Assembly (NCBI RefSeq): GCF_017945865.1
Contig: NZ_CP072829.1
Location: forward strand, 310,001 to 374,000
Length of the DNA: 64,000 nt
Reading direction: 5' to 3'
Origin: Xiamenia xianingshaonis
GTDB lineage: Bacteria > Actinomycetota > Coriobacteriia > Coriobacteriales > Eggerthellaceae
Positions 1 to 64,000 of the stretch are shown piece after piece (position 1 is the stretch's first letter; each line of letters begins with the position of its first letter). The notes beneath the pieces were generated by a model, which was given only the letters and a program-made list of their open reading frames with translations, was not told where the DNA came from and made no database searches. Both the position numbers and the translations under genes were made by a program.

Positions 1-219
1 GTAGCGAACGGGCGTGGCGAGCGCGCGCATGGCCGCCGCGCAGCCGGCTATTTCGTCGATGGTCTCGGTGGTGGCGGACTTCGTCGACAGCGCCGACAAA
101 AACGCTGCCGTTTGGATCTGCGACGTTTCGCCGCGCATGACCTCGGTGATGACCTGGTACGCCTCGTCGTAGGTGAGGTCTTGCTTGTCGACGAGCTTGA
201 AAATGGCTTCTTTGATCAT
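1..219 (-). CDS. trpD: Anthranilate phosphoribosyltransferase, N-terminal part (cut by window edge)
   Basis: This is the first 73 codons of TrpD, which transfers phosphoribose to anthranilate in tryptophan biosynthesis; the rest lies outside the window. The visible protein starts [20 protein letters not shown] and continues through [18 protein letters not shown], the helical N-terminal dimerisation domain of the family. The ATG at 217-219 has a GAAAGGA ribosome site a few bases upstream. It follows trpG by about 40 bases on the same strand, so trpE-trpG-trpD form one operon behind the T-box leader. The identification rests on the N-terminal domain and the operon position, since the catalytic motifs are not visible. 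Confidence 0.88.
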
Positions 220-258
220 GACGTTCCTTTCAAGAGGGAAAAACGGGCGAGGGAAGAG

Positions 259-948
259 CTAGACCAGGGCCGGAGAGGATGCGGGGCCGCGTGGCGGGGA
301 GGCGGAAGGGGGCGCTTCTGCGAGTGTGGCGGCGTCTGCCTGGGTCGGCGCCGCCACGGTGCGCGCCGGGCGCCATCGCCGTGCCGCGTCGAGGAAGTTT
401 TCAAGCATGGCGGGTCCTGTCGGCGTGAGGATGGATTCGGGGTGGAACTGCATGCCGAACACGGGAAGGTCGCGGTGCTCGACGGCCATCACTTCGCCGT
501 CGGGGGTGCGGGCGGTCACGGTAAGGCAGGCGGGAAGCGCAGCTTCGTCGGCGGCGAGCGAGTGGTAGCGGCCGACGAGAAGGGGTTGTCCAAGGCCGGC
601 GAACAGTGCGCTTTCTCCTTCTGTGACCAGGGGAGACGTTTTGCCGTGCATGAGCGTTTTCGCGTAGCCCACACGCCCGCCAAACGCTTCGACGATGGCC
701 TGGTGGCCCAGACACACGCCCAAGATCGGCACGTCGCCGGCCAGTTCGCGCACGGTCTGTTCGCAGATGCCGGCGTCGGCTGGACGTCCCGGCCCGGGGG
801 ACAGCACGACGGCTTCGGGCGCCAAGGCGCGGATGTCGGCCACCGTCACGGCGTCGTTGCGCGCGACGGCCACGTCGGTATCGATCGTGCCGATCAGCTG
901 GTAGAGGTTGTAGACGAAGCTGTCGTAGTTGTCTATGAGCAGGATCAT
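259..948 (-). CDS. trpG: Anthranilate synthase glutamine amidotransferase component
   Basis: This class I glutamine amidotransferase supplies ammonia to TrpE. The 229-residue protein starts MILLIDNYDSF, has the oxyanion motif SPGPGRP near residue 50, the nucleophile Cys79 in GVCLGHQ, and the His169/Glu171 pair in FHPES, so the triad is complete. The ATG at 946-948 is preceded by AGGAGG and overlaps the trpE stop codon (ATGA), indicating translational coupling. A longer upstream reading frame is only overlap with trpE. The last roughly 35 residues form an Ala/Pro-rich tail beyond the usual domain end. A PabA role is possible in this family, but the operon with trpE and trpD supports TrpG. Confidence 0.95.
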   Translation of the reverse strand: MILLIDNYDSFVYNLYQLIGTIDTDVAVARNDAVTVADIRALAPEAVVLSPGPGRPADAGICEQTVRELAGDVPILGVCLGHQAIVEAFGGRVGYAKTLMHGKTSPLVTEGESALFAGLGQPLLVGRYHSLAADEAALPACLTVTARTPDGEVMAVEHRDLPVFGMQFHPESILTPTGPAMLENFLDAARRWRPARTVAAPTQADAATLAEAPPSASPPRGPASSPALV

Positions 949-2456
949 GCGAGTCCTCCTTCGGCGGTCTGCAGGGCGTCCACGACGGCGCGAGCCTTGT
1001 TCGCGCATTCGTGCCATTCGTTTTCGGCTACGGAATCGGCCACGATGCCGGCGCCGGACTGCACGCGCACGACGCCGGCTTTCTGATAGGCCAGCCGAAT
1101 GGCGATGCACAAGTCCATGTTGCCGGAAAAATCGAGGTAGCCCACAGCCCCGCCGTAGATGCCGCGCGGCGCTCCTTCCAGCTCTTGGATGATCTGGCAG
1201 GCCCGCAGCTTGGGAGCGCCGGACAGCGTGCCCGCCGGCAGCACGGCGTCTATCGCGTCGAGGGCGTCTTTGTCTGGGTCGATGTCAGACGCGACGGTGG
1301 ACCCCAGGTGCATGACGCGCGAGAACCGCAGCACGTCGAGGTAGCGCTCAACCTGCACGCTGCCAAGGACGCTGACGCGCCCCAGGTCGTTGCGCCCCAG
1401 ATCGACCAGCATGTTGTGCTCGGCCAGCTCCTTTTCGTCGGCCAGCAGGTCCGCTTCGGCAGCTGCGTCTTGGGCGGGCGTGGCGCCGCGCGGGCGCGTG
1501 CCGGCCAGCGGGTAGGTTTCCAGGCGGCCGTGCTGCAGTCGCACGAGCGTTTCGGGCGACGCGCCGGCGATTTCGACATCGTCGGATGTGAAGTAGAACA
1601 AGTAGGGCGAGGGGTTCTCGCAGCGCAACACGCGGTATGCGTCGAACAGGCTGCCTTCGGCCGGGGCGGAAAGCGGGTTTGACAGCACGACCTGGAAGAT
1701 GTCGCCTTCGCGGATGCGGGTCTTGGCGGCCTCGATCATGGCGGCATATTCTGATTTCGAGCAGCGCGGCGTCAGGGGCGAGGCCAGGTGCAGCGGCGGG
1801 AAGTCGTGGGCGGGGCCGTTTTTGAGCAAGTGCTCAAAAACATCGAGCCGCGCGCTGGCCGCTTCGTAGCTTGCGCGGACGGCGTCGCTGTCGAGCGGGT
1901 CGTCCGCATTGCCGTAAACGCCTGTGACCAGGATGATCTTTTGCTTGAAGGAGTCGAAGACGACGACGGAGTCGAACAGCATGAGGTCCGCGTCGAGAAA
2001 GTCGCCTTCGGGCGCCGCTGTGCGCAGGCGCGGCTCGGCGTATTTCACGTAGTCGTACGAGAAGTATCCGACCAGCCCGCCGGTGAACGGGGGAAAGTCG
2101 GGAAGGTCGGCGCTTTGGTGTTCGGCCAGGATGGCGCGGATGGCCGAGGCCGGGTGGTCGACGGAAAACGTTTCGACGACAGGGTCGGCGCCTTCGACGT
2201 TGCGGCGCACGCGGATGCGGCCGTCGGTGCAGGTGATTTCGAGGCTGGGGTTGCAGCCGAGGAAGGTGTAGCGGCCGCGCTGCTCGTTCGCCTCGGCGCT
2301 TTCGAGCAAAAAGCAGTGATGCGACGCCGCGCGCAGGCGGCGCAGGGCCTCGACGGGGGTGATGAAGTCGGCGTACAGTTCGCGCTTGACCGGCACGCGG
2401 CGGCAGGTGCCGCGTGCCAGCAGCGCTTCAACGTGCGCAAGCCGTGGTTCTGTCAT
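945..2456 (-). CDS. trpE: Anthranilate synthase component I
   Basis: TrpE converts chorismate and ammonia to anthranilate, the first step of the tryptophan branch. The 503-residue protein begins MTEPRLAHVEALLARG; the N-terminal Anth_synt_I_N domain includes HHCFLLESAE, which carries the LLES element of the tryptophan feedback site. The C-terminal chorismate-binding domain shows FQVVLSNPL, LAGTRPRG, EHNMLVDLGRNDLGRV, PAGTLSGAPK and QSGAGIVADS, all typical. The start at 2454-2456 has a GAAAGGA site upstream; the frame extends further only because it runs through the leader RNA. The gene stops inside the trpG start codon. Expression is very probably set by the T-box upstream. Confidence 0.96.
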   Translation of the reverse strand: MTEPRLAHVEALLARGTCRRVPVKRELYADFITPVEALRRLRAASHHCFLLESAEANEQRGRYTFLGCNPSLEITCTDGRIRVRRNVEGADPVVETFSVDHPASAIRAILAEHQSADLPDFPPFTGGLVGYFSYDYVKYAEPRLRTAAPEGDFLDADLMLFDSVVVFDSFKQKIILVTGVYGNADDPLDSDAVRASYEAASARLDVFEHLLKNGPAHDFPPLHLASPLTPRCSKSEYAAMIEAAKTRIREGDIFQVVLSNPLSAPAEGSLFDAYRVLRCENPSPYLFYFTSDDVEIAGASPETLVRLQHGRLETYPLAGTRPRGATPAQDAAAEADLLADEKELAEHNMLVDLGRNDLGRVSVLGSVQVERYLDVLRFSRVMHLGSTVASDIDPDKDALDAIDAVLPAGTLSGAPKLRACQIIQELEGAPRGIYGGAVGYLDFSGNMDLCIAIRLAYQKAGVVRVQSGAGIVADSVAENEWHECANKARAVVDALQTAEGGLA

Positions 2457-2541
2457 AGCGCCGTCCTTTCGTTTTGCGGACGCCGCCGTTGGTCTGCGGC
2501 GCCCGCTTCCTTTTGCTTGCCGGCCGCATTGCTGCGGCAAC

Positions 2542-2826
2542 GAAAAAAGCCCGTCCTTGCAAGGAAGAGGCTTCTTCCTGTCAAGGACGGGCTTTTGAAA
2601 AGCTCGCGGTGCCACCTTGATTCGCAGTTTGACCGGCGCACTTAGCAAAGCGCCTTCACGCTTCCGGCAACTGACGTATGCCTTCACGTCGCAGCCTACT
2701 TGCCTTGCATATGGCGTTCGGTGCGCCCTCGGCGGCCCAAAAAACGAACTGCATGCGACCGGGATTCCACCGTCCCCGGCTCTCTGGACGCGCTTGTTCG
2801 TTTCACTTCCGCGTCAACGGTTTATG
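2542..2826 (-). promoter_or_regulatory. T-box riboswitch leader of the trp operon
   Basis: On the minus strand this leader carries the conserved T-box sequence AAGGTGGCACCGCG (about 2605-2618), followed by a strong terminator hairpin. Upstream are Stem I elements, including AGAG-type and GGTGGAAT-type motifs. In T-boxes, uncharged tRNA pairs with a specifier codon and the T-box, favouring the antiterminator. A TGG at 2737-2739 is a candidate tryptophan specifier; this was judged by eye, not folded. The family assignment is firm, and the amino-acid specificity rests on the downstream trp genes plus the candidate TGG. Confidence 0.9.
2543..2592 (-). terminator. Intrinsic terminator of the trp T-box
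   Basis: The arms GCCCGTCCTTG and CAAGGACGGGC (plus-strand coordinates 2582-2592 and 2549-2559) pair perfectly and run into a TTTTTT tract on the minus strand. It lies directly after the T-box sequence and before the trpE ribosome site, as expected for transcriptional attenuation. Confidence 0.92.
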
Positions 2827-2833
2827 AACATAG

Positions 2834-2862
2834 ATTGTGCGTCGGCGGGCCATCGGTGTCAA
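2834..2862 (-). promoter_or_regulatory. Promoter of the trp operon
   Basis: On the minus strand TTGACA (2857-2862) and CACAAT (2834-2839) are separated by 17 bases, a near-consensus sigma-70-type promoter. It sits just upstream of the T-box Stem I region, so the transcript would begin at the 5' end of the riboswitch. Confidence 0.75.
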
Positions 2863-2896
2863 ACGCTTCCATAATTGCTCCACAGGGCGCTGGCAT

Positions 2897-2925
2897 AAAA
2901 AGAGCCGGCTCCGAAGAGCCGGCCC
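2897..2925 (-). terminator. Terminator of cydAB
   Basis: On the minus strand the arms GCCGGCTC and GAGCCGGC, with a TTCG tetraloop, are followed by TTTTT. It lies about 25 bases after the cydB stop and just upstream of the trp promoter, insulating the two same-strand operons. Confidence 0.88.
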
Positions 2926-2950
2926 TGGAACGGCCGTTGCGGTAGGGCTG

Positions 2951-3985
2951 CTAGTAGTGCAGCGCCGCTGTGTCGACGCGCCCGCGATAGGTGCGGTACA
3001 CGATGACGTGGTAGGCCAGCACAAGCGGCAGTCCCACGCACGTGATGACGGTCATCCACATGAGCGTGTAGTCGCCCGACGCGGCGTTCATTGCGGTGAG
3101 CGAGGGCCCGACGCTGTCGGCGCTGGCGACTACCAGATTGGGGAACATAGAAGCCGCCAGCAGCATGACCAGGAAAAACGCCGACGCCGACTGCAGCAGG
3201 AACGCGCCTGCGTCCGAGGAGTTCTTCACGGCAAACACCAGGGAGGCCACAAGCGTGCCCACCGTCAAAGCGGCGACGATCCAGCGCACGATCCCCAGGG
3301 CGGGGTCCATGGCGGGCTGCACGAAGAAGTGGCCGACCACCGACACAACGACGAACAAAAGCAGCGCTGCGACTTGCAGCGGCAGGCGCAGGCCGGCGAC
3401 GCGAGCTTGCAGGTCGGAGGGCTTCGGCGCCTTCAGCGCGAGCCAGGTAGCGCCCTGCGCCAGGAACATCGCCAGGCCCAGAAGGCCGCACAGAAGCGTA
3501 AAGGGCGTGATGAGGCCCAACAGCGGCACGCCGGAGTAGTTGCCGGCCGCATCCATGGGAATGCCGGCGTAGATGTTCCCGACGGCCACGCCGAGCAGCA
3601 GCGCGGGCAGAAGCGATCCCACGAAGAAGAACGCGTTCCACAGCTTGCCCCACGAGGGGTCGGCGGCGGAAAACTCCAAGGAGACGGCGCGGATGATCAG
3701 GCCGAACAGCACCAGCATGACGGCCAGGTAGAAGCCGGAAAACGTGGTGGCGTACGCCGCGGGGAAGGCCGCGAACAGCGCGCCGCCGGCCGTGAGCAGC
3801 CACACTTCGTTGCCGTCCCACACCGGGCCGATGGACATGCGCGCGATGGCGCGCTCTTCGTCGTTCTTTGCGACGAAGGGGCTGAGCACGCCGACGCCCA
3901 AGTCAAACCCGTCGAGGATGAAATACCCGCCGATCAGCACAAAGATCAGCAGAAACCACAGTGCTTGAAAAAACGTGATCTCCAT
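2951..3985 (-). CDS. cydB: Cytochrome bd ubiquinol/menaquinol oxidase subunit II
   Basis: CydB is the second membrane subunit of the bd-type terminal oxidase, which reduces oxygen to water with quinol and has high oxygen affinity. The 344-residue protein has about eight or nine hydrophobic segments, opening MEITFFQALWFLLIFVLIGG, with the family motif FDLGVGVLSPF near residue 30 and GPVWDGNEVWLL near residue 55. The gene starts 3 bases after the cydA stop, so the two are co-translated. No cydCD assembly transporter is adjacent. In an otherwise anaerobic gene set the likely role is oxygen scavenging. Confidence 0.96.
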   Translation of the reverse strand: MEITFFQALWFLLIFVLIGGYFILDGFDLGVGVLSPFVAKNDEERAIARMSIGPVWDGNEVWLLTAGGALFAAFPAAYATTFSGFYLAVMLVLFGLIIRAVSLEFSAADPSWGKLWNAFFFVGSLLPALLLGVAVGNIYAGIPMDAAGNYSGVPLLGLITPFTLLCGLLGLAMFLAQGATWLALKAPKPSDLQARVAGLRLPLQVAALLLFVVVSVVGHFFVQPAMDPALGIVRWIVAALTVGTLVASLVFAVKNSSDAGAFLLQSASAFFLVMLLAASMFPNLVVASADSVGPSLTAMNAASGDYTLMWMTVITCVGLPLVLAYHVIVYRTYRGRVDTAALHY

Positions 3986-3988
3986 GGC

Positions 3989-5506
3989 TTACGCCCCTTC
4001 CTCGGTCTTGGACGGAGTGGCCTTTGAAGCGTCGTCTTCGACGATGAGGCCAACCGGATCGGCGGTTTCGCCACGGAACGGACCGTCGGCCAGCATTTGG
4101 GCCGGCACTTCGACGTCGTCCGGCATTTCGATGACCTTCGCCGGGCCGATGGCGATGAACTTGCCGAGCAGGCGCGCCCAGGCGACGATCAGCAGCACGT
4201 AGACGACCAGGAACAACAGCAGCGTCACCACCAGTTCGCCGCCCGTGACCGACGCCGACACGCCGTCGTTGACCGTGAGCGAAACGGAATCGGGCCCGGT
4301 GACCGACGGATAGACGACCCATGGCTGGCGGCCCATCTCAGCGGTGAACCAGCCGGCCTGGATGGCGAGGAACGGGAACAGCGGCGAGAGGATGCACAGC
4401 CATTGCAGCCATTTCATCTGGCGGATCTTGCCTCCGCGGAACGTGAACAGCAGCACCAGCAGGCACGTGACCATGATGAGACCGAACATGGCGACCATCA
4501 GATGGTAGGTCTGGAACACGAAGTTCACCGGCGCGGTCGCCGGGTCGAGCGCGCCGTAGTCCTCGGTCTGCGAAAGCGAGTTCAGGCCGGGGTATTCGGT
4601 GTCCCAGGTGCCGGTGGCGAGGAAGCTTGTGCCGCCGGGGATGGAAAACGGCGTGATGACCTGCTGCGACGATTCATCGACCCAGCCAAAGAGGTACAGC
4701 GGCGGCACTTCGTCGTCGTACATGCCCTCCATCATGGCCAGCTTCGTGGGCTGCTCTTCGGCCACCACGACGGCCGAGGAATGAGCCGTGCCGAGAAGTG
4801 CGCACGTGGAAACGATGCCAACGACCGCGCCCACGCGCAGGGTCTTCATGGCGAATTCGGAGAAGCGGCCCTTGTGCAGGTACCACCCGGCAATGGCGAT
4901 GGAGCCGAACGCGCCCATGACCAGAAGCGCCGTCACGGTGTGGGTGTAGCGCGGCAGGGTGGAGGGGTTGAAGGCGGCGGCCAGGAAGTCAGTCAGGATC
5001 GCTTGGGCGCCATCGGCGGAAAGCTCGGCGCCTGCCGGCGTTTGCATCCAAGAGTTCGCGATTAAGATCCACAGGGCCGAAAGCGCTGAACCGAACCACA
5101 CGAGCCATGCGCTGGCCAGGTAAAACTTCGGAGAAACCTTGTCGCGTCCGAACAGCAAGATGCCCAGGAAGGTCGATTCCAGGAAGAAGGCGAGCAGTGC
5201 TTCTGCCGCCAGCGGGGCGCCGAAGATGTTGCCGACGAACCGCGAATACTGGGCCCAGTTGGTGCCGAACGAGAACTCCATGGTGATGCCGGTCGCGACG
5301 CCCATGGCGAACGTGGCCGTGAACACCTTTACCCAGAACCGCGCGGCCAGCGCGTCCTCTTCGCTGCGCGAGCGGTAGTACCGGGTTTCGCTGATGGCAA
5401 GGATAAGCCCGATGCCGATGGACAGCGGCACGAAAATGAAGTGGTACGCTGCCGTCGCTGCGAACTGGATTCTGGCCAGCAGCACAGGATCGGAGAAAAT
5501 ATCCAT
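3989..5506 (-). CDS. cydA: Cytochrome bd ubiquinol/menaquinol oxidase subunit I
   Basis: CydA carries the three haems and the quinol site of the bd oxidase. The 505-residue protein begins MDIFSDPVLLARIQFAATAA; the His in AAYHFIF near residue 22 is the expected haem ligand position. The Q-loop is short (VVVAEEQPTKLAMMEGMY) with the conserved Lys and Glu, and the signature GRQPWVVYPS is present near residue 385. About nine transmembrane segments are visible. The ATG at 5504-5506 has an AAGGGGG site upstream. A TACAAT at 5546-5551 (minus) is a plausible -10 element. It is first in the cydAB operon. Confidence 0.96.
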   Translation of the reverse strand: MDIFSDPVLLARIQFAATAAYHFIFVPLSIGIGLILAISETRYYRSRSEEDALAARFWVKVFTATFAMGVATGITMEFSFGTNWAQYSRFVGNIFGAPLAAEALLAFFLESTFLGILLFGRDKVSPKFYLASAWLVWFGSALSALWILIANSWMQTPAGAELSADGAQAILTDFLAAAFNPSTLPRYTHTVTALLVMGAFGSIAIAGWYLHKGRFSEFAMKTLRVGAVVGIVSTCALLGTAHSSAVVVAEEQPTKLAMMEGMYDDEVPPLYLFGWVDESSQQVITPFSIPGGTSFLATGTWDTEYPGLNSLSQTEDYGALDPATAPVNFVFQTYHLMVAMFGLIMVTCLLVLLFTFRGGKIRQMKWLQWLCILSPLFPFLAIQAGWFTAEMGRQPWVVYPSVTGPDSVSLTVNDGVSASVTGGELVVTLLLFLVVYVLLIVAWARLLGKFIAIGPAKVIEMPDDVEVPAQMLADGPFRGETADPVGLIVEDDASKATPSKTEEGA

Positions 5507-5545
5507 GTCACACCCCCTTTTCCTTGGTGAACGCCTTGTGAGACG

Positions 5546-5629
5546 ATTGTACGGGAATCAGTGTAACAGAAGGCCGTGCCCCGCCCGGCCGCAGTGGTCG
5601 ATTATTTATGCTAGTTTATTAGTAGCATA
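5546..5629 (-). promoter_or_regulatory. Probable cydAB promoter region with an upstream palindrome
   Basis: On the minus strand a TACAAT (5546-5551) lies about 40 bases before cydA. Some 60 bases further upstream is a perfect inverted repeat, TATGCTA / TAGCATA (5607-5613 and 5623-5629, 9-base centre), in an AT-rich patch unlike its GC-rich surroundings. This looks like a regulator site for the oxidase genes, but the binding protein is unknown and no good -35 is visible. Confidence 0.4.
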
Positions 5630-6184
5630 TGGGGCGGGCGGCCTCTGGCGAAACACTCCGGCGTGGCGGGGCCGAGCGGCGGCGGAGTCTGGCAGCGCGG
5701 CAAGCCGCCGAGGCGGGCTGTGCGCCGACGCCAGGGCGGGCCAGGGCCGGAATCTGGCGGCGCGGGGCTTTGGTGGGGCTGTGCGCTGGTTCGGGGCTTC
5801 GGCGGGGCCGTGCGCCGGGCTGGCTCGGCTTTCTAGTGTGGAGAAAATGTGTGTTGGAGATTTTCAGGCTGATTTAGGAGGGCTAGCGCATCAAATTAGC
5901 GATTTTTACCTGGCGTGCCAGCAAAAAAGTGGCATATATAAGGAGAAATGCCTTGTCTTCGAAGGGAAACTGCGGTATATATGCTGGTTTTTCGCGCAAA
6001 CGAGCCGAGAAATGCCCCGAAAAGATGCGCGAAGCCGGCATAAAAGCCTTAAAAGTCTCACGCACACATTTTCTTCATATTTGGCCGCGCTAGAAGTACC
6101 GGCAGCTCCAGAAACGCCGGCCCGCCCAAACGGCCCAGTCCCCCGGAGTGCCAGCCGTCCGGAAGCCCCGGGCCCCGGCCGCCC
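5630..6184. other. Gene-free region with GC-rich near-repeats and an inverted-repeat-bounded AT-richer segment
   Basis: No convincing gene is seen; the reading frames here lack ribosome sites and family features. From 5685 to 5786 a GC-rich stretch contains two related units that share the TCTGGC-GCGCGG and GGGCTGTGCGC segments. From 5842 to 6074 the sequence becomes AT-richer and is bounded by a perfect inverted repeat, AGAAAATGTGTG (5842-5853) and CACACATTTTCT (6063-6074). Inside are GGCATATATA-type and ATATATGC motifs. It could be a small non-autonomous repeat element or a structured region. Confidence 0.4.
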
Positions 6185-7330
6185 CTAGACATTCTGCGCG
6201 CCCAGCCGCCGCCGATCGCAGGGGAAGGCGAACACGACGCGCGTGCCGGCGCCCTCTTCGCTGGCAAGCATCACGCCCATGCCCAGCTTGCCGGCCATAA
6301 GGCCCACCAAATACAGCCCCATGCCGGTAGACGAGCCGTGGGCGCGTCCGACCTGGCCGGTGAAGCCGCGCTCGAACACCCGGGGCACGTCGGCCGCCGG
6401 AATGCCGCAGCCGTCGTCGCGCACTTCTACCAGCACGCGCCCCTGCGGCGTGCCGGCGTCTTCCTCCCACGCCCGAAACGCGATGGCGGCGGCGTCGTAC
6501 TTGGCCGCGTTCACGACCACCTGCGACAACATGAAGCGCACCCACTGCCGGTCGGCCAGCACGCGCAGGTCGGCGTCCACGTCGAACGAAACGCTCACGC
6601 CTCGTCCCACGAGCAGTCGGGCGTTCTCCTTGACGGCGTCTTTCGCCAGCTCCAGCAGCACCTCTTCGCGGATGGCGTAGTCATTCTCCACGCTGGTGCT
6701 GCGTGCGACGTACAGCGCCTGCACGACCTGGCTTTCAATGCGCTCGATCTCGCCTTTCAGCGCTGCGGCCGATTCTCCGTGCATGCTGGCAAGCACGAGC
6801 TTCGCGGCGGCGATGGGCGTTTTGGCCTCGTGGATCCACTGTTCCACATAGGTGCGGTATTCGTTGTTGGCGTTGCGCAGGGCCTGGTTTTCCTTTTCGG
6901 CGCGGGCGAGCGCCCCGACAACAAGGTCTTCCGCCAGCGCGGTTTCAAGCGTGGGCGCGTGCGGCGCGAGCGGCGGCACATGGCGGACGTCGGCGGTGTT
7001 TTCCAGCAAAGACACCATTGTGTTGCGAAACTGGCGCTCGCGCCAGAAGCGGACGGCAATCGGAACAACCGTGCAGAAAGCGAAGATGCCGCAGATGAGC
7101 GCGGCCGCTTGCCAGCCCATGCCGAGCGCCACGACGATGCAGGCCGCAGACGCCAGGGCAAGCGCCAGCCCGGCTGCCTCGAGGCAGCGGTCGGCCAAAA
7201 ACGCGCCCGGCGAAAAGGACGCGGCTTCGATGACGTGCGCAGGTGGCGCCAGGTTCGCCGGCATCGACGAGGTTTCGGCAGGTCCGACGCGTGCGCCGTC
7301 ATCCGCATCCCGGTTTTTCTGCTCGCTCAT
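6185..7330 (-). CDS. Sensor histidine kinase, intramembrane-sensing (Bce-like) type
   Basis: This 381-residue kinase pairs with the adjacent response regulator. An unusual cytoplasmic N-terminal region of about 50 residues precedes two close hydrophobic segments (about 53-73 and 76-97) with almost no external loop, the layout of intramembrane-sensing kinases that respond through an ABC transporter. The phosphoacceptor is His167 in QWIHEAKTP, and the ATPase domain shows NAAKYDA, DDGCGIP and STGMGLYLV. The start codon overlaps the regulator's stop (ATGA). Kinases of this type with BceAB exporters sense peptide antibiotics; the stimulus here is inferred. Confidence 0.9.
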   Translation of the reverse strand: MSEQKNRDADDGARVGPAETSSMPANLAPPAHVIEAASFSPGAFLADRCLEAAGLALALASAACIVVALGMGWQAAALICGIFAFCTVVPIAVRFWRERQFRNTMVSLLENTADVRHVPPLAPHAPTLETALAEDLVVGALARAEKENQALRNANNEYRTYVEQWIHEAKTPIAAAKLVLASMHGESAAALKGEIERIESQVVQALYVARSTSVENDYAIREEVLLELAKDAVKENARLLVGRGVSVSFDVDADLRVLADRQWVRFMLSQVVVNAAKYDAAAIAFRAWEEDAGTPQGRVLVEVRDDGCGIPAADVPRVFERGFTGQVGRAHGSSTGMGLYLVGLMAGKLGMGVMLASEEGAGTRVVFAFPCDRRRLGAQNV

Positions 7331-8004
7331 ACCGCATACCCCTGCCCGCGCCGCGTGACCAGAAAGTCGTCCGGCACGCCGAGCGACCGCAGCGTCTTGC
7401 GCAGCCGGTTCACGTTCACGGTCAGCGTGTTGTCGTCGATGAACACGTCCGACTCCCACAGCTCGCACATGATTTCGGACCGCGACAGCACCACGCCGGG
7501 GTTGCGCATCAAAAGCCCCAGGATTTTCAGCTCGTTGTGCGTCAGGTCGGCGCTTTTGCCGCCGAACGACACCGACGCGGCGGCCAGATCCAGCACGACG
7601 CCTTTGCGCTCGATGCGCGTCGAGGCGGCCGGCGGGGCGGACCGGCGCAGCAGCGCTTGGATGTGCGCGATGAGCGCGGCGGGCCGGTAGGGCTTGCACA
7701 CGTAGTCGTCGGCCCCCAGGTTCATGGCCATGACCTCGTCGAATTCGCTGTCCGACGAGGTCAGCATGATGATGGGCACAAGCGAGCGAGCCCGCACGTC
7801 GCGAATGACGGCGTGCCCGTCGGCGCCGGGAAGCTTCAAGTCCACCACCGCGCAGGCCGCGTCCAGCCCGACGATCCAGTCGGCCGCGCACGAGAAGTCG
7901 GGGCAGAGCTTGGCGGAGAACCCGGCAAGGGACAGCAGGCGTGCCAGCTCGCGCCCAAGCGTGCGGTCGTCTTCCACGATAGCGATGACGGGGGCGTCTT
8001 CCAC
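7327..8004 (-). CDS. OmpR-family response regulator (Bce-like)
   Basis: The 225-residue protein has a receiver domain with acidic residues in VEDD (10-13), phosphoacceptor Asp55 in AVVDLKLPG, and Lys in CKPYRP, then a winged-helix DNA-binding domain (LTHNELKILGLLM, ITVNVNRLRK-type region, RRGQGYAV end). A GTG start at 8002-8004 is chosen because AGGAGA lies seven bases upstream; the much longer open frame upstream crosses the intergenic region. It is divergent from the ABC exporter it presumably controls and is translationally coupled to the kinase. Confidence 0.92.
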   Translation of the reverse strand: MEDAPVIAIVEDDRTLGRELARLLSLAGFSAKLCPDFSCAADWIVGLDAACAVVDLKLPGADGHAVIRDVRARSLVPIIMLTSSDSEFDEVMAMNLGADDYVCKPYRPAALIAHIQALLRRSAPPAASTRIERKGVVLDLAAASVSFGGKSADLTHNELKILGLLMRNPGVVLSRSEIMCELWESDVFIDDNTLTVNVNRLRKTLRSLGVPDDFLVTRRGQGYAV

Positions 8005-8063
8005 GGCTTCTCCTTCCACGTGCCGGCGTGCGGCTCTCTTTTGCCGTGCGCGATCCCTACTAT

Positions 8064-8114
8064 AATAAAGTAAGGGCTGCGCGGCGCGTGCGTCTTCCGA
8101 ACAATACAGTAAGG
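8064..8114. promoter_or_regulatory. Direct repeats between the regulator and the ABC exporter
   Basis: AATAAAGTAAGG (8064-8075) and AATACAGTAAGG (8103-8114) match at 11 of 12 bases and lie 39 bases apart in the divergent intergenic region. The first overlaps a TATAAT-like sequence. They are candidates for the response regulator's binding sites; this is inference from position. Confidence 0.4.
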
Positions 8115-8200
8115 TTGGTGTAAGCCGCTTCGATGGCACTGCGTTTTGCCCCGCTTTAGCATGGAGGCCATGATCAACCGTGCAATCGAAAGGTGAGACT

Positions 8201-9037
8201 ATGGCAGAAACAGTTGCCAGCCCGACCCCCGTCATGTTTCCCGGCACCTGCGGCATAGCGGGCGAGGTCGCAACGCCCGTGTTGGCCTTGCGCAACGTCG
8301 AGAAAGTGTTCGGGCGGCGCGGCAGCGTGACCCATGCGCTGAACGGCATCAGCTTCAACGTGGGCAAAGGGGAGTTCATCGGCATCATGGGGCCGTCGGG
8401 CTCGGGGAAATCCACGCTGCTCAACTGCGTGGCGACCATCGACGTGCCCACGAGCGGCCACATTCTGGTGGACGGCCAAGATCTGACGACGCTTTCCAAG
8501 CGGCAGTTGGCGGCGTTTCGCCGCGACCAGATGGGCTTCGTCTTCCAGGACTTCAACCTGCTCGACACGCTGACGGCGTATGAGAACATCGCGCTTGCGC
8601 TGACCATCAAGCACGCCCGTCCGTCCGCCATCCCGTCGCGCGTGAAGAGCATCGCCGGCACCCTGGGCATTGAAGAGGTGCTGGACAAATACCCCTATCA
8701 AATGTCGGGCGGCCAGCAGCAACGCGTCGCGGCGGCCCGCGCCATCGTGTCGGATCCGAAGCTCGTTTTGGCCGACGAGCCCACCGGCGCTTTGGATTCG
8801 CGCTCGGCGGCGGTCATGCTCGACACGCTCGACATGATGAACCGCGTGCTGTCGGCCACCATCATGATGGTCACTCACGACGCTTTTGCCGCCTCGTTCG
8901 CCCAACGCGTGCTGTTCATCAAGGACGGCCGGCTGTTCAACGAGATTCGCCGGGGCGACCTTTCGCGCGAGGACTTCTTCGCCCGCATTCTGGAAGTCGT
9001 CGCGTTCCTGGGAGGTGACGACGCCCATGTTGCTTAA
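8201..9037 (+). CDS. BceA-like ABC transporter ATP-binding protein
   Basis: This 278-residue ATPase of the MacB/LolD/BceA group begins MAETVASPTP after a GAAAGGTGAG site. Walker A is GPSGSGKST, the Q-loop is VFQDFNLLD, the signature is MSGGQQQRVAAARAI, Walker B is LVLADEPTGALDS and the H-loop is MMVTHDAF, so it should be catalytically competent. A non-typical 30-residue N-terminal extension precedes the ABC domain. It overlaps the permease start by 11 bases. With the divergent kinase and regulator it forms the usual four-gene peptide-antibiotic sensing and detoxification module. Confidence 0.94.
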   Translation: MAETVASPTPVMFPGTCGIAGEVATPVLALRNVEKVFGRRGSVTHALNGISFNVGKGEFIGIMGPSGSGKSTLLNCVATIDVPTSGHILVDGQDLTTLSKRQLAAFRRDQMGFVFQDFNLLDTLTAYENIALALTIKHARPSAIPSRVKSIAGTLGIEEVLDKYPYQMSGGQQQRVAAARAIVSDPKLVLADEPTGALDSRSAAVMLDTLDMMNRVLSATIMMVTHDAFAASFAQRVLFIKDGRLFNEIRRGDLSREDFFARILEVVAFLGGDDAHVA

Positions 9038-11216
9038 GTTAGCCTTGCGCAACATCCGTCGGTCGGTGCGCGACTATGCGGTGTACTTCGTCACGCTCGT
9101 GATGGGCGTGGCCGTGTTCTATGCGTTCAACTCCATCGGCTCGCAGTCGGTGCTGTTCGATCTGGAATCGTCTGCCGCGGAAAAGACCTTTGACATGGTC
9201 ACCTATTTCATGGGCCTGTTCTCGGTGGTGGTGGCGTGCGTGCTGGCGTTTCTGGTCATCTACGCGAACCGCTTTCTCATCCGGCGGCGCCGGCACGAGT
9301 TCGGCATGTACTTCATGCTGGGCATGCGCGGGCGAGAAGTGTCGTTCATCGTGATCGTGGAGACGGTCGTGGTGGGGCTGGTGTCGCTGGCCGTGGGCTT
9401 GGCCGTGGGTTTCGCCTTGTCGCAAGGCCTTTCGTTTGCCACGGCGTCGCTGTTCGCCATTCCGATGACCCGCTACCAGTTCGTGTTCTCGTCCGACGCG
9501 CTTGCGGCGACGCTTGCGTGCTTCGTGGTGCTGTTCGTGCTGGTGGGCCTGTTCAACCTGGTCACCGTGGGGCGCACGAAGCTCATCGACCTGTTCACGG
9601 CGCACGTGCGTAACGAGCGCAACGTCGTGCGCAACCCGTGGGTGTGCCTTGTGGGATTCGTGGCGTCCATCGGCATTCTGGCGGTGGCCTACGACAGGTG
9701 CATCAAAAACGGTCTCGTCATGTTTGACGAGCAGTTTCTGCTGGCCACGGTGCTGATGCTTGTGGGCACGCTGTTGCTGTTCTGGTCGCTTGCGGGGTTT
9801 GTCATCGCGGTGCTCACGCGGGCTCGCGGCGTGTATTTGCGCGGGCTGGTGCCGTTCACGGTGCGGCAAATCGCGTCGAAGGTGAACACGGCGTTCCTGT
9901 CGCTGTGGGTCGTGTGCGTCATGCTGTTTTTCGCCATTACGACGTTTTCGTGCGGGATGGGGCTCGTGCAGGCGTTCACGGATGGCGCGGAAGCGGCAAA
10001 CCCCTATGACGCGACGCTGTCTGCCCAGATCATCGGCGAGGTTGAAGGCGACGCTTCGTCCCAGGACGCCCGGGCGCGGTACTTGGAAGAAAACTATCCG
10101 GAGCTGTACGCCGAGGCGACGGCGGCCGATTGGGACCTGGGCGCCTATCTGTCCGAGCACGTGCCAGGCTTCAGCGACGCGGTCAGCCAGTGGGCGCAGG
10201 TCGACACGTATGAGGTGGCGGGCCTTACGTTCGGCGACCTCATCGATGCGGCCGGTTTGGAGGACGCGGCGCTGGGCCGCGAAGACGTGAGAGATTCGAT
10301 GCGCACCCAACAGGTGCAGGTGTCGGGCGTGTCGCAGGTCAACGATGCGCTGGCCCTGCAGGGGCTCGACCTGCTGAACCTCGAAGAGAACCAGATGCTG
10401 CTGGCGAACAATGCCGACATATCGGCGCAAGCCGCCCAAGCGCTGGCAGAAAGCGGCGTTGCGTGCACTGTGGGTGGGCGCGAGCTGACGATGCGCCCCG
10501 AAGTGGCCGACTTCCAGATTCAAGACCACATGATGGAGGCGACCATCATGCTCATAGTGGTGCCCGACGACGTGGTGGAGGCGCTGCGCGACGAGGGGGC
10601 CATTCCGTGGACGAGCGTGCTTGACGTGAGCTACGTCGAAGCGGGCGCGGCGGGAGACGCGGCGCTGTCAGAAGCGCTGGCCAAGGCGTATCCGACAGGA
10701 ACGGAGCTGCCCGGGTCGCTCGGCGAGGGCTATGCGAGCGGCGAGGTGTCGTACGAGCGCACGCTCTGGCCCGTGTCGCAGGTCATCACGCGGCAGGACA
10801 TGATGGACCAGGGTTCGAGCCTGCGCATGCTCATCACGTTTTTGGCCATCTACATCGGGTTCGTGCTGCTCATCACCACCGCGGCGGTGCTGGCCATCCA
10901 GCAGCTGTCCGAAGCGAGCGATTCTGAAGCACGCTACCGCATGCTGTCGCGGTTGGGATGTGACGCGTCCATGCTCAACCGGTCGCTGTTCGTCCAGGTG
11001 CTCGTGTACTTCCTGGCGCCGCTTGTCGTGGCCGCCTGCCACAGCGCATGCGCCATCGTGGCGATGCGGGAGACGCTGTTCAGCGCGTTCGGCATCGATG
11101 CCACGTCGTCCATCGTGGCGGCGGCGCTGTTCACGGCCGCGGTGTACGGGGTGTACTTCCTGGTCACCTACTTTGCCAGCCGGTCGCTCGTGCGCCAGGC
11201 TGTCGCGGTGCGATAG
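9027..11216 (+). CDS. BceB-like FtsX-family ABC transporter permease
   Basis: The 729-residue permease begins MLLKLALRNIRRSVRDYAVY with a GGGAGGTGA site. It has the expected order: one N-terminal transmembrane segment, a first FtsX-like group (about 55-210), further helices, a large extracytoplasmic domain (about residues 325-580) and a C-terminal FtsX group. Ten segments can be counted approximately. The big external domain is the hallmark of BceB-type exporters, which remove cell-wall-targeting peptides from their lipid II-cycle targets and signal to the kinase. The length fits the family, and the start overlaps the ATPase gene. Confidence 0.93.
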   Translation: MLLKLALRNIRRSVRDYAVYFVTLVMGVAVFYAFNSIGSQSVLFDLESSAAEKTFDMVTYFMGLFSVVVACVLAFLVIYANRFLIRRRRHEFGMYFMLGMRGREVSFIVIVETVVVGLVSLAVGLAVGFALSQGLSFATASLFAIPMTRYQFVFSSDALAATLACFVVLFVLVGLFNLVTVGRTKLIDLFTAHVRNERNVVRNPWVCLVGFVASIGILAVAYDRCIKNGLVMFDEQFLLATVLMLVGTLLLFWSLAGFVIAVLTRARGVYLRGLVPFTVRQIASKVNTAFLSLWVVCVMLFFAITTFSCGMGLVQAFTDGAEAANPYDATLSAQIIGEVEGDASSQDARARYLEENYPELYAEATAADWDLGAYLSEHVPGFSDAVSQWAQVDTYEVAGLTFGDLIDAAGLEDAALGREDVRDSMRTQQVQVSGVSQVNDALALQGLDLLNLEENQMLLANNADISAQAAQALAESGVACTVGGRELTMRPEVADFQIQDHMMEATIMLIVVPDDVVEALRDEGAIPWTSVLDVSYVEAGAAGDAALSEALAKAYPTGTELPGSLGEGYASGEVSYERTLWPVSQVITRQDMMDQGSSLRMLITFLAIYIGFVLLITTAAVLAIQQLSEASDSEARYRMLSRLGCDASMLNRSLFVQVLVYFLAPLVVAACHSACAIVAMRETLFSAFGIDATSSIVAAALFTAAVYGVYFLVTYFASRSLVRQAVAVR

Positions 11217-11227
11217 GCGGGGCGGAG

Positions 11228-11265
11228 CAAGGCGACGGGGAGTTTTGCCCCCGTCGCTCCCGCCC
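11228..11265 (+). other. Hairpin after the ABC exporter operon
   Basis: GCGACGGGG and CCCCGTCGC (about 11231-11263) pair around a short loop 15 bases after the permease stop. There is no T tract, so it may be a weak terminator or an mRNA-stabilising hairpin. The rest of the gap to 11453 shows no gene. Confidence 0.4.
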
Positions 11266-11453
11266 AGCCCCTCGATTGCGGTCGAGCGGCTTTGAAGCAT
11301 GCCATGTCGCGGGGTCTTGCCAGCAGGCGGACCCGGCGACACGGCATTTCGTTTTTCGCTCGGCCGCGCTTTCCGGCGCGGAAAATTGGTGCAGGCGGCG
11401 GAGGGGTCTTTCGCGTTTGGCATAATGGGTGCGACGCGAAACGGAGGTGAGCG

Positions 11454-12866
11454 ATGGCAGGAAAGCACGCGTCTGCGGGCGGGAGGCGCACGGTCGCGCC
11501 GGGCGGGCCGCGCCATGGCAGGGCCCCATCCTCGCCTTCTCGCAAATCGCTTTCTGGGACGGCGGTCGGGTGGTTCGTCGCGGCGGCCCTTCTGAGCCCT
11601 TCGGCGGTGACCACGGCGCTTATAGCCATTGACCTGGCGTTGTTTCCGCAGCATTCGCTGGTGGCATCTGAAGCTGTCGTTTCTGCCGACGCTGCCGACG
11701 CCGTCGCTGCCCAGCCCGTCGAGCGCCCGGCGTCGTCGCAGACTGCTGCGCACGTCTCGCAGCCCGAGGACGCGGCAGGCGAAGCCGATGCGGGCAAGCG
11801 CCCCGATGAAGTCGCGGCGCCGGATGCGCAAGCCTTGGAAGCCGCCCTCGAGCCAGCGAGCGCCCCGGGCTGCGTGGGCGCGTCGTCTGCCCTCGCAGCC
11901 GACATCCGCGACGTCCCTCGAACGACGTTTTCCCTGGCAGAATCGTTGAAGGTGGCGCGGGCCGCCTTGGCGGGCCTTGCGGACGTCGCCGATTCGTTCG
12001 TCTTCGACGGCGTGACGGCAACGGCGTTTCCCTTCGAAGGCGAAGACGCCAAAGCGGTCCAAGCGGCGCTCGACGCGTTCTCTGAAGCTGGCTATGACGT
12101 GGGCTTTCTCGTGTACGACCTGGCCAGCGCGGCGGGTGTTGGCTACAACATCGACGAGGCCTTCTTTTCGGCCAGCACCGTCAAAGCGCCTTTCGCCGCC
12201 TACGTGCTCGACCGCGAGATAGCGGCAGGAAACGCCTCGTGGGACGAGGAATTGCATGAAGACGTCGTCGTCGAAGGCACCGGCGTCATGGCCGACGACG
12301 ACCGAGACGACTATTCGCTTGGCGAGGTGCTGGAAAACACGATCGTCCATTCCGACAACACCGGATATGCGCTGCTGCTCGACCGCTTTGGCGCAGATGG
12401 GTTTGCCGCCTGGGCTGCCGACGCGGCGGTCGAGGTGGATCCGGGCGAATTTGCCGAGGTCAGAGGCTATCCGTTTGTGTCCGCTCGCACGATGGCGCTT
12501 TTGTGGGCCGCTTCGGCGGCGCCCGTTTTGCAAGGGACGCCGGATCCGTGGCGGCTTGCTTCGGGGTGGGGCGCCTATGCCGAAGCGGCGTCTTCGCCGC
12601 TGGCAGGTTGGCTCGCTTCGACCGACGAGTCGTTCATTGCCGAAGCGCTTGGCGACGGCGCGCTCGTGCTTTCGAAGCCGGGCTATGAAATATCGAGCGA
12701 CGTGGCCAATGCGTGTTTGAGCGAATGCGGCCTGGTCATTGACGAGAGCGGCCCGTATCTCATCGCGGTCATGACGAATGCCGATTTCGACGACGCGTCT
12801 TTTCGCGACAACGAGCCGCTCATGGTCGATCTGGTGCGGGCCTTGGCGGCCTCTCGCCCGAGTTGA
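11454..12866 (+). CDS. Membrane-anchored serine hydrolase, class A beta-lactamase-like
   Basis: The 470-residue protein has a basic N-terminus, one hydrophobic segment near residues 37-60 that should anchor it in the membrane, and an Ala/Pro/Asp-rich linker of about 110 residues. A C-terminal domain like class A beta-lactamases or D-Ala-D-Ala peptidases follows. The SxxK nucleophile motif is Ser241-Thr-Val-Lys244 and the SDN motif is 300-302. The third motif appears as KPG rather than KTG, so beta-lactam hydrolysis is uncertain. The ATG has a perfect GGAGGTGA site. It follows the exporter, but a 237-base gap suggests its own promoter. Confidence 0.85.
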   Translation: MAGKHASAGGRRTVAPGGPRHGRAPSSPSRKSLSGTAVGWFVAAALLSPSAVTTALIAIDLALFPQHSLVASEAVVSADAADAVAAQPVERPASSQTAAHVSQPEDAAGEADAGKRPDEVAAPDAQALEAALEPASAPGCVGASSALAADIRDVPRTTFSLAESLKVARAALAGLADVADSFVFDGVTATAFPFEGEDAKAVQAALDAFSEAGYDVGFLVYDLASAAGVGYNIDEAFFSASTVKAPFAAYVLDREIAAGNASWDEELHEDVVVEGTGVMADDDRDDYSLGEVLENTIVHSDNTGYALLLDRFGADGFAAWAADAAVEVDPGEFAEVRGYPFVSARTMALLWAASAAPVLQGTPDPWRLASGWGAYAEAASSPLAGWLASTDESFIAEALGDGALVLSKPGYEISSDVANACLSECGLVIDESGPYLIAVMTNADFDDASFRDNEPLMVDLVRALAASRPS

Positions 12867-12893
12867 CGTGCGTAGACGAGGCCTGAGGCCTCC

Positions 12894-12925
12894 AGGCGCC
12901 GCCCTGCAAGCGCAGGGCCGGCGGA
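12894..12925. other. Hairpin between convergent genes
   Basis: GCCGCCCTGC and GCAGGGCcGGC pair around AAGC between the convergent beta-lactamase-like and thioesterase genes. It lacks a clear T tract on either side, so terminator function is only possible. Confidence 0.35.
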
Positions 12926-12941
12926 AGTGGCCAGCGCTTTC

Positions 12942-13361
12942 CTAGTGCTTGCGGAAGCCCTTGAAGTGCACGCGGGCCACGGGATTGTTCGCGTCGTCGT
13001 TGACGACCACGGTGGCAAAGCAGATGGAGCGGCCGTCTTTGTCCAGGTCGCACGTGGCGATCAGCCGATTGGTTCGCGGCACGCCCACGTGGTCGATGGT
13101 GCTTGAAATGGACACGGTGGGCGCCTGTCCGATGTTGGACGCAATGGCGAACGAAAAATCCGCCAGCACGAACGGCACGCCGCCCATGAGCGATCCCATG
13201 GCGTTCAGATGGTGCGGCTCGATGTCCATCGACACGCGCGAATGCCCGTGGGACGCCTCTTCGATGCGGGGCCGCAGCGTTTCGTTCGCATAGCGGTCGT
13301 TTCGAAACAAGTCGTTGACCTGGTCAAGCGTTGCGTCGTCGGGCAAAGGGCAGGTTGCCAT
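12942..13361 (-). CDS. PaaI-family hotdog-fold thioesterase
   Basis: This 139-residue single-domain protein begins MATCPLPDDATLDQVNDLF. The hotdog signature is seen as HLNAMGSLMGGVPFVLADFSFAIA, where Asn, Gly and the acidic residue match the PaaI/YbgC-type thioester hydrolase active site. The C-terminus has ATCDLDKDGRSICFATVVV, the usual strand pair. Such enzymes hydrolyse acyl- or aryl-CoA thioesters; the substrate cannot be deduced here. The start has GAGAGGAA upstream. It is convergent with the preceding gene and divergent from pheST, so it is probably monocistronic. Confidence 0.88.
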   Translation of the reverse strand: MATCPLPDDATLDQVNDLFRNDRYANETLRPRIEEASHGHSRVSMDIEPHHLNAMGSLMGGVPFVLADFSFAIASNIGQAPTVSISSTIDHVGVPRTNRLIATCDLDKDGRSICFATVVVNDDANNPVARVHFKGFRKH

Positions 13362-13494
13362 GGCGGATTCCTCTCTGATCGTTGGGTGTGCGGCTCATAA
13401 TTCTAGCACGTTGCGTTTTGCTCTGCCGACCCGTCTTGCGCACTCCAACTGTGCTGCTTCTTCGAACTTTCGCCGCGTTTTTCAGCCCGTGCGC

Positions 13495-13500
13495 TATACT
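13495..13500 (+). promoter_or_regulatory. -10 element before the pheST leader
   Basis: TATACT lies just upstream of the T-box Stem I region. No good -35 is seen at the normal distance, so the start of the leader transcript is approximate. Confidence 0.45.
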
Positions 13501-13509
13501 TCTCGGTTA

Positions 13510-13817
13510 CATGCGAAGACGAAGCCGGCGCAGCTGCCGCAGCGGTTTTCCAGAGACGGGCCCCTTGGCTGGAAGGGCCCGAAACCCGCAGCCGTGCCTT
13601 TCCCTTCCGAGCAGCGCTTTTGAACGCGGATGCCCAGGGCTTGCCGCCTTGGACAAGACGACCGGTAGGAAGCGACGGTGCGCCTCCGTGACCAGGCATA
13701 ACAAGTGGGCTTGTCCGCAGGGGCAGGCCAACCAAGGTGGTACCGCGAGAGCCTTCTCCCGTCCTTGGAAAGCGATGGAGCCATCGTTTCCGCAGGCGGA
13801 AGAGGGCTCTTTTTGAT
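13510..13817 (+). promoter_or_regulatory. T-box riboswitch leader of pheST
   Basis: The T-box sequence AAGGTGGTACCGCGAGAG (about 13734-13751) is followed by a terminator hairpin and then pheS. Upstream is a Stem I region with an AGAGA-type element near 13552-13556. TTC triplets at 13600-13602 and 13605-13607 are candidate phenylalanine specifier codons, judged by eye. Such leaders allow read-through when tRNA-Phe is uncharged. Class assignment is strong; specificity follows from the downstream genes. Confidence 0.9.
13746..13817 (+). terminator. Terminator of the pheST T-box
   Basis: AGAGCCTTCT and AGAGGGCTCT pair with one mismatch, and a TTTTT tract follows at about 13810-13815. It overlaps the T-box sequence, as expected for alternative antiterminator pairing. 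Confidence 0.82.
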
Positions 13818-13844
13818 AGCCAGCGAAAGAAAGGATGCAAGCGC

Positions 13845-14906
13845 ATGGCCATAGCAGAAGAAGTAGGGGCGCTGGGCGAGGCGACGTTGGCCGACATTCA
13901 GGCCGCCTCCACCACGGCTGAGCTTGAAGAGGTGCGCGTCGCCGTGTTGGGCAAGGCCGGCTCGCTGACCGCGTATCTGCGCGCGATGGGTCAGGTGCCC
14001 AAAGAAGAGCGTGCCCAGGTGGGCAAAACGGTGAACGAGGTGCGCAACGCCGTGGAATCGGCGCTGGCCGCCCGCAAGGACGCTTTGGCTGCGGCCGAGC
14101 TTTCTGCCGCCATCGACGCGGCCGCCGTCGACGTGACGCTGCCGGGCCGCGCCCAGCAGATGGGCACGCGCCATCTCATCAACAAGCTCACCGATGAAAT
14201 CGCCGAAATCTTTTTGGGCCTGGGGTATTCGGTCAAAACCGGCCCTGAAGTGGAAACCGACTACTACAACTTCGAGGCTCTGAACGCGCCTGCCGACCAT
14301 CCCAGCCGCTCCATGCAGGACACGTTTTACGTGGTCGACCGCTCTGGCAAGGAAAGCGCGGTGCGCGGCGAGTCCGACGTGCTTCTGCGCACGCAGACCT
14401 CCGGCGTGCAGGTGCACGTGATGGAAGACGAGCCCTTACCTATATATATGATAGCGCCGGGCAAGGTGTATCGCCGCGACGTGGCCGATCCGAGCCATCT
14501 GCCCCAGTTCACGCAAATCGAGGGCTTGGTGGTCGACGAGGGCATCACGTTCGGCGACCTGAAAGGCACGCTCGACTTCTTCTGTAAGCAGGTCTTCGGG
14601 CCTGATCGCGTCACGCGCTTTCGCGCCCATTATTTCCCCTTCACCGAGCCGTCTGCCGAAGTGGACGTGAGCTGCGGCATCTGCCACGGCGAAGGCTGCC
14701 GCATGTGCAAGGGCACGGGCTGGCTGGAATTGCTCGGCTGCGGCATGGTGGACCCCAACGTGCTGTCCATGAGCGGCATCGATCCGGAAAAATATTCCGG
14801 CTTCGCGTTCGGCATGGGCGTCGAGCGTGCGGCGTGCCTGAAGTACAACGTGCCCGACCTGCGCATGCTTTTGGCGGGCGACATGCGCTTCTTGCGCCAG
14901 TTCTAA
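13845..14906 (+). CDS. pheS: Phenylalanine-tRNA ligase alpha subunit
   Basis: PheS carries the catalytic class II synthetase core of the alpha2-beta2 enzyme that charges tRNA-Phe. The 353-residue protein begins MAIAEEVGALGEATLADIQA with an N-terminal coiled-coil tRNA-binding region, then motif 1 around HPSRSMQDTFYV, motif 2 around VYRRDVADPSHLPQFTQIEGL and motif 3 at FGMGVERAACLKYNVPDLR. A Cys-rich insertion (CGICHGEGCRMCKGTGW) is of the type found in many PheS proteins. The start is set by GAAAGGA about ten bases upstream. The gene lies between the T-box and pheT. Confidence 0.97.
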   Translation: MAIAEEVGALGEATLADIQAASTTAELEEVRVAVLGKAGSLTAYLRAMGQVPKEERAQVGKTVNEVRNAVESALAARKDALAAAELSAAIDAAAVDVTLPGRAQQMGTRHLINKLTDEIAEIFLGLGYSVKTGPEVETDYYNFEALNAPADHPSRSMQDTFYVVDRSGKESAVRGESDVLLRTQTSGVQVHVMEDEPLPIYMIAPGKVYRRDVADPSHLPQFTQIEGLVVDEGITFGDLKGTLDFFCKQVFGPDRVTRFRAHYFPFTEPSAEVDVSCGICHGEGCRMCKGTGWLELLGCGMVDPNVLSMSGIDPEKYSGFAFGMGVERAACLKYNVPDLRMLLAGDMRFLRQF

Positions 14907-14941
14907 GTTTCGCGGCCGGTGTTTTGAGAAAGTGATTGCAT

Positions 14942-17413
14942 ATGAAAGTGTCTTTGAAATGGCTGAATGAATACGTTGCCGTGCCGCAGGACGTCAAGGC
15001 GTTTTGTGACCAGCTCGACCTGACGGGGACGGGCGTTGAAGGCGTCGAGAGCACGGGGGACGCGTTCGCGCACGTCGTGACGGGGAAGATTCTCACGAAG
15101 GAGGCGCATCCCGATTCGGACCATTTGTGGGTTACGACGGTTGACGTGGGGACATGCAACGTGAACGCCGAAGGGGCGCCCGAGTCGCTGCAGATCGTGT
15201 GCGGCGCCCAGAACTTCCAGGCCGGCGACGTGACGGCGGTCGCCATGGTGGGCGCCGAGCTGCCGGGCGGCTTTGTCATCAAGAAGTCGAAGCTGCGCGG
15301 CGTGACCAGCTGCGGCATGAACTGCTCGTCGCGGGAGCTGGGGCTCGACAACGACCATTCGGGCATCATGATCCTGCCCGCCGACACGCCGGTGGGCATG
15401 CCGATCGCCGAATACCTGGGGAAGTCCGACACGGTGCTCGACCTCGAGATCACGCCGAACCGCCCCGACTGCCTGTCGATGGCGGGCATGGCGCGCGAGG
15501 TGGGCGCCATGTATCAAGTGCCGGTGGAAGATCCGCTGGCCGCCATGATGGACGCGCTTGACGGCACGGTCGCGGGAGACCCGGTGGAGGATTCGGTATC
15601 GGTGCAGATCACGGACGCGTCGCGCTGCTCTCGCTATTCAGCCCGCGTCATCGACAATGTGAAAATCGGTCCGTCGCCCGACTGGCTGGCAGAACGCGTC
15701 AGCGCAGCCGGCGCCCGTTCCATCAACAACGTCGTCGACGTGACGAACTACATCATGTTCTTGTTCGGCCAGCCCCTGCACGCGTTCGACTACGACAAGC
15801 TGGTCGATGGCGATGGAAAGGTGCAGATCATCGTGCGGCCCGCTGCCGACGGCGAGGAATTCTCAACGCTCGACGGCGAGGAGCGCGTGCTCACCAGCGA
15901 CATGACGGTCATCGCCACGCCGCGCGAAGCCGTCGCGCTCGCCGGCGTCATGGGCGGGCTTGACACCGAAGTGGAAGACGACACCACCACGGTGCTGCTT
16001 GAAGCGGCGGCGTTCGACCGCGCCCACACGTCGCGCACGAGCCGCAACCTGGGCCTTATCAGCGAAAGTTCCATGCGCTACGAGCGCGGCGTGGACGACA
16101 ATCCGGTTGCGGACATCTCGGCGGCTGCGGCGGCGCTGCTTGCGCAGGTGTCGGGCGGCACGGTGCGCCCCGGCATCGTCGATGTGACGGAAAGTCTGAT
16201 ACAGCCCTATGAGCTGGCATTTCGCATGCCGCGCTTCTGCGGCATGATGGGTGCCGACATTCCGCGCGACTTCATCGTCGACATTTTGGAGCGCTTGGGC
16301 TGTGCTGTGCGCGACGATGGCGGCGACGTTCTTGCGGTGACGACGCCCACGTTCCGCCCCGATTTGGAGCGCGAGATCGACCTCTACGAAGAGGTGCTGC
16401 GCCTGTGGGGCATGGACCGCATTCCGGCCACGCTGCCGGCGGGCCGCGGCCGCATCGGCGTGCGCACCGCTGCTGAGCATGTGGCCGACGTCATCAACGA
16501 CACGCTGCGGGCCAGCGGCTTGAACGAGACGGTCACTTATTCCTTCGTGAGCGACGAAGATCTGGAGCTTTTGCGCATGGACGTGTCTGACCTGGGCGAA
16601 GCGGTCCGTCTCATCAACCCGCTCAATGCCGACCAGTCCGTTATGCGCCGCTCCATCGTGCCGGGGCTTCTGCGCAGCGTCGCCTACAACCAGCGTCGCG
16701 GCGTGAAAAACGTTCAGCTGTTCGAGTCGGGCATCGTGTTCTTCGCGCACGAAGGCAAGAAAAGCCCGAAGGAGCGCAAGCGCGTCGCCGGCGTGCTTGC
16801 CGGGGCCATGGGCGACGGCGGCTGGAACGTTTCGCCGGCGCCGTTTGACTTCTTCGACGGCAAGGGCGTCGTCGAATCGCTCGCGCGCGAACTGGCGCTG
16901 CCCAAGCTGCGCTTCAAGGCTCTTTCCGCCGACGAGGCGCCGCATTTGCAGCCGGGCCGGGCAGCGGCCGTGCTGTCGGGCGGCACCGAGCTTGGCTGGG
17001 TCGGCGAGCTGCATCCGCTGGCCGTGTCCGCGTTCGATGCCGACGGGCCGGTCGTGGCGTTCGAACTCGACGTCAACGCGCTTGAAAAGGCGGCCCGCCC
17101 GGCGCGCGACTATGTGGACGTGCCCACGTTCCCGGCCGTCTCGATGGACGTGGCCTTCGTGGTCGACGAGGCGGTGACCAGCGAAAAGCTTATGCAATGC
17201 ATGACAAGCGCGGGCGGCAAGCTGTTGGAAGACGTGCGTTTGTTCGACGTGTACCGCGACGAAGAGCGCGTCGGCGCAGGCAAGAAATCCATGGCCTATG
17301 GGCTGACTTATCGTGCGGCCGACCGCACGCTCACCAGCGCTGAAGTGGACAAGGCGCACCTCAAGCTCGTGAAAAAGGTGTGCGGTGTCACGAAGGCCGA
17401 AGTGCGCGGCTAG
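14942..17413 (+). CDS. pheT: Phenylalanine-tRNA ligase beta subunit
   Basis: The 823-residue beta subunit begins MKVSLKWLNEYV. Domains in order are the EMAP/OB-fold tRNA-binding region (about 40-160), B3/4 editing domain (about 220-390), B5 domain (about 410-475), the catalytic-like core and a C-terminal ferredoxin-like anticodon-binding domain (about 730-823, ending VCGVTKAEVRG). It completes the PheRS tetramer and provides Tyr-tRNA-Phe proofreading. It starts 35 bases after pheS. A TTG six bases upstream is a less likely start. Confidence 0.96.
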   Translation: MKVSLKWLNEYVAVPQDVKAFCDQLDLTGTGVEGVESTGDAFAHVVTGKILTKEAHPDSDHLWVTTVDVGTCNVNAEGAPESLQIVCGAQNFQAGDVTAVAMVGAELPGGFVIKKSKLRGVTSCGMNCSSRELGLDNDHSGIMILPADTPVGMPIAEYLGKSDTVLDLEITPNRPDCLSMAGMAREVGAMYQVPVEDPLAAMMDALDGTVAGDPVEDSVSVQITDASRCSRYSARVIDNVKIGPSPDWLAERVSAAGARSINNVVDVTNYIMFLFGQPLHAFDYDKLVDGDGKVQIIVRPAADGEEFSTLDGEERVLTSDMTVIATPREAVALAGVMGGLDTEVEDDTTTVLLEAAAFDRAHTSRTSRNLGLISESSMRYERGVDDNPVADISAAAAALLAQVSGGTVRPGIVDVTESLIQPYELAFRMPRFCGMMGADIPRDFIVDILERLGCAVRDDGGDVLAVTTPTFRPDLEREIDLYEEVLRLWGMDRIPATLPAGRGRIGVRTAAEHVADVINDTLRASGLNETVTYSFVSDEDLELLRMDVSDLGEAVRLINPLNADQSVMRRSIVPGLLRSVAYNQRRGVKNVQLFESGIVFFAHEGKKSPKERKRVAGVLAGAMGDGGWNVSPAPFDFFDGKGVVESLARELALPKLRFKALSADEAPHLQPGRAAAVLSGGTELGWVGELHPLAVSAFDADGPVVAFELDVNALEKAARPARDYVDVPTFPAVSMDVAFVVDEAVTSEKLMQCMTSAGGKLLEDVRLFDVYRDEERVGAGKKSMAYGLTYRAADRTLTSAEVDKAHLKLVKKVCGVTKAEVRG

Positions 17414-17476
17414 GCTGGACTGGCGATGAAGCGCTTGCAAGGAAACAAACGCCTGAAGAGGGGGTTGTTCTCGAAC

Positions 17477-18361
17477 ATGTATGATGGATTGAAAAGCCCG
17501 CAGCGCAACGACGTGTGCTGGTGCGGCAGCGGACGGAAGTACAAGAAATGCCACCTGGCCTTCGACGAGAAGCTGCAAAAACTGGCCGAAGAAGGCTTGG
17601 AGGTTCCCCCGCGCAGCCTGCTGAAGACGCCTGAGGACGTCGAGGGCATCAAGCGCAGCGCCGCCATCAACATCGGCGTGCTCGACGACGTGGCGGCCCG
17701 TATCGGCGTCGGCACGACGACCGAGGAAATCGACGAGTGGGTGTATTCGTACACGGTCGACCACGGCGGCGTTCCGGCCGACCTGGATTACGAGGGGTAC
17801 CCGAAAAGCGTGTGCACGTCCATCAACGAGGTGGTGTGCCACGGCATCCCCTCAGAGGACGACGTGCTTCAAAGCGGCGACATCGTGAACGTGGACTGCT
17901 CGACCATTCTGGATGGCTATTTTTCCGACTCTTCGCGCATGTTCTGCATAGGGGAGGTGTCAGAAGAGCGGAAACGCCTGGTCAAGGTCACGAAAGAAGC
18001 TATGGAGGCCGGCATTGCGGCCGTGAGGCCATGGGGCTTTTTGGGGGACGTGGGCGCGGCGGTGCAGGCGCATGCCGAAGCGAGCGGCTATTCGGTCGTG
18101 CGCGAGTTCGGCGGGCACGGCATCGGATTCGAATTCCACGAGGACCCGTTCGTCAGCCACGTGGCGCGCGCGGGCACCGGCATGGTGCTTGTGCCGGGGC
18201 TGGTGTTCACCATCGAACCGATGATCAACGCCGGCAAGGCGGCCATCGACATGAGCGATCCCAACGGCTGGACCGTGCGCACGAAAGACCGCTCGGACAC
18301 CGCCCAGTGGGAAGTGCAAGTGCTCGTCACTGAAGACGGCTGCGAGATTCTGAGCTGGTAA
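17477..18361 (+). CDS. map: Type I methionine aminopeptidase with N-terminal SEC-C motif
   Basis: The enzyme removes the initiator methionine from new proteins. An N-terminal SEC-C zinc motif (RNDVCWCGSGRKYKKCH) precedes the pita-bread catalytic domain. Expected metal ligands are visible: the two Asp residues around VDCSTILDGYFSDSSR, His in GGHGIGFEFHE, Glu in FTIEPMI and a C-terminal Glu in WEVQVLV. The start is uncertain: this ATG gives 294 residues and has a GAGGGGG site 12 bases upstream. An in-frame ATG at 17426 would add 17 basic residues but lacks a clear ribosome site. It may be co-transcribed with pheST. Confidence 0.93.
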   Translation: MYDGLKSPQRNDVCWCGSGRKYKKCHLAFDEKLQKLAEEGLEVPPRSLLKTPEDVEGIKRSAAINIGVLDDVAARIGVGTTTEEIDEWVYSYTVDHGGVPADLDYEGYPKSVCTSINEVVCHGIPSEDDVLQSGDIVNVDCSTILDGYFSDSSRMFCIGEVSEERKRLVKVTKEAMEAGIAAVRPWGFLGDVGAAVQAHAEASGYSVVREFGGHGIGFEFHEDPFVSHVARAGTGMVLVPGLVFTIEPMINAGKAAIDMSDPNGWTVRTKDRSDTAQWEVQVLVTEDGCEILSW

Positions 18362-18378
18362 AACACTGAAATCATCCT

Positions 18379-18425
18379 GCGGAAAAGGCCTGGCTTCGAT
18401 CTGTTTCGAGGCCAGGCCTTTCCGC
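18379..18425 (+). terminator. Strong hairpin after map
   Basis: GCGGAAAAGGCCTGGC and GGCCAGGCCTTTCCGC form a long stem around a 15-base loop, beginning 17 bases after the map stop. The T tract is weak, but the stem length makes termination likely. Confidence 0.7.
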
Positions 18426-18455
18426 TGGATTAGCTGCTGTTCGAATCGGGAGAAG

Positions 18456-18632
18456 CTGGCGTGCGGCGGCAACCCTCTGACGTTGCACGACGTGTCGCCA
18501 TGCGCGAATCTGCAAACGCTTGATTGCCTGGGAAACCAGCTCGCGTGCTTGAACCTGCCTGCGACCAAAGCCGACCACGACGGCCTGGCACCCTTCGCAG
18601 CGTGCCCTCCATCGATTGCAACTTCTGAATAA
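18456..18632 (+). pseudogene. Remnant of a leucine-rich-repeat protein gene
   Basis: Read in one frame to a TAA at 18630-18632, this stretch encodes LACGGNPLTLHDVSPCANLQ then TLDCLGNQLACLNLP. This is the L-x-C-x-x-N-x-L repeat of BspA/internalin-like surface proteins. No ATG or ribosome site lies upstream, and the frame runs back into the map terminator with no start. I read it as the 3' end of a decayed LRR gene. The evidence is motif recognition over about two repeats. Confidence 0.6.
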
Positions 18633-18879
18633 AGACAAATGGTCGTTCATTCGTACACGATGCTTTGCCAGTGTTCGATAGATCAGCCTGTTTTTACAAA
18701 ATTTACAAACAAACGTTCTTCTATATATGGTATACTGATGTCCATCACAGCAGAGCCGTTGCAAGTGCTCCCTCTTGGGCAGCCCATAGACGACACCGGT
18801 GTTCCACGGCGTCCGCACCACGCTTGCAGATCTGGGAAAGATCCTCTTTCATCCTTGGAACACGCTACGAGGTGATCTT
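18633..18879 (+). promoter_or_regulatory. AT-rich upstream region of a small ORF
   Basis: This stretch is much richer in A+T than its surroundings. It contains TTTACA (about 18692-18708, twice), TATATATGG and TATACT (about 18730-18735), which are promoter-like for the small ORF starting at 18880. No gene with family features was recognised inside it. Exact promoter spacing is not ideal. Confidence 0.4.
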
Positions 18880-19152
18880 ATGTACGTTCCGCTCATCGAA
18901 CGCTGCCAAATTCCCCAGGCTGCCGTGTTGCTGCAAGTCACGCCGCTGTGCCAGCTGCCGCCCGAATCGGCCGTGCTGCTTGAAGCCTTGTCAGAAGACT
19001 GCCTGTCAACGGAAGATGCGCTGCTCAGCCTGTATGAAGGAAACGCCGCCTCAAGTCTTGCGTTCATCGATTGCATACAGGCGACGGAGCTGTTGCATGC
19101 GCTCATGTCCATGCAGGAAGGCTACGTTGTGGAGCGCCGGCCTGATCCCTGA
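18880..19152 (+). CDS. Small protein of unknown function
   Basis: This 90-residue reading frame begins MYVPLIERCQIPQAAVLLQV and ends SMQEGYVVERRPDP. A GAGGTGAT ribosome site sits at good spacing, which is why this ATG is preferred to the upstream GTG/ATG options. It is acidic, mostly helical by composition (ALLEALSEDCLSTEDALLSL) and has four Cys, with no membrane segment and no family I recognise. The AT-rich promoter-like region in front and the strong ribosome site support translation, but the gene may still be spurious. Confidence 0.5.
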   Translation: MYVPLIERCQIPQAAVLLQVTPLCQLPPESAVLLEALSEDCLSTEDALLSLYEGNAASSLAFIDCIQATELLHALMSMQEGYVVERRPDP

Positions 19153-19236
19153 TGCTGCTAACCCTTGTCTCGAACCGCCGGGCTTATACGCTTGGCAGGC
19201 AGTTTGAGACCGACGCATTGCGCCGGTCGAACAAGC

Positions 19237-19271
19237 GCGCCGCGCATTCGAGCGTGTCGGATGCGCGGCGC
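19237..19271. terminator. Hairpin before the convergent FKBP gene
   Basis: GCGCCGCGCAT and ATGCGCGGCGC form an 11-bp perfect stem about 35 bases beyond the stop of the minus-strand FKBP gene. It probably terminates that gene; no long T tract is present. Confidence 0.5.
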
Positions 19272-19304
19272 CCAGAACCTTGACAATCGAATAAAAACGA
19301 ATCG

Positions 19305-19730
19305 CTATTCGGCCTCGACCAGGGTGATTTCAAAGGTGAGATCTTTGCCGGCCAGTTCGTGGTTCAGGTCAAGCGCCACCGTATCGTCGGTGACTTCGCG
19401 CACTATCACGGGGAAGGGCTGTCCGCCCGGTCCCATCATGTACATGGTCTGGCCCACAGGAAGCTGGTTGGCGTTGGGAATCTGGTTTGCCGGCACGCGC
19501 TGCACCAGCCCTTCGTCGTATTCGCCATAGGCTTCTGCGGCGGGGATGCGCACGGTCTTCGTCTCTCCGATCGCCAGGTCTTTCACGGCGGCGTCGAAGC
19601 CGGGGATCATCTGTCCGGCCATGCACGTGAATTCGATGGGTTCGCCGCGGTCCAGGGACGAATCGAACGTGGTTCCGTCGTCCAAGGTGCCCGTGTAGTG
19701 GACTTTTACCCGCTTGCCTTCGTTGCTCAT
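19305..19730 (-). CDS. FKBP-type peptidyl-prolyl isomerase, SlyD-like
   Basis: The 141-residue protein catalyses cis-trans isomerisation of prolyl bonds and may act as a chaperone. The FKBP core is clear: VKVHYTGTLDDGTTFDSS, MIPGFDAAVKDLAIGET and the IF-type insert between AYGEYDEGLVQRVP and NELAG-type strands, an arrangement typical of the SlyD group. It lacks a His-rich metal-binding tail. There is no signal peptide, so it is cytoplasmic. The start ATG at 19728-19730 has GGAGCTC upstream. It is a single gene, not obviously in an operon. Confidence 0.93.
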   Translation of the reverse strand: MSNEGKRVKVHYTGTLDDGTTFDSSLDRGEPIEFTCMAGQMIPGFDAAVKDLAIGETKTVRIPAAEAYGEYDEGLVQRVPANQIPNANQLPVGQTMYMMGPGGQPFPVIVREVTDDTVALDLNHELAGKDLTFEITLVEAE

Positions 19731-19852
19731 GACAGAGCTCCTACTCTTTGGGGATGAGTGTCCGCCTCATAGTAGCGAAAGAGCCCAAGCGTTTTGGGCT
19801 CTCCATCAAAAGTTCGACCAAGTCGTTGCTGCGGCGTTGGGCCGAAACGGCT

Positions 19853-21205
19853 CTAATCGGCGCTTCTCGAAGCTTCTGCCTCTTCGGCGTCAAGGCATGC
19901 CATGTCGGCCAGCGTCACGCGCCGTTCGACCAGCGAGGCGAGCGGCTTGAGGTAGGCCTGCTCTTCGGCGTCCAGGGCGTTGTGGGCCAGCTCGACAAGG
20001 GTTTGGGCAAGAGCGTCGGCATCCATGCCGTACACGGTTGCCCGGTAGCCGTCTTTCATGATGGCGTTTTGGGCCGGCTCGTAGTCTGCGTCGCGCACGC
20101 CGAAGAACAGCTCGTCCAAGGCGTCTAGGCTCTCTTCGCTGTAGAACAGCCCCTTGATCAGGGCGCCGTAGGCGATCGCGTAGGGTAGGGGCATGGAATC
20201 GGCGGGCCGTATCTCGACGAACGTTTTCAGGCGCACGTCGGGAAACGTCATCGAGATGGCATGCTCCACCTCCGCGACGCTCATGGTGCGGTTGGCGTAG
20301 ATCTCGCCAAAGGGCCGCTCGTCGTAGCACCAGCTGTTTTGCTGGCACGGCACCAAGATGGCCGGCACGTCCAAGATGGCTGCGGCGTAGTCGCGCAGGG
20401 TGAAGTCCGGGTCCAGGGCGCCCGGCATCAGGCCGCAGCGGTCGGGATCCACGTGCTGCCACATGCCCATGCGCATGCAGGGGTGCGTGCGCGGCTCGCT
20501 TTCGTAAAAAGGCGTGTTGTCGCACATAAGCGCCAGCACCGGCGCCATGCAAAACGCCAGGCGGTATTTGCGCAGGCAGTCCGCAACCGAGGTGTAGTCA
20601 ATGGAAATCTGCGTCGAGGCGCTGCCGCGCATCATGCACGGGCCGGCGGTGTCCCGCTCGCTCAGATACACGTTCATGAATTGGTAGCGGCGCTTTGGAA
20701 TGAGCTTCAAGTCGCGGGCTTTCGCCGTGGGGTGGTAGCCGAGCGTCACCAGTTTTTCGTTGTGCGGATCAAGCAGCCGCTTCGTTTCGTCTTCAAATGC
20801 CGAGAACGTCTTGTACGCGTCTTTCAGCCGCTGGAAGGGGCCGGCAGAAAGTTCTACCTGGGCGGCAGGCTCGATGGTGACGGCTTCGCTTGGCCGTGCC
20901 ACGCCAAGCAGATCGCCATGGTCGTCGTACGTGGTGCGAGGGTAGTGCGGCGTAAGCGCCTTCAACAGCCACGCCACGCCGAACGGGTCGGCGTAGGACA
21001 CCGGTTGCATGTCGACATGCACGGGTATGCGTTCAATCTCAATGCCAAGCCTTCGGTGGCTCTCGCTCGGCTTGATGCCGGATTCTACATAGGCTACGAT
21101 CGCTTCGATATTGCTCTCGCGAGCAGGCTGGCGCACAGACGCTTCTGCTGCCGGCTGGGCCGAAGAAGTCGGACGAGGCTGGGCGGACGAGGCTGTTTTA
21201 TTCAT
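19853..21205 (-). CDS. Glutamate-cysteine ligase family protein (GCS2)
   Basis: The 450-residue protein fits the plant-type glutamate-cysteine ligase family, which joins glutamate and cysteine by a gamma-peptide bond. Visible features are GIEIERIPVHV near residue 55, LSAGPFQRLKDAYKTF, FMNVYLSERDTAGPCMMRGSASTQIS (substrate/ATP site region) and FVEIRPADSMP. The start ATG has AAGGAGCG upstream; about 25 residues of Ala/Ser/Gln-rich leader precede the domain. No glutathione synthetase or ergothioneine genes lie nearby, so the product could be gamma-glutamylcysteine itself or another thiol. The family call is firm; the pathway is open. Confidence 0.88.
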   Translation of the reverse strand: MNKTASSAQPRPTSSAQPAAEASVRQPARESNIEAIVAYVESGIKPSESHRRLGIEIERIPVHVDMQPVSYADPFGVAWLLKALTPHYPRTTYDDHGDLLGVARPSEAVTIEPAAQVELSAGPFQRLKDAYKTFSAFEDETKRLLDPHNEKLVTLGYHPTAKARDLKLIPKRRYQFMNVYLSERDTAGPCMMRGSASTQISIDYTSVADCLRKYRLAFCMAPVLALMCDNTPFYESEPRTHPCMRMGMWQHVDPDRCGLMPGALDPDFTLRDYAAAILDVPAILVPCQQNSWCYDERPFGEIYANRTMSVAEVEHAISMTFPDVRLKTFVEIRPADSMPLPYAIAYGALIKGLFYSEESLDALDELFFGVRDADYEPAQNAIMKDGYRATVYGMDADALAQTLVELAHNALDAEEQAYLKPLASLVERRVTLADMACLDAEEAEASRSAD

Positions 21206-21332
21206 GTAACGCGCTCCTTGGAATTGTGAGGTCGCTACAATCGTACCGCATTGTGCAAGGTATGCCACAAGCATCGGCGGCCTTGTGATTGATTTGATGA
21301 CGGTTGGAGAAGCGGACAGGGTTTGACGCTGC

Positions 21333-23177
21333 ATGGATAGACGCATTGCAAAACGTACGGCAATACTGCTGCTGCTCGACATAGGGGCCACGTATCTGGC
21401 CTATTGGCTGGCGTCGCTTTTGACCGACGTCGTAGAAGAGGTTTTCATCAACAACGAAATCTATTTCGTGCTTGGCATTCTGGCGTTCATCAATGTGGTG
21501 GGACTGGCTCTCATGCGCATGTATACGAATTTGTGGGAATATGCCGGCGTGGACGAGGCCATACAGATCTGCCTCTCCGTCATCCTTTCCACGCTTGCCG
21601 GGGCCGTGTTTTTATGGATCATTGAGGTGCGCCTGCCCATTCGGGTGTATTTCGTGGCCACGTTCCTTCTCATATTCCTCGTCGGCGGCACACGGTTGGT
21701 GTTTCGGCTCGTGCGCCAGAAAGGCTACGCTTTTCGTCGCGACGACGCGACTTTGGTGCGCCCCCGCACGTTGGTGGTGGGCGCAGGCGAGACCGGCTCT
21801 CTCGCCATAGCGCGCATGGCTTCGCGCGATCCTCTCATGCCGGGCCTGCCGGTCGTCGCCACTGACGACAACCCTTCCAAGCGGGGGTCCCGCATCCACG
21901 GCGTGAAGGTGGCCGGCACCACGGAAGACATCGTCGATCTGGTTGACCGCTACGACGTCGAGCAGATCGTCGTCGCCATTCCCTCGTCGACGCCCGACGA
22001 GCGCAAGCGCATCTACGCCGAATGCACCAAGACCGAATGCAAGCTGCGCACCCTTCCCAACGTGCGGGAATTGTCCCTTGACGAAATCGGCGATGTCAGC
22101 CTGCGCGACGTCGACGTTGCCGACCTGCTGGGGCGCGAAGAAATCCTGCTGAACACGCGAGCCGTGTCGGGCTACATAGCCGGCGAGACCATTCTGGTAA
22201 CGGGCGGCGGCGGCTCCATCGGCTCGGAGCTGTGCCGACAGCTGTGCTGCGTGGCTCCTACCCGCATCGTGATATTCGACATTTACGAAAACGACGCCTA
22301 TATGCTGCGCAACGAGCTGTTGAGCCGCTACGACGACATTGACGTGGTCATCGAGATCGGCAGCATTTGCGACGAGGATCGCATCCAGGAAGTGTTTGAG
22401 AAGTACCGTCCGAGTGCCGTGTTCCATGCCGCGGCCCACAAGCACGTGCCGCTGATGGAAGCGTGCCCGCGAGAAGCGCTGCGGAACAACGTGTTCGGCA
22501 CGCTGAACACGGTGCGTGCCGCCAACGCGTTCGGCGTCGATCGGTTCATCTTCATTTCCACCGACAAGGCCGTCAATCCCACGAGCGTCATGGGCGCGAC
22601 CAAGCGCATGGGGGAGATGATCGTGCAGTTTTACGCCCGCACGTCAAAGACCATTTTCACGGCGGTGCGCTTCGGCAACGTGTTGGGGTCAAACGGCAGC
22701 GTTATCCCGCTGTTCCAGCGCCAGATCGCGGCCGGCGGCCCGGTCACCGTCACGCATCCTGACATCGAGCGCTTCTTCATGACCATCCCCGAAGCATCTC
22801 GGCTTGTCATCCAGGCGGGCGGCATGGCTAAAGGCGGGGAAATCTTCATCCTCGACATGGGAGAGCCGGTGAAGATCGTGGATCTGGCCCGCGGGCTCAT
22901 TCATCTGCAGGGGCTGACTCCCGACGTCGACGTCGCCATCACGTTCACCGGCTTGCGCGAAGGCGAGAAGATGTACGAAGAGCTGCTCATGGACGAAGAG
23001 GCGACGCTTCCGACCAACAACAGCTCTATCATGATCTCCACGGGCCAAGAGATCAGCTACGAGGTCGTGGCGGCCAAGATCGAAGACCTGCACCAAGCGC
23101 TTGACGCCACCGACGAAGAGGCCATTGCCATTCTCGAGCAAGCCGTGCCCACGTATCGGCACACGCCGAACAAGTAG
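21333..23177 (+). CDS. Membrane nucleotide-sugar 4,6-dehydratase (CapD/PglF/WbpM-like)
   Basis: This 614-residue protein has four N-terminal transmembrane helices (to about residue 125), a first Rossmann-like domain (TLVVGAGETGSLAIARMA) and a C-terminal short-chain dehydrogenase-type dehydratase domain. The NAD site is ILVTGGGGSIGSELCRQL; further motifs are FHAAAHKHVPLME and TSVMGATKRMGE with the catalytic Met/Lys arrangement of this group. Homologues dehydrate UDP-GlcNAc as the first step to diamino or other modified sugars of surface glycans. No other glycan genes lie beside it. The start lacks a strong ribosome site. Confidence 0.92.
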   Translation: MDRRIAKRTAILLLLDIGATYLAYWLASLLTDVVEEVFINNEIYFVLGILAFINVVGLALMRMYTNLWEYAGVDEAIQICLSVILSTLAGAVFLWIIEVRLPIRVYFVATFLLIFLVGGTRLVFRLVRQKGYAFRRDDATLVRPRTLVVGAGETGSLAIARMASRDPLMPGLPVVATDDNPSKRGSRIHGVKVAGTTEDIVDLVDRYDVEQIVVAIPSSTPDERKRIYAECTKTECKLRTLPNVRELSLDEIGDVSLRDVDVADLLGREEILLNTRAVSGYIAGETILVTGGGGSIGSELCRQLCCVAPTRIVIFDIYENDAYMLRNELLSRYDDIDVVIEIGSICDEDRIQEVFEKYRPSAVFHAAAHKHVPLMEACPREALRNNVFGTLNTVRAANAFGVDRFIFISTDKAVNPTSVMGATKRMGEMIVQFYARTSKTIFTAVRFGNVLGSNGSVIPLFQRQIAAGGPVTVTHPDIERFFMTIPEASRLVIQAGGMAKGGEIFILDMGEPVKIVDLARGLIHLQGLTPDVDVAITFTGLREGEKMYEELLMDEEATLPTNNSSIMISTGQEISYEVVAAKIEDLHQALDATDEEAIAILEQAVPTYRHTPNK

Positions 23178-23271
23178 CTTTCGCTGGCAGGTCGTCTTGT
23201 CCTGCGGGGGCGTGCTGTGGCTCCTGGTTTTTTCTTGAAGGTAAAACTTTTCCATCATTCGCCACTTTTGC

Positions 23272-23299
23272 TTGTAAACTCACCATTCTTTTCTACAAT
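23272..23299 (+). promoter_or_regulatory. Candidate promoter of the argCJBD operon
   Basis: TTGTAA (23272-23277) and TACAAT (23294-23299) are 16 bases apart, about 100 bases before argC. The 218-base gap between the dehydratase gene and argC is AT-richer than its neighbours and holds no gene. Confidence 0.6.
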
Positions 23300-23395
23300 G
23301 GAGGCAAGGCTTTTCGCCATGAAAATTTTTTGTGCGGTTGCACAAGATGAGTTTCTCCGACGTGATTGGGGCGTTCTGGAGGGGAAGGGGAACCT

Positions 23396-24463
23396 ATGGC
23401 AATCAAGACGGCCGTGGTGGGTGCCGCGGGGTTTGCAGGCGTCGAGCTCATTCGGGTGCTGTTGCGCCACCCTCACTTTGAACTGGTCGTGGCAACGTCC
23501 AACGAACTGGCCGAAACGCCCATTGCGCAGGAATATCCATGCTTCGTCGGCGCGACCGACTTGGCCTTTTCCACTCATGACGATCCGGCGTTGGCAGAAT
23601 GCGACTTGGTGTTTCTGGCCGTGCCCCATACGGCGGCGCTTGCCATGGCGCCGGCGCATGTGAAGCGCGGCGCAGTCGTCGTCGATCTGTCGGCCGACTT
23701 TCGCCTGGAAGATCCGGCTGTGTACGAGCAGTGGTACAACACGCCTCACACCGAGTTGGAGCTTTTGGCAAAACGTGCCTTTGGTCTGCCAGAACTCTTT
23801 CGCGACGATCTTGCGCGCGTGCAAGGCGAGCATGCGGCGGGCCAGGGGGTGCTCGTGGGGTGCGCTGGCTGCTATCCTACGGCGACGGCGCTTGCCGGGG
23901 CACCGGCCATGCGCCTGGGCCTCGCAAGCTCTGAGGGCGCCATCGTCGTCGACGCCATCTCTGGCGTGACGGGCGCCGGCAAGAAGTGCTCGCCGCGCAC
24001 GCATTACTGTTTCGACAACGAAAACGTTGAAGCCTACGGGGTCGCCACGCATCGGCATACGCCCGAAATCGAACAAATTTTGGGCGCCAAAGACAGAGTT
24101 GTTTTCACGCCGCATCTTGCTCCGACCAATCGCGGCATCTTGTCTACGGTGAACATTCCGCTGGCAAGCGGCATTAAGCCTGATGCATCGGCCATCCGCG
24201 CCCAATACGAAGAGTTCTACTGGGACGATTATTTTGTGCACGTGCTCAACGAAAGGGTCCAGCCGCGCACATCTTCTGTGGCTGCGACCAACCATGCGCA
24301 CCTGGGCATCGCCGTGAACGAACCCGCTCGCACGCTCATTGTCACCAGTGCCATCGACAACCTTGGCAAGGGCGCGGCCAGCCAAGCGGTGCAGTGCGCC
24401 AACATCGTGTTCGGCTTCGCCGAATCGGCAGGGCTGGACTATTTGGCCATCCCGGTCATATAA
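23396..24463 (+). CDS. argC: N-acetyl-gamma-glutamyl-phosphate reductase
   Basis: ArgC reduces N-acetyl-glutamyl phosphate to the semialdehyde with NADPH in arginine synthesis. The 355-residue protein begins MAIKTAVVGAAGFAGVELIR, with the nucleotide-binding GAAGFAG loop. The catalytic Cys lies in GCAGCYPTATALA and the conserved HRHTPEIEQ motif is present. The ATG is chosen because GAGGGGAAGGGG lies just upstream; an earlier in-frame start at 23366 is not supported. It heads argC-argJ-argB-argD. Confidence 0.97.
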   Translation: MAIKTAVVGAAGFAGVELIRVLLRHPHFELVVATSNELAETPIAQEYPCFVGATDLAFSTHDDPALAECDLVFLAVPHTAALAMAPAHVKRGAVVVDLSADFRLEDPAVYEQWYNTPHTELELLAKRAFGLPELFRDDLARVQGEHAAGQGVLVGCAGCYPTATALAGAPAMRLGLASSEGAIVVDAISGVTGAGKKCSPRTHYCFDNENVEAYGVATHRHTPEIEQILGAKDRVVFTPHLAPTNRGILSTVNIPLASGIKPDASAIRAQYEEFYWDDYFVHVLNERVQPRTSSVAATNHAHLGIAVNEPARTLIVTSAIDNLGKGAASQAVQCANIVFGFAESAGLDYLAIPVI

Positions 24464-24534
24464 GGCATCTCGCGACGCTTCGGTTCGCGGGCGGCGCATT
24501 CGGTATCGACCATTGCTGAAAGATTGGAGTGTTT

Positions 24535-25860
24535 ATGACAGGTACCTCATCAGCGGGCGTCGAAACAACAAGCGGGTACACGCCGCTTCGAAGCGTTCGG
24601 GGAATTCCTGCGCGCGAAGGTCTGAACATCGTCGAGGGCGGTGGCGTGACCAGCGCCCAGGGCTTTCGTGCCGCAGGCGTGCATGCGGGGTTCCGGGCCA
24701 ATCCCAATCGACTCGACATGGCTCTGGTCGTGGCCGACGAGCCGTGCGCCTGCGCGGCCGTGTTCACGAAAAACGTGTTCTGCTCGGCGCCGGTTTCGGT
24801 GTCGCGCAAGCATCTTGACGATGTCGGGTATGGCACGGCGCGCGCCGTGGTCGTGAATTCCGGCAACGCCAACGCCGCTACCGGTCAACCGGGCCTTGAA
24901 GCCGCCGAGCATACGGCGGCCATCGTCGGGGAGGCGGTCGGCTGTCCGTCAAGCGAGGTCATGGTCGCTTCGACCGGCGTCATCGGCCAGCTTTTGGACG
25001 TCGCGCCGTTCGAGGAAGGCGTGCCGGCTGCGCTTGCGCAGGCGACCGCGCAAGCCGGGGCTTCGGCGGCGCAAGCCATCATGACCACCGACACGGTGCC
25101 CAAAGAGGCCGCGGTGTCCTTCGACGGAACGCCGCTGGGCTTTGAAGGCGTCACGTTCACGGTGGGCGGCATGGCGAAGGGCTCGGGCATGATCATGCCG
25201 AACATGGCCACGATGATCGCCGTTCTGACGACTGATGCGCCGGTGAAGGCGCCCGATTTGCACGCCGCGCTCGTGGCGGCGGCGAGCCGCAGCTTCAACA
25301 AAGTGACCGTCGATTCCGACACGTCGACCAACGACTGCTGCTTTTTGCTCGCCAGCGGGGCTGCGGCGGCAGACGGGGCGTCGTTCGAGCCGGGCAGCGA
25401 GGCCTTCGCCGCATTCGAAGCGGCGCTCGACGAGGTGTGCCAAGCGCTCGCCCGCAAGATGGCGGCCGACGGGGAAGGCGCGTCGCGGCTGGTCACGGTC
25501 ACGGTGACCGGTGCCGCCAGCGACGAGGACGCCGATGTGGCGGCGCGGGCCATCGCCAATTCGCCGCTCGTCAAAACGATGATCGCCGGCCATGACGCCA
25601 ACTGGGGCCGCGTGGCCATGGCGATTGGCAAGTGCGGCGCGGCGTTTCGCCAAGAGGACGCCGCCATCGACCTTTTGGGCTTGCCGGTGTGCCGCGGCGG
25701 CTTGACGGTTCCCTTCGACGAGGACGAGGCGCTTCGACGTTTCGAAGATCCCGAAATCGCCATCGACGTCGATTTGGGCGCCGGCGACTGCGAAACCACC
25801 ATATGGACCTGCGACTTCACGCACGACTACATCACGATCAACGGAGATTACCGATCATGA
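24535..25860 (+). CDS. argJ: Bifunctional ornithine acetyltransferase / N-acetylglutamate synthase
   Basis: ArgJ moves the acetyl group from acetylornithine to glutamate, making the acetyl cycle; bifunctional forms also use acetyl-CoA. The 441-residue precursor contains the self-cleavage site in KGSGMIMPNMATMIAVL, where the Thr of MAT becomes the catalytic N-terminus of the beta chain. The C-terminal portion ends DFTHDYITINGDYRS, as in the family. GGAG precedes the ATG. Its stop overlaps the argB start (ATGA). Whether it is mono- or bifunctional cannot be told by eye; no argA is seen in the window. Confidence 0.96.
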   Translation: MTGTSSAGVETTSGYTPLRSVRGIPAREGLNIVEGGGVTSAQGFRAAGVHAGFRANPNRLDMALVVADEPCACAAVFTKNVFCSAPVSVSRKHLDDVGYGTARAVVVNSGNANAATGQPGLEAAEHTAAIVGEAVGCPSSEVMVASTGVIGQLLDVAPFEEGVPAALAQATAQAGASAAQAIMTTDTVPKEAAVSFDGTPLGFEGVTFTVGGMAKGSGMIMPNMATMIAVLTTDAPVKAPDLHAALVAAASRSFNKVTVDSDTSTNDCCFLLASGAAAADGASFEPGSEAFAAFEAALDEVCQALARKMAADGEGASRLVTVTVTGAASDEDADVAARAIANSPLVKTMIAGHDANWGRVAMAIGKCGAAFRQEDAAIDLLGLPVCRGGLTVPFDEDEALRRFEDPEIAIDVDLGAGDCETTIWTCDFTHDYITINGDYRS

Positions 25861-26819
25861 AATACGCAAAGCACACCCGTCCGAACGGGGCGACCCTTCA
25901 CGAGGCGAAAGTCCTGGTCGACGCGCTTCCTTGGATCAAGAACGTTACCGGCAAGACCATCGTCATCAAATACGGCGGTTCTGCCATGGTCGACGAAGAG
26001 CTGCGCCGCGACGTTATGAACGACATCGTGCTGCTGAAGATCATCGGCGCCAATCCCATTATCGTTCACGGCGGCGGCAAAGCCATTTCCGAAGCCATGG
26101 CCGAAAAAGAGCTGCCGGTCGAATTCAAAGACGGCCAGCGCGTCACCACGCCTGAGGCTATGGAAGTGGTGCGCGAAGTGCTGGTCGGCCGGGTCAATCA
26201 AGACCTCGTGGCGGCGCTCAACGTCCATGGCAATTTCGCCGTGGGCGTGAGCGGGGCGGACGCAGGCATACTCGTTGCCGAGCCGATGGACGCGGGCCTT
26301 GGTCGCGTCGGCAAGATCATCCGCATCAACCAAGCGCTGCTCGACGACCTGGTGGAGGCCGATTACATCCCGGTCGTCGCCTCGGTGGCGCTGGGGGAAG
26401 ACTGCGGCTTTTTCAACGTCAACGCCGACCGCGTGGCGGGGGCGTTGGCTGCGGCCGTCAAGGCGAACAAGGTCATCTTCCTCACCGACGTCGACGGCTT
26501 GTATGAAAACTTTGAAGACAAAGACTCGCTCATTTCGAACATGACGCTGTTCGAGGCGCAATATATGGTTGAAAACAACATTGTGTCCACGGGCATGATC
26601 CCCAAGCTGGAATCATGCATCCAGGCGCTTGAGTCGGGCGTGTTCCGGGCGCATATTCTGAACGGCACCATGCCCCATTCCATTCTGCTCGAATTGTTGA
26701 CCAGCTCGGGCGTCGGCACCACCATTCACGCTACGGACGAAGCGTGCAAGTACGATTCGTTCCCCATGGGGCGCTTCGCGTCGAAGCTGATTGAAAACGC
26801 CTTGGTGAGCAACGCATAA
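25857..26819 (+). CDS. argB: Acetylglutamate kinase
   Basis: ArgB phosphorylates N-acetylglutamate and is often the arginine-feedback step. The 320-residue protein has the amino-acid kinase motifs VIKYGGSAM near residue 37, IVHGGGKAISEAM near residue 65, a substrate region at FAVGVSGADAGIL, and FLTDVDGLYEN. It starts inside the argJ stop codon, indicating coupling. The N-terminal region before the first motif (about 35 residues) resembles arginine-sensitive ArgB proteins, which would fit feedback control, but this is inference. Confidence 0.96.
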   Translation: MKYAKHTRPNGATLHEAKVLVDALPWIKNVTGKTIVIKYGGSAMVDEELRRDVMNDIVLLKIIGANPIIVHGGGKAISEAMAEKELPVEFKDGQRVTTPEAMEVVREVLVGRVNQDLVAALNVHGNFAVGVSGADAGILVAEPMDAGLGRVGKIIRINQALLDDLVEADYIPVVASVALGEDCGFFNVNADRVAGALAAAVKANKVIFLTDVDGLYENFEDKDSLISNMTLFEAQYMVENNIVSTGMIPKLESCIQALESGVFRAHILNGTMPHSILLELLTSSGVGTTIHATDEACKYDSFPMGRFASKLIENALVSNA

Positions 26820-26836
26820 GGCGGAAAGGACCTGCT

Positions 26837-28108
26837 ATGAGTTTGGAAACGCAGAAAGAGCTGGAATCTGCCTACGTCATGCACACGTTCGCTCGCAAGC
26901 CGGTCGAATTCGTGCGAGGGCAAGGCATGCTTCTGTATGACGCCGAAGGTCGGGAATACCTCGACTTTTTGTCGGGCATCGGGGTGGTCAGCCTCGGCCA
27001 CAGCAATCCGGCGCTCGTGGCTGCTTTGCAGCGGCAAGACGAAAAGCTGCTTCACGTGAGCAACTACTATTACGTGGAAGGCCGCGGGGAAGTGGCCCGC
27101 ACGCTGTCCGGCCTGCTGAACGCTTGCGTCGCTGAGGCAGACCGCACGCCGTGGAAGAGCTTCTTCACGAACTCGGGTGCTGAATCGAACGAATGTGCTA
27201 TAAAACTCGCCCGCCTGTATGCGAAGAAGCGCGCCGAAGCGCAGGTTCGCGCACAGGGAGGCGACGATGCGGCGGCGGCAGCGGCCCGGGAGGGTGCGCC
27301 GCGCACGGTGGTCACGCTGCAAAAGAGCTTTCATGGGCGCACGCTCGCGACGCTGGCGGCAACGGCCCAACCGGCCAAGCAAGAGGCATTCCAGCCGCTT
27401 CCCGGCGGGTTCGTCGCCACGCCGGCCAACGATGTCGAAGCGCTGGAGCGGCTGTTCGCCGACCGGGGCGCCGACATTTGCGCCGTCATGGTCGAGTGCA
27501 TCCAGGGCGAAAGCGGGGTGCATCCGTGCACGCCGGAATTCCTGGCGAAGGTCCGCGAGCTGACGGAGCGGACCGGCGCCCTCATGATCTGCGACGAGGT
27601 GCAGTGCGGTATCTATCGCTGCGGCACCTATCCGTTCGGGTTCCAGCATTTCGGCGTGCAGCCCGACATCGTGTCCATGGCGAAGGGCATCGGTTCGGGC
27701 ATTCCCATGGGCGTGTGCGCCGCGCGTGCACAGGTGGCCGATGCGTTCGACCCCGGCGACCACGGCACCACGTTCGGCGGCAGCTGCTTGGCCGTTGTTG
27801 CTGCCGCCTGCGTGCTTGACCGCCTCGGGGCCGAAGGCGTTCCCGAGCGCATTGCCGACGTGGGCGACTACCTGCAGCAAAGCTTGGCCGACGTGGTGGG
27901 CGTGGCCGGCGTCCGCGGCATCGGCCTTATGGTCGCCTGCGATTTGGACGAGGGCATCGACGCGCATGACGTGGTGAACCGGGGCCTTGAAGCGGGGCTG
28001 GTGCTCAACGCGACCGGTCCTTCCACGCTGCGCTTCTTGCCGCCGCTCGTGTGCGAGCGCCGTCATGTCGACGTTTTGGTCGAGCGCTTGGCGAAGCTGC
28101 TTTCGTAA
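26837..28108 (+). CDS. argD: Acetylornithine aminotransferase
   Basis: ArgD is a class III PLP aminotransferase converting N-acetylglutamate semialdehyde to acetylornithine. The 423-residue protein shows FFTNSGAESNECAIKLAR, SFHGRTLATLAAT, the PLP Asp in MICDEVQCGIYRCG, and the Schiff-base Lys in MAKGIGSGIPMG. An insertion of about 20 residues rich in Ala (GGDDAAAAAAREGAP) precedes the SFHGR segment and is unusual. A GGAAAGGA site precedes the ATG, 17 bases after argB. It closes the argCJBD block. Confidence 0.96.
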   Translation: MSLETQKELESAYVMHTFARKPVEFVRGQGMLLYDAEGREYLDFLSGIGVVSLGHSNPALVAALQRQDEKLLHVSNYYYVEGRGEVARTLSGLLNACVAEADRTPWKSFFTNSGAESNECAIKLARLYAKKRAEAQVRAQGGDDAAAAAAREGAPRTVVTLQKSFHGRTLATLAATAQPAKQEAFQPLPGGFVATPANDVEALERLFADRGADICAVMVECIQGESGVHPCTPEFLAKVRELTERTGALMICDEVQCGIYRCGTYPFGFQHFGVQPDIVSMAKGIGSGIPMGVCAARAQVADAFDPGDHGTTFGGSCLAVVAAACVLDRLGAEGVPERIADVGDYLQQSLADVVGVAGVRGIGLMVACDLDEGIDAHDVVNRGLEAGLVLNATGPSTLRFLPPLVCERRHVDVLVERLAKLLS

Positions 28109-28128
28109 GGCTTGCTGCAAAAACGACG

Positions 28129-28182
28129 GGGCGCCGGCGTCCTTTTCGCCGCGATGGCGAACGGGCCGCCCCGCCGGCGCCC
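28129..28182 (+). terminator. Hairpin after argD
   Basis: GGGCGCCGGCG (28129-28139) and CGCCGGCGCCC (28172-28182) pair perfectly. It lies 21 bases after argD. A T-rich stretch appears only further on, so termination is probable rather than certain. Confidence 0.5.
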
Positions 28183-28254
28183 TGCCGTTTCTGACGCCGG
28201 TTGAAAAATTTCCCCCTTTCCGGAATTCTTCATGGGCGGCGGCCGATTTTGCGG

Positions 28255-28334
28255 TACTATGTAATGCATATTTTCGTATTGTGCGTTGCGGCTTTTGCAT
28301 ACGCTATGCGGAAACGTCGATGCGGAATTGCATA
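28255..28334 (+). promoter_or_regulatory. argR upstream region with three regularly spaced TGCATA motifs
   Basis: TACTAT (28255-28260) is a possible -10 element. TGCATA occurs at 28265-28270, 28296-28301 and 28329-28334, spaced 31 and 33 bases apart, roughly three helical turns each. Position before argR suggests autoregulatory operators. The sequence does not closely match the classical ARG box, so the link to ArgR is an inference. Confidence 0.45.
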
Positions 28335-28364
28335 TTCTCTGGTTGAATAGGAAGTGTCAGCGGC

Positions 28365-28793
28365 ATGAAGAAGCGCCAGCAACGTCATGACGTCATTCGC
28401 GACATTGTTCGCGAATGCAATGTCAGAACCCAGCGCGATCTTGCCTGCCAGCTGCAGTCGGCGGGCTATGAATGCACGCAGGCGACCATTTCCCGCGACA
28501 TCATGGACATGGGTCTGGTGAAGTCGCGCGAAGGCTTCTATGTTCTTCCCGAAGAAGTACGGCTCCAGCGAATGGTCTCTGAACTGGTAGAGGAAGTGCA
28601 CGTGGCGGGCAATTTGGTTGTGGTGAAGACGTATTCCGGCGGAGCCGCCGGCGTCTCTGCTGCGCTTGACAAGGCCAGCCTGCGCGGTGCGCTCGGCACG
28701 GTCGCGGGCGACAACACCATCATGATCGCTGCCACCGATGCTGATGCTGCCATTGAGGTCGAACGCGCCATCGACCGTCTGCGACGACGATAA
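28365..28793 (+). CDS. argR: Arginine repressor
   Basis: ArgR is the hexameric arginine-dependent repressor of arginine genes. The 142-residue protein begins MKKRQQRHDVIRDIVRECNV, then a winged-helix DNA-binding domain (TQRDLACQLQSAGYECTQAT-type helix-turn-helix) and a C-terminal arginine-binding domain with GTVAGDNTIMIAATDADAA, matching the GT(I/V)AGDDT family motif closely. AGGAAG precedes the ATG at slightly long spacing. Its place between argCJBD and argGH fits self-contained control of the cluster. Confidence 0.95.
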   Translation: MKKRQQRHDVIRDIVRECNVRTQRDLACQLQSAGYECTQATISRDIMDMGLVKSREGFYVLPEEVRLQRMVSELVEEVHVAGNLVVVKTYSGGAAGVSAALDKASLRGALGTVAGDNTIMIAATDADAAIEVERAIDRLRRR

Positions 28794-28899
28794 TCCTTAT
28801 GCGACCAGGGGTTTCCCTGGCATCGGCTCGAAGGCTCTCTTCTTCGTGATATAAGGCAATCGTCTGTCAACATGCCTCTAATCATATGTTTCAAATGTG

Positions 28900-28924
28900 C
28901 GCACGAACGCTTGCCGTTCGTGCG
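28900..28924 (+). other. Perfect hairpin in the argR-argG gap
   Basis: CGCACGAACG and CGTTCGTGCG pair perfectly around CTTGC. No T tract follows, so it may be an attenuator, an mRNA-stability element or a protein site. The rest of the 270-base gap holds no gene. Confidence 0.5.
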
Positions 28925-29063
28925 AGCCGACCGACGCGACGACCGTTGCGGCGGCGTTGCTGCAGCCAATCGTTTGCGACTGTCGGCGAGGCGTCTTTTC
29001 ACGATGCGGCCCGAGCCGTACGTTTTCGGTACCGTCAGCCACGTGAAAAGAAAGGACCTATCT

Positions 29064-30344
29064 ATGGCTGCGTCAAAAGAGAAAGTGATTCTTGCGTATT
29101 CGGGAGGGCTCGACACCTCGTGCTGCATCAAGTGGCTGCAGGAGGAAAAGAACCTCGACGTCGTTGCGGTCGTGGGCGACGTGGGACAAGAGCACGACGG
29201 CCTTGCGCCCATCAAGGAAAAGGCGCTGCGCTCCGGCGCCGTCGATTGCGTGGTCGTGGACATGCGCGACACATTCGCCAAGGAATACCTTACCAAGGCG
29301 CTTGCCGCCAACGCCCTGTATGAAAACAAGTATCCGCTCGTGTCGGCATTGTCGCGCCCGCTCATTTCCAAGCATCTTGTCGACGCCGCCCACAAATACG
29401 GCGCGAGCTGCATCGCCCATGGCTGCACGGGCAAGGGCAACGACCAGGTGCGCTTCGAGGCGAGCATCGCCATGCTCGATCCGTCGCTTGAAATTCTGGC
29501 CCCGGTGCGCGAATGGGACTTCAACACCCGGCCCGAAGAGATGGCCTGGGCGCAAGCGCATGGGGTGGAAGTGCCTACCACCAAGGCCTCGCCCTATTCC
29601 ATCGACGACAACCTGTGGGGCCGCGCTATCGAATGCGGCGTGCTGGAAGACCCGTGGTGCGAGCCTCCGGCCGACATCTACACGATGACGCAAGCGTCTG
29701 AAGAAGCTCCTGACCAGCCGCAATACGTGGAGATCACGTTCGGGCGCGGCGTGCCCTACATGCTCGACGGCAAGCAGATGAGCTTTCTGGGTGTCATTTA
29801 CGCGCTGAACGACATCGCCGGGACGCACGGCTTCGGCCGCATCGACATGGTGGAAAACCGCCTCGTGGGCGTGAAGAGCCGCGAATGCTACGAAGCTCCC
29901 GGTGCGCTTGCGCTCATTGAAGCGCACAAGGCCTTGGAAGACTTGGTGCTCGAGCGCGAGGTGCTGCACTTCAAGCACGGCATGGAGCAGACCTGGGCCG
30001 AGCTGGTCTACAACGGCCAGTGGTTCTCGCCGCTCAAAGAGGCCATCGACGCATTCATGGCTTCCACGCAGCGCTGCCTGTCGGGCACGGTGCGCCTGAA
30101 GTTCTACAAGGGCGCGTGCACGGTCGTGGGGCGCAAAAGCTCGTATTCCCTCTACGACGAAGGCCTGGCCACCTACGACGAAGACGACTCGTTCGACCAT
30201 GCGGCGGCCAAGGGCTTCATCGGGCTGTGGACGCTGCCGACGAAGACCTGGGCGATCAACCGTCGTCAAGAAGGCGCCCCCGCCGAGCTGTTCGACGCGC
30301 AAAACGCCGCCGGCCCGCTGAAAAAGGGTCGTTACGAGAACTAA
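29064..30344 (+). CDS. argG: Argininosuccinate synthase
   Basis: ArgG joins citrulline and aspartate using ATP. The 426-residue protein begins [20 protein letters not shown], carrying the PP-loop YSGGLDTS; other family segments are [27 protein letters not shown] and [11 protein letters not shown]-like [13 protein letters not shown]. The start has AAAGGACC upstream; a longer in-frame extension to 28872 lacks family similarity. A short hairpin separates it from argH, and the two probably share a transcript. Confidence 0.97.
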
Positions 30345-30365
30345 GTACTGTTATAGAACGATAAA

Positions 30366-30389
30366 AGGGCGGCTGTGCGAAGCCGCCCT
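30366..30389 (+). other. Intercistronic hairpin between argG and argH
   Basis: AGGGCGGCT and AGCCGCCCT pair around GTGCGA in the short argG-argH gap. There is no downstream T tract on the plus strand, so it more likely affects mRNA stability or partial termination. Confidence 0.5.
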
Positions 30390-30412
30390 AGGAAAGCACG
30401 GAGGGGATCCTC

Positions 30413-31843
30413 ATGGCATTGTGGTCAGGCCGGTTCACGCAAGACGTTGGCGAGCTCACGCAGCGCTTCGGCGCCTCGCTGCCCGTCGACCGGGCGCTGT
30501 ATGTCCAAGACATCGCCGGTTCGAAGGCGCATGCGGCGATGCTCGCCGCCCAAGGCATCATCTTGCCGCACGACAACGAGGCCATCCAAAGCGGCCTTGA
30601 CGACGTGCGCGCGTCCATCGAGTCGGGGGAATTCGCCTTCGACGTGAACGACGAGGACATCCACATGGCCGTCGAAGGCGCCCTCATCCGTTCCATCGGG
30701 GATGCGGGCGCGCGCCTGCACACCGGCCGCAGTCGAAACGACCAGGCCGTGACCGACACGCGCCTGTTCGCAAAGGCGCGCTGTGCGGCGCTCATGCAGG
30801 CGAACTGCGACCTGCGCGCGGCGCTCATGTCCCAGGCCGACGCGAACAAAGACGTGCTCATGCCGGGGTACACGCATATGCAGCATGCCCAGCCCGTGCT
30901 GTTTGCCCACCACCTGCTTGCTTACGTCGCCATGCTTGAGCGCGACTATGGCCGTCTGAAGGCCGCTCGCACTGCCGCCGACGCCTCGCCGCTCGGCGCG
31001 GCGGCGCTGGCCGGCACCACCTACCCGCTCGACCGCTTCCAAACCGCCGAAGCGCTGGGATTTTCGCGCGTCATCGGCAATTCGCTCGATGCGGTGTCCG
31101 ACCGCGACTTTTTGCTCGACCTGGTGTATGCCTGCAGCGTGTCGTGTTTGCACCTGTCGCGCTTGTGCGAGGAGCTGGTGCTGTGGTCCACGGCAGAATT
31201 CGACTTCATCGAGCTGTCAGATGCGTTTTCCACCGGGTCGTCCATCATGCCGCAAAAGAAAAACCCCGACTTCGCCGAGCTGATCCGCGGCAAGACGGGC
31301 CGCGTGGTGGGCGATCTGGTGGCCCTGCTCATGACGCTCAAAGCGCTGCCGCTTGCCTACAACAAGGATTTGCAGGAAGACAAGCGGGCCGCCATCGATG
31401 CGGCGAAGACGCTGGAGGACTGCTGTCGGTGCGCTGCGGGCATGGTTGCAACGATGACGGTCAAACCCGCGTCGATGCTGGCCCAGGCCGAAAAAGGCCA
31501 CCTTGCGGCGACCGACGTGGCCGACTACCTGGCGAAGAAGGGCATGCCGTTTCGCCAGGCCCATGCGGTCGTGGGGCATCTGGTGCTTTTGTGCGAGCGG
31601 CGCGGCTGCGGCCTGGGCGATCTTTCGCTTGCCGATTTCCAGGCGGAAAGCGATCTGTTCGACGCCGACATCGCAGATGCGCTTGACCTGCGGGCCATCG
31701 TGGAGGCTCGCACCACCTATGGGGGCACGGCGTCGGTTCGCGTAGCCGAGCAGATGGACGCCGCCCGGGCACGCCTGGAAACAGACGCGGCCGCTTGCGG
31801 GGCGGGCGGTTCGTGCGGCCCGGCGGGTCCGTACTCCTGCTGA
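30413..31843 (+). CDS. argH: Argininosuccinate lyase
   Basis: ArgH splits argininosuccinate into arginine and fumarate. The 476-residue protein begins MALWSGRFTQDVGELTQRFG; HTGRSRNDQ and the signature GSSIMPQKKNPDFAELIRGK, with the catalytic Ser of the flexible loop, are present. CGGAGGGG precedes the ATG. The extreme C-terminus carries a short Cys/Gly/Pro tail (CGAGGSCGPAGPYSC) beyond the normal fold end, of unknown role. The ornithine carbamoyltransferase gene argF is absent from this otherwise complete cluster. Confidence 0.97.
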   Translation: MALWSGRFTQDVGELTQRFGASLPVDRALYVQDIAGSKAHAAMLAAQGIILPHDNEAIQSGLDDVRASIESGEFAFDVNDEDIHMAVEGALIRSIGDAGARLHTGRSRNDQAVTDTRLFAKARCAALMQANCDLRAALMSQADANKDVLMPGYTHMQHAQPVLFAHHLLAYVAMLERDYGRLKAARTAADASPLGAAALAGTTYPLDRFQTAEALGFSRVIGNSLDAVSDRDFLLDLVYACSVSCLHLSRLCEELVLWSTAEFDFIELSDAFSTGSSIMPQKKNPDFAELIRGKTGRVVGDLVALLMTLKALPLAYNKDLQEDKRAAIDAAKTLEDCCRCAAGMVATMTVKPASMLAQAEKGHLAATDVADYLAKKGMPFRQAHAVVGHLVLLCERRGCGLGDLSLADFQAESDLFDADIADALDLRAIVEARTTYGGTASVRVAEQMDAARARLETDAAACGAGGSCGPAGPYSC

Positions 31844-31849
31844 GGTATC

Positions 31850-31964
31850 AAACAGAAGTTGTGATGTTGATCGAACGAAATCTGGAGAAATAGAATGCGC
31901 CTGTCAAGGAAACGGTGTAGATTGAACAGCCATTCTCGCCCAATGCTACAATGAACTTCTGTTT
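31850..31964 (+). promoter_or_regulatory. Region before the PBP gene bounded by an 11-bp inverted repeat
   Basis: AAACAGAAGTT (31850-31860) and AACTTCTGTTT (31954-31964) are perfect inverted copies about 94 bases apart. Between them TGC-TACAAT (31944-31952) forms an extended -10 promoter. The second arm lies between the -10 and the ribosome site. It could be a pair of operator half-sites or an RNA stem. Confidence 0.5.
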
Positions 31965-31979
31965 CTCCAGGAGGTGTAC

Positions 31980-34304
31980 GTGGCTTCACGTTCTGTCAAA
32001 AACAGGCCGAGCACGAAAAAGAAGCATCCGGTCGTCGGCCTGCTCTATATACTGATAGCGCTCATTGCCGCCGTGGCGGTGACGGGCGTGGGCATTTATG
32101 CGATGGGCGCGTCGTGGATCGGCGACCTCGAAGACACCGACATCACCGTCGTCGAGCAGTCGAACACGGCCCGTCCGTCTGAAATGTACGCCGCCGACGG
32201 CACCACGCTGCTCGCGCGGTTCCAGCTGGAATTCCGCGAGCCGGTGAAGTACGACGCCATCAGCGACTACGTGAAGGAAGCCACCGTCGCTACTGAGGAC
32301 GAGCGCTTCTACGAGCACAGCGGCTACGACCTTATGGGCATCGCCCGCGCCGCCGTGGTCACGCTGACCGGCATGGGCCGCGAAGGCGCGTCCACCATCA
32401 CGCAGCAGTTCGTGCGCAACACCATTCTGTCCGAAGAGATGAACGACATCTCGCTCAAGCGCAAGATCCGCGAAATGTATCTGGCGGTGAAGGTGGAAGA
32501 GGCGTATTCCAAAGACGCTATTCTGCTCATGTACCTCAATACCATCAACTACGGCGCGGGTGCTTACGGCATCGAGGCGGCCTCGCAGCGCTATTTCTCC
32601 AAGCACGCGAGCGATCTGACCCTGACGGAAGCGGCCACGCTCGTGGGCATTCCGCAATCGCCGACCAACAACAACCCGCTCGACTATCCGCAGACGTGCC
32701 AGGACCGCCGTGATCTGGTGCTGAACCGCATGTATGAAAACGGCTACATCACCGAAGCCGAGCGCGACGAGGCCCAGGCCGTGCCGCTGGTGGACATCCT
32801 CAATCCCACCGAGCCTTCCGTCGACGGCATCGTGGCCTACCCGTACTTCACCAGCTACGTCCGCGACCTGGTCATTCAGGACTACGCTGACATCAACCTG
32901 TTCACCGGCGGCCTGAAGATCATCACGTCGCTCGACGTTTCCGCCCAGGAAATGGCAGAAAAGGCCGTCGCTGACAAGAAGGCCTCGTTCGACGAGTCCA
33001 TCAGCGGCGCGCTGGTGGCCATCGAGCCGTCCACGGGCTATGTGAAGGCGCTTGTCGGCGGCGAAGACTACTACGCCAACCAAACGAACCTCGCCACAGG
33101 CTCTGGCACCGACGGCGGCCGTCCGTGCGGCTCCACGTTCAAAACGTTCACGCTCGTCACGGCGCTTGAAAACAAGATAAGCCCCCAGACGATGGTCGAT
33201 TGCGGAAGCCCGGCCAGCATTCCTGAAACCGAATACGGCACCACCGAGCCGCCGCTGCAAAACATCGACAACATCAACTACGGGACCCGCAGCATCCAAC
33301 GCGCGTTCGCCGTGTCGTCCAACACCGGGTTCGTGCGTCTGCAGATGGCGCTTGGCACCGACAAGGTCATCGAAATGGCGCAGCGTCTGGGCATCACGTC
33401 CGACCTGCAGCCGTACGCCTCGCTCACGCTCGGCCAGCAAAACGTCACTATGCTCGACATGGCAAACGCCTATTCCATCATCGGCAACGGCGGCACGAAG
33501 TACGGCCCGACGCCCATCGTCGAAATCTACGACCACGTCGGCAACCTGGTGGTCGACAACACCGAGCCGCAGGGCGAGCGCGTTATTTCGCAGGAGATCG
33601 CCCATGCCGCCCAAGACGTCATGAAGACCGTCGTGAACTCCTACGAAGGCACCGGCTACGAAGCCGCCATGGCCAACGGCCAGGAAATCGCCGCCAAGAC
33701 CGGCACGTCCACCAACTACAAGGACATCACGTTCTGCGGCACCACGCCGAAGATCGCCGTGGGCGTTTGGTTCGGCGATCCTGCGGGCGGCGACGTGACG
33801 CTTCCCGCGCATGCCACCTGCGCCGACGTGTTCAGGAACTTCGTGACCGAATACCAGGGAGACGCCGCCCCCGAGCCGTTCCCCGATGCGGCCGACCCCG
33901 AATACGACCTGACGTATTCCAATTCCACGTACCACATCGGCGGCTATTCGCAGTGGGACTATTCCAACATGAACAACAATTACGGGTATTCTTCTGGTAA
34001 CAATGCCACGACTACTGAAGACGACGACACCGACAACGGCTACGATACCTCAGACGACGCCAACGCCGCGACGACCGACACGTCTTCGACCGGCGGCCAG
34101 ACCGATGGCGGGACGGCTGCAACCGGAGATGCGACAGGCGACGGCGGGGCTGCCGCGCCTGGCGCTGCGACGGACGGCGGTGGAGGAGAAGCCCTTCCTC
34201 CTGGCGGTGGGACCGGCGCGACCGACGGCGGCGGCGCAACCGACGGCGGTTCGGACAATTCGGGCGCCGCGGCGGCTTCCGTCGACGGCGGCGCCGTCGG
34301 CTAA
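31980..34304 (+). CDS. Class A penicillin-binding protein (glycosyltransferase/transpeptidase)
   Basis: This bifunctional PBP polymerises glycan strands and cross-links peptidoglycan. The 774-residue protein has a basic N-terminus, one membrane anchor (about 20-45) and a GT51 domain with ATVATEDERFYEHSGYD and ASTITQQFVRN. The transpeptidase domain has SxxK as CGSTFKTF, SxN as SSNTG and KTG as AAKTGTSTN, all intact. A low-complexity Gly/Thr/Asp tail of about 110 residues follows, probably spanning the wall. The GTG at 31980 is chosen because AGGAGG precedes it by five bases. Likely name ponA/mrcA-type, not assigned. Confidence 0.94.
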   Translation: MASRSVKNRPSTKKKHPVVGLLYILIALIAAVAVTGVGIYAMGASWIGDLEDTDITVVEQSNTARPSEMYAADGTTLLARFQLEFREPVKYDAISDYVKEATVATEDERFYEHSGYDLMGIARAAVVTLTGMGREGASTITQQFVRNTILSEEMNDISLKRKIREMYLAVKVEEAYSKDAILLMYLNTINYGAGAYGIEAASQRYFSKHASDLTLTEAATLVGIPQSPTNNNPLDYPQTCQDRRDLVLNRMYENGYITEAERDEAQAVPLVDILNPTEPSVDGIVAYPYFTSYVRDLVIQDYADINLFTGGLKIITSLDVSAQEMAEKAVADKKASFDESISGALVAIEPSTGYVKALVGGEDYYANQTNLATGSGTDGGRPCGSTFKTFTLVTALENKISPQTMVDCGSPASIPETEYGTTEPPLQNIDNINYGTRSIQRAFAVSSNTGFVRLQMALGTDKVIEMAQRLGITSDLQPYASLTLGQQNVTMLDMANAYSIIGNGGTKYGPTPIVEIYDHVGNLVVDNTEPQGERVISQEIAHAAQDVMKTVVNSYEGTGYEAAMANGQEIAAKTGTSTNYKDITFCGTTPKIAVGVWFGDPAGGDVTLPAHATCADVFRNFVTEYQGDAAPEPFPDAADPEYDLTYSNSTYHIGGYSQWDYSNMNNNYGYSSGNNATTTEDDDTDNGYDTSDDANAATTDTSSTGGQTDGGTAATGDATGDGGAAAPGAATDGGGGEALPPGGGTGATDGGGATDGGSDNSGAAAASVDGGAVG

Positions 34305-34381
34305 GGCTGCCCGCGCCGTTTCAAGGCGAACGCAAGACGATCATGGCGCCGGGCGACCGGCTGCAGCGAAGGAGCACTACG

Positions 34382-34885
34382 ATGAACAAGCGGTTGGCGA
34401 AAACGTGCATGGCGGCGGCGTGCGCCGTTGTGGTGGCGCTGGCGTCTTTGACGGGGTGCGCGAACAATACGGCTGCCGTCGATGAGACAGCGGCGAAGAA
34501 CCGCCAGTTCATGGCGTCGGTGAACCAGGTCATGGTCGACATGCAAAGCGCGCTGGAAGATTTCAGCGATGCGGTGGGTTCGGGCGACGTCGTTTCGATG
34601 AAGACCCAGGCGGGCAATGCGGCCGATTGCGTCGAGGCGCTGGACAAACTGGAAGCGCCTGATGCGCTCAAAGACATCAAGCAGGACTACGTCGACGGCG
34701 TCACGTCGCTGCAAAAGTCGCTTGACGACTACATTGCGCTTTATGCCGACATTGCAAGCGCCACGCAAGACGCCGCGTTCGACTGGTCAAGCTACAGCGA
34801 CCGAATAGCCGACATCAAGGCGTCCTACGACGAAGGCATTGAGAAGCTGCAGGCGGGCGACAAAGCGGCATCCGAAAAGGAATAG
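34382..34885 (+). CDS. Small lipoprotein of unknown function
   Basis: The 167-residue protein begins MNKRLAKTCMAAACAVVVAL and has a lipobox, LTGC, with the lipidated Cys near residue 25. The mature part is acidic and helical (NRQFMASVNQVMVDMQSALE and following) and contains no catalytic motif I recognise. It resembles small helical-bundle lipoproteins common in Coriobacteriia. GAAGGAG precedes the ATG. It lies between the PBP and the U32 gene, all same strand with short gaps, so it may be in their operon. Confidence 0.75.
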   Translation: MNKRLAKTCMAAACAVVVALASLTGCANNTAAVDETAAKNRQFMASVNQVMVDMQSALEDFSDAVGSGDVVSMKTQAGNAADCVEALDKLEAPDALKDIKQDYVDGVTSLQKSLDDYIALYADIASATQDAAFDWSSYSDRIADIKASYDEGIEKLQAGDKAASEKE

Positions 34886-34927
34886 CTGCAACCGCTTATA
34901 CGAAAAAGACAAGAAAGGAAAGCGGCC

Positions 34928-37417
34928 ATGGTTCAGCCTGTCGAGCTGCTTGCTCCCGCCGGCTCCTTGGCGGCCCTTCATGCGGCCGTGACCGGGGGAG
35001 CCGATGCGGTCTATTTGGGCCTCGACGCGTTCAACGCGCGGCGCGGCGCTGACAATTTCACGTTGCAAACCTTGCGCGAGGCGTGCGATTATGCCCATCT
35101 GCGCAACACGGGGGTGTACGTGACCCTCAACACCATCGTGTTGCCCCGTGAAATCGAAGAGGCGCTCGAACTGGCGCGGCAGGCCTACCGCGCCGGCGCC
35201 GACGCCTTCATCGTCCAGGACATCGGCGTGGCGTCCGAGCTTGCGCGCACGCTGCCCGAAGCGAGGCTTCACCTGTCCACCCAGATGAACATCCATAACA
35301 CGGCCGGCATCCAGGCGGCGGCGCGGCTGGGGGCCAAGCGGGTCACGCTCGCCCGCGAGCTGTCTCTTGACGAGGTGTCCGAGCTGGCGCGCGTTGCGGC
35401 CGATCTGGGGCTTGAAGTGGAGGCGTTCTGCCACGGCGCTTTGTGCGTGTGCTATTCGGGTCAATGCTTCATGTCGTCGATGATCGGCGGGCGCTCCGCC
35501 AACCGCGGCATGTGCGCCCAAGCGTGCCGGCTGCCCTATTCGCTGCACAACAAAGCCTTGCGCAAAGACCTGCCAAGTCCCGGCGAGCATCTGCTGTCTC
35601 CGTCTGATCTATGCACCATCGACGAAGTGGACAAGCTGGTCGCCGCCGGGGTTTCCAGCCTGAAAATCGAAGGCCGCATGAAGTCGCCCGAATACGTCTT
35701 CGAGGTGACGAGCGCCTATCGCGGCCAGCTCGACCGGGCGCTTGCGGCTGCGGCAGGCGGATCGCACGCCGACCTGCCTGCCAGCGAAGCGGTGCACCAG
35801 GCGCTTGAAGAGGTGTTTTCCCGCGGTTTCACTACGGCGTATCTGCAGGGCGAGCGCGGCAACGACATCATGAGCTACGGCCGGCCGAACAATCGCGGCG
35901 TCTTTGTGGGGCGTGTCGCCCGCATCGCGAAGGGCAAGGCCTACGTGGCCGTCGAGCGTCCGCTCGAGCGGGGCGACGTGCTGGAGTTTTGGACGAACAA
36001 AGGGCATTTCTCGCACACGGTCGCAGACGTCGTTCTCGGCAAAGACGGTTTGGCGGCGCTTGAGCCCGACCGGCCCGTCGGCAAGGGCGACCGCGTGTTT
36101 CGGGTGCGCAGCGCCGCGCGGGCCTTTGAAGACGATGCGCTCGAGCCGCGCGTGACGGTTGACGGCAAGGTGACCATGCGCCTGGGCGAGCCGCTGCGCG
36201 TCGAGTTTTGGCGAGCCGACCGCGCTGGCGCATCGGCGGGCGGCATCGGCGCCGGCGCGCTCGACGTGCAGGCCGTCGGCGCGTACGAAGGCCCGGTCGT
36301 GGAAGAGGCGCGCACCAAGGCGGTGTCCGCTGAAGACGTGCGGGCCCACATCGACCGCCTGGGCCAGACGCCCTACGTGCTCGGGTCTTTGGAGATCGAC
36401 CTCGACGAACGCGTCGGTCTGGGATTTTCGCTGCTGCACAAGGCCCGCGCCCAGGCGCTCGAGGCTCTAACGGAAGCCTCGCTCGCTCCTGCGCACGACC
36501 GGCTGCTCAAGCGCTTGGACGACCGTCCGCTGCTTTCGGCGGTTCGTTCCAAGGGCCTGAAAATCGCCGCATGGGCGACCAACCCCGCCTGCGCCAAGGC
36601 TGCCAAGAAGGCCGGCGCCGACATCGTCTATGTTCCGGCGCTCAACTATCCGCGCGGCGAGGCCACCGTGGCTGGCCAGCGCTCGTCCACGGTCGAAGGC
36701 GTGCCGTGGCCCAAAGACGCCGTCATCGCCTTGCCGGTGGTGGAGCACGACCCGCTGCCGTCGACCCGCGAAGGGCGTCTTGGCTTCAACGCCTGGTCGT
36801 ACGTGAAGCCGAACGCCCCGGTGCTGGCGGAAAGCATCGGCGCCCTCGAACGCGCTTCCCGCGAAGGCCGCTCGTGCGAGATCGGTCCCCATCTGCCGCT
36901 CACGAACGCTTTTGCGCTGCAGGCGGCAGGTGAATGGGGGGCGGCGCGTGCGTGGCTCTCGCCTGAGCTGACCATCAAGCAGATCGCCGACCTGGCGGAA
37001 GATTCCCCTGTTGAGCTGGGCATTGCCGTGTCGGGCTTCCAAGAGCTCATGATCACGGAGCACTGCCTGCTCATGAGCCAGGGCCCGTGCGACGAAAACT
37101 GCGACGCGTGTCCGAGGCGCAAAAGCCCGCACTACCTGAAGGATCGCAAGGGCTACGAATTCCCGGTCGTCACCGACGCGCTGGGCCGCAGCCATCTGTA
37201 CAACAGCGTGGAATACGACGGCGTTGCGTCGCTGCTGGAGCTCATTGGGGCCGGCATCGGCGTGGTGATGGTGGACGCGACGCTCATGACCGTCGAGCAG
37301 ACGACCACCGCGGTCAAGCGTCTCGTCCGCGCCCGCAGCATCGCGCACGCCGACGGCAATGCGGTCGCCCGGCTGGAAGCGGCCACGACCGGCCATCTTT
37401 ACCGAGGGGTGAGCTAG
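34928..37417 (+). CDS. U32 peptidase family protein with DUF3656 (possible rRNA/tRNA hydroxylation enzyme)
   Basis: The 829-residue protein begins MVQPVELLAPAGSLAALHAA, the family opening. It has the U32 core with FCHGALCVCYSGQCFMSS, SANRGMCAQACRLPY and SLKIEGRMKSPEYV, whose Cys residues match the set conserved in U32 enzymes. A DUF3656-like middle region and a second, C-terminal U32-like section (CDENCDACPRRKS) follow. Family members RlhA and TrhP hydroxylate rRNA or tRNA; others were called collagenases. The two-domain form is closest to RlhA-like proteins. AAAGGAAAG precedes the ATG. Confidence 0.87.
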   Translation: MVQPVELLAPAGSLAALHAAVTGGADAVYLGLDAFNARRGADNFTLQTLREACDYAHLRNTGVYVTLNTIVLPREIEEALELARQAYRAGADAFIVQDIGVASELARTLPEARLHLSTQMNIHNTAGIQAAARLGAKRVTLARELSLDEVSELARVAADLGLEVEAFCHGALCVCYSGQCFMSSMIGGRSANRGMCAQACRLPYSLHNKALRKDLPSPGEHLLSPSDLCTIDEVDKLVAAGVSSLKIEGRMKSPEYVFEVTSAYRGQLDRALAAAAGGSHADLPASEAVHQALEEVFSRGFTTAYLQGERGNDIMSYGRPNNRGVFVGRVARIAKGKAYVAVERPLERGDVLEFWTNKGHFSHTVADVVLGKDGLAALEPDRPVGKGDRVFRVRSAARAFEDDALEPRVTVDGKVTMRLGEPLRVEFWRADRAGASAGGIGAGALDVQAVGAYEGPVVEEARTKAVSAEDVRAHIDRLGQTPYVLGSLEIDLDERVGLGFSLLHKARAQALEALTEASLAPAHDRLLKRLDDRPLLSAVRSKGLKIAAWATNPACAKAAKKAGADIVYVPALNYPRGEATVAGQRSSTVEGVPWPKDAVIALPVVEHDPLPSTREGRLGFNAWSYVKPNAPVLAESIGALERASREGRSCEIGPHLPLTNAFALQAAGEWGAARAWLSPELTIKQIADLAEDSPVELGIAVSGFQELMITEHCLLMSQGPCDENCDACPRRKSPHYLKDRKGYEFPVVTDALGRSHLYNSVEYDGVASLLELIGAGIGVVMVDATLMTVEQTTTAVKRLVRARSIAHADGNAVARLEAATTGHLYRGVS

Positions 37418-37471
37418 ACCAGCCGGCCGATTCCGCCAGCCCTGCACTGGCGAGCCGGGCTTGGCCGGTGC

Positions 37472-37510
37472 TTCCCTCAGAAAAGCTGACCAATTTCGTC
37501 AACTTTTGCG
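37472..37510 (+). repeat. Intergenic repeat, copy 1 (second copy near 52763)
   Basis: TTCCCT, nine bases, then CTGACCAATTTCGTCAAC and TTTTG. A near-identical arrangement occurs at 52763-52802. The core is an imperfect inverted repeat (AAAAG-TGAC / GTCA-CTTTT). Copy 1 lies between the U32 gene and tyrS. A DNA-binding site or small repeat family are both possible. Confidence 0.55.
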
Positions 37511-37606
37511 CAAACGGGACACGCTTCCACCCAACCGTCCCGTCTGCGCAGGCGGGCCGTGCGCCAATGGGCGTTTTCTTGCCCGCCGTGCCTTTTGTGC
37601 GCCCTG

Positions 37607-37615
37607 TGCTACAAT
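37607..37615 (+). promoter_or_regulatory. Extended -10 promoter of tyrS
   Basis: TGC-TACAAT lies 43 bases before the tyrS start, the same extended -10 form as in front of the PBP gene. No -35 is evident. No T-box is present in the 240-base gap. Confidence 0.5.
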
Positions 37616-37657
37616 CGAACCTCTGTCCCCGACCGCTTTCACAAGAATCGAGAACGT

Positions 37658-38869
37658 ATGCTTTCCCCTGAAGAACAGCTTCACATCATCTCTTCCGGAA
37701 CCGCCGCCATCGTGCCCGAAGCGGCGCTGATGGAAAAGCTCAAGCGCGGCGTGCCGCTCAACATCAAGCTTGGCGTCGACCCGACGGCCCCCGACCTGCA
37801 TCTCGGCCATGCGGTGCCTTTCCGCAAGCTGCGCCAGTTCCAGGATTTGGGGCACGAGGTCACGCTCATCATCGGCGACGGCACCGCGCTCATCGGCGAC
37901 CCGTCGGGGCGCAACTCCACGCGTCCGCAGCTGACGCGCGAACAGGTGCAAGCCAACGTACAGACCTACGTTGACCAGGCGTTTCTTATTCTTGACCCGG
38001 AACGCACGACGCTGCGCTACAACTCCGAATGGATCCTGTCGCTCGACATGGAGCACCTGCTGAAGATCCTTGCGCAGTTCACGGTCGCCCGCATCCTCGA
38101 GCGCGACGACTTCCACAACCGCTACGGCTCGGGCCAGCCCATCGGTTTGCACGAGTTCCTCTATCCTGTCATGCAGGCCTATGACTCGGTGGTCATCAAG
38201 GCCGATGTGGAGCTTGGCGGCACCGACCAGCTGTTCAATCTGCTTGCCGGGCGCGAGCTTATGGAGAAAATGGGCCTTGAGCCGCAGGTGTGTTTGACGT
38301 TGCCCCTGCTCGAAGGCACCGACGGCGTGCAGAAGATGTCGAAGTCCTACGGCAACTACGTCGGCCTGACCGACGAGCCGTCCGACATGTTCGGGAAGGT
38401 GATGTCCATCCCCGACGAGCTGATGGTGAAGTACTTCCGCCTGGCGTCCACGCTGCCTGTTGACGAGATCGACGAGATCGAGCGCGGGCTTGCGGCCGAC
38501 GAGCTGCATCCGAACAAGGTGAAGCGCCAGCTCGCCCGCAACATCGTGGAAGCATACCACGACGGCGACGCGGCCTTGGCGGCGGAAGAAGCGTTCGACC
38601 GCCTGTTCAAGGACCACGCCATTCCCGAAGACATCCCCGTGTTCGAGGCCGACCTGACGCCCAACGACGAGGGCAAGGTGTACGTGGCGAAGCTTTTGGC
38701 CGACGCCGGCATGGCGTCGAGCGCGGGCGAGGCGCGGCGCCTCATCGATGGCGGCGGCGTGAAGGTGAACGGGGACGCGCTGCCGGCGAAGGCGTACAAC
38801 GTCGATCCGGCGCTGCTCGAAGGGGCCGTCATCCAGGTGGGGAAGCGCAAGTTCGTGCGCCTGGGCTAG
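37658..38869 (+). CDS. tyrS: Tyrosine-tRNA ligase
   Basis: TyrRS charges tRNA-Tyr. The 403-residue class I synthetase begins MLSPEEQLHIISSGTAAIVP. The HIGH motif is HLGH in PTAPDLHLGHAV, the KMSKS loop is exactly KMSKSYGN, and an S4 RNA-binding domain ends the protein (AGEARRLIDGGGVKVNGDAL). The architecture is that of the TyrRS group lacking the extended N-terminus. The ribosome site is weak (GAATCGAGA). A frame extending to 37559 crosses the promoter and is not used. Confidence 0.96.
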   Translation: MLSPEEQLHIISSGTAAIVPEAALMEKLKRGVPLNIKLGVDPTAPDLHLGHAVPFRKLRQFQDLGHEVTLIIGDGTALIGDPSGRNSTRPQLTREQVQANVQTYVDQAFLILDPERTTLRYNSEWILSLDMEHLLKILAQFTVARILERDDFHNRYGSGQPIGLHEFLYPVMQAYDSVVIKADVELGGTDQLFNLLAGRELMEKMGLEPQVCLTLPLLEGTDGVQKMSKSYGNYVGLTDEPSDMFGKVMSIPDELMVKYFRLASTLPVDEIDEIERGLAADELHPNKVKRQLARNIVEAYHDGDAALAAEEAFDRLFKDHAIPEDIPVFEADLTPNDEGKVYVAKLLADAGMASSAGEARRLIDGGGVKVNGDALPAKAYNVDPALLEGAVIQVGKRKFVRLG

Positions 38870-38897
38870 GGTGCCGACGCAGCAACACGGCAAGCGC

Positions 38898-38972
38898 TTG
38901 AAGGCTGCCTGAACCGAATAAAGCTCGACAGCAGGGCCGGAAGCAATCGTTTCCGGCCCTGCTTGCGATCGG
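38898..38972 (+). repeat. Repeated intergenic element, copy A, with terminator hairpin
   Basis: This is one of three related elements (others at 40897-41008 and 44452-44580). Shared pieces are GGCTGCCTGAACCGAAT, GACAGC, then a hairpin with arms GGGCCGGAAGC and TTTCCGGCCC and TGCTTGC. It follows tyrS and probably terminates it. Confidence 0.75.
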
Positions 38973-39002
38973 GGTGACAGTTTCGGATTATTGTCCGCAA
39001 TC

Positions 39003-39057
39003 TCTTACAAAAATTTTACATTCCTCGGTGAGACATCAGACATTGGCACGGTATGCT
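39003..39057 (+). promoter_or_regulatory. Candidate Pho box and -10 of the Na/Pi symporter gene
   Basis: TCTTACA (39003-39009) and TTTTACA (39014-39020) are spaced exactly 11 bases; weaker units TCGGTGA and TCAGACA continue in phase at 39025 and 39036. TATGCT (39052-39057) follows nine bases later. PhoB/PhoP sites are 11-bp-spaced direct repeats placed just upstream of the -10. The same layout occurs before pstS and phoB in this window. Confidence 0.55.
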
Positions 39058-39138
39058 GAGATCATCTGCGTGTCGGGCGCAGGGTCGTGCTTTGCACGAC
39101 ACAACGATTGCATATGAAAGGTGAATAAGGCAGTGGAC

Positions 39139-40908
39139 ATGTTCGAGACGCTTTTGGGGTTGCTGGGTGGACTCGCCCTGTTTCTGTTCGGCATGAATCT
39201 CATGAGCGAGCGCCTGCAGAAGGTTGCGGGCGAGAAAATGCGCAACATACTCGGTCTCATGACGAAAAATCCGGTGTTCGGCGTGCTTGCAGGCGCACTC
39301 GTGACGGCAGTGCTGCAAAGCTCGTCGGCCACCACGGTAATGACCATCGGATTCGTGAGCGCCGGCCTCATGGGCCTGCCTCAGGCCATCTCCATCATTT
39401 TGGGCGCGAACATCGGCACCACTATGACGGCGCAGATCATCGCGTTCAAGATCAGCGACTACATCTTCCTGTTCATCTTCCTGGGCTTCATCATGTCGTT
39501 CGTGGGCCGGCGGGAGCGCATCAAGGACATCGGCCTCACCATCTTCGCGTTTGGCGTGCTGTTTTTGGGTATCGACACCATGGGTGCGGCGATGAAACCC
39601 CTGGCGGCAAGCCCGGTGTTCACGGAAATGATCTCGCAGGTGGCCGGCATTCCCATACTCGGCGTTGCCGTGGGCACGCTCATGACGCTTGTCGTGCAAA
39701 GCTCGTCGGCCACCATTGCGGTGCTGCAGAACTTCGCCTCGCAGCCCGGACCTGACGGCACGAGCAGCATCATTGGGCTTGCGGGTGCCATCCCCATTCT
39801 GCTCGGTGACAACATCGGCACCACCATCACGGCGCTTCTGGCCAGCATCGGGCAGTCGCGCTCGGCCAAGCGCGTGGCGCTGTCGCACTGCATCTTCAAC
39901 ATTTCGGGCGCGTTGCTGTTCGTGTGGTTCGTGCCGGCGTTTGCGCAGTTCGTGCAGATGATCTCGCCGACGGGGCCCGAAGTGGAAGTCATTTCGCGCC
40001 AGATCGCCAACGCGCACACGTGCTTCAACGTGGCCATGACGCTCATTTGGCTGCCGTTCATCCCGCTCATGGTGAAGGCGGTCATGACGATTTTGCCTGA
40101 TGAGCGCAGGGGCAAGCGCAAGGAGGGCCTCAGCCTTCGCGAGCCGGCGTATCTCGACCGGAACATGATCGCGCAGCCTGCCGCCGCCATGCAGATGACC
40201 GTGCAGGAAATCCTGCGGCTCGCCCACGCGTCGAGCGATGTGCTGGGGCGTCTCGTGGAAGCCGTGTCCGCGAGCGACGCGGCGCAGTTGGCGCAGGTGG
40301 AGGCGCAGGCAAGCGACGCACATGCGCTCAGCAAGCGCATCACGAGCTACCAGTCCGAGATGTTCTCGATGGGCGTGCTCACTGAAGAGCAAGCGGGTTT
40401 GGCGGCACGGCTTATGCGCGTGCAGAACGAAGTAACGCGCATTGATGCGCTGGCAGGCTCGGCGGCGGGCAACCTCAAGGGGAGCCACTACACCAAGACG
40501 GCGCGAAAGGGGCTGCACGACAGCCTGGACATCGTGCGCGAGATGCTCTCACGCAGCGTGACCGCGCTTGAAAATGGCGACGCGCAGGTGGTCGAGTACG
40601 CGCGGCACATGTATGAAACCGTGTTCAATATCGGCATTGACCTGCGTAAAGACCATGTGCGCCGCGTGGCGCAGGGCGAATGCGACCCCGAGCTCACCGA
40701 ACAGTACAACAACATCCTGCTTACCGTCGACCGCATGGGAGACGCCTGCGTGAACATTGCCGAAGCGGCGCGCGCGATCGACTTCGGCTACTTCATCGTG
40801 GTGGACGACGAGCAGGCGCCGTCCGAAGACGAAGGCGAGCGCGACGACGAGCGTGACGTCCCGACGGCGGACGCCCCGAAAGCGGACGCTGCTCCGCAAA
40901 ACGCCTAA
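39139..40908 (+). CDS. Na/phosphate symporter with C-terminal PhoU-like domain
   Basis: The 589-residue membrane protein begins MFETLLGLLGGLALFLFGMN. It has two Na/Pi-cotransporter repeats; the paired signature is seen twice, as LQSSSATTVMTIGFVSAGL and VQSSSATIAVLQN, with eight to ten hydrophobic segments to about residue 320. A long helical C-terminal PhoU-like domain follows (MTVQEILRLAHASSDVLGRL onward). It imports phosphate with sodium. This ATG is chosen over an in-frame GTG at 39121 because AAGGCAG lies at a better distance. The upstream 11-bp repeats suggest phosphate control. Confidence 0.92.
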   Translation: MFETLLGLLGGLALFLFGMNLMSERLQKVAGEKMRNILGLMTKNPVFGVLAGALVTAVLQSSSATTVMTIGFVSAGLMGLPQAISIILGANIGTTMTAQIIAFKISDYIFLFIFLGFIMSFVGRRERIKDIGLTIFAFGVLFLGIDTMGAAMKPLAASPVFTEMISQVAGIPILGVAVGTLMTLVVQSSSATIAVLQNFASQPGPDGTSSIIGLAGAIPILLGDNIGTTITALLASIGQSRSAKRVALSHCIFNISGALLFVWFVPAFAQFVQMISPTGPEVEVISRQIANAHTCFNVAMTLIWLPFIPLMVKAVMTILPDERRGKRKEGLSLREPAYLDRNMIAQPAAAMQMTVQEILRLAHASSDVLGRLVEAVSASDAAQLAQVEAQASDAHALSKRITSYQSEMFSMGVLTEEQAGLAARLMRVQNEVTRIDALAGSAAGNLKGSHYTKTARKGLHDSLDIVREMLSRSVTALENGDAQVVEYARHMYETVFNIGIDLRKDHVRRVAQGECDPELTEQYNNILLTVDRMGDACVNIAEAARAIDFGYFIVVDDEQAPSEDEGERDDERDVPTADAPKADAAPQNA

Positions 40909-41008
40909 TGCGCAGAGACTAAGCCCGCTCGAGGGCTGCCCGAACCGAATCGAATCGAACCCGACAGCGGGGCTGGAAGCACAGGCTTCCGGCCCCGCTT
41001 GCTTTCTG
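40897..41008 (+). repeat. Repeated intergenic element, copy B, with terminator hairpin
   Basis: The copy begins inside the symporter's last codons (GCAAAACGCCT), then GCGCAGAG-CT, GGCTGCCCGAACCGAATCGA, CCGACAGCGGGGC and a hairpin with arms GGAAGC/GCTTCC within GGCTGGAAGC and GCTTCCGGCC, then TTGCTTTCTGG. Copy C at 44452 matches it closely, including the GCAAAACGCCT part. It probably terminates the symporter gene. Confidence 0.75.
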
Positions 41009-41267
41009 GCGGTGCGGCCTGGCGCAACATCTGCGACAGGTGCCGCTGACGGCAAAACCCCAGGTCAAACAGTGCAACTTCGATGCGACCGTCATGCCCT
41101 CTCGCTTTTTGCCCGCAGCCTCGGTCCCGCTGCCGCCACCTGTCGGCTCTGGGGAGGGGCGGGGTTTTGCGGGGCTTGTGAAAAAGCGCAAAGACGCGTC
41201 ACTGCCGAAACAATGTCTGTAACATGGCAAACGTATTGCACGGTGAGACCATAGAGAAAGGTTATTG
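41009..41267. other. Gene-free stretch before the surface protein gene
   Basis: No gene is seen. The last 30 bases contain the AGAAAGG ribosome site of the surface protein. An exact promoter could not be assigned; TATTGC-type and AACATG elements near 41220-41240 are not convincing. Confidence 0.4.
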
Positions 41268-44200
41268 ATGTCGAAGCCGATTCTTTCGAAGAAGACCTAC
41301 CGGGGGGGGGGAGGCAGAGTTCTCGGCCTGATCCTTTCAGGCACCCTCGCCTTCGGCATGGTCCCGGCGGCCGCCCTGTCTCAGGCGGCGCTGGACGCGA
41401 CTTTCGCGCACGCGGAGGCATTGCCGGGCACGAACGGCACCCTTGACGGCTGGACGGCCGGCAACGTCGCCTCAAACCTCAACGTCACCTTCCCTAGCAG
41501 CTGGAACCCCGGGGACGCCGTGTACAGCGGCGCGGCCCACGAGTTCGCCCTGGCCGACCTCGACGTGACCGCCACGGTCGAGGAGGGCGGAAGCGAGGGG
41601 CTCGACTGGGCCGTTTCCCCTTCCAGCCCCGGCACAAGCTACGTCGCCAAGCTCGACACCGACTGTTTCACCGTCGTCTCTCTGACGCATACGTCGCCCG
41701 ACGGCTGGACCCAGACCGACCTGACGGGCAAGATCTCGTCCTACCTGAGCTCCGGCATGCTCAGGCTGACCGATGCCGGCACCTACAGGGTCGGCATCGG
41801 CGTCGCGGGCATCGCCAACGCGCCCGGCCTCGACGAGGTCGCCACGACCATCACCATCGCCCCCTTTGCCCTCACGAATAGCAATTGCACGGTGGAAGCC
41901 GATAACGATCACGTCAGCCGCTTCCCGCCCGAACCGATGGGCTACGACGTGAGGAACCCCGTCGTGAAGCTGAAGAACGGAACGACGCTCGAGCAGCACG
42001 TCGACTACGCGATCTCCCGCTTGGAGCCTGGCTTTCCGTCGGGAGGCGTAACCCCGTGGTCCTTTAGCGTCTTAGGCTTGGGCAACTACACGGGCACAAA
42101 CGATCAAGGCTCCTTCAATGTGTGCGACAAGAGCCTCGATGATGCGACGACCGCCCTGGCCGCTCCGAATGATCCGATCTTCTACGACGGCGCTGAGAAG
42201 ACCCCCGGCGTCACCGTGCGGACCCGCGAAGGCCAGACGCTGGAAGTGAACACCGACTACAAAGTCTCCTACAGGAACAACGTCGACGCCGGCAAGGCAA
42301 TGGTCTACGTCACCGGCATAGGCACTTACGCAGACCTCTGCGTCGCCGGTTTCAATATCCAGCCGCTGCAGCTCGACGGCGCCCCCGCCGACGTCAGGCT
42401 CGAGGGGGCGGACAGCCTGGTCTACACCGGCGAGCCCCTCGAGCCCGAGGTGGCGTGGAGCAGCAGCACCACGACCCCGACCAACGACGGCTACACGGGC
42501 GGGGAGATCAATCTCGGTCAGTACACCGACGACCTGACCTGCACGTACGAGAACAACGTGGACGCCACCACGGGCGGGCAGAGTGCCTACGCGGTGATCT
42601 CCAGCAAGACGGGCAACTTCGAGGGCGAGCTGAGGGTCCCGTTCGACATCAAGCGGGCGACGCTGACGGAAGACAACGTGACCATCGCCGCTGCGGGCCC
42701 GGGCCCTCTCGACGCCGACGCGGTGAAGGTCACGTTCGGCGAGAGGACGCTCGTCGCCGACACCGACTACACGGTTTCGACCTTGGGCACGGTTCCCGGC
42801 TCCGTGGTCGCAACCGTCACCGGCACCGGCAACTTCCAGGGCACGGTCCAGAAGAAGGCGGACGTCCTCTACGACATCGCCAAGGCCGACGTCACGGTCG
42901 AGCCCGCCGTCTACAACGGCAAGGCCCAGGATCCCAAGGTCGAGGTCAGCTACACGGCCGGCGGCCAGAAGGTCGTCGTCGACCCGAGCGACTACGACGT
43001 GGAGGTCAAAGGGGACGCCACGAACGCCGGAACCTATCTGGTGACGGTGACCGGCAAGCAGAGCGAGGGCTGGATCGGCTCGGTGAACCGGGACTTCGTC
43101 GTCAATCCGGCGACGGTCGCCGCCGAGCCGCAGGTCTCCTACGACGACGCCGGCGCCTACCAGGTGACGGTGCCCGGCCTCGTCGAGGGCGTCGACTTCG
43201 ATGTCTCGGCCGACCCCGCCCGGCGCGAGCTCACGGTCACCTACAAGGGCAACTACACCGGCACGGCCGTTGTGGGCTACGTGCCCGCGTCCGAGCCTGA
43301 CGCGCCTGACGTGCCCGGCGGCTCCAACGGCTCCAACGGCTTGGGCGGTTCTGGTGGTTCGGATGAGCCTGGCGAGCCTGGGGATCCTGACGAACCCGGC
43401 GGGTCCGGCGAGCCTGGCGAACCCGGCGGTTCGGATGAGCCTGGCGGGTCCGATACGCTCGGCGGCTCGGGCGGGTCTGGTGGATCCGACGGCTCCGGTG
43501 GTTCCGGCGACACCGATGAGCCTGGGGATCCTGACGAATCCGGCGGCTCGGGCGAGTCTGGGGATCCCGATGTGCCCGGCGAGCCCGGCGGTCCGGATGA
43601 GCCCGGCGGGTCCGATACGCCCGGCGGCTCGGGCGGCTCCGGCGGGTCTGGCGAGCCCGGCGGCTCCGATACGCTCGGCGGCTTGGGCAGCTTCGGTGTC
43701 TCCGGCGAGCCCGGCGGCTCGTGCGCCTGCGGCTGCCCTGGCATGCCCGGGGAGCCCGGCGGCTCCGGCGGGCCCGCCGTCCCGCCCGCCCCGCCCTCGG
43801 GTGGCGGCTGGTCCGGCTCCGGCGAGGACTGGGCCTACTACGAGGACGGCGAGCCCGTCAAGGGCGGCTGGAGGCTCATCGGCGGCGAGTGGTACCACTT
43901 CGAGGAAAACGGCAGGATGACCGACCCGCAGTGGTTCCAGGACGTCGACGGCAGGTGGTATCTGCTCAACCAGTCCCAGGAGGGCCCCTACGGGGCGATG
44001 CTCTCCGGCTGGCAGCTCGTCGACGGCGAGTGGTACTACCTGAACGAGAGGCACGACGGCTTCTTCGGCGCCATGCTCTCCGGCTGGCAGAAGGTGGACG
44101 GCGAGTGGTACTACCTCAACACCAAACACGACGGCACGTTCGGCAAGATGCTCTCCGGCTGGCAGCTCGTCGACGGCGAGTGGTACTACCTCAACGAGAG

Positions 44201-44426
44201 GCACGACGGCTTCTTCGGCCGCATGCTCTCCGGCTGGGCCAAGGTCAGAGGCGAGTGGTACCTGCTGAACACCAGGCACGACGGCACCTTCGGCCGCATG
44301 CTCACCGGCTGGCAGAAGGCCGGCGGCAAGTGGTACTGGATGGACGCCTCGGGAGAGATGGCCTCAAGCGAGTGGGTCGGCCCCTACTGGGTGAACGCCT
44401 CCGGCGTGTGGACCGCCACCCGCTAG
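41268..44426 (+). CDS. Large secreted protein with MBG-like domains and C-terminal cell-wall-binding repeats
   Basis: The 1052-residue protein has a signal peptide (LILSGTLAFGMVPAAALS) and several bacterial Ig/MBG-type modules, for example VYNGKAQDPKVEVSYTAGGQ. A linker of about 160 residues of Gly/Ser/Pro/Asp/Glu repeats (GEPGGSDEPGGSDT-like) follows, then about eight choline/cell-wall-binding-type repeats of the pattern GWQLVDGEWYYLN. A run of ten G (41302-41311) encodes Gly residues just before the signal-peptide core and could shift frame by slippage. AGG arginine codons are frequent, unlike neighbouring genes. It sits between repeat copies B and C. Probable adhesin or wall-attached surface protein. 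Confidence 0.9.
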   Translation: MSKPILSKKTYRGGGGRVLGLILSGTLAFGMVPAAALSQAALDATFAHAEALPGTNGTLDGWTAGNVASNLNVTFPSSWNPGDAVYSGAAHEFALADLDVTATVEEGGSEGLDWAVSPSSPGTSYVAKLDTDCFTVVSLTHTSPDGWTQTDLTGKISSYLSSGMLRLTDAGTYRVGIGVAGIANAPGLDEVATTITIAPFALTNSNCTVEADNDHVSRFPPEPMGYDVRNPVVKLKNGTTLEQHVDYAISRLEPGFPSGGVTPWSFSVLGLGNYTGTNDQGSFNVCDKSLDDATTALAAPNDPIFYDGAEKTPGVTVRTREGQTLEVNTDYKVSYRNNVDAGKAMVYVTGIGTYADLCVAGFNIQPLQLDGAPADVRLEGADSLVYTGEPLEPEVAWSSSTTTPTNDGYTGGEINLGQYTDDLTCTYENNVDATTGGQSAYAVISSKTGNFEGELRVPFDIKRATLTEDNVTIAAAGPGPLDADAVKVTFGERTLVADTDYTVSTLGTVPGSVVATVTGTGNFQGTVQKKADVLYDIAKADVTVEPAVYNGKAQDPKVEVSYTAGGQKVVVDPSDYDVEVKGDATNAGTYLVTVTGKQSEGWIGSVNRDFVVNPATVAAEPQVSYDDAGAYQVTVPGLVEGVDFDVSADPARRELTVTYKGNYTGTAVVGYVPASEPDAPDVPGGSNGSNGLGGSGGSDEPGEPGDPDEPGGSGEPGEPGGSDEPGGSDTLGGSGGSGGSDGSGGSGDTDEPGDPDESGGSGESGDPDVPGEPGGPDEPGGSDTPGGSGGSGGSGEPGGSDTLGGLGSFGVSGEPGGSCACGCPGMPGEPGGSGGPAVPPAPPSGGGWSGSGEDWAYYEDGEPVKGGWRLIGGEWYHFEENGRMTDPQWFQDVDGRWYLLNQSQEGPYGAMLSGWQLVDGEWYYLNERHDGFFGAMLSGWQKVDGEWYYLNTKHDGTFGKMLSGWQLVDGEWYYLNERHDGFFGRMLSGWAKVRGEWYLLNTRHDGTFGRMLTGWQKAGGKWYWMDASGEMASSEWVGPYWVNASGVWTATR

Positions 44427-44451
44427 CCTGAGCGAGAGCGCGCCACCCCGC

Positions 44452-44580
44452 AAAACGCCTGGCGGGCTGCTTGCGCCGTCCAACGCGCAGAGGCTCGGCC
44501 TGCTTGAAGGCCGCCCGAACCGAATCGAGCCCGACAGCGGGGCCGGAAGCGAACGTTTCCGGCCCCTTCTTGCTTTCTGG
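44452..44580 (+). repeat. Repeated intergenic element, copy C, with terminator hairpin
   Basis: It has the GCAAAACGCCT start, GCGCAGAGGCT, GGCCGCCCGAACCGAATCGA, CCGACAGCGGGGCCGGAAGC, TTTCCGGCCC and TTGCTTTCTGG segments of copy B, with an extra 20-base stretch near 44462-44482. The hairpin GGGGCCGGAAGC / TTTCCGGCCCC should terminate the surface protein gene. Confidence 0.78.
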
Positions 44581-44604
44581 AGCGCACATATATCCTCATT
44601 CGAG

Positions 44605-44610
44605 TATAAT
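44605..44610 (+). promoter_or_regulatory. -10 element upstream of the NTPase gene
   Basis: TATAAT is the only promoter-like sequence in the gap between copy C and the NTPase gene. It leaves a leader of about 175 bases in which I see only a short GCACACGTGTG palindrome (44619-44629) and no gene. No good -35 is visible. Confidence 0.4.
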
Positions 44611-44792
44611 ATCGAACCGAGCACACGTGTGTCCTGCGAAGACGATGCTCAAACCGCGAGAGGCCGTTCGAACCGCATCAAGCCGTTCCGAGGCAAAGCG
44701 GTGGGCGCGATGCTCGCGTGCTTTTCGGCCGCAGGTTGTTTTGAGGCGTGCCGTCGTTGCGGCAGCGCTTGTTTGTTGAGAAAGAGGGTGCG

Positions 44793-45419
44793 ATGCTTGT
44801 TTTGGTGACGGGGGACCGGCAGGTCGGGAAAACGCGTTGGCTCGAACGGCTGGTCGAAGCGTGCGAACGACAGGGGATGACGTGCAAAGGCGTCGTCTGC
44901 CCCGGCGTTTGGCAGCCTGACGAATGCGGCGGCCTTGCAAAGGTGGGGATCGAGGCGCTGCTTCTGCCCGAACATGAGAACATTCCGTTCGCCTGCAAGC
45001 GGGGCTTGTCTCCTGAAGCGCCTGCGCCGTCGCATCAGGCCGACGCGGCAAAGCTCGTTTGGCAGATATACGACGAGGCGATCGAGCGCATCAACAAGCA
45101 GTTCGACGACATCGCATCGCAGGGGCTTGGCAAGCGAGACCTTTTGGTCGTCGATGAAATCGGAGTGCTTGAGCTGGTGTTTGGGAAAGGGTTCGCCAGC
45201 GCTCTTGCGCTTCTGGACGCGCCGGTCTGCAAAGCGGGCCCCGACCAGGCGGACGGGTGTTGCGCGGACGCTCATGCGGCAGTCATCGTACGTCCCGAAC
45301 TGATAGAAGACGCAAAGAAGCGGTTCGCTCCCGCGTGGGGCGATCCGTGCGTCGTGGACATTGCCTCTGCGGACACTCGCCAAGGGATCGAGTCTTTGGT
45401 TAGTGTTTTCCTGGCTTAG
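44793..45419 (+). CDS. P-loop NTPase, THEP1/NTPase_1-like
   Basis: The 208-residue protein begins MLVLVTGDRQVGKTRWLERL, with Walker A GDRQVGKT. Walker B and the following motif are LLVVDEIGVLELVFGKGF, matching the DEIGxxEL signature of nucleoside-triphosphatase THEP1-type proteins. A Cys-rich segment (GPDQADGCCADA) lies near residue 150. Members hydrolyse NTPs; their biological role is poorly known. In some genomes they sit beside molybdenum cofactor or molybdoenzyme genes, which fits the cluster downstream, but the link is only positional. GAAAGAGGG precedes the ATG; an earlier GTG is less likely. Confidence 0.8.
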   Translation: MLVLVTGDRQVGKTRWLERLVEACERQGMTCKGVVCPGVWQPDECGGLAKVGIEALLLPEHENIPFACKRGLSPEAPAPSHQADAAKLVWQIYDEAIERINKQFDDIASQGLGKRDLLVVDEIGVLELVFGKGFASALALLDAPVCKAGPDQADGCCADAHAAVIVRPELIEDAKKRFAPAWGDPCVVDIASADTRQGIESLVSVFLA

Positions 45420-45575
45420 GCGTTTGTGCATTTGCCCAAACGGAACTCGCTGATTCGTTCGCGTGAATATGGTACGCGCCGTTTCGCGCGTGTATTCTAT
45501 CCTCTGGCTGAATCTCGGGCAGGGGATAGATGGACGAGGTCTTGTCCCTGCTCGTGAAAAAGAGCGGGGGTTGCT

Positions 45576-46850
45576 ATGGTCAACGCGGAACTGTATGGCT
45601 CCCTTTTTGCCGCTTTGAGCAAAAGAAGCGCCATGGAGATCGCGAAGGTTTCACAGAGGTTTCTCAAGATGCCTGTGGTTGCCACGGACGCCGCCTTCGT
45701 GGTGATCGCGAAGTGGCCGAACGAACCGCTGGGCGACGAGCAGTGGGATGCGAACCGCGTCAACTTCCAGATAGAGCCGCGCTTTCTCGAAACGTTTCGC
45801 GAAGACGACCACTTCGCCCGGCACGTAGAGGCCAAGGCGCCTATTTTGATCGACTGGGGCCACTACGCAGGCAGGCCGCGCCTGACGGCGCTCATCCGCG
45901 CGAAGGACTCGGTCGCCGGCTTTGTGAGCGCGCTGACCACGGGCTGCGAGGTGGAGCCGTGGCATTATGCGGCCATCGAGGCGATCGCCGAGGCGTATTC
46001 CTTCCTCGCCGAGATGGAGGTCGGCGCGCGGTCGAAGCGGCTGGACTTCTCCACGGCGTTCCTCTACGGCATGTTGGGCGGGACGCTGTGCGAAGGCGAA
46101 GAACGTGCGATCATGCGCACGCAGTTCACGAGCCAGATTCCCGGACCGTACCTGCTCATCAGCGCCAAGACGCGCAACCCCTACGAGAAGGCGCTCGAAC
46201 GGTATCTGGGAAGCGAGCTTGAGCGGTACTTCGGGTCGGTCGCCCAGGCCGTCTGCGACGGCACGCTCTACCTTCTGACGGGAAACGTCCCTGCCGACTA
46301 CCGCAACTCCGAGGTGTACCATGCGGCTACGAGCGCCGTGAAGAAGTTCGGGGCCGTGTGCGGTCTCAGCCGCCCGTTTTCCTGTATTGATGACCTTGCT
46401 GATCATCGATGGCAGGCCGACAGCGCGCTGCGCATCGGGGAGGTTCTGAAGCCCGACAAGACGGTCTACCACTACGACGACTTCCTTTTGGACATCGCGC
46501 TTGACGAGGTGACGCGCCGCATCGGGCTGGGGCTTGTCGAGCCGACGGCCGTGCACGCGTTGCGAAGGGAGGACGCTGAGAACGGAACCGAATACCTTGA
46601 GACGCTGCGGCACTACATTTTGTCGGGGAAGAACAAGAAGGCCACGGCTGCCGCTCTGAACATTCACCGCAACACGCTTTTGTATCGCCTCGAGCACATT
46701 GAGCTCGTCGTCGGAGGGGACGAGGCCCAAGAAGGGCTGTTCCTGTATTTCCTGTTAGAGCGCCACGCCAAAGACGTCGAGGCGGGAAAGTCGGCACGCG
46801 CGCGCGTGTCGTGGGAAAACGACGAAGGGCCAGGTGGGCGCCGTGTCTGA
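45576..46850 (+). CDS. PucR-type helix-turn-helix transcriptional regulator
   Basis: The 424-residue protein begins MVNAELYGSLFAALSKRSAM. An N-terminal GAF/sensor-like region of unknown ligand is followed by a C-terminal PucR helix-turn-helix (about 340-400), seen as LRHYILSGKNKKATAAALNI and HRNTLLYRLEHIE, the diagnostic segment. Regulators of this type commonly sit beside Mo-enzyme and catabolic genes in Coriobacteriia. It overlaps the NuoE-like gene start by eight bases, so it is in the same transcript as the enzyme genes and likely controls them. Confidence 0.87.
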   Translation: MVNAELYGSLFAALSKRSAMEIAKVSQRFLKMPVVATDAAFVVIAKWPNEPLGDEQWDANRVNFQIEPRFLETFREDDHFARHVEAKAPILIDWGHYAGRPRLTALIRAKDSVAGFVSALTTGCEVEPWHYAAIEAIAEAYSFLAEMEVGARSKRLDFSTAFLYGMLGGTLCEGEERAIMRTQFTSQIPGPYLLISAKTRNPYEKALERYLGSELERYFGSVAQAVCDGTLYLLTGNVPADYRNSEVYHAATSAVKKFGAVCGLSRPFSCIDDLADHRWQADSALRIGEVLKPDKTVYHYDDFLLDIALDEVTRRIGLGLVEPTAVHALRREDAENGTEYLETLRHYILSGKNKKATAAALNIHRNTLLYRLEHIELVVGGDEAQEGLFLYFLLERHAKDVEAGKSARARVSWENDEGPGGRRV

Positions 46851-47406
46851 CGCATCTGTCATCACTGCGGCTCCCGCTGGCATGGCGGGCGCCGATCCCG
46901 TCGCTGCTGCGTCTGGACGCGCACTCGCTGAGCGCGTAGAACAGCTCGCGCAGCGCTATCCGGACGACGTTGGCCGTGTCATAGGCCTGCTCAACGACGT
47001 GCAGGACGAGTGCGGCTACCTGCCTGAAGAGGCGCTGCGCGCCATTGCCGACCTCTGCGACGTGTCTTTTGAAGAACTTGTCGCGTCGGCGCGCTTCTTC
47101 AAGACGCTTTCGACAGAACCGGTGGGAAAGGTCGTCATCGAGGTGTGCGACGGGACGGCCTGCCACACCCAAGGGGCCGTTCGCCTTGCGCAGACGATGG
47201 CCGACAAGCTGGGGATCGAAGTCGGCCAGACGACGCCCGACGGGCTGTTCACGTTGCGCCTCGTGCATTGCGTCGGCGCGTGCAGCGTCGCGCCCGTGGC
47301 GGTCGTTGCCGGTGCGGCCTACGGCCGGGTGAAGCCGTCGGACGCTGACGGCGTGATCGAGCACGCGCACGCCGCGCTCGAGGAGGTGGACCGCCGTGGA
47401 GAATGA
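46843..47406 (+). CDS. NuoE-like [2Fe-2S] thioredoxin-fold subunit
   Basis: The 187-residue protein resembles the 24-kDa subunit of complex I and of NAD-linked hydrogenases and formate dehydrogenases. The helical N-terminal half (YPDDVGRVIGLLNDVQDECG) leads to a thioredoxin-fold [2Fe-2S] domain with Cys ligands in CDGTACHTQGA and HCVGACSVAP. The GTG start at 46843 is chosen for the AGGTGGG site upstream. It overlaps the regulator before it and the NuoF-like gene after it, showing tight coupling. It should pass electrons from the flavin subunit. Confidence 0.93.
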   Translation: MSDASVITAAPAGMAGADPVAAASGRALAERVEQLAQRYPDDVGRVIGLLNDVQDECGYLPEEALRAIADLCDVSFEELVASARFFKTLSTEPVGKVVIEVCDGTACHTQGAVRLAQTMADKLGIEVGQTTPDGLFTLRLVHCVGACSVAPVAVVAGAAYGRVKPSDADGVIEHAHAALEEVDRRGE

Positions 47407-49237
47407 GCACACAGCAGGTGCCGCACCGGCCGGCCGAGGCGTGGCCGACGCGTCTGCCGCGCTTGCGGCCCAGGCGGGCCGGGTGCGCGTCACGGTCGGT
47501 CTGGGGTCGTGTGGAATAGCCGCCGGGGCGAAAGACGTGTACGCCGCGCTGTGTCAGGAACTGGCGGCGTCGGACGCCGACGTGGTGGGCGTCGGGTGCA
47601 TGGGCCTGTGCTACGCCGAGCCTGTGGTGGGCGTGAGCAGGCCGAACGGGGAGTCGCGCTACTTCGGCAGCGTCGATGTGCGTCAAGCCGCCGAGATTGC
47701 TCGGTTCGCGCGGGGCTGCGGCAGCGCCCCTGCCGGAGAGCTCGACATGCAGGAGGCGTTCGAGGGCCAGGTTCGCCTGGTCATGGACGAAAGCGGCTGC
47801 ATCGACCCGCACGCGTTGGGAGAATTTCGCGCCCTTGGGGGCTATAAGGCCCTCGAGAAGGCCCTCTCCTTGAGCCCCGACGACGTCATCGACCTCGTCG
47901 AGGCGTCCGGTTTGCGAGGTCGCGGCGGCGCGGGCTTTCCGACGGGCGCGAAGTGGCGGCAGTGCGCCCAGGCCGTCGAGGCGCTCAAGGCCGCCGGGGA
48001 CGACGCGTTCTCTTTCGTGGTCATGAACGGCGACGAGGGCGATCCGGGCGCGTACATGAACCGGAGCCTGCTCGAGAGCAACCCCCATCGGGTGCTCGAA
48101 GGGGTTGTCATCGCCGCCTATGCCGTTCGCGCGCGTCGCGCCTACCTGTTCGTGCGCTCCGAATACCCGCTCGCCTGTCGCACGCTCGAAGAGGCGGTTG
48201 CCCAGCTGTATGCCGCAGGCCTGCTGGGAGAGCACGTTTTCGGCTCGGACTTCAGCTTGGACGTTCGGGTGGTTCGCGGCGCCGGCGCGTACCTCAACGG
48301 CGAAGAGACCGCGCTTCTGCGCGTCTTGGAAGACGGCGTGTGCCGCCCCCGCAAGCGCCCGCCCTATCCTGCCGAAAAAGGCCTGAAGGGAAGGCCGACC
48401 TGCGTCAACAACGTCGAGACGCTGGCGAGCGTCCCCTTCGTGGTCGCACGCGGGCCGCAGGCGTTTCGAAGCACGGGCACGCCGACGTGCCCGGGGACGA
48501 AGCTTTTCAGCGTCGTGGGAGACGTGGAGCGGTGCGGGCTGGTCGAAGTGCCGCTCGGTACGTCGATCGGCGTGCTGGCAGGCAAGATCGGACGTGCGGA
48601 AACGTTCAAAGCCGTGCAGATCGGCGGGCCTTCGGGCGGTCTTTTGCCGGCGTCTGTCGCCGACGCGCCCATCGACTACGAGTCGCTTGTCGAGCTCGGC
48701 GCCATCATGGGCTCGGGAGGGTTCGTCGTCGTCGGGCACGACCAGTGCGTCGTCGACATGGCGCTGTACTTCATGCGGTTCTCCCGCGACGAGGCGTGCG
48801 GCCAATGCTGCTCGTGCCTTGCCCATGCCGACCGGTGCATCGAGATCCTTGAGGCCCTCACGCAGGGGTCTGCCGGCGAGGGCCAGGTCGAGGAACTGTG
48901 CAAGGCCGCGCAGGCCATCGCGAAGAGCGCGTTGTGTGGCCTGTGCAAAAGCTCTGCCAACGTGGTCCTGTCGGCGCTGCGCTACTTCCCCGAAGAATTC
49001 GCGGCGCATGTGCGCGGCGAATGTCCCGGCCTCGTGTGCCGCGACCTCGTCTCGTACGAAATCGACCAGGTGCGCTGCCAGGGGGAGCGCTGCTGTCTGC
49101 TCACGTGCCCGGGCAACGCGATAAAGGGGCGGTTCGGCAAGCCTGGCAACATCGTCGGGCGGCTGTGCCAAAAGTGCGGGATGTGCGCGGTGTCGTGTCC
49201 CTATGACGCGGTCCGCAAAGTGACGCCAGCGCGGTGA
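47396..49237 (+). CDS. NuoF/HydB-like NADH-oxidising flavoprotein subunit
   Basis: This 613-residue subunit has an N-terminal thioredoxin-like [2Fe-2S] region (GSCGIAAGAK, CMGLCYAEP), then the 51-kDa FMN/NADH domain with GLRGRGGAGFPTGAKW and NGDEGDPGAYMNR. An SLBB region and an N3-type [4Fe-4S] motif CGQCCSC follow, then a C-terminal ferredoxin-like domain with CQKCGMCAVSCP. This order matches HydB/NADH-linked formate dehydrogenase diaphorases rather than plain complex I NuoF. The GTG start follows AGGAGG and overlaps the NuoE-like gene by 11 bases. It should oxidise or reduce NAD(H) for the molybdoenzyme downstream. Confidence 0.94.
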   Translation: MENEHTAGAAPAGRGVADASAALAAQAGRVRVTVGLGSCGIAAGAKDVYAALCQELAASDADVVGVGCMGLCYAEPVVGVSRPNGESRYFGSVDVRQAAEIARFARGCGSAPAGELDMQEAFEGQVRLVMDESGCIDPHALGEFRALGGYKALEKALSLSPDDVIDLVEASGLRGRGGAGFPTGAKWRQCAQAVEALKAAGDDAFSFVVMNGDEGDPGAYMNRSLLESNPHRVLEGVVIAAYAVRARRAYLFVRSEYPLACRTLEEAVAQLYAAGLLGEHVFGSDFSLDVRVVRGAGAYLNGEETALLRVLEDGVCRPRKRPPYPAEKGLKGRPTCVNNVETLASVPFVVARGPQAFRSTGTPTCPGTKLFSVVGDVERCGLVEVPLGTSIGVLAGKIGRAETFKAVQIGGPSGGLLPASVADAPIDYESLVELGAIMGSGGFVVVGHDQCVVDMALYFMRFSRDEACGQCCSCLAHADRCIEILEALTQGSAGEGQVEELCKAAQAIAKSALCGLCKSSANVVLSALRYFPEEFAAHVRGECPGLVCRDLVSYEIDQVRCQGERCCLLTCPGNAIKGRFGKPGNIVGRLCQKCGMCAVSCPYDAVRKVTPAR

Positions 49238-49402
49238 CGCTCTCGGCGGCCACAGGCGGCCGGGGCGACTGGAAACGATAAAAAAGCTGCTGCTTTGCGG
49301 CTTGGCAAGAAAAAGAAAGGAAAGGACTTCGGGCCGCGGGAGATGAAAGGGGGTTGTGGACCCGAGGCGAAGTCGAGGAGAGAAAACGAGAGGAGTGCAA
49401 CA

Positions 49403-51955
49403 ATGACGGAGCTCAAGAACAACTTCGGTCCCGACGAGGGACAGCTTGAAGCAGTGCGTGCGAAGCTCATGAACAAGCACGTCGACGAGGAAATCGAGTA
49501 TTGCACGTGCTGCCAGAACGGCTGTTTCGACATGTGCCTGCTCAAGTGCCATAAGAAGGACGGGGTGCTGACGGCGATCGAGACCGACAACATCGTCCAT
49601 CCGAACGTGGCGCGCGAGGACGCCTACTTTGACGAGGAGGAGTTCCGCAAGGGCATGTTCCAGCATCGCGCCTGCACGCGCGGCCGCGGCTGGAGGAAAG
49701 ACGTGTACTCGCCCAACCGCATCAAGTACCCCATGCTGCGCGTTGGCCCGAAGGGGTCGCGCAAGTTCAAGCGCATCAGCTGGGACGAGGCGCTCAACAT
49801 GATCGCCGAAAAGTACGTCGAGACCCGCGAGAAGTACGGCCCCATGAGCGTGTACTGCGACGGTCTCATGGGCGGATCCACTGACTACATCGGCCAGTTC
49901 ATGCCCGGCGGCGCGCTGGCCATCTGGGGCGTCGACTCCTACGAGCCGCACGACCTGGCCGACACGTATCAGTTCGGCCGTCCGCTGACCATGGACGCGG
50001 CCACCTTCGACGGCGGCACGGAAGCCATGACCCTGTTCGACTCCAAGGCGATCGTCCTGTGGGGCTTCGACGTGTACCTCAACTATCCCGAGTTCGCGTA
50101 CTACTTCAACCTGGCGCGCGACAAGGGCATTCCGCTGATCTACATCGACCCCCGCTACACCTGGACCGCGCATTTGGCCGACCAGTGGATTCCCATCCGT
50201 CCGTCCACCGACGCCGCCATGCTCGAGGCCATGGCCTACGTCATCATAACCGAGGGGCTCGAGAACAAGGAATTCATCGAGAAGAACGTCGACATCGAGG
50301 GCTTCGAGCGTTGGAAGAAGATCGTTCTCGGCGACTACGACGGCGTGGCGAAGACGCCCGAGTGGGCCGAGGCCATCTGCGGCGTGCCTGCCGAGACCAT
50401 CGCGGCCATCGCGCGCCTGTGCGCCGACGGCCCGGTGTACATGCGCATGGTATGGGCTGCGACCCGCATCCTCGGCGGCGAGGACCCGGCGCGCCTCGAC
50501 AACTACCTGCGCATTCTCACGGGCAACCTCGGGCGCAACGGCTGCATTGGCACGGGCATGGACTTCGGCGTGCAGAAGCACTTCCCTGTCCCCGACATGA
50601 ACTTCTACGGCGAGCGCTTCGACAAGATCGAAGAGCACTGCGTCATCGAGGGCGAGATCTGGCACCGCGCCATCCTTGAGCACAAGCGCTATGAAGACGG
50701 CGAGATCAGCCTTGCCGACTACAAGCGCATCGTCGGCTGCCCGCAGAACGAGACGGCTCCGAACATCAAGATGATCTGGCAGACGGTCAACCCGCGCAAC
50801 ATGATCCCGAACTACTACGACTCGAGCGCGCGCATGAAGGCGGTCCAAATGACCCCGTTCGTGGCCTACTCGGCCTACACGTGGGCCACGACCATGACGT
50901 GGTACTCCGACCTCGTGCTTCCGCTTGCCCACCAGTTCTTCGAGGGCGGCGGCGGAGACAACTTCGTGTTGCAGGGCTACTCGTTCAACACCGCGTTCTC
51001 CCCGGCCGCGGGCAACTACTTCATCGGCATGGGCAAGGTCATCGACCCGCCGGGAGAGTGCCGCTCGCGCCTGTGGATCCTCAAGGAAGTCGCCGAGCGC
51101 ATCCAGATCCCGGGCGACCCCGACGGCGCGTGCGTGGCCGACTACTACTGCCCGGAGATCAAGGGCGTGAAGTGGGAAGACCTCGACGGCGTTCTGGAGG
51201 ACATGGCGCGCAAGAACTTCGAGGCGTGGCGCGAAAAGGACGAGATCAAGCCGCTTGATCCGCCCACGTGGGAAGAGTTCCGCAAAGAGCCTTACTTCAT
51301 CAGGCCCATCGAGGGCGACTACTGGGTGTGCCTGCGCGACGAGTGCGAGGGCAAGAAGCCGTTCCAGACGGAGTCGGGCAAGATCGAGATCATCTCGCGC
51401 TTTGTCGAGGAACACGACTATCACGACGTCGCCTACAAGACCAAGTGCCTGGGCCAGGGCTTCATGGAGCCCATCGGCCACTACAAGCAGGTCGAGGTCA
51501 GCCCCTTGAGCGCGCTCGTGAACAAGCATCCGCTGTACATGATCACGCCGCATGCGTTCTACCGCCAGCACTTCTGCCAGGACGAGAACCCCTGGTTCCG
51601 CGACGAGTATCGCATGGACGTGTGGATCTCCGCCGCCGACGCGGCAAAGCGCGGCATCAAGGACGGCGACATGGTGCTCGCCCACAACGGCGTTGGCCAG
51701 TGCCTGCTGCCGGCCTATGTCACGAGCCGCCTGACCCCGGGCATCGCCTGCATGATCTTCGGGCGCAACTACGATCCGTCCCACCTCAAGACCGAGATCA
51801 TGCCCGAGGGCATCGACCGTGCCGGCTCTTGCAACTTCCTCATTCCCTCGGAAGACTACAGCCATCGCCGCGGCATCTTGCTGTGCGCCGGCATGATCGA
51901 CATCACGAACGTGGAGGGCAAGGGCTTCAGCATCGAGTGCGAAGGAGTGGAATAA
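49403..51955 (+). CDS. Cytoplasmic molybdopterin oxidoreductase, DMSO reductase family, catalytic subunit
   Basis: The 850-residue protein has an N-terminal [4Fe-4S] motif (YCTCCQNGC, with the fourth Cys in ACTRGRGW) and the bis-MGD domains with FKRISWDEALNMIAEKYVE, IPLIYIDPRYTWTAHLAD and TPEWAEAICGVPAETIAAIA. The C-terminal cofactor domain has SGKIEIISRFVEEHDYHD. These are closest to DmsA-type and transhydroxylase-type sequences I recall. There is no twin-arginine signal and no membrane anchor gene, so it is cytoplasmic. No in-frame TGA (selenocysteine) was found. The substrate is unknown; Coriobacteriia use such enzymes for many reductions, including catechol dehydroxylation. AGAGGAG precedes the ATG. 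Confidence 0.9.
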   Translation: MTELKNNFGPDEGQLEAVRAKLMNKHVDEEIEYCTCCQNGCFDMCLLKCHKKDGVLTAIETDNIVHPNVAREDAYFDEEEFRKGMFQHRACTRGRGWRKDVYSPNRIKYPMLRVGPKGSRKFKRISWDEALNMIAEKYVETREKYGPMSVYCDGLMGGSTDYIGQFMPGGALAIWGVDSYEPHDLADTYQFGRPLTMDAATFDGGTEAMTLFDSKAIVLWGFDVYLNYPEFAYYFNLARDKGIPLIYIDPRYTWTAHLADQWIPIRPSTDAAMLEAMAYVIITEGLENKEFIEKNVDIEGFERWKKIVLGDYDGVAKTPEWAEAICGVPAETIAAIARLCADGPVYMRMVWAATRILGGEDPARLDNYLRILTGNLGRNGCIGTGMDFGVQKHFPVPDMNFYGERFDKIEEHCVIEGEIWHRAILEHKRYEDGEISLADYKRIVGCPQNETAPNIKMIWQTVNPRNMIPNYYDSSARMKAVQMTPFVAYSAYTWATTMTWYSDLVLPLAHQFFEGGGGDNFVLQGYSFNTAFSPAAGNYFIGMGKVIDPPGECRSRLWILKEVAERIQIPGDPDGACVADYYCPEIKGVKWEDLDGVLEDMARKNFEAWREKDEIKPLDPPTWEEFRKEPYFIRPIEGDYWVCLRDECEGKKPFQTESGKIEIISRFVEEHDYHDVAYKTKCLGQGFMEPIGHYKQVEVSPLSALVNKHPLYMITPHAFYRQHFCQDENPWFRDEYRMDVWISAADAAKRGIKDGDMVLAHNGVGQCLLPAYVTSRLTPGIACMIFGRNYDPSHLKTEIMPEGIDRAGSCNFLIPSEDYSHRRGILLCAGMIDITNVEGKGFSIECEGVE

Positions 51956-52695
51956 TGACCCAGTACGCGTTTTTCTTCGACCAGAATCGCTGCTACAACT
52001 GCCATGCGTGCGTTGTCGCCTGCCGTGACTGGAACGACATCCAGCCTGGTCCGGTGAAGTGGCTGCGCCTGCTTCAGTGGGAGAAGGGCGTGTGGCCCAC
52101 GCTGCGCATGAACACGCTGTTCGCCACGTGCTACCACTGCGAGAATCCCGTGTGCGTCGACGCCTGCACGCACCACGCCCTGTTCAAGGAGGACAAGTAC
52201 GGCGCCGTGCTGCTTGACGAGGACCTGTGCGAAGGCGATCGCAACTGCTGGAAGGCCTGCCCCTACGGCGCTCCCCAGTACGAGGACGACGCGGCCGGCA
52301 CGCCCATGAGCAAGTGCGACATGTGCTACGATCGCCTCGAGCAGGGCGAGCTTCCCGTGTGCGTCATGTCGTGCCCGGGCCGCGCGCTCGACTTCGGCAC
52401 GCTTGAGGACATGGAGGCCAAGTATGGCACGCTCAAGGCGCTGCCCGACATGCCCGACGGCGCCTTCGTGAAGCCTGCCGTGGTGTTCAAGCCGGTCAAT
52501 CCGCGCAAGGAGGTCGTGCCCTACGACGTCGACCGCGCCATGGAGCTGCTGCGCGACCGCGGCGAGGACCTGCCGCCGCAGTTCGAGTACGAGGACGTCG
52601 AGAGCGCCGAAGAACGCATCGGCTACGGCAAGCTCGTCATGAAGGCTGCGAGCGTGGAAGAAGCGCTTGCCCTCTCCAAGAACGAGGAAGGGTAG
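51955..52695 (+). CDS. DmsB-like 4Fe-4S ferredoxin subunit
   Basis: The 246-residue protein begins MTQYAFFFDQNRCYNCHACV and has four ferredoxin-type Cys groups: CYNCHACVVAC, CYHCENPVCVDAC, CEGDRNCWKACP and CDMCYDRLEQGELPVC. The third group shows C-x4-C spacing. It should carry electrons between the flavoprotein and the molybdoenzyme. Its start overlaps the stop codon of the catalytic gene by one base. No membrane subunit follows, supporting a soluble complex. A C-terminal helical extension of about 40 residues is family-variable. Confidence 0.93.
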   Translation: MTQYAFFFDQNRCYNCHACVVACRDWNDIQPGPVKWLRLLQWEKGVWPTLRMNTLFATCYHCENPVCVDACTHHALFKEDKYGAVLLDEDLCEGDRNCWKACPYGAPQYEDDAAGTPMSKCDMCYDRLEQGELPVCVMSCPGRALDFGTLEDMEAKYGTLKALPDMPDGAFVKPAVVFKPVNPRKEVVPYDVDRAMELLRDRGEDLPPQFEYEDVESAEERIGYGKLVMKAASVEEALALSKNEEG

Positions 52696-52709
52696 GCCTT
52701 TTGCGGAAG

Positions 52710-52736
52710 GCGGGGCCGCGTCGTGTGCGGCCCCGC
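52710..52736 (+). other. Hairpin between the ferredoxin and chaperone genes
   Basis: GCGGGGCCG and CGGCCCCGC pair around a nine-base loop 15 bases after the ferredoxin stop. It has no T tract, so it is probably a stabilising or partial-termination element. Confidence 0.5.
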
Positions 52737-52762
52737 GACACGCGCGGTGGCGCCTGGTCGGC

Positions 52763-52802
52763 GTTTCCCTAGGCTAACACTGATCAATTTCGTCAGCTTT
52801 TG
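52763..52802 (+). repeat. Intergenic repeat, copy 2
   Basis: TTCCCT, then nine bases, then CTGATCAATTTCGTCAGC and TTTTG. It matches the copy at 37472-37510 at all but a few positions. It sits about 55 bases upstream of the TorD-like gene, so a regulatory role for that gene is possible. Confidence 0.55.
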
Positions 52803-52857
52803 GCCCGCAGGGCGGCGGCTGGTATGAAAAGGAACGACAAGCAAGAAGGAGAGGCTT

Positions 52858-59447: not shown

Positions 59448-60277
59448 TGGCGAAGGTTTTGAGGGCGTTGGTCTACATTGGCGCCGCCATTTCAACGGCA
59501 GTGCTCGCAGGCATCGTTGGCTACATCCTCATCAACGGCGTGCCGTATCTGACGCCGCAGCTGTTCGAGTGGACGTACACCTCTGAGAACGTATCTCTGA
59601 TGCCTGCACTCATCAATACGCTTTTGATGGCGGTGTTCGCCCTGATCCTGGCGCTTCCCGTCGGCATCGGAGCAGCCATCTACCTGGTGGAATACGCTCG
59701 CCCGTCCAGCCGTTTCGTTCGTGCGGTGCGCATGACCACCGAAACGCTGCAGGGCATACCGTCCATCATCTACGGCCTGTTCGGCTTGCTGTTCTTCACG
59801 ACCATGCTTGGCTGGGGGCTCTCCCTTGTCTCCGGCGCGTGCACGCTGGCGATCATGGTGCTCCCCGTGATCATGCGCACCGCCGAAGAAGCCCTGCTGG
59901 CCGTGCCGGAGTCCTACAAGCAGGGCGGCTTCGCCCTGGGGGCGGGGCCGGTGCGGACGATATTCCGCTGCGTGCTCCCCAGCGCGCTTCCGGGAATTCT
60001 GGGCGGCGGCCTGCTTGCCCTGGGCCGATGCGTGGGAGAGGTTGCGGCGCTCCTGTTCACGGCCGGAACGGTCGCCCAGATCCCCGATTTCGCCGGCCAA
60101 GGGTTCCTCGCGCTGTTCGACTCCTGCCGCACGCTGGCTGTCCATATGTACGTGCTTTCGAACGAGGGCCTGCATATGAATGAGACGTACGCGACGGCGG
60201 TCGTGCTCCTGGCACTCGTCGTCATCCTGAATGCGGCAGCGAACTTCGCGGCCAAGAAGCTCAAGAGAGGGATATAG
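59444..60277 (+). CDS. pstA: Phosphate ABC transporter permease
   Basis: The 277-residue partner of PstC begins MMAKVLRALVYIGAAISTAV. It shows TLQGIPSIIYGLFGLLFFTT and the EAA loop ALGAGPVRTIFRCVLPSALP. Six membrane segments are visible. The start overlaps the pstC stop; GAGGGGTG lies upstream. The stop directly abuts pstB. Confidence 0.95.
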   Translation: MMAKVLRALVYIGAAISTAVLAGIVGYILINGVPYLTPQLFEWTYTSENVSLMPALINTLLMAVFALILALPVGIGAAIYLVEYARPSSRFVRAVRMTTETLQGIPSIIYGLFGLLFFTTMLGWGLSLVSGACTLAIMVLPVIMRTAEEALLAVPESYKQGGFALGAGPVRTIFRCVLPSALPGILGGGLLALGRCVGEVAALLFTAGTVAQIPDFAGQGFLALFDSCRTLAVHMYVLSNEGLHMNETYATAVVLLALVVILNAAANFAAKKLKRGI

Positions 60278-61102
60278 ATGGAAGCGGTAGAAGAGAAGAT
60301 GTTGACTCCGACCTTTATCAAAGGGGCCGAAGCTCACCGGGGAGAAGAGGTGAAGACGAAGATGGAGGTGCGAAACCTCGATCTTCACTACGGAAACTTC
60401 CACGCCTTGAAAGACGTTACCCTCACCTTCCCCGAAAACGAGGTGACAGCGCTCATCGGACCTTCGGGGTGCGGCAAGTCCACCCTTTTGAAGACGCTGA
60501 ACCGGATGAACGATCTCGTGGACGGCTGCAAGGTGACGGGCGCCATCACCTTGGACGGCAAGGATGCCTACAAGGACATGGACGTCAACGACCTGCGTCG
60601 TCGGGTGGGCATGGTGTTCCAGCAGCCCAACCCCTTCCCCATGAGCATCTACGACAACATCGCGTTCGGGCCGCGCACGCACGGCATCAAAAAGAAGGAC
60701 GAGCTGGACGTCATCGTGGAGCAGTCGTTGCGCGACGCTGCGATCTGGGATGAAGTGAAGGACCGCCTCAAGAAGAGCGCCCTGGGGCTCTCGGGCGGCC
60801 AGCAGCAGCGCCTGTGCATCGCCCGCGCCTTGGCAGTGCGTCCGGAAGTGCTTCTGCTCGACGAATCGACGAGCGCCCTCGACCCCATTTCCACGGCGAA
60901 GATCGAAGAGCTGGTGGGCCAGCTTGCCGCCAAGTACACGGTGATCATGGTGACCCACAACATGCTCCAGGCGATTCGCGTTTCCACGAAGACCGCCTTC
61001 TTCCTGCTGGGAGAAATGGTGGAAGCGGGGGACACCGACACGCTGTTCACCCATCCGAAGGACAACCGCACGGCCGACTACGTTTCCGGCCGGTTCGGCT
61101 AG
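60278..61102 (+). CDS. pstB: Phosphate ABC transporter ATPase
   Basis: The 274-residue ATPase energises phosphate uptake. Walker A is [20 protein letters not shown], the Q-loop is [20 protein letters not shown] (the PNPFP signature of PstB), the ABC signature is [16 protein letters not shown] and Walker B is [13 protein letters not shown]. About 28 N-terminal residues precede the usual start; an internal ATG ([12 protein letters not shown]) is an alternative start. It directly follows pstA. No phoU gene is in the operon. Confidence 0.96.
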
Positions 61103-61151
61103 GAACAACAGACGCAAGATCATCGCGGAGTTTGCTCGGCGCACGACGGTC

Positions 61152-61207
61152 CTTTACATGAATTTGACAATCGTGCGCCGGCCAACCCGTGTGCCCGGAC
61201 GTACAAT
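61152..61207 (+). promoter_or_regulatory. Candidate Pho box and -10 of the phoB-phoR-like genes
   Basis: CTTTACA (61152-61158) and TTTGACA (61163-61169) are exactly 11 bases apart. TACAAT (61202-61207) lies 32 bases after the second repeat and only six bases before the ATG at 61214, so the transcript may start at or next to the start codon. Confidence 0.6.
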
Positions 61208-61213
61208 AAGGGC

Positions 61214-61900
61214 ATGATCTATTACGTAGAAGACGACAGCAACATCAGAGACCTGGCCATCTATGCGCTCAACCAAGCGGAGTTCGAGGTGGCCGGGTTT
61301 TCTTGTGCCGATGACTTTGAGGCGGCCTGCGCACGTCAGCTGCCCGATCTGATCCTTCTGGACATCATGCTTCCGGGGAAAGATGGCCTTGAAATTCTGA
61401 CCGACTTGCGGCGCGATCCCTCCACCCGGCACATCCCCGTGATGATGCTCACCGCCAAAGGGGCCGAGATCGACAAGGTCCAAGGTTTGGACTCGGGGGC
61501 CGACGACTATCTCGCGAAGCCCTTCGGCATGATGGAGCTCGTCTCGCGCGTCCGGGCGCTGCTCCGGCGGGCGGAATCTCCTGCCGTGGCCGCCGGGGGA
61601 AAGTGCAAATGCGGCGGCATCACGCTCGACGGCGATGCGAGAACGGTGTTCGTCGGAGACGTGGCGCTTTCGCTCACGCGCAAGGAATTCGACCTGCTGC
61701 AGATGCTCATGAGCAACCGCGACCACGTCCTCAGCCGCACGCATCTGCTTGAAAGCGTCTGGGGCTGGGATTTTGCCGGAAACACCAGGACGGTGGACGC
61801 GCACGTGCAGACGCTGCGCCAAAAGATCGCCGACGCGTCTCCCGAGGCGGCTTCGACGATAGAAACGGTTCGAGGCGTCGGTTACGTCATGAGGGCGTGA
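61214..61900 (+). CDS. phoB: PhoB-like response regulator
   Basis: The 228-residue OmpR-family regulator begins MIYYVEDDSNIRDLAIYALN. The phosphoacceptor Asp is in LILLDIMLPGKDG near residue 52 and the Lys in LAKPFGM near residue 101. The winged helix ends RTVDAHVQTLRQKI and VRGVGYVMRA. It follows the pst operon and precedes its kinase by seven bases. No clear ribosome site lies in front of the start, consistent with a leaderless mRNA. The symbol is assigned by context with pst and Pho-box-like repeats. Confidence 0.85.
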   Translation: MIYYVEDDSNIRDLAIYALNQAEFEVAGFSCADDFEAACARQLPDLILLDIMLPGKDGLEILTDLRRDPSTRHIPVMMLTAKGAEIDKVQGLDSGADDYLAKPFGMMELVSRVRALLRRAESPAVAAGGKCKCGGITLDGDARTVFVGDVALSLTRKEFDLLQMLMSNRDHVLSRTHLLESVWGWDFAGNTRTVDAHVQTLRQKIADASPEAASTIETVRGVGYVMRA

Positions 61901-61907
61901 GCTCGTC

Positions 61908-63305
61908 ATGCGGGACGAGGCAAAACGGCTTTCCACGACGCTGTTTCGGTCGGTGTTCGTGTACTCCATCGCCATCCTTCTGTGCTTCTCAGGCATCTTC
62001 ATGGCCTTGTTCTACCTTGTCTACGAGCACGATGAAGAGCAGCGCGTCGCAACGATCGCGGAAAGCGCCGCAGCCTTCCTTGAAGACAAGGACACGCAAG
62101 ACAGCGTGCGCATCCTGGAAGGCCAGCTGGGGCAGGACATTCGCTACACGCTCGTGGATCCGCAGGGCAACGTCGTCTTCGACAGCGGTGGGAACGTGGA
62201 CGAGAACCATGCCGACCGTCCGGAAATCCTGGAAGCGCGGGAAAAGGGCATAAGCACCGTCACGCGCTATTCTTCGACGCTGGGGAAAGACACCATCTAC
62301 ACGGCGGTCCTTCTGGATTCGGGAAACGTGCTCCGCTTGTCGGAAGAGCGGGCGTCGTTCGTCTCCGTCTTCAAATCGACTGAACCCGCGCTCATCGTTG
62401 CGCTTGCCGCCGCATTCGTGCTGTCCGTCGCGCTTTCGCGGCTGCTCACGCATCGCACCGTGGCCCCGCTCAACCAGATCGACGTGGCCAGCCCCCTCGA
62501 AAACGAAACGTACGAAGAAATGCGGCCGCTCCTTTCAAGAGTGGAGGCGCAGCAGCGGCAGCTCATGGAACAGAACCGAGAGCTTGCCCGCGCCGAGAAC
62601 ATCCGGCGGGAGTTTTCCGCAAACGTCTCGCACGAGATGAAGACGCCGCTGCAGGTCATCTCGGGCTATGCGGAACTGCTTGCCGGCGGCAAGATACCGC
62701 AAAAGGATGCAGAGCGGTTCGCCCGCATCATTCTGACGGAATCGGCAAATATGACCGATCTGATCAACGATGTGCTGGTGCTCTCCCGCATCGACGATCC
62801 CGTGATGGAAAACGCCGGCAAGGAAGAAGTGGAGCTGTTGTCGCTGTCGCACGAGATCGTGACGCGGTTTTTGCCGCTCGCCGAGAAGCAGTCGGTGAGC
62901 ATTCGCTGCCTAGGCTCGTCCGTCGTGGTCGACGGCAACAAAAGCCTCCTCGACCAGCTGGTGTCGAACCTCCTTTCAAACGCCTTGAAATACAGCGATC
63001 CGGACGGGGAAGTCGTCGTGCTCGTGGGCAAAAGCATCGCTCCTCCCGATTCGGAAGGGACGCCGATGGCCTACATCCGGGTCAGGGACAACGGGTGCGG
63101 CATTCCGCTTGAAGAGCAGCACAAGATTTTCGAGCGATTCTATCGCGTGGACAAAAGCCGCTCGAAGGAAAGCGGCGGCACGGGTTTGGGGCTTGCCATC
63201 GCCAAGCATGCCGCCGTGTTCCACAACGGCACCATCTCGGTCGAAAGCAGCGTCGGCCGCGGGTCGGTGTTCACGGTCCGCATTCCGACCGAGCACGAAG
63301 GGTAG
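61908..63305 (+). CDS. phoR: PhoR-like sensor histidine kinase
   Basis: The 465-residue kinase has a first membrane segment near residues 15-40, an external sensor region of about 120 residues, a second segment near 160-180, then a linker, and HisKA with the phosphoacceptor His in NVSHEMKTPLQVISGYAELL. The HATPase domain has NLLSNALKYSD, VRDNGCGIP and GGTGLGLAIAKH, all intact. It is the presumed partner of the regulator upstream. A PAS domain, frequent in PhoR, is not evident. Confidence 0.85.
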   Translation: MRDEAKRLSTTLFRSVFVYSIAILLCFSGIFMALFYLVYEHDEEQRVATIAESAAAFLEDKDTQDSVRILEGQLGQDIRYTLVDPQGNVVFDSGGNVDENHADRPEILEAREKGISTVTRYSSTLGKDTIYTAVLLDSGNVLRLSEERASFVSVFKSTEPALIVALAAAFVLSVALSRLLTHRTVAPLNQIDVASPLENETYEEMRPLLSRVEAQQRQLMEQNRELARAENIRREFSANVSHEMKTPLQVISGYAELLAGGKIPQKDAERFARIILTESANMTDLINDVLVLSRIDDPVMENAGKEEVELLSLSHEIVTRFLPLAEKQSVSIRCLGSSVVVDGNKSLLDQLVSNLLSNALKYSDPDGEVVVLVGKSIAPPDSEGTPMAYIRVRDNGCGIPLEEQHKIFERFYRVDKSRSKESGGTGLGLAIAKHAAVFHNGTISVESSVGRGSVFTVRIPTEHEG

Positions 63306-63351
63306 TCGGCGGTTTCTTGATCAGGCGCACAAGATTGCGTGCGGCGGGATG

Positions 63352-63936
63352 CTAGGTCAAGTTACCCGTGTCTAACTTTCGGATGACGCGGCAGGGGTTG
63401 CCGGCGGCGACCACGTCGCTTGGCACGTCTCGCGTCACGACCGACCCCGACCCGATCACCGTCCGGTCGCCGATGGCAACGCCGGGGTTGACGACGACGT
63501 TCGCGCCTATCCAGACGTCGTTTCCAATGCGGATGGGCCGCGCCGTTTCCAGCCCTGACCGGCGCGTGGCGGCGTCGATCGGATGGGTGGCCGTGCAGAG
63601 GACCACCCGCGGGCCGAGCATGACGTTGTCACCCACCGTTATGGGGGCGCAGTCGAGCATGATGCAGTCGAAGTTGGCGTAGAAGTTCTTGCCGATCGAG
63701 ATGTGGGCGCCGTAGTCGCAGCGAAACGGCGGCTCGATGAAGGACCCCGGCCCGATGGCAGCGAAAAGCTCTGCGAGGACTTCCCGTTGGGGGTGGGTGC
63801 CTTCGGCTTCATTGATCATGCGCACAAGGCGACGCGCCCGGTGTCGCATCGCTGCAAGCTCGGCGTCGTCGCATCGGTACAGCTCTCCGGCGAGCATGCG
63901 CTCCCGCTCCGTTTTCCTTGCGTCGTCGTTGTCCAT
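63352..63936 (-). CDS. Maltose/galactoside O-acetyltransferase-like protein
   Basis: The 194-residue protein of the LacA/Maa/NodL family begins MDNDDARKTERERMLAGELY with the maltose acetyltransferase N-terminal helix segment. Left-handed beta-helix hexapeptide repeats follow (APITVGDNVMLGPRVVLCTA, IGNDVWIGANVVVNPGVAIG). The catalytic His is in CTATHPIDAATR. It acetylates a sugar or related acceptor with acetyl-CoA; the substrate cannot be told. AAGGGG lies upstream of the ATG. It is convergent with phoR and no clear terminator separates them. Confidence 0.92.
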   Translation of the reverse strand: MDNDDARKTERERMLAGELYRCDDAELAAMRHRARRLVRMINEAEGTHPQREVLAELFAAIGPGSFIEPPFRCDYGAHISIGKNFYANFDCIMLDCAPITVGDNVMLGPRVVLCTATHPIDAATRRSGLETARPIRIGNDVWIGANVVVNPGVAIGDRTVIGSGSVVTRDVPSDVVAAGNPCRVIRKLDTGNLT

Positions 63937-64000
63937 GCGCGCCCCTTGCCACGGTCTTGCCGTTTTCCCGTAAAAGCTTAGGGCATTGTCGCTCGCGTTT

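Follow-up and report, generated by a model that had tools for sequence, protein, structure and literature searches.

A run of ten G residues within the signal-peptide coding region of a large surface-protein gene is, judging from comparisons of sequence, very probably an ON/OFF switch operated by slipped-strand mispairing, and its gene one of a multi-gene family of surface proteins that would be phase-variable in this way. The run lies in the 64-kb stretch of DNA that we analysed (the window) and had been singled out in a preliminary description; an exact count confirms ten G (41302–41311, + strand), with TACC before and AGGC after. Nowhere else in the window does a G or C run attain 7: the other G runs extend to 6 at most and the C runs to 5. 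The tract begins 34 nt after the ATG at 41268, against the 35 bases first estimated, and frame analysis bears out the proposed open frame of 1052 aa, which ends at the stop codon 44424–44426.

The gene (CDS 41268–44426, + strand) is in the ON register in the present assembly. A Shine-Dalgarno-like sequence, GAGAAAGG (41254–41261, +), whose AGAAAGG is invariant in the whole surface-protein family, precedes the start codon (41268–41270, +), and the start of the signal-peptide n-region (41268–41301, +), kept in paralogues, encodes MSKPILSKKTY and the first base of an Arg codon. Beyond the tract comes the signal peptide's hydrophobic core, VLGLILSGTLAFGMVPAAAL (41319–41378, +), which is reached in register only. 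Because of the TACC prefix, the gene is in frame with 7, 10 or 13 G. The earlier expectation that one G gained or lost would abolish the protein held in silico: a change of 1 or 2 G always gives a truncated product of 20–59 aa (G8, 58 aa; G9, 20 aa; G11, 59 aa; G12, 21 aa). We also looked for a downstream start that would bypass the tract and found none usable, as the only in-frame starts of the body are the ATG at 41268 and an adjacent TTG, both 5′ of the tract.

The encoded protein matches the cell-wall-binding assignment made earlier, with choline-binding / cell-wall-binding repeats above cut-off at its C terminus (43779–44423, +; PF19127, 82 bits, cut-off 27; PF01473, 74 bits, cut-off 20.5). 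A choline-binding-type repeat match was found in 18 of the 18 family members searched, and binding of choline or a wall polymer by these repeats is predicted from the domain match. An AlphaFold2 model of residues 48–678 shows tandem Ig-like β-sandwich domains (41856–43300, +; pLDDT mostly 85–95) resembling S-layer and adhesin chains; the TM-scores are low overall (0.2 or less), so domain type alone is taken from the fold comparison. In Pfam the Ig-like region gives weak PF07523 (Big_3) matches, in paralogues only. A low-complexity linker rich in Gly, Ser, Pro, Glu and Asp follows (43300–43830, +) and is much shorter in the paralogues. Two other assignments of the window protein were rejected: as a pneumococcal PspA/PspC protein, since the NCBIfam scores do not exceed 119 bits where the cut-offs are 700–850 and only the repeats match, and as a neisserial Opa β-barrel, since it carries Ig-like domains and choline-binding repeats instead. 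Surface display is suggested by the domain matches and by a signal peptide judged by eye, and the family proteins may have an adhesive or antigenic role.

Taken singly, the G10 tract is within chance expectation. A Markov estimate expects 0.10 such runs (G only), and shuffled windows give an expectation of 0.19 G10-type runs over both strands, with at least one in 13 of 100 shuffles. The significance of the tract comes from its recurrence at the same site in paralogues. A scan of the 2.26-Mb genome to which the window belongs returned 20 runs of G9 or longer, ten of which occupy the equivalent site in ten paralogues, the window gene included; the window tract is thus one of about ten switches in the genome, of which the preliminary description saw one. 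A further 11 genes carry a tract at the equivalent site in Slackia sp. ZJ119, a sister species in the Eggerthellaceae placed in one genus with the window genome. The shared cassette reads ATG TCN AAR ... TAC(C) G(n), with G9 to G13 across the 21 genes of the two species, followed by the signal-peptide core and an open frame of ~1040–1395 aa. Members have this 5′ cassette and C-terminal repeats in common; what lies between differs. That the G run is a functionless accident of a GC-rich genome, as its appearance in shuffled windows and the further, non-coding G9+ runs of the genome might suggest, is extremely improbable, given that 21 paralogues in the two species have it at one and the same codon position.

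The family has a narrow distribution. The cassette pattern, sought in the genomes of 60 relatives, is confined to the window genome and Slackia sp. ZJ119, bar one unrelated short match, and a peptide-pattern search of GTDB named genomes, its reach limited by the patterns, found the family in Slackia sp. ZJ119 only. The genus members G001 and G003 lack it. A repeated intergenic element of ~130 bp (~72–97% identity across loci and species) was also observed 5′ of most members (e.g. L067, L068, L070, L088), roughly 150–1000 nt upstream of the family ATGs.

We read the register of each gene from one consensus sequence per genome, so that the comparison is between paralogues and species. Genes with a TAC prefix are ON with 8, 11 or 14 G and those with TACC with 7, 10 or 13 G. 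Three of the ten genes in the window genome are ON (the window gene, G10 TACC; 1642k, G11 TAC; 1750k, G10 TACC) and the others are OFF (985k, 1395k with G13, 1466k, 1486k, 1625k, 1745k and 2052k). Together with Slackia sp. ZJ119, where 2 of 11 are ON, this gives 5 ON and 16 OFF genes among 21, which fits the expectation of one third (P = 0.25). The registers differ by prefix, with 1 of 16 TAC genes and 4 of 5 TACC genes ON (Fisher P = 0.004, indicative only as members share ancestry). Of the 16 TAC tracts 15 are OFF, somewhat above the two thirds expected under random registers (P about 0.014), and this excess suggests that tract lengths do not vary freely. In the OFF genes we found no other in-frame ATG preceded by a good Shine-Dalgarno sequence; in the sister gene L109 (G9), ATGs in frame lie 53 and 83 nt 5′ of the tract, both lacking a Shine-Dalgarno sequence.

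Homopolymers longer than 8 are error-prone, consensus assemblies are the sole source of these counts, and in the sister assembly several family genes lie close to contig ends. It could therefore be argued that the G counts are miscalled and the genes always in frame. We consider this quite unlikely. Equivalent tracts and mixed registers occur in two separately assembled genomes, and miscalling would need to have made 15 of 16 TAC tracts wrong yet left 4 of 5 TACC tracts right. Whether or not some counts are wrong, the presence of a long, uninterrupted tract at one site in each of 21 genes remains real, and the tract-free copies show that the protein can do without it. The caution about assembly error raised in the preliminary description was reasonable for a single tract; it cannot account for the pattern in 21 genes.

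The tract-free copies serve as natural controls. Loci A and B, which are syntenic between the window genome and Slackia sp. ZJ119, are both in frame: locus A encodes YRGGNK, and at locus B a Tyr is followed by GGGG coded GGA GGA GGG GGC, with GCG-GGA-GGG-GGC in the sister. In the sister, the orthologue of the window gene, whose tract is interrupted (CCGGGGAGGGGGC), is likewise in frame. As these copies encode a similar n-region, the peptide itself does not require a G run.

The OFF genes bear the marks of continued selection. Not one internal stop follows the tract in the 21,410 codons of the 16 OFF genes, whereas, at the observed dS, absence of constraint should have left ~28–67 stops in each pair. 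Values of dN/dS are 0.53–0.77 for OFF pairs and 0.60–0.64 for pairs that include an ON gene. The absence of stops and the ON-like dN/dS indicate that OFF copies are kept functional, as expected of genes that would be switched on part of the time. Alternatively, the OFF genes might be pseudogenes in decay, or silent donors recombining into a few expressed genes, a view that draws on the OFF majority and on bodies that appear to have changed 5′ cassettes. At locus A the upstream DNA is syntenic in both species and the sister's body is closest to another locus of the window genome (72% identity), and in the window genome 1745k and 2052k have nearly identical 5′ cassettes and different bodies. Family members are therefore likely to recombine with one another, to judge from these patterns. 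Decay is contradicted by the lack of stops and by dN/dS values like those of ON genes, and silent donors would need none of the Shine-Dalgarno sequence, start and signal peptide that OFF copies retain; a slippage tract would be superfluous in them as well. We regard either version as highly improbable.

The intactness of OFF genes could also be accounted for if RNA polymerase or the ribosome were programmed to slip on the G run, yielding some full-length protein at any tract length. Slippage during the transcription of homopolymers is well established. Programmed sites usually keep one register, however, and here lengths vary (9–13), the register is not conserved and the family includes tract-free members, which makes this account highly unlikely as a replacement for DNA-level switching. 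The two processes are compatible, and some leak in expression could accompany slippage of the DNA.

Replication slippage would meet little known opposition in these genomes. MutS was found in 0 of 30 relatives' genomes, the window genome included, where 11 of 14 control genomes matched. The MutL matches were N-terminal ATPase fragments under the cut-off, as related ATPases would give, and NucS matches in the window genome and its relatives were partial and weak, none of them convincing. All Coriobacteriia analysed in an earlier survey lack both NucS and MutS-MutL (PMC5290159). Since no MutS, full-length MutL or convincing NucS is detectable, slippage should escape known mismatch repair, and its rate may be raised here as a result.

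Poly-G tracts also occur outside the family. A second surface family carries one where the signal peptide ends, G9 and ON at G000:C1:1906452-1906460 (L073) and G10 and OFF at G000:C1:394379-394388 (L063); the sister has a G10 OFF gene (G002:C12:379798, L152) that is 57% identical to a G9 relative that is ON. Elsewhere in the Coriobacteriia, poly-G just 5′ of the signal-peptide core appears sporadically in unrelated large secreted proteins: five times in G032 with both registers seen (L174, L177, L178, L180, L181), once each in G047 (L186), G022 (L187) and G042 (L214), and as a tandem pair in G006 (L189, L190). The genus member without the family, G003, has other 5′ coding poly-G tracts (L110, L114, L117, L123, L140), some ON and some OFF. 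A duplicated G9 (G000:C1:2086143-2086151 and 2089980-2089988, L076) lies ~60 nt 5′ of the ATG of two neighbouring long frames and is a possible promoter or leader switch. Back-to-back G/C runs of 11–26 at G002:C34:142212-142267 (L154) are possibly an assembly artefact. An order-wide enrichment of ATG...G9 was considered and set aside, since in GC-rich genomes overlapping matches and runs in non-coding DNA confuse the counts. Outside the family, most of the G9+ sites that we checked are of another kind than signal-peptide tracts, so that we claim recurrence only, not enrichment.

The arrangement recalls the opa genes of Neisseria, about ten related surface genes with CTCTT repeats in the signal-peptide coding region, which are set ON or OFF independently by frame and have variable, recombining bodies. 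Here too there are about ten paralogues, each with its own repeat in the signal-peptide region, an ON/OFF state set by frame, and variable bodies. The repeat there is CTCTT and the products are outer-membrane barrels, whereas here G is repeated and the products carry Ig-like domains and choline-binding repeats in a Gram-positive actinobacterium; the resemblance would be one of switch design, with no homology claimed. The closest documented actinobacterial case is Gardnerella, also in the Actinomycetota, where long homopolymers occur in genes with surface-protein motifs and length variation of one tract was seen by Sanger sequencing (PMC11287997); those tracts lie mostly 5′ of ORFs, in varied gene families and in a class other than Coriobacteriia. 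Neisseria hmbR and hpuA (PMC3786947) and the Campylobacter poly-G phasome (PMC6321876) share the G repeat and frameshift ON/OFF control, but in single or diverse genes rather than in a set of paralogues that share a 5′ cassette. Listeria inlA (PMC2831843) offers a 5′-end homopolymer and reversible frameshift in a Gram-positive surface protein, although the tract is poly(A), in a single gene, and mainly inactivating. Surface phase variation is described in the same family, Eggerthellaceae, for the Eggerthella lenta capsule (PMC13174815), by DNA inversion rather than slippage. In a largely open-access literature we saw no description of phase variation by homopolymers for the Coriobacteriia or for Eggerthella/Slackia.

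Tract length sets the frame, both registers occur among paralogues and species, and OFF alleles are otherwise intact. The slippage phase variation put forward in the preliminary description is thus supported by same-site tracts in 21 genes, mixed registers, intact OFF genes, tract-free paralogues and the lack of known mismatch repair. Each switchable gene would carry a conserved cassette of Shine-Dalgarno sequence, ATG, short basic n-region, (C)G9–13 and signal-peptide core, and replication slippage would alter the G count by one or more. With an in-register count, a protein with a complete signal peptide would be exported, bound to the wall through its choline-binding-type repeats and display its Ig-like domains; out of register, translation would stop before export, after ~17–21 codons in most members (20–59 in the window gene). 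Such switching would be reversible, and its rate may be high. The loci would switch independently of one another, so that cells of one clone may express differing subsets of the repertoire. More tentatively, and with somewhat less than even confidence, we suggest that Coriobacteriia without known mismatch repair use n-region poly-G as a general surface contingency device, which in this genus would have become an opa-like family with bodies exchanged between 5′ cassettes and in which a single C before the tract (TACC versus TAC) decides the default: with 9–10 G, the lengths met most often, TACC genes would be mostly ON and TAC genes mostly OFF.

If this reading is true, a little-studied, gut-associated actinobacterial class would have stochastic, multi-locus surface change, relevant to phage sensitivity, immune recognition and adhesion. 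Reference annotations of such genomes can wrongly call most members pseudogenes or startless. A class without MutS-MutL and NucS would also offer a natural setting in which to measure homopolymer instability without known mismatch repair.
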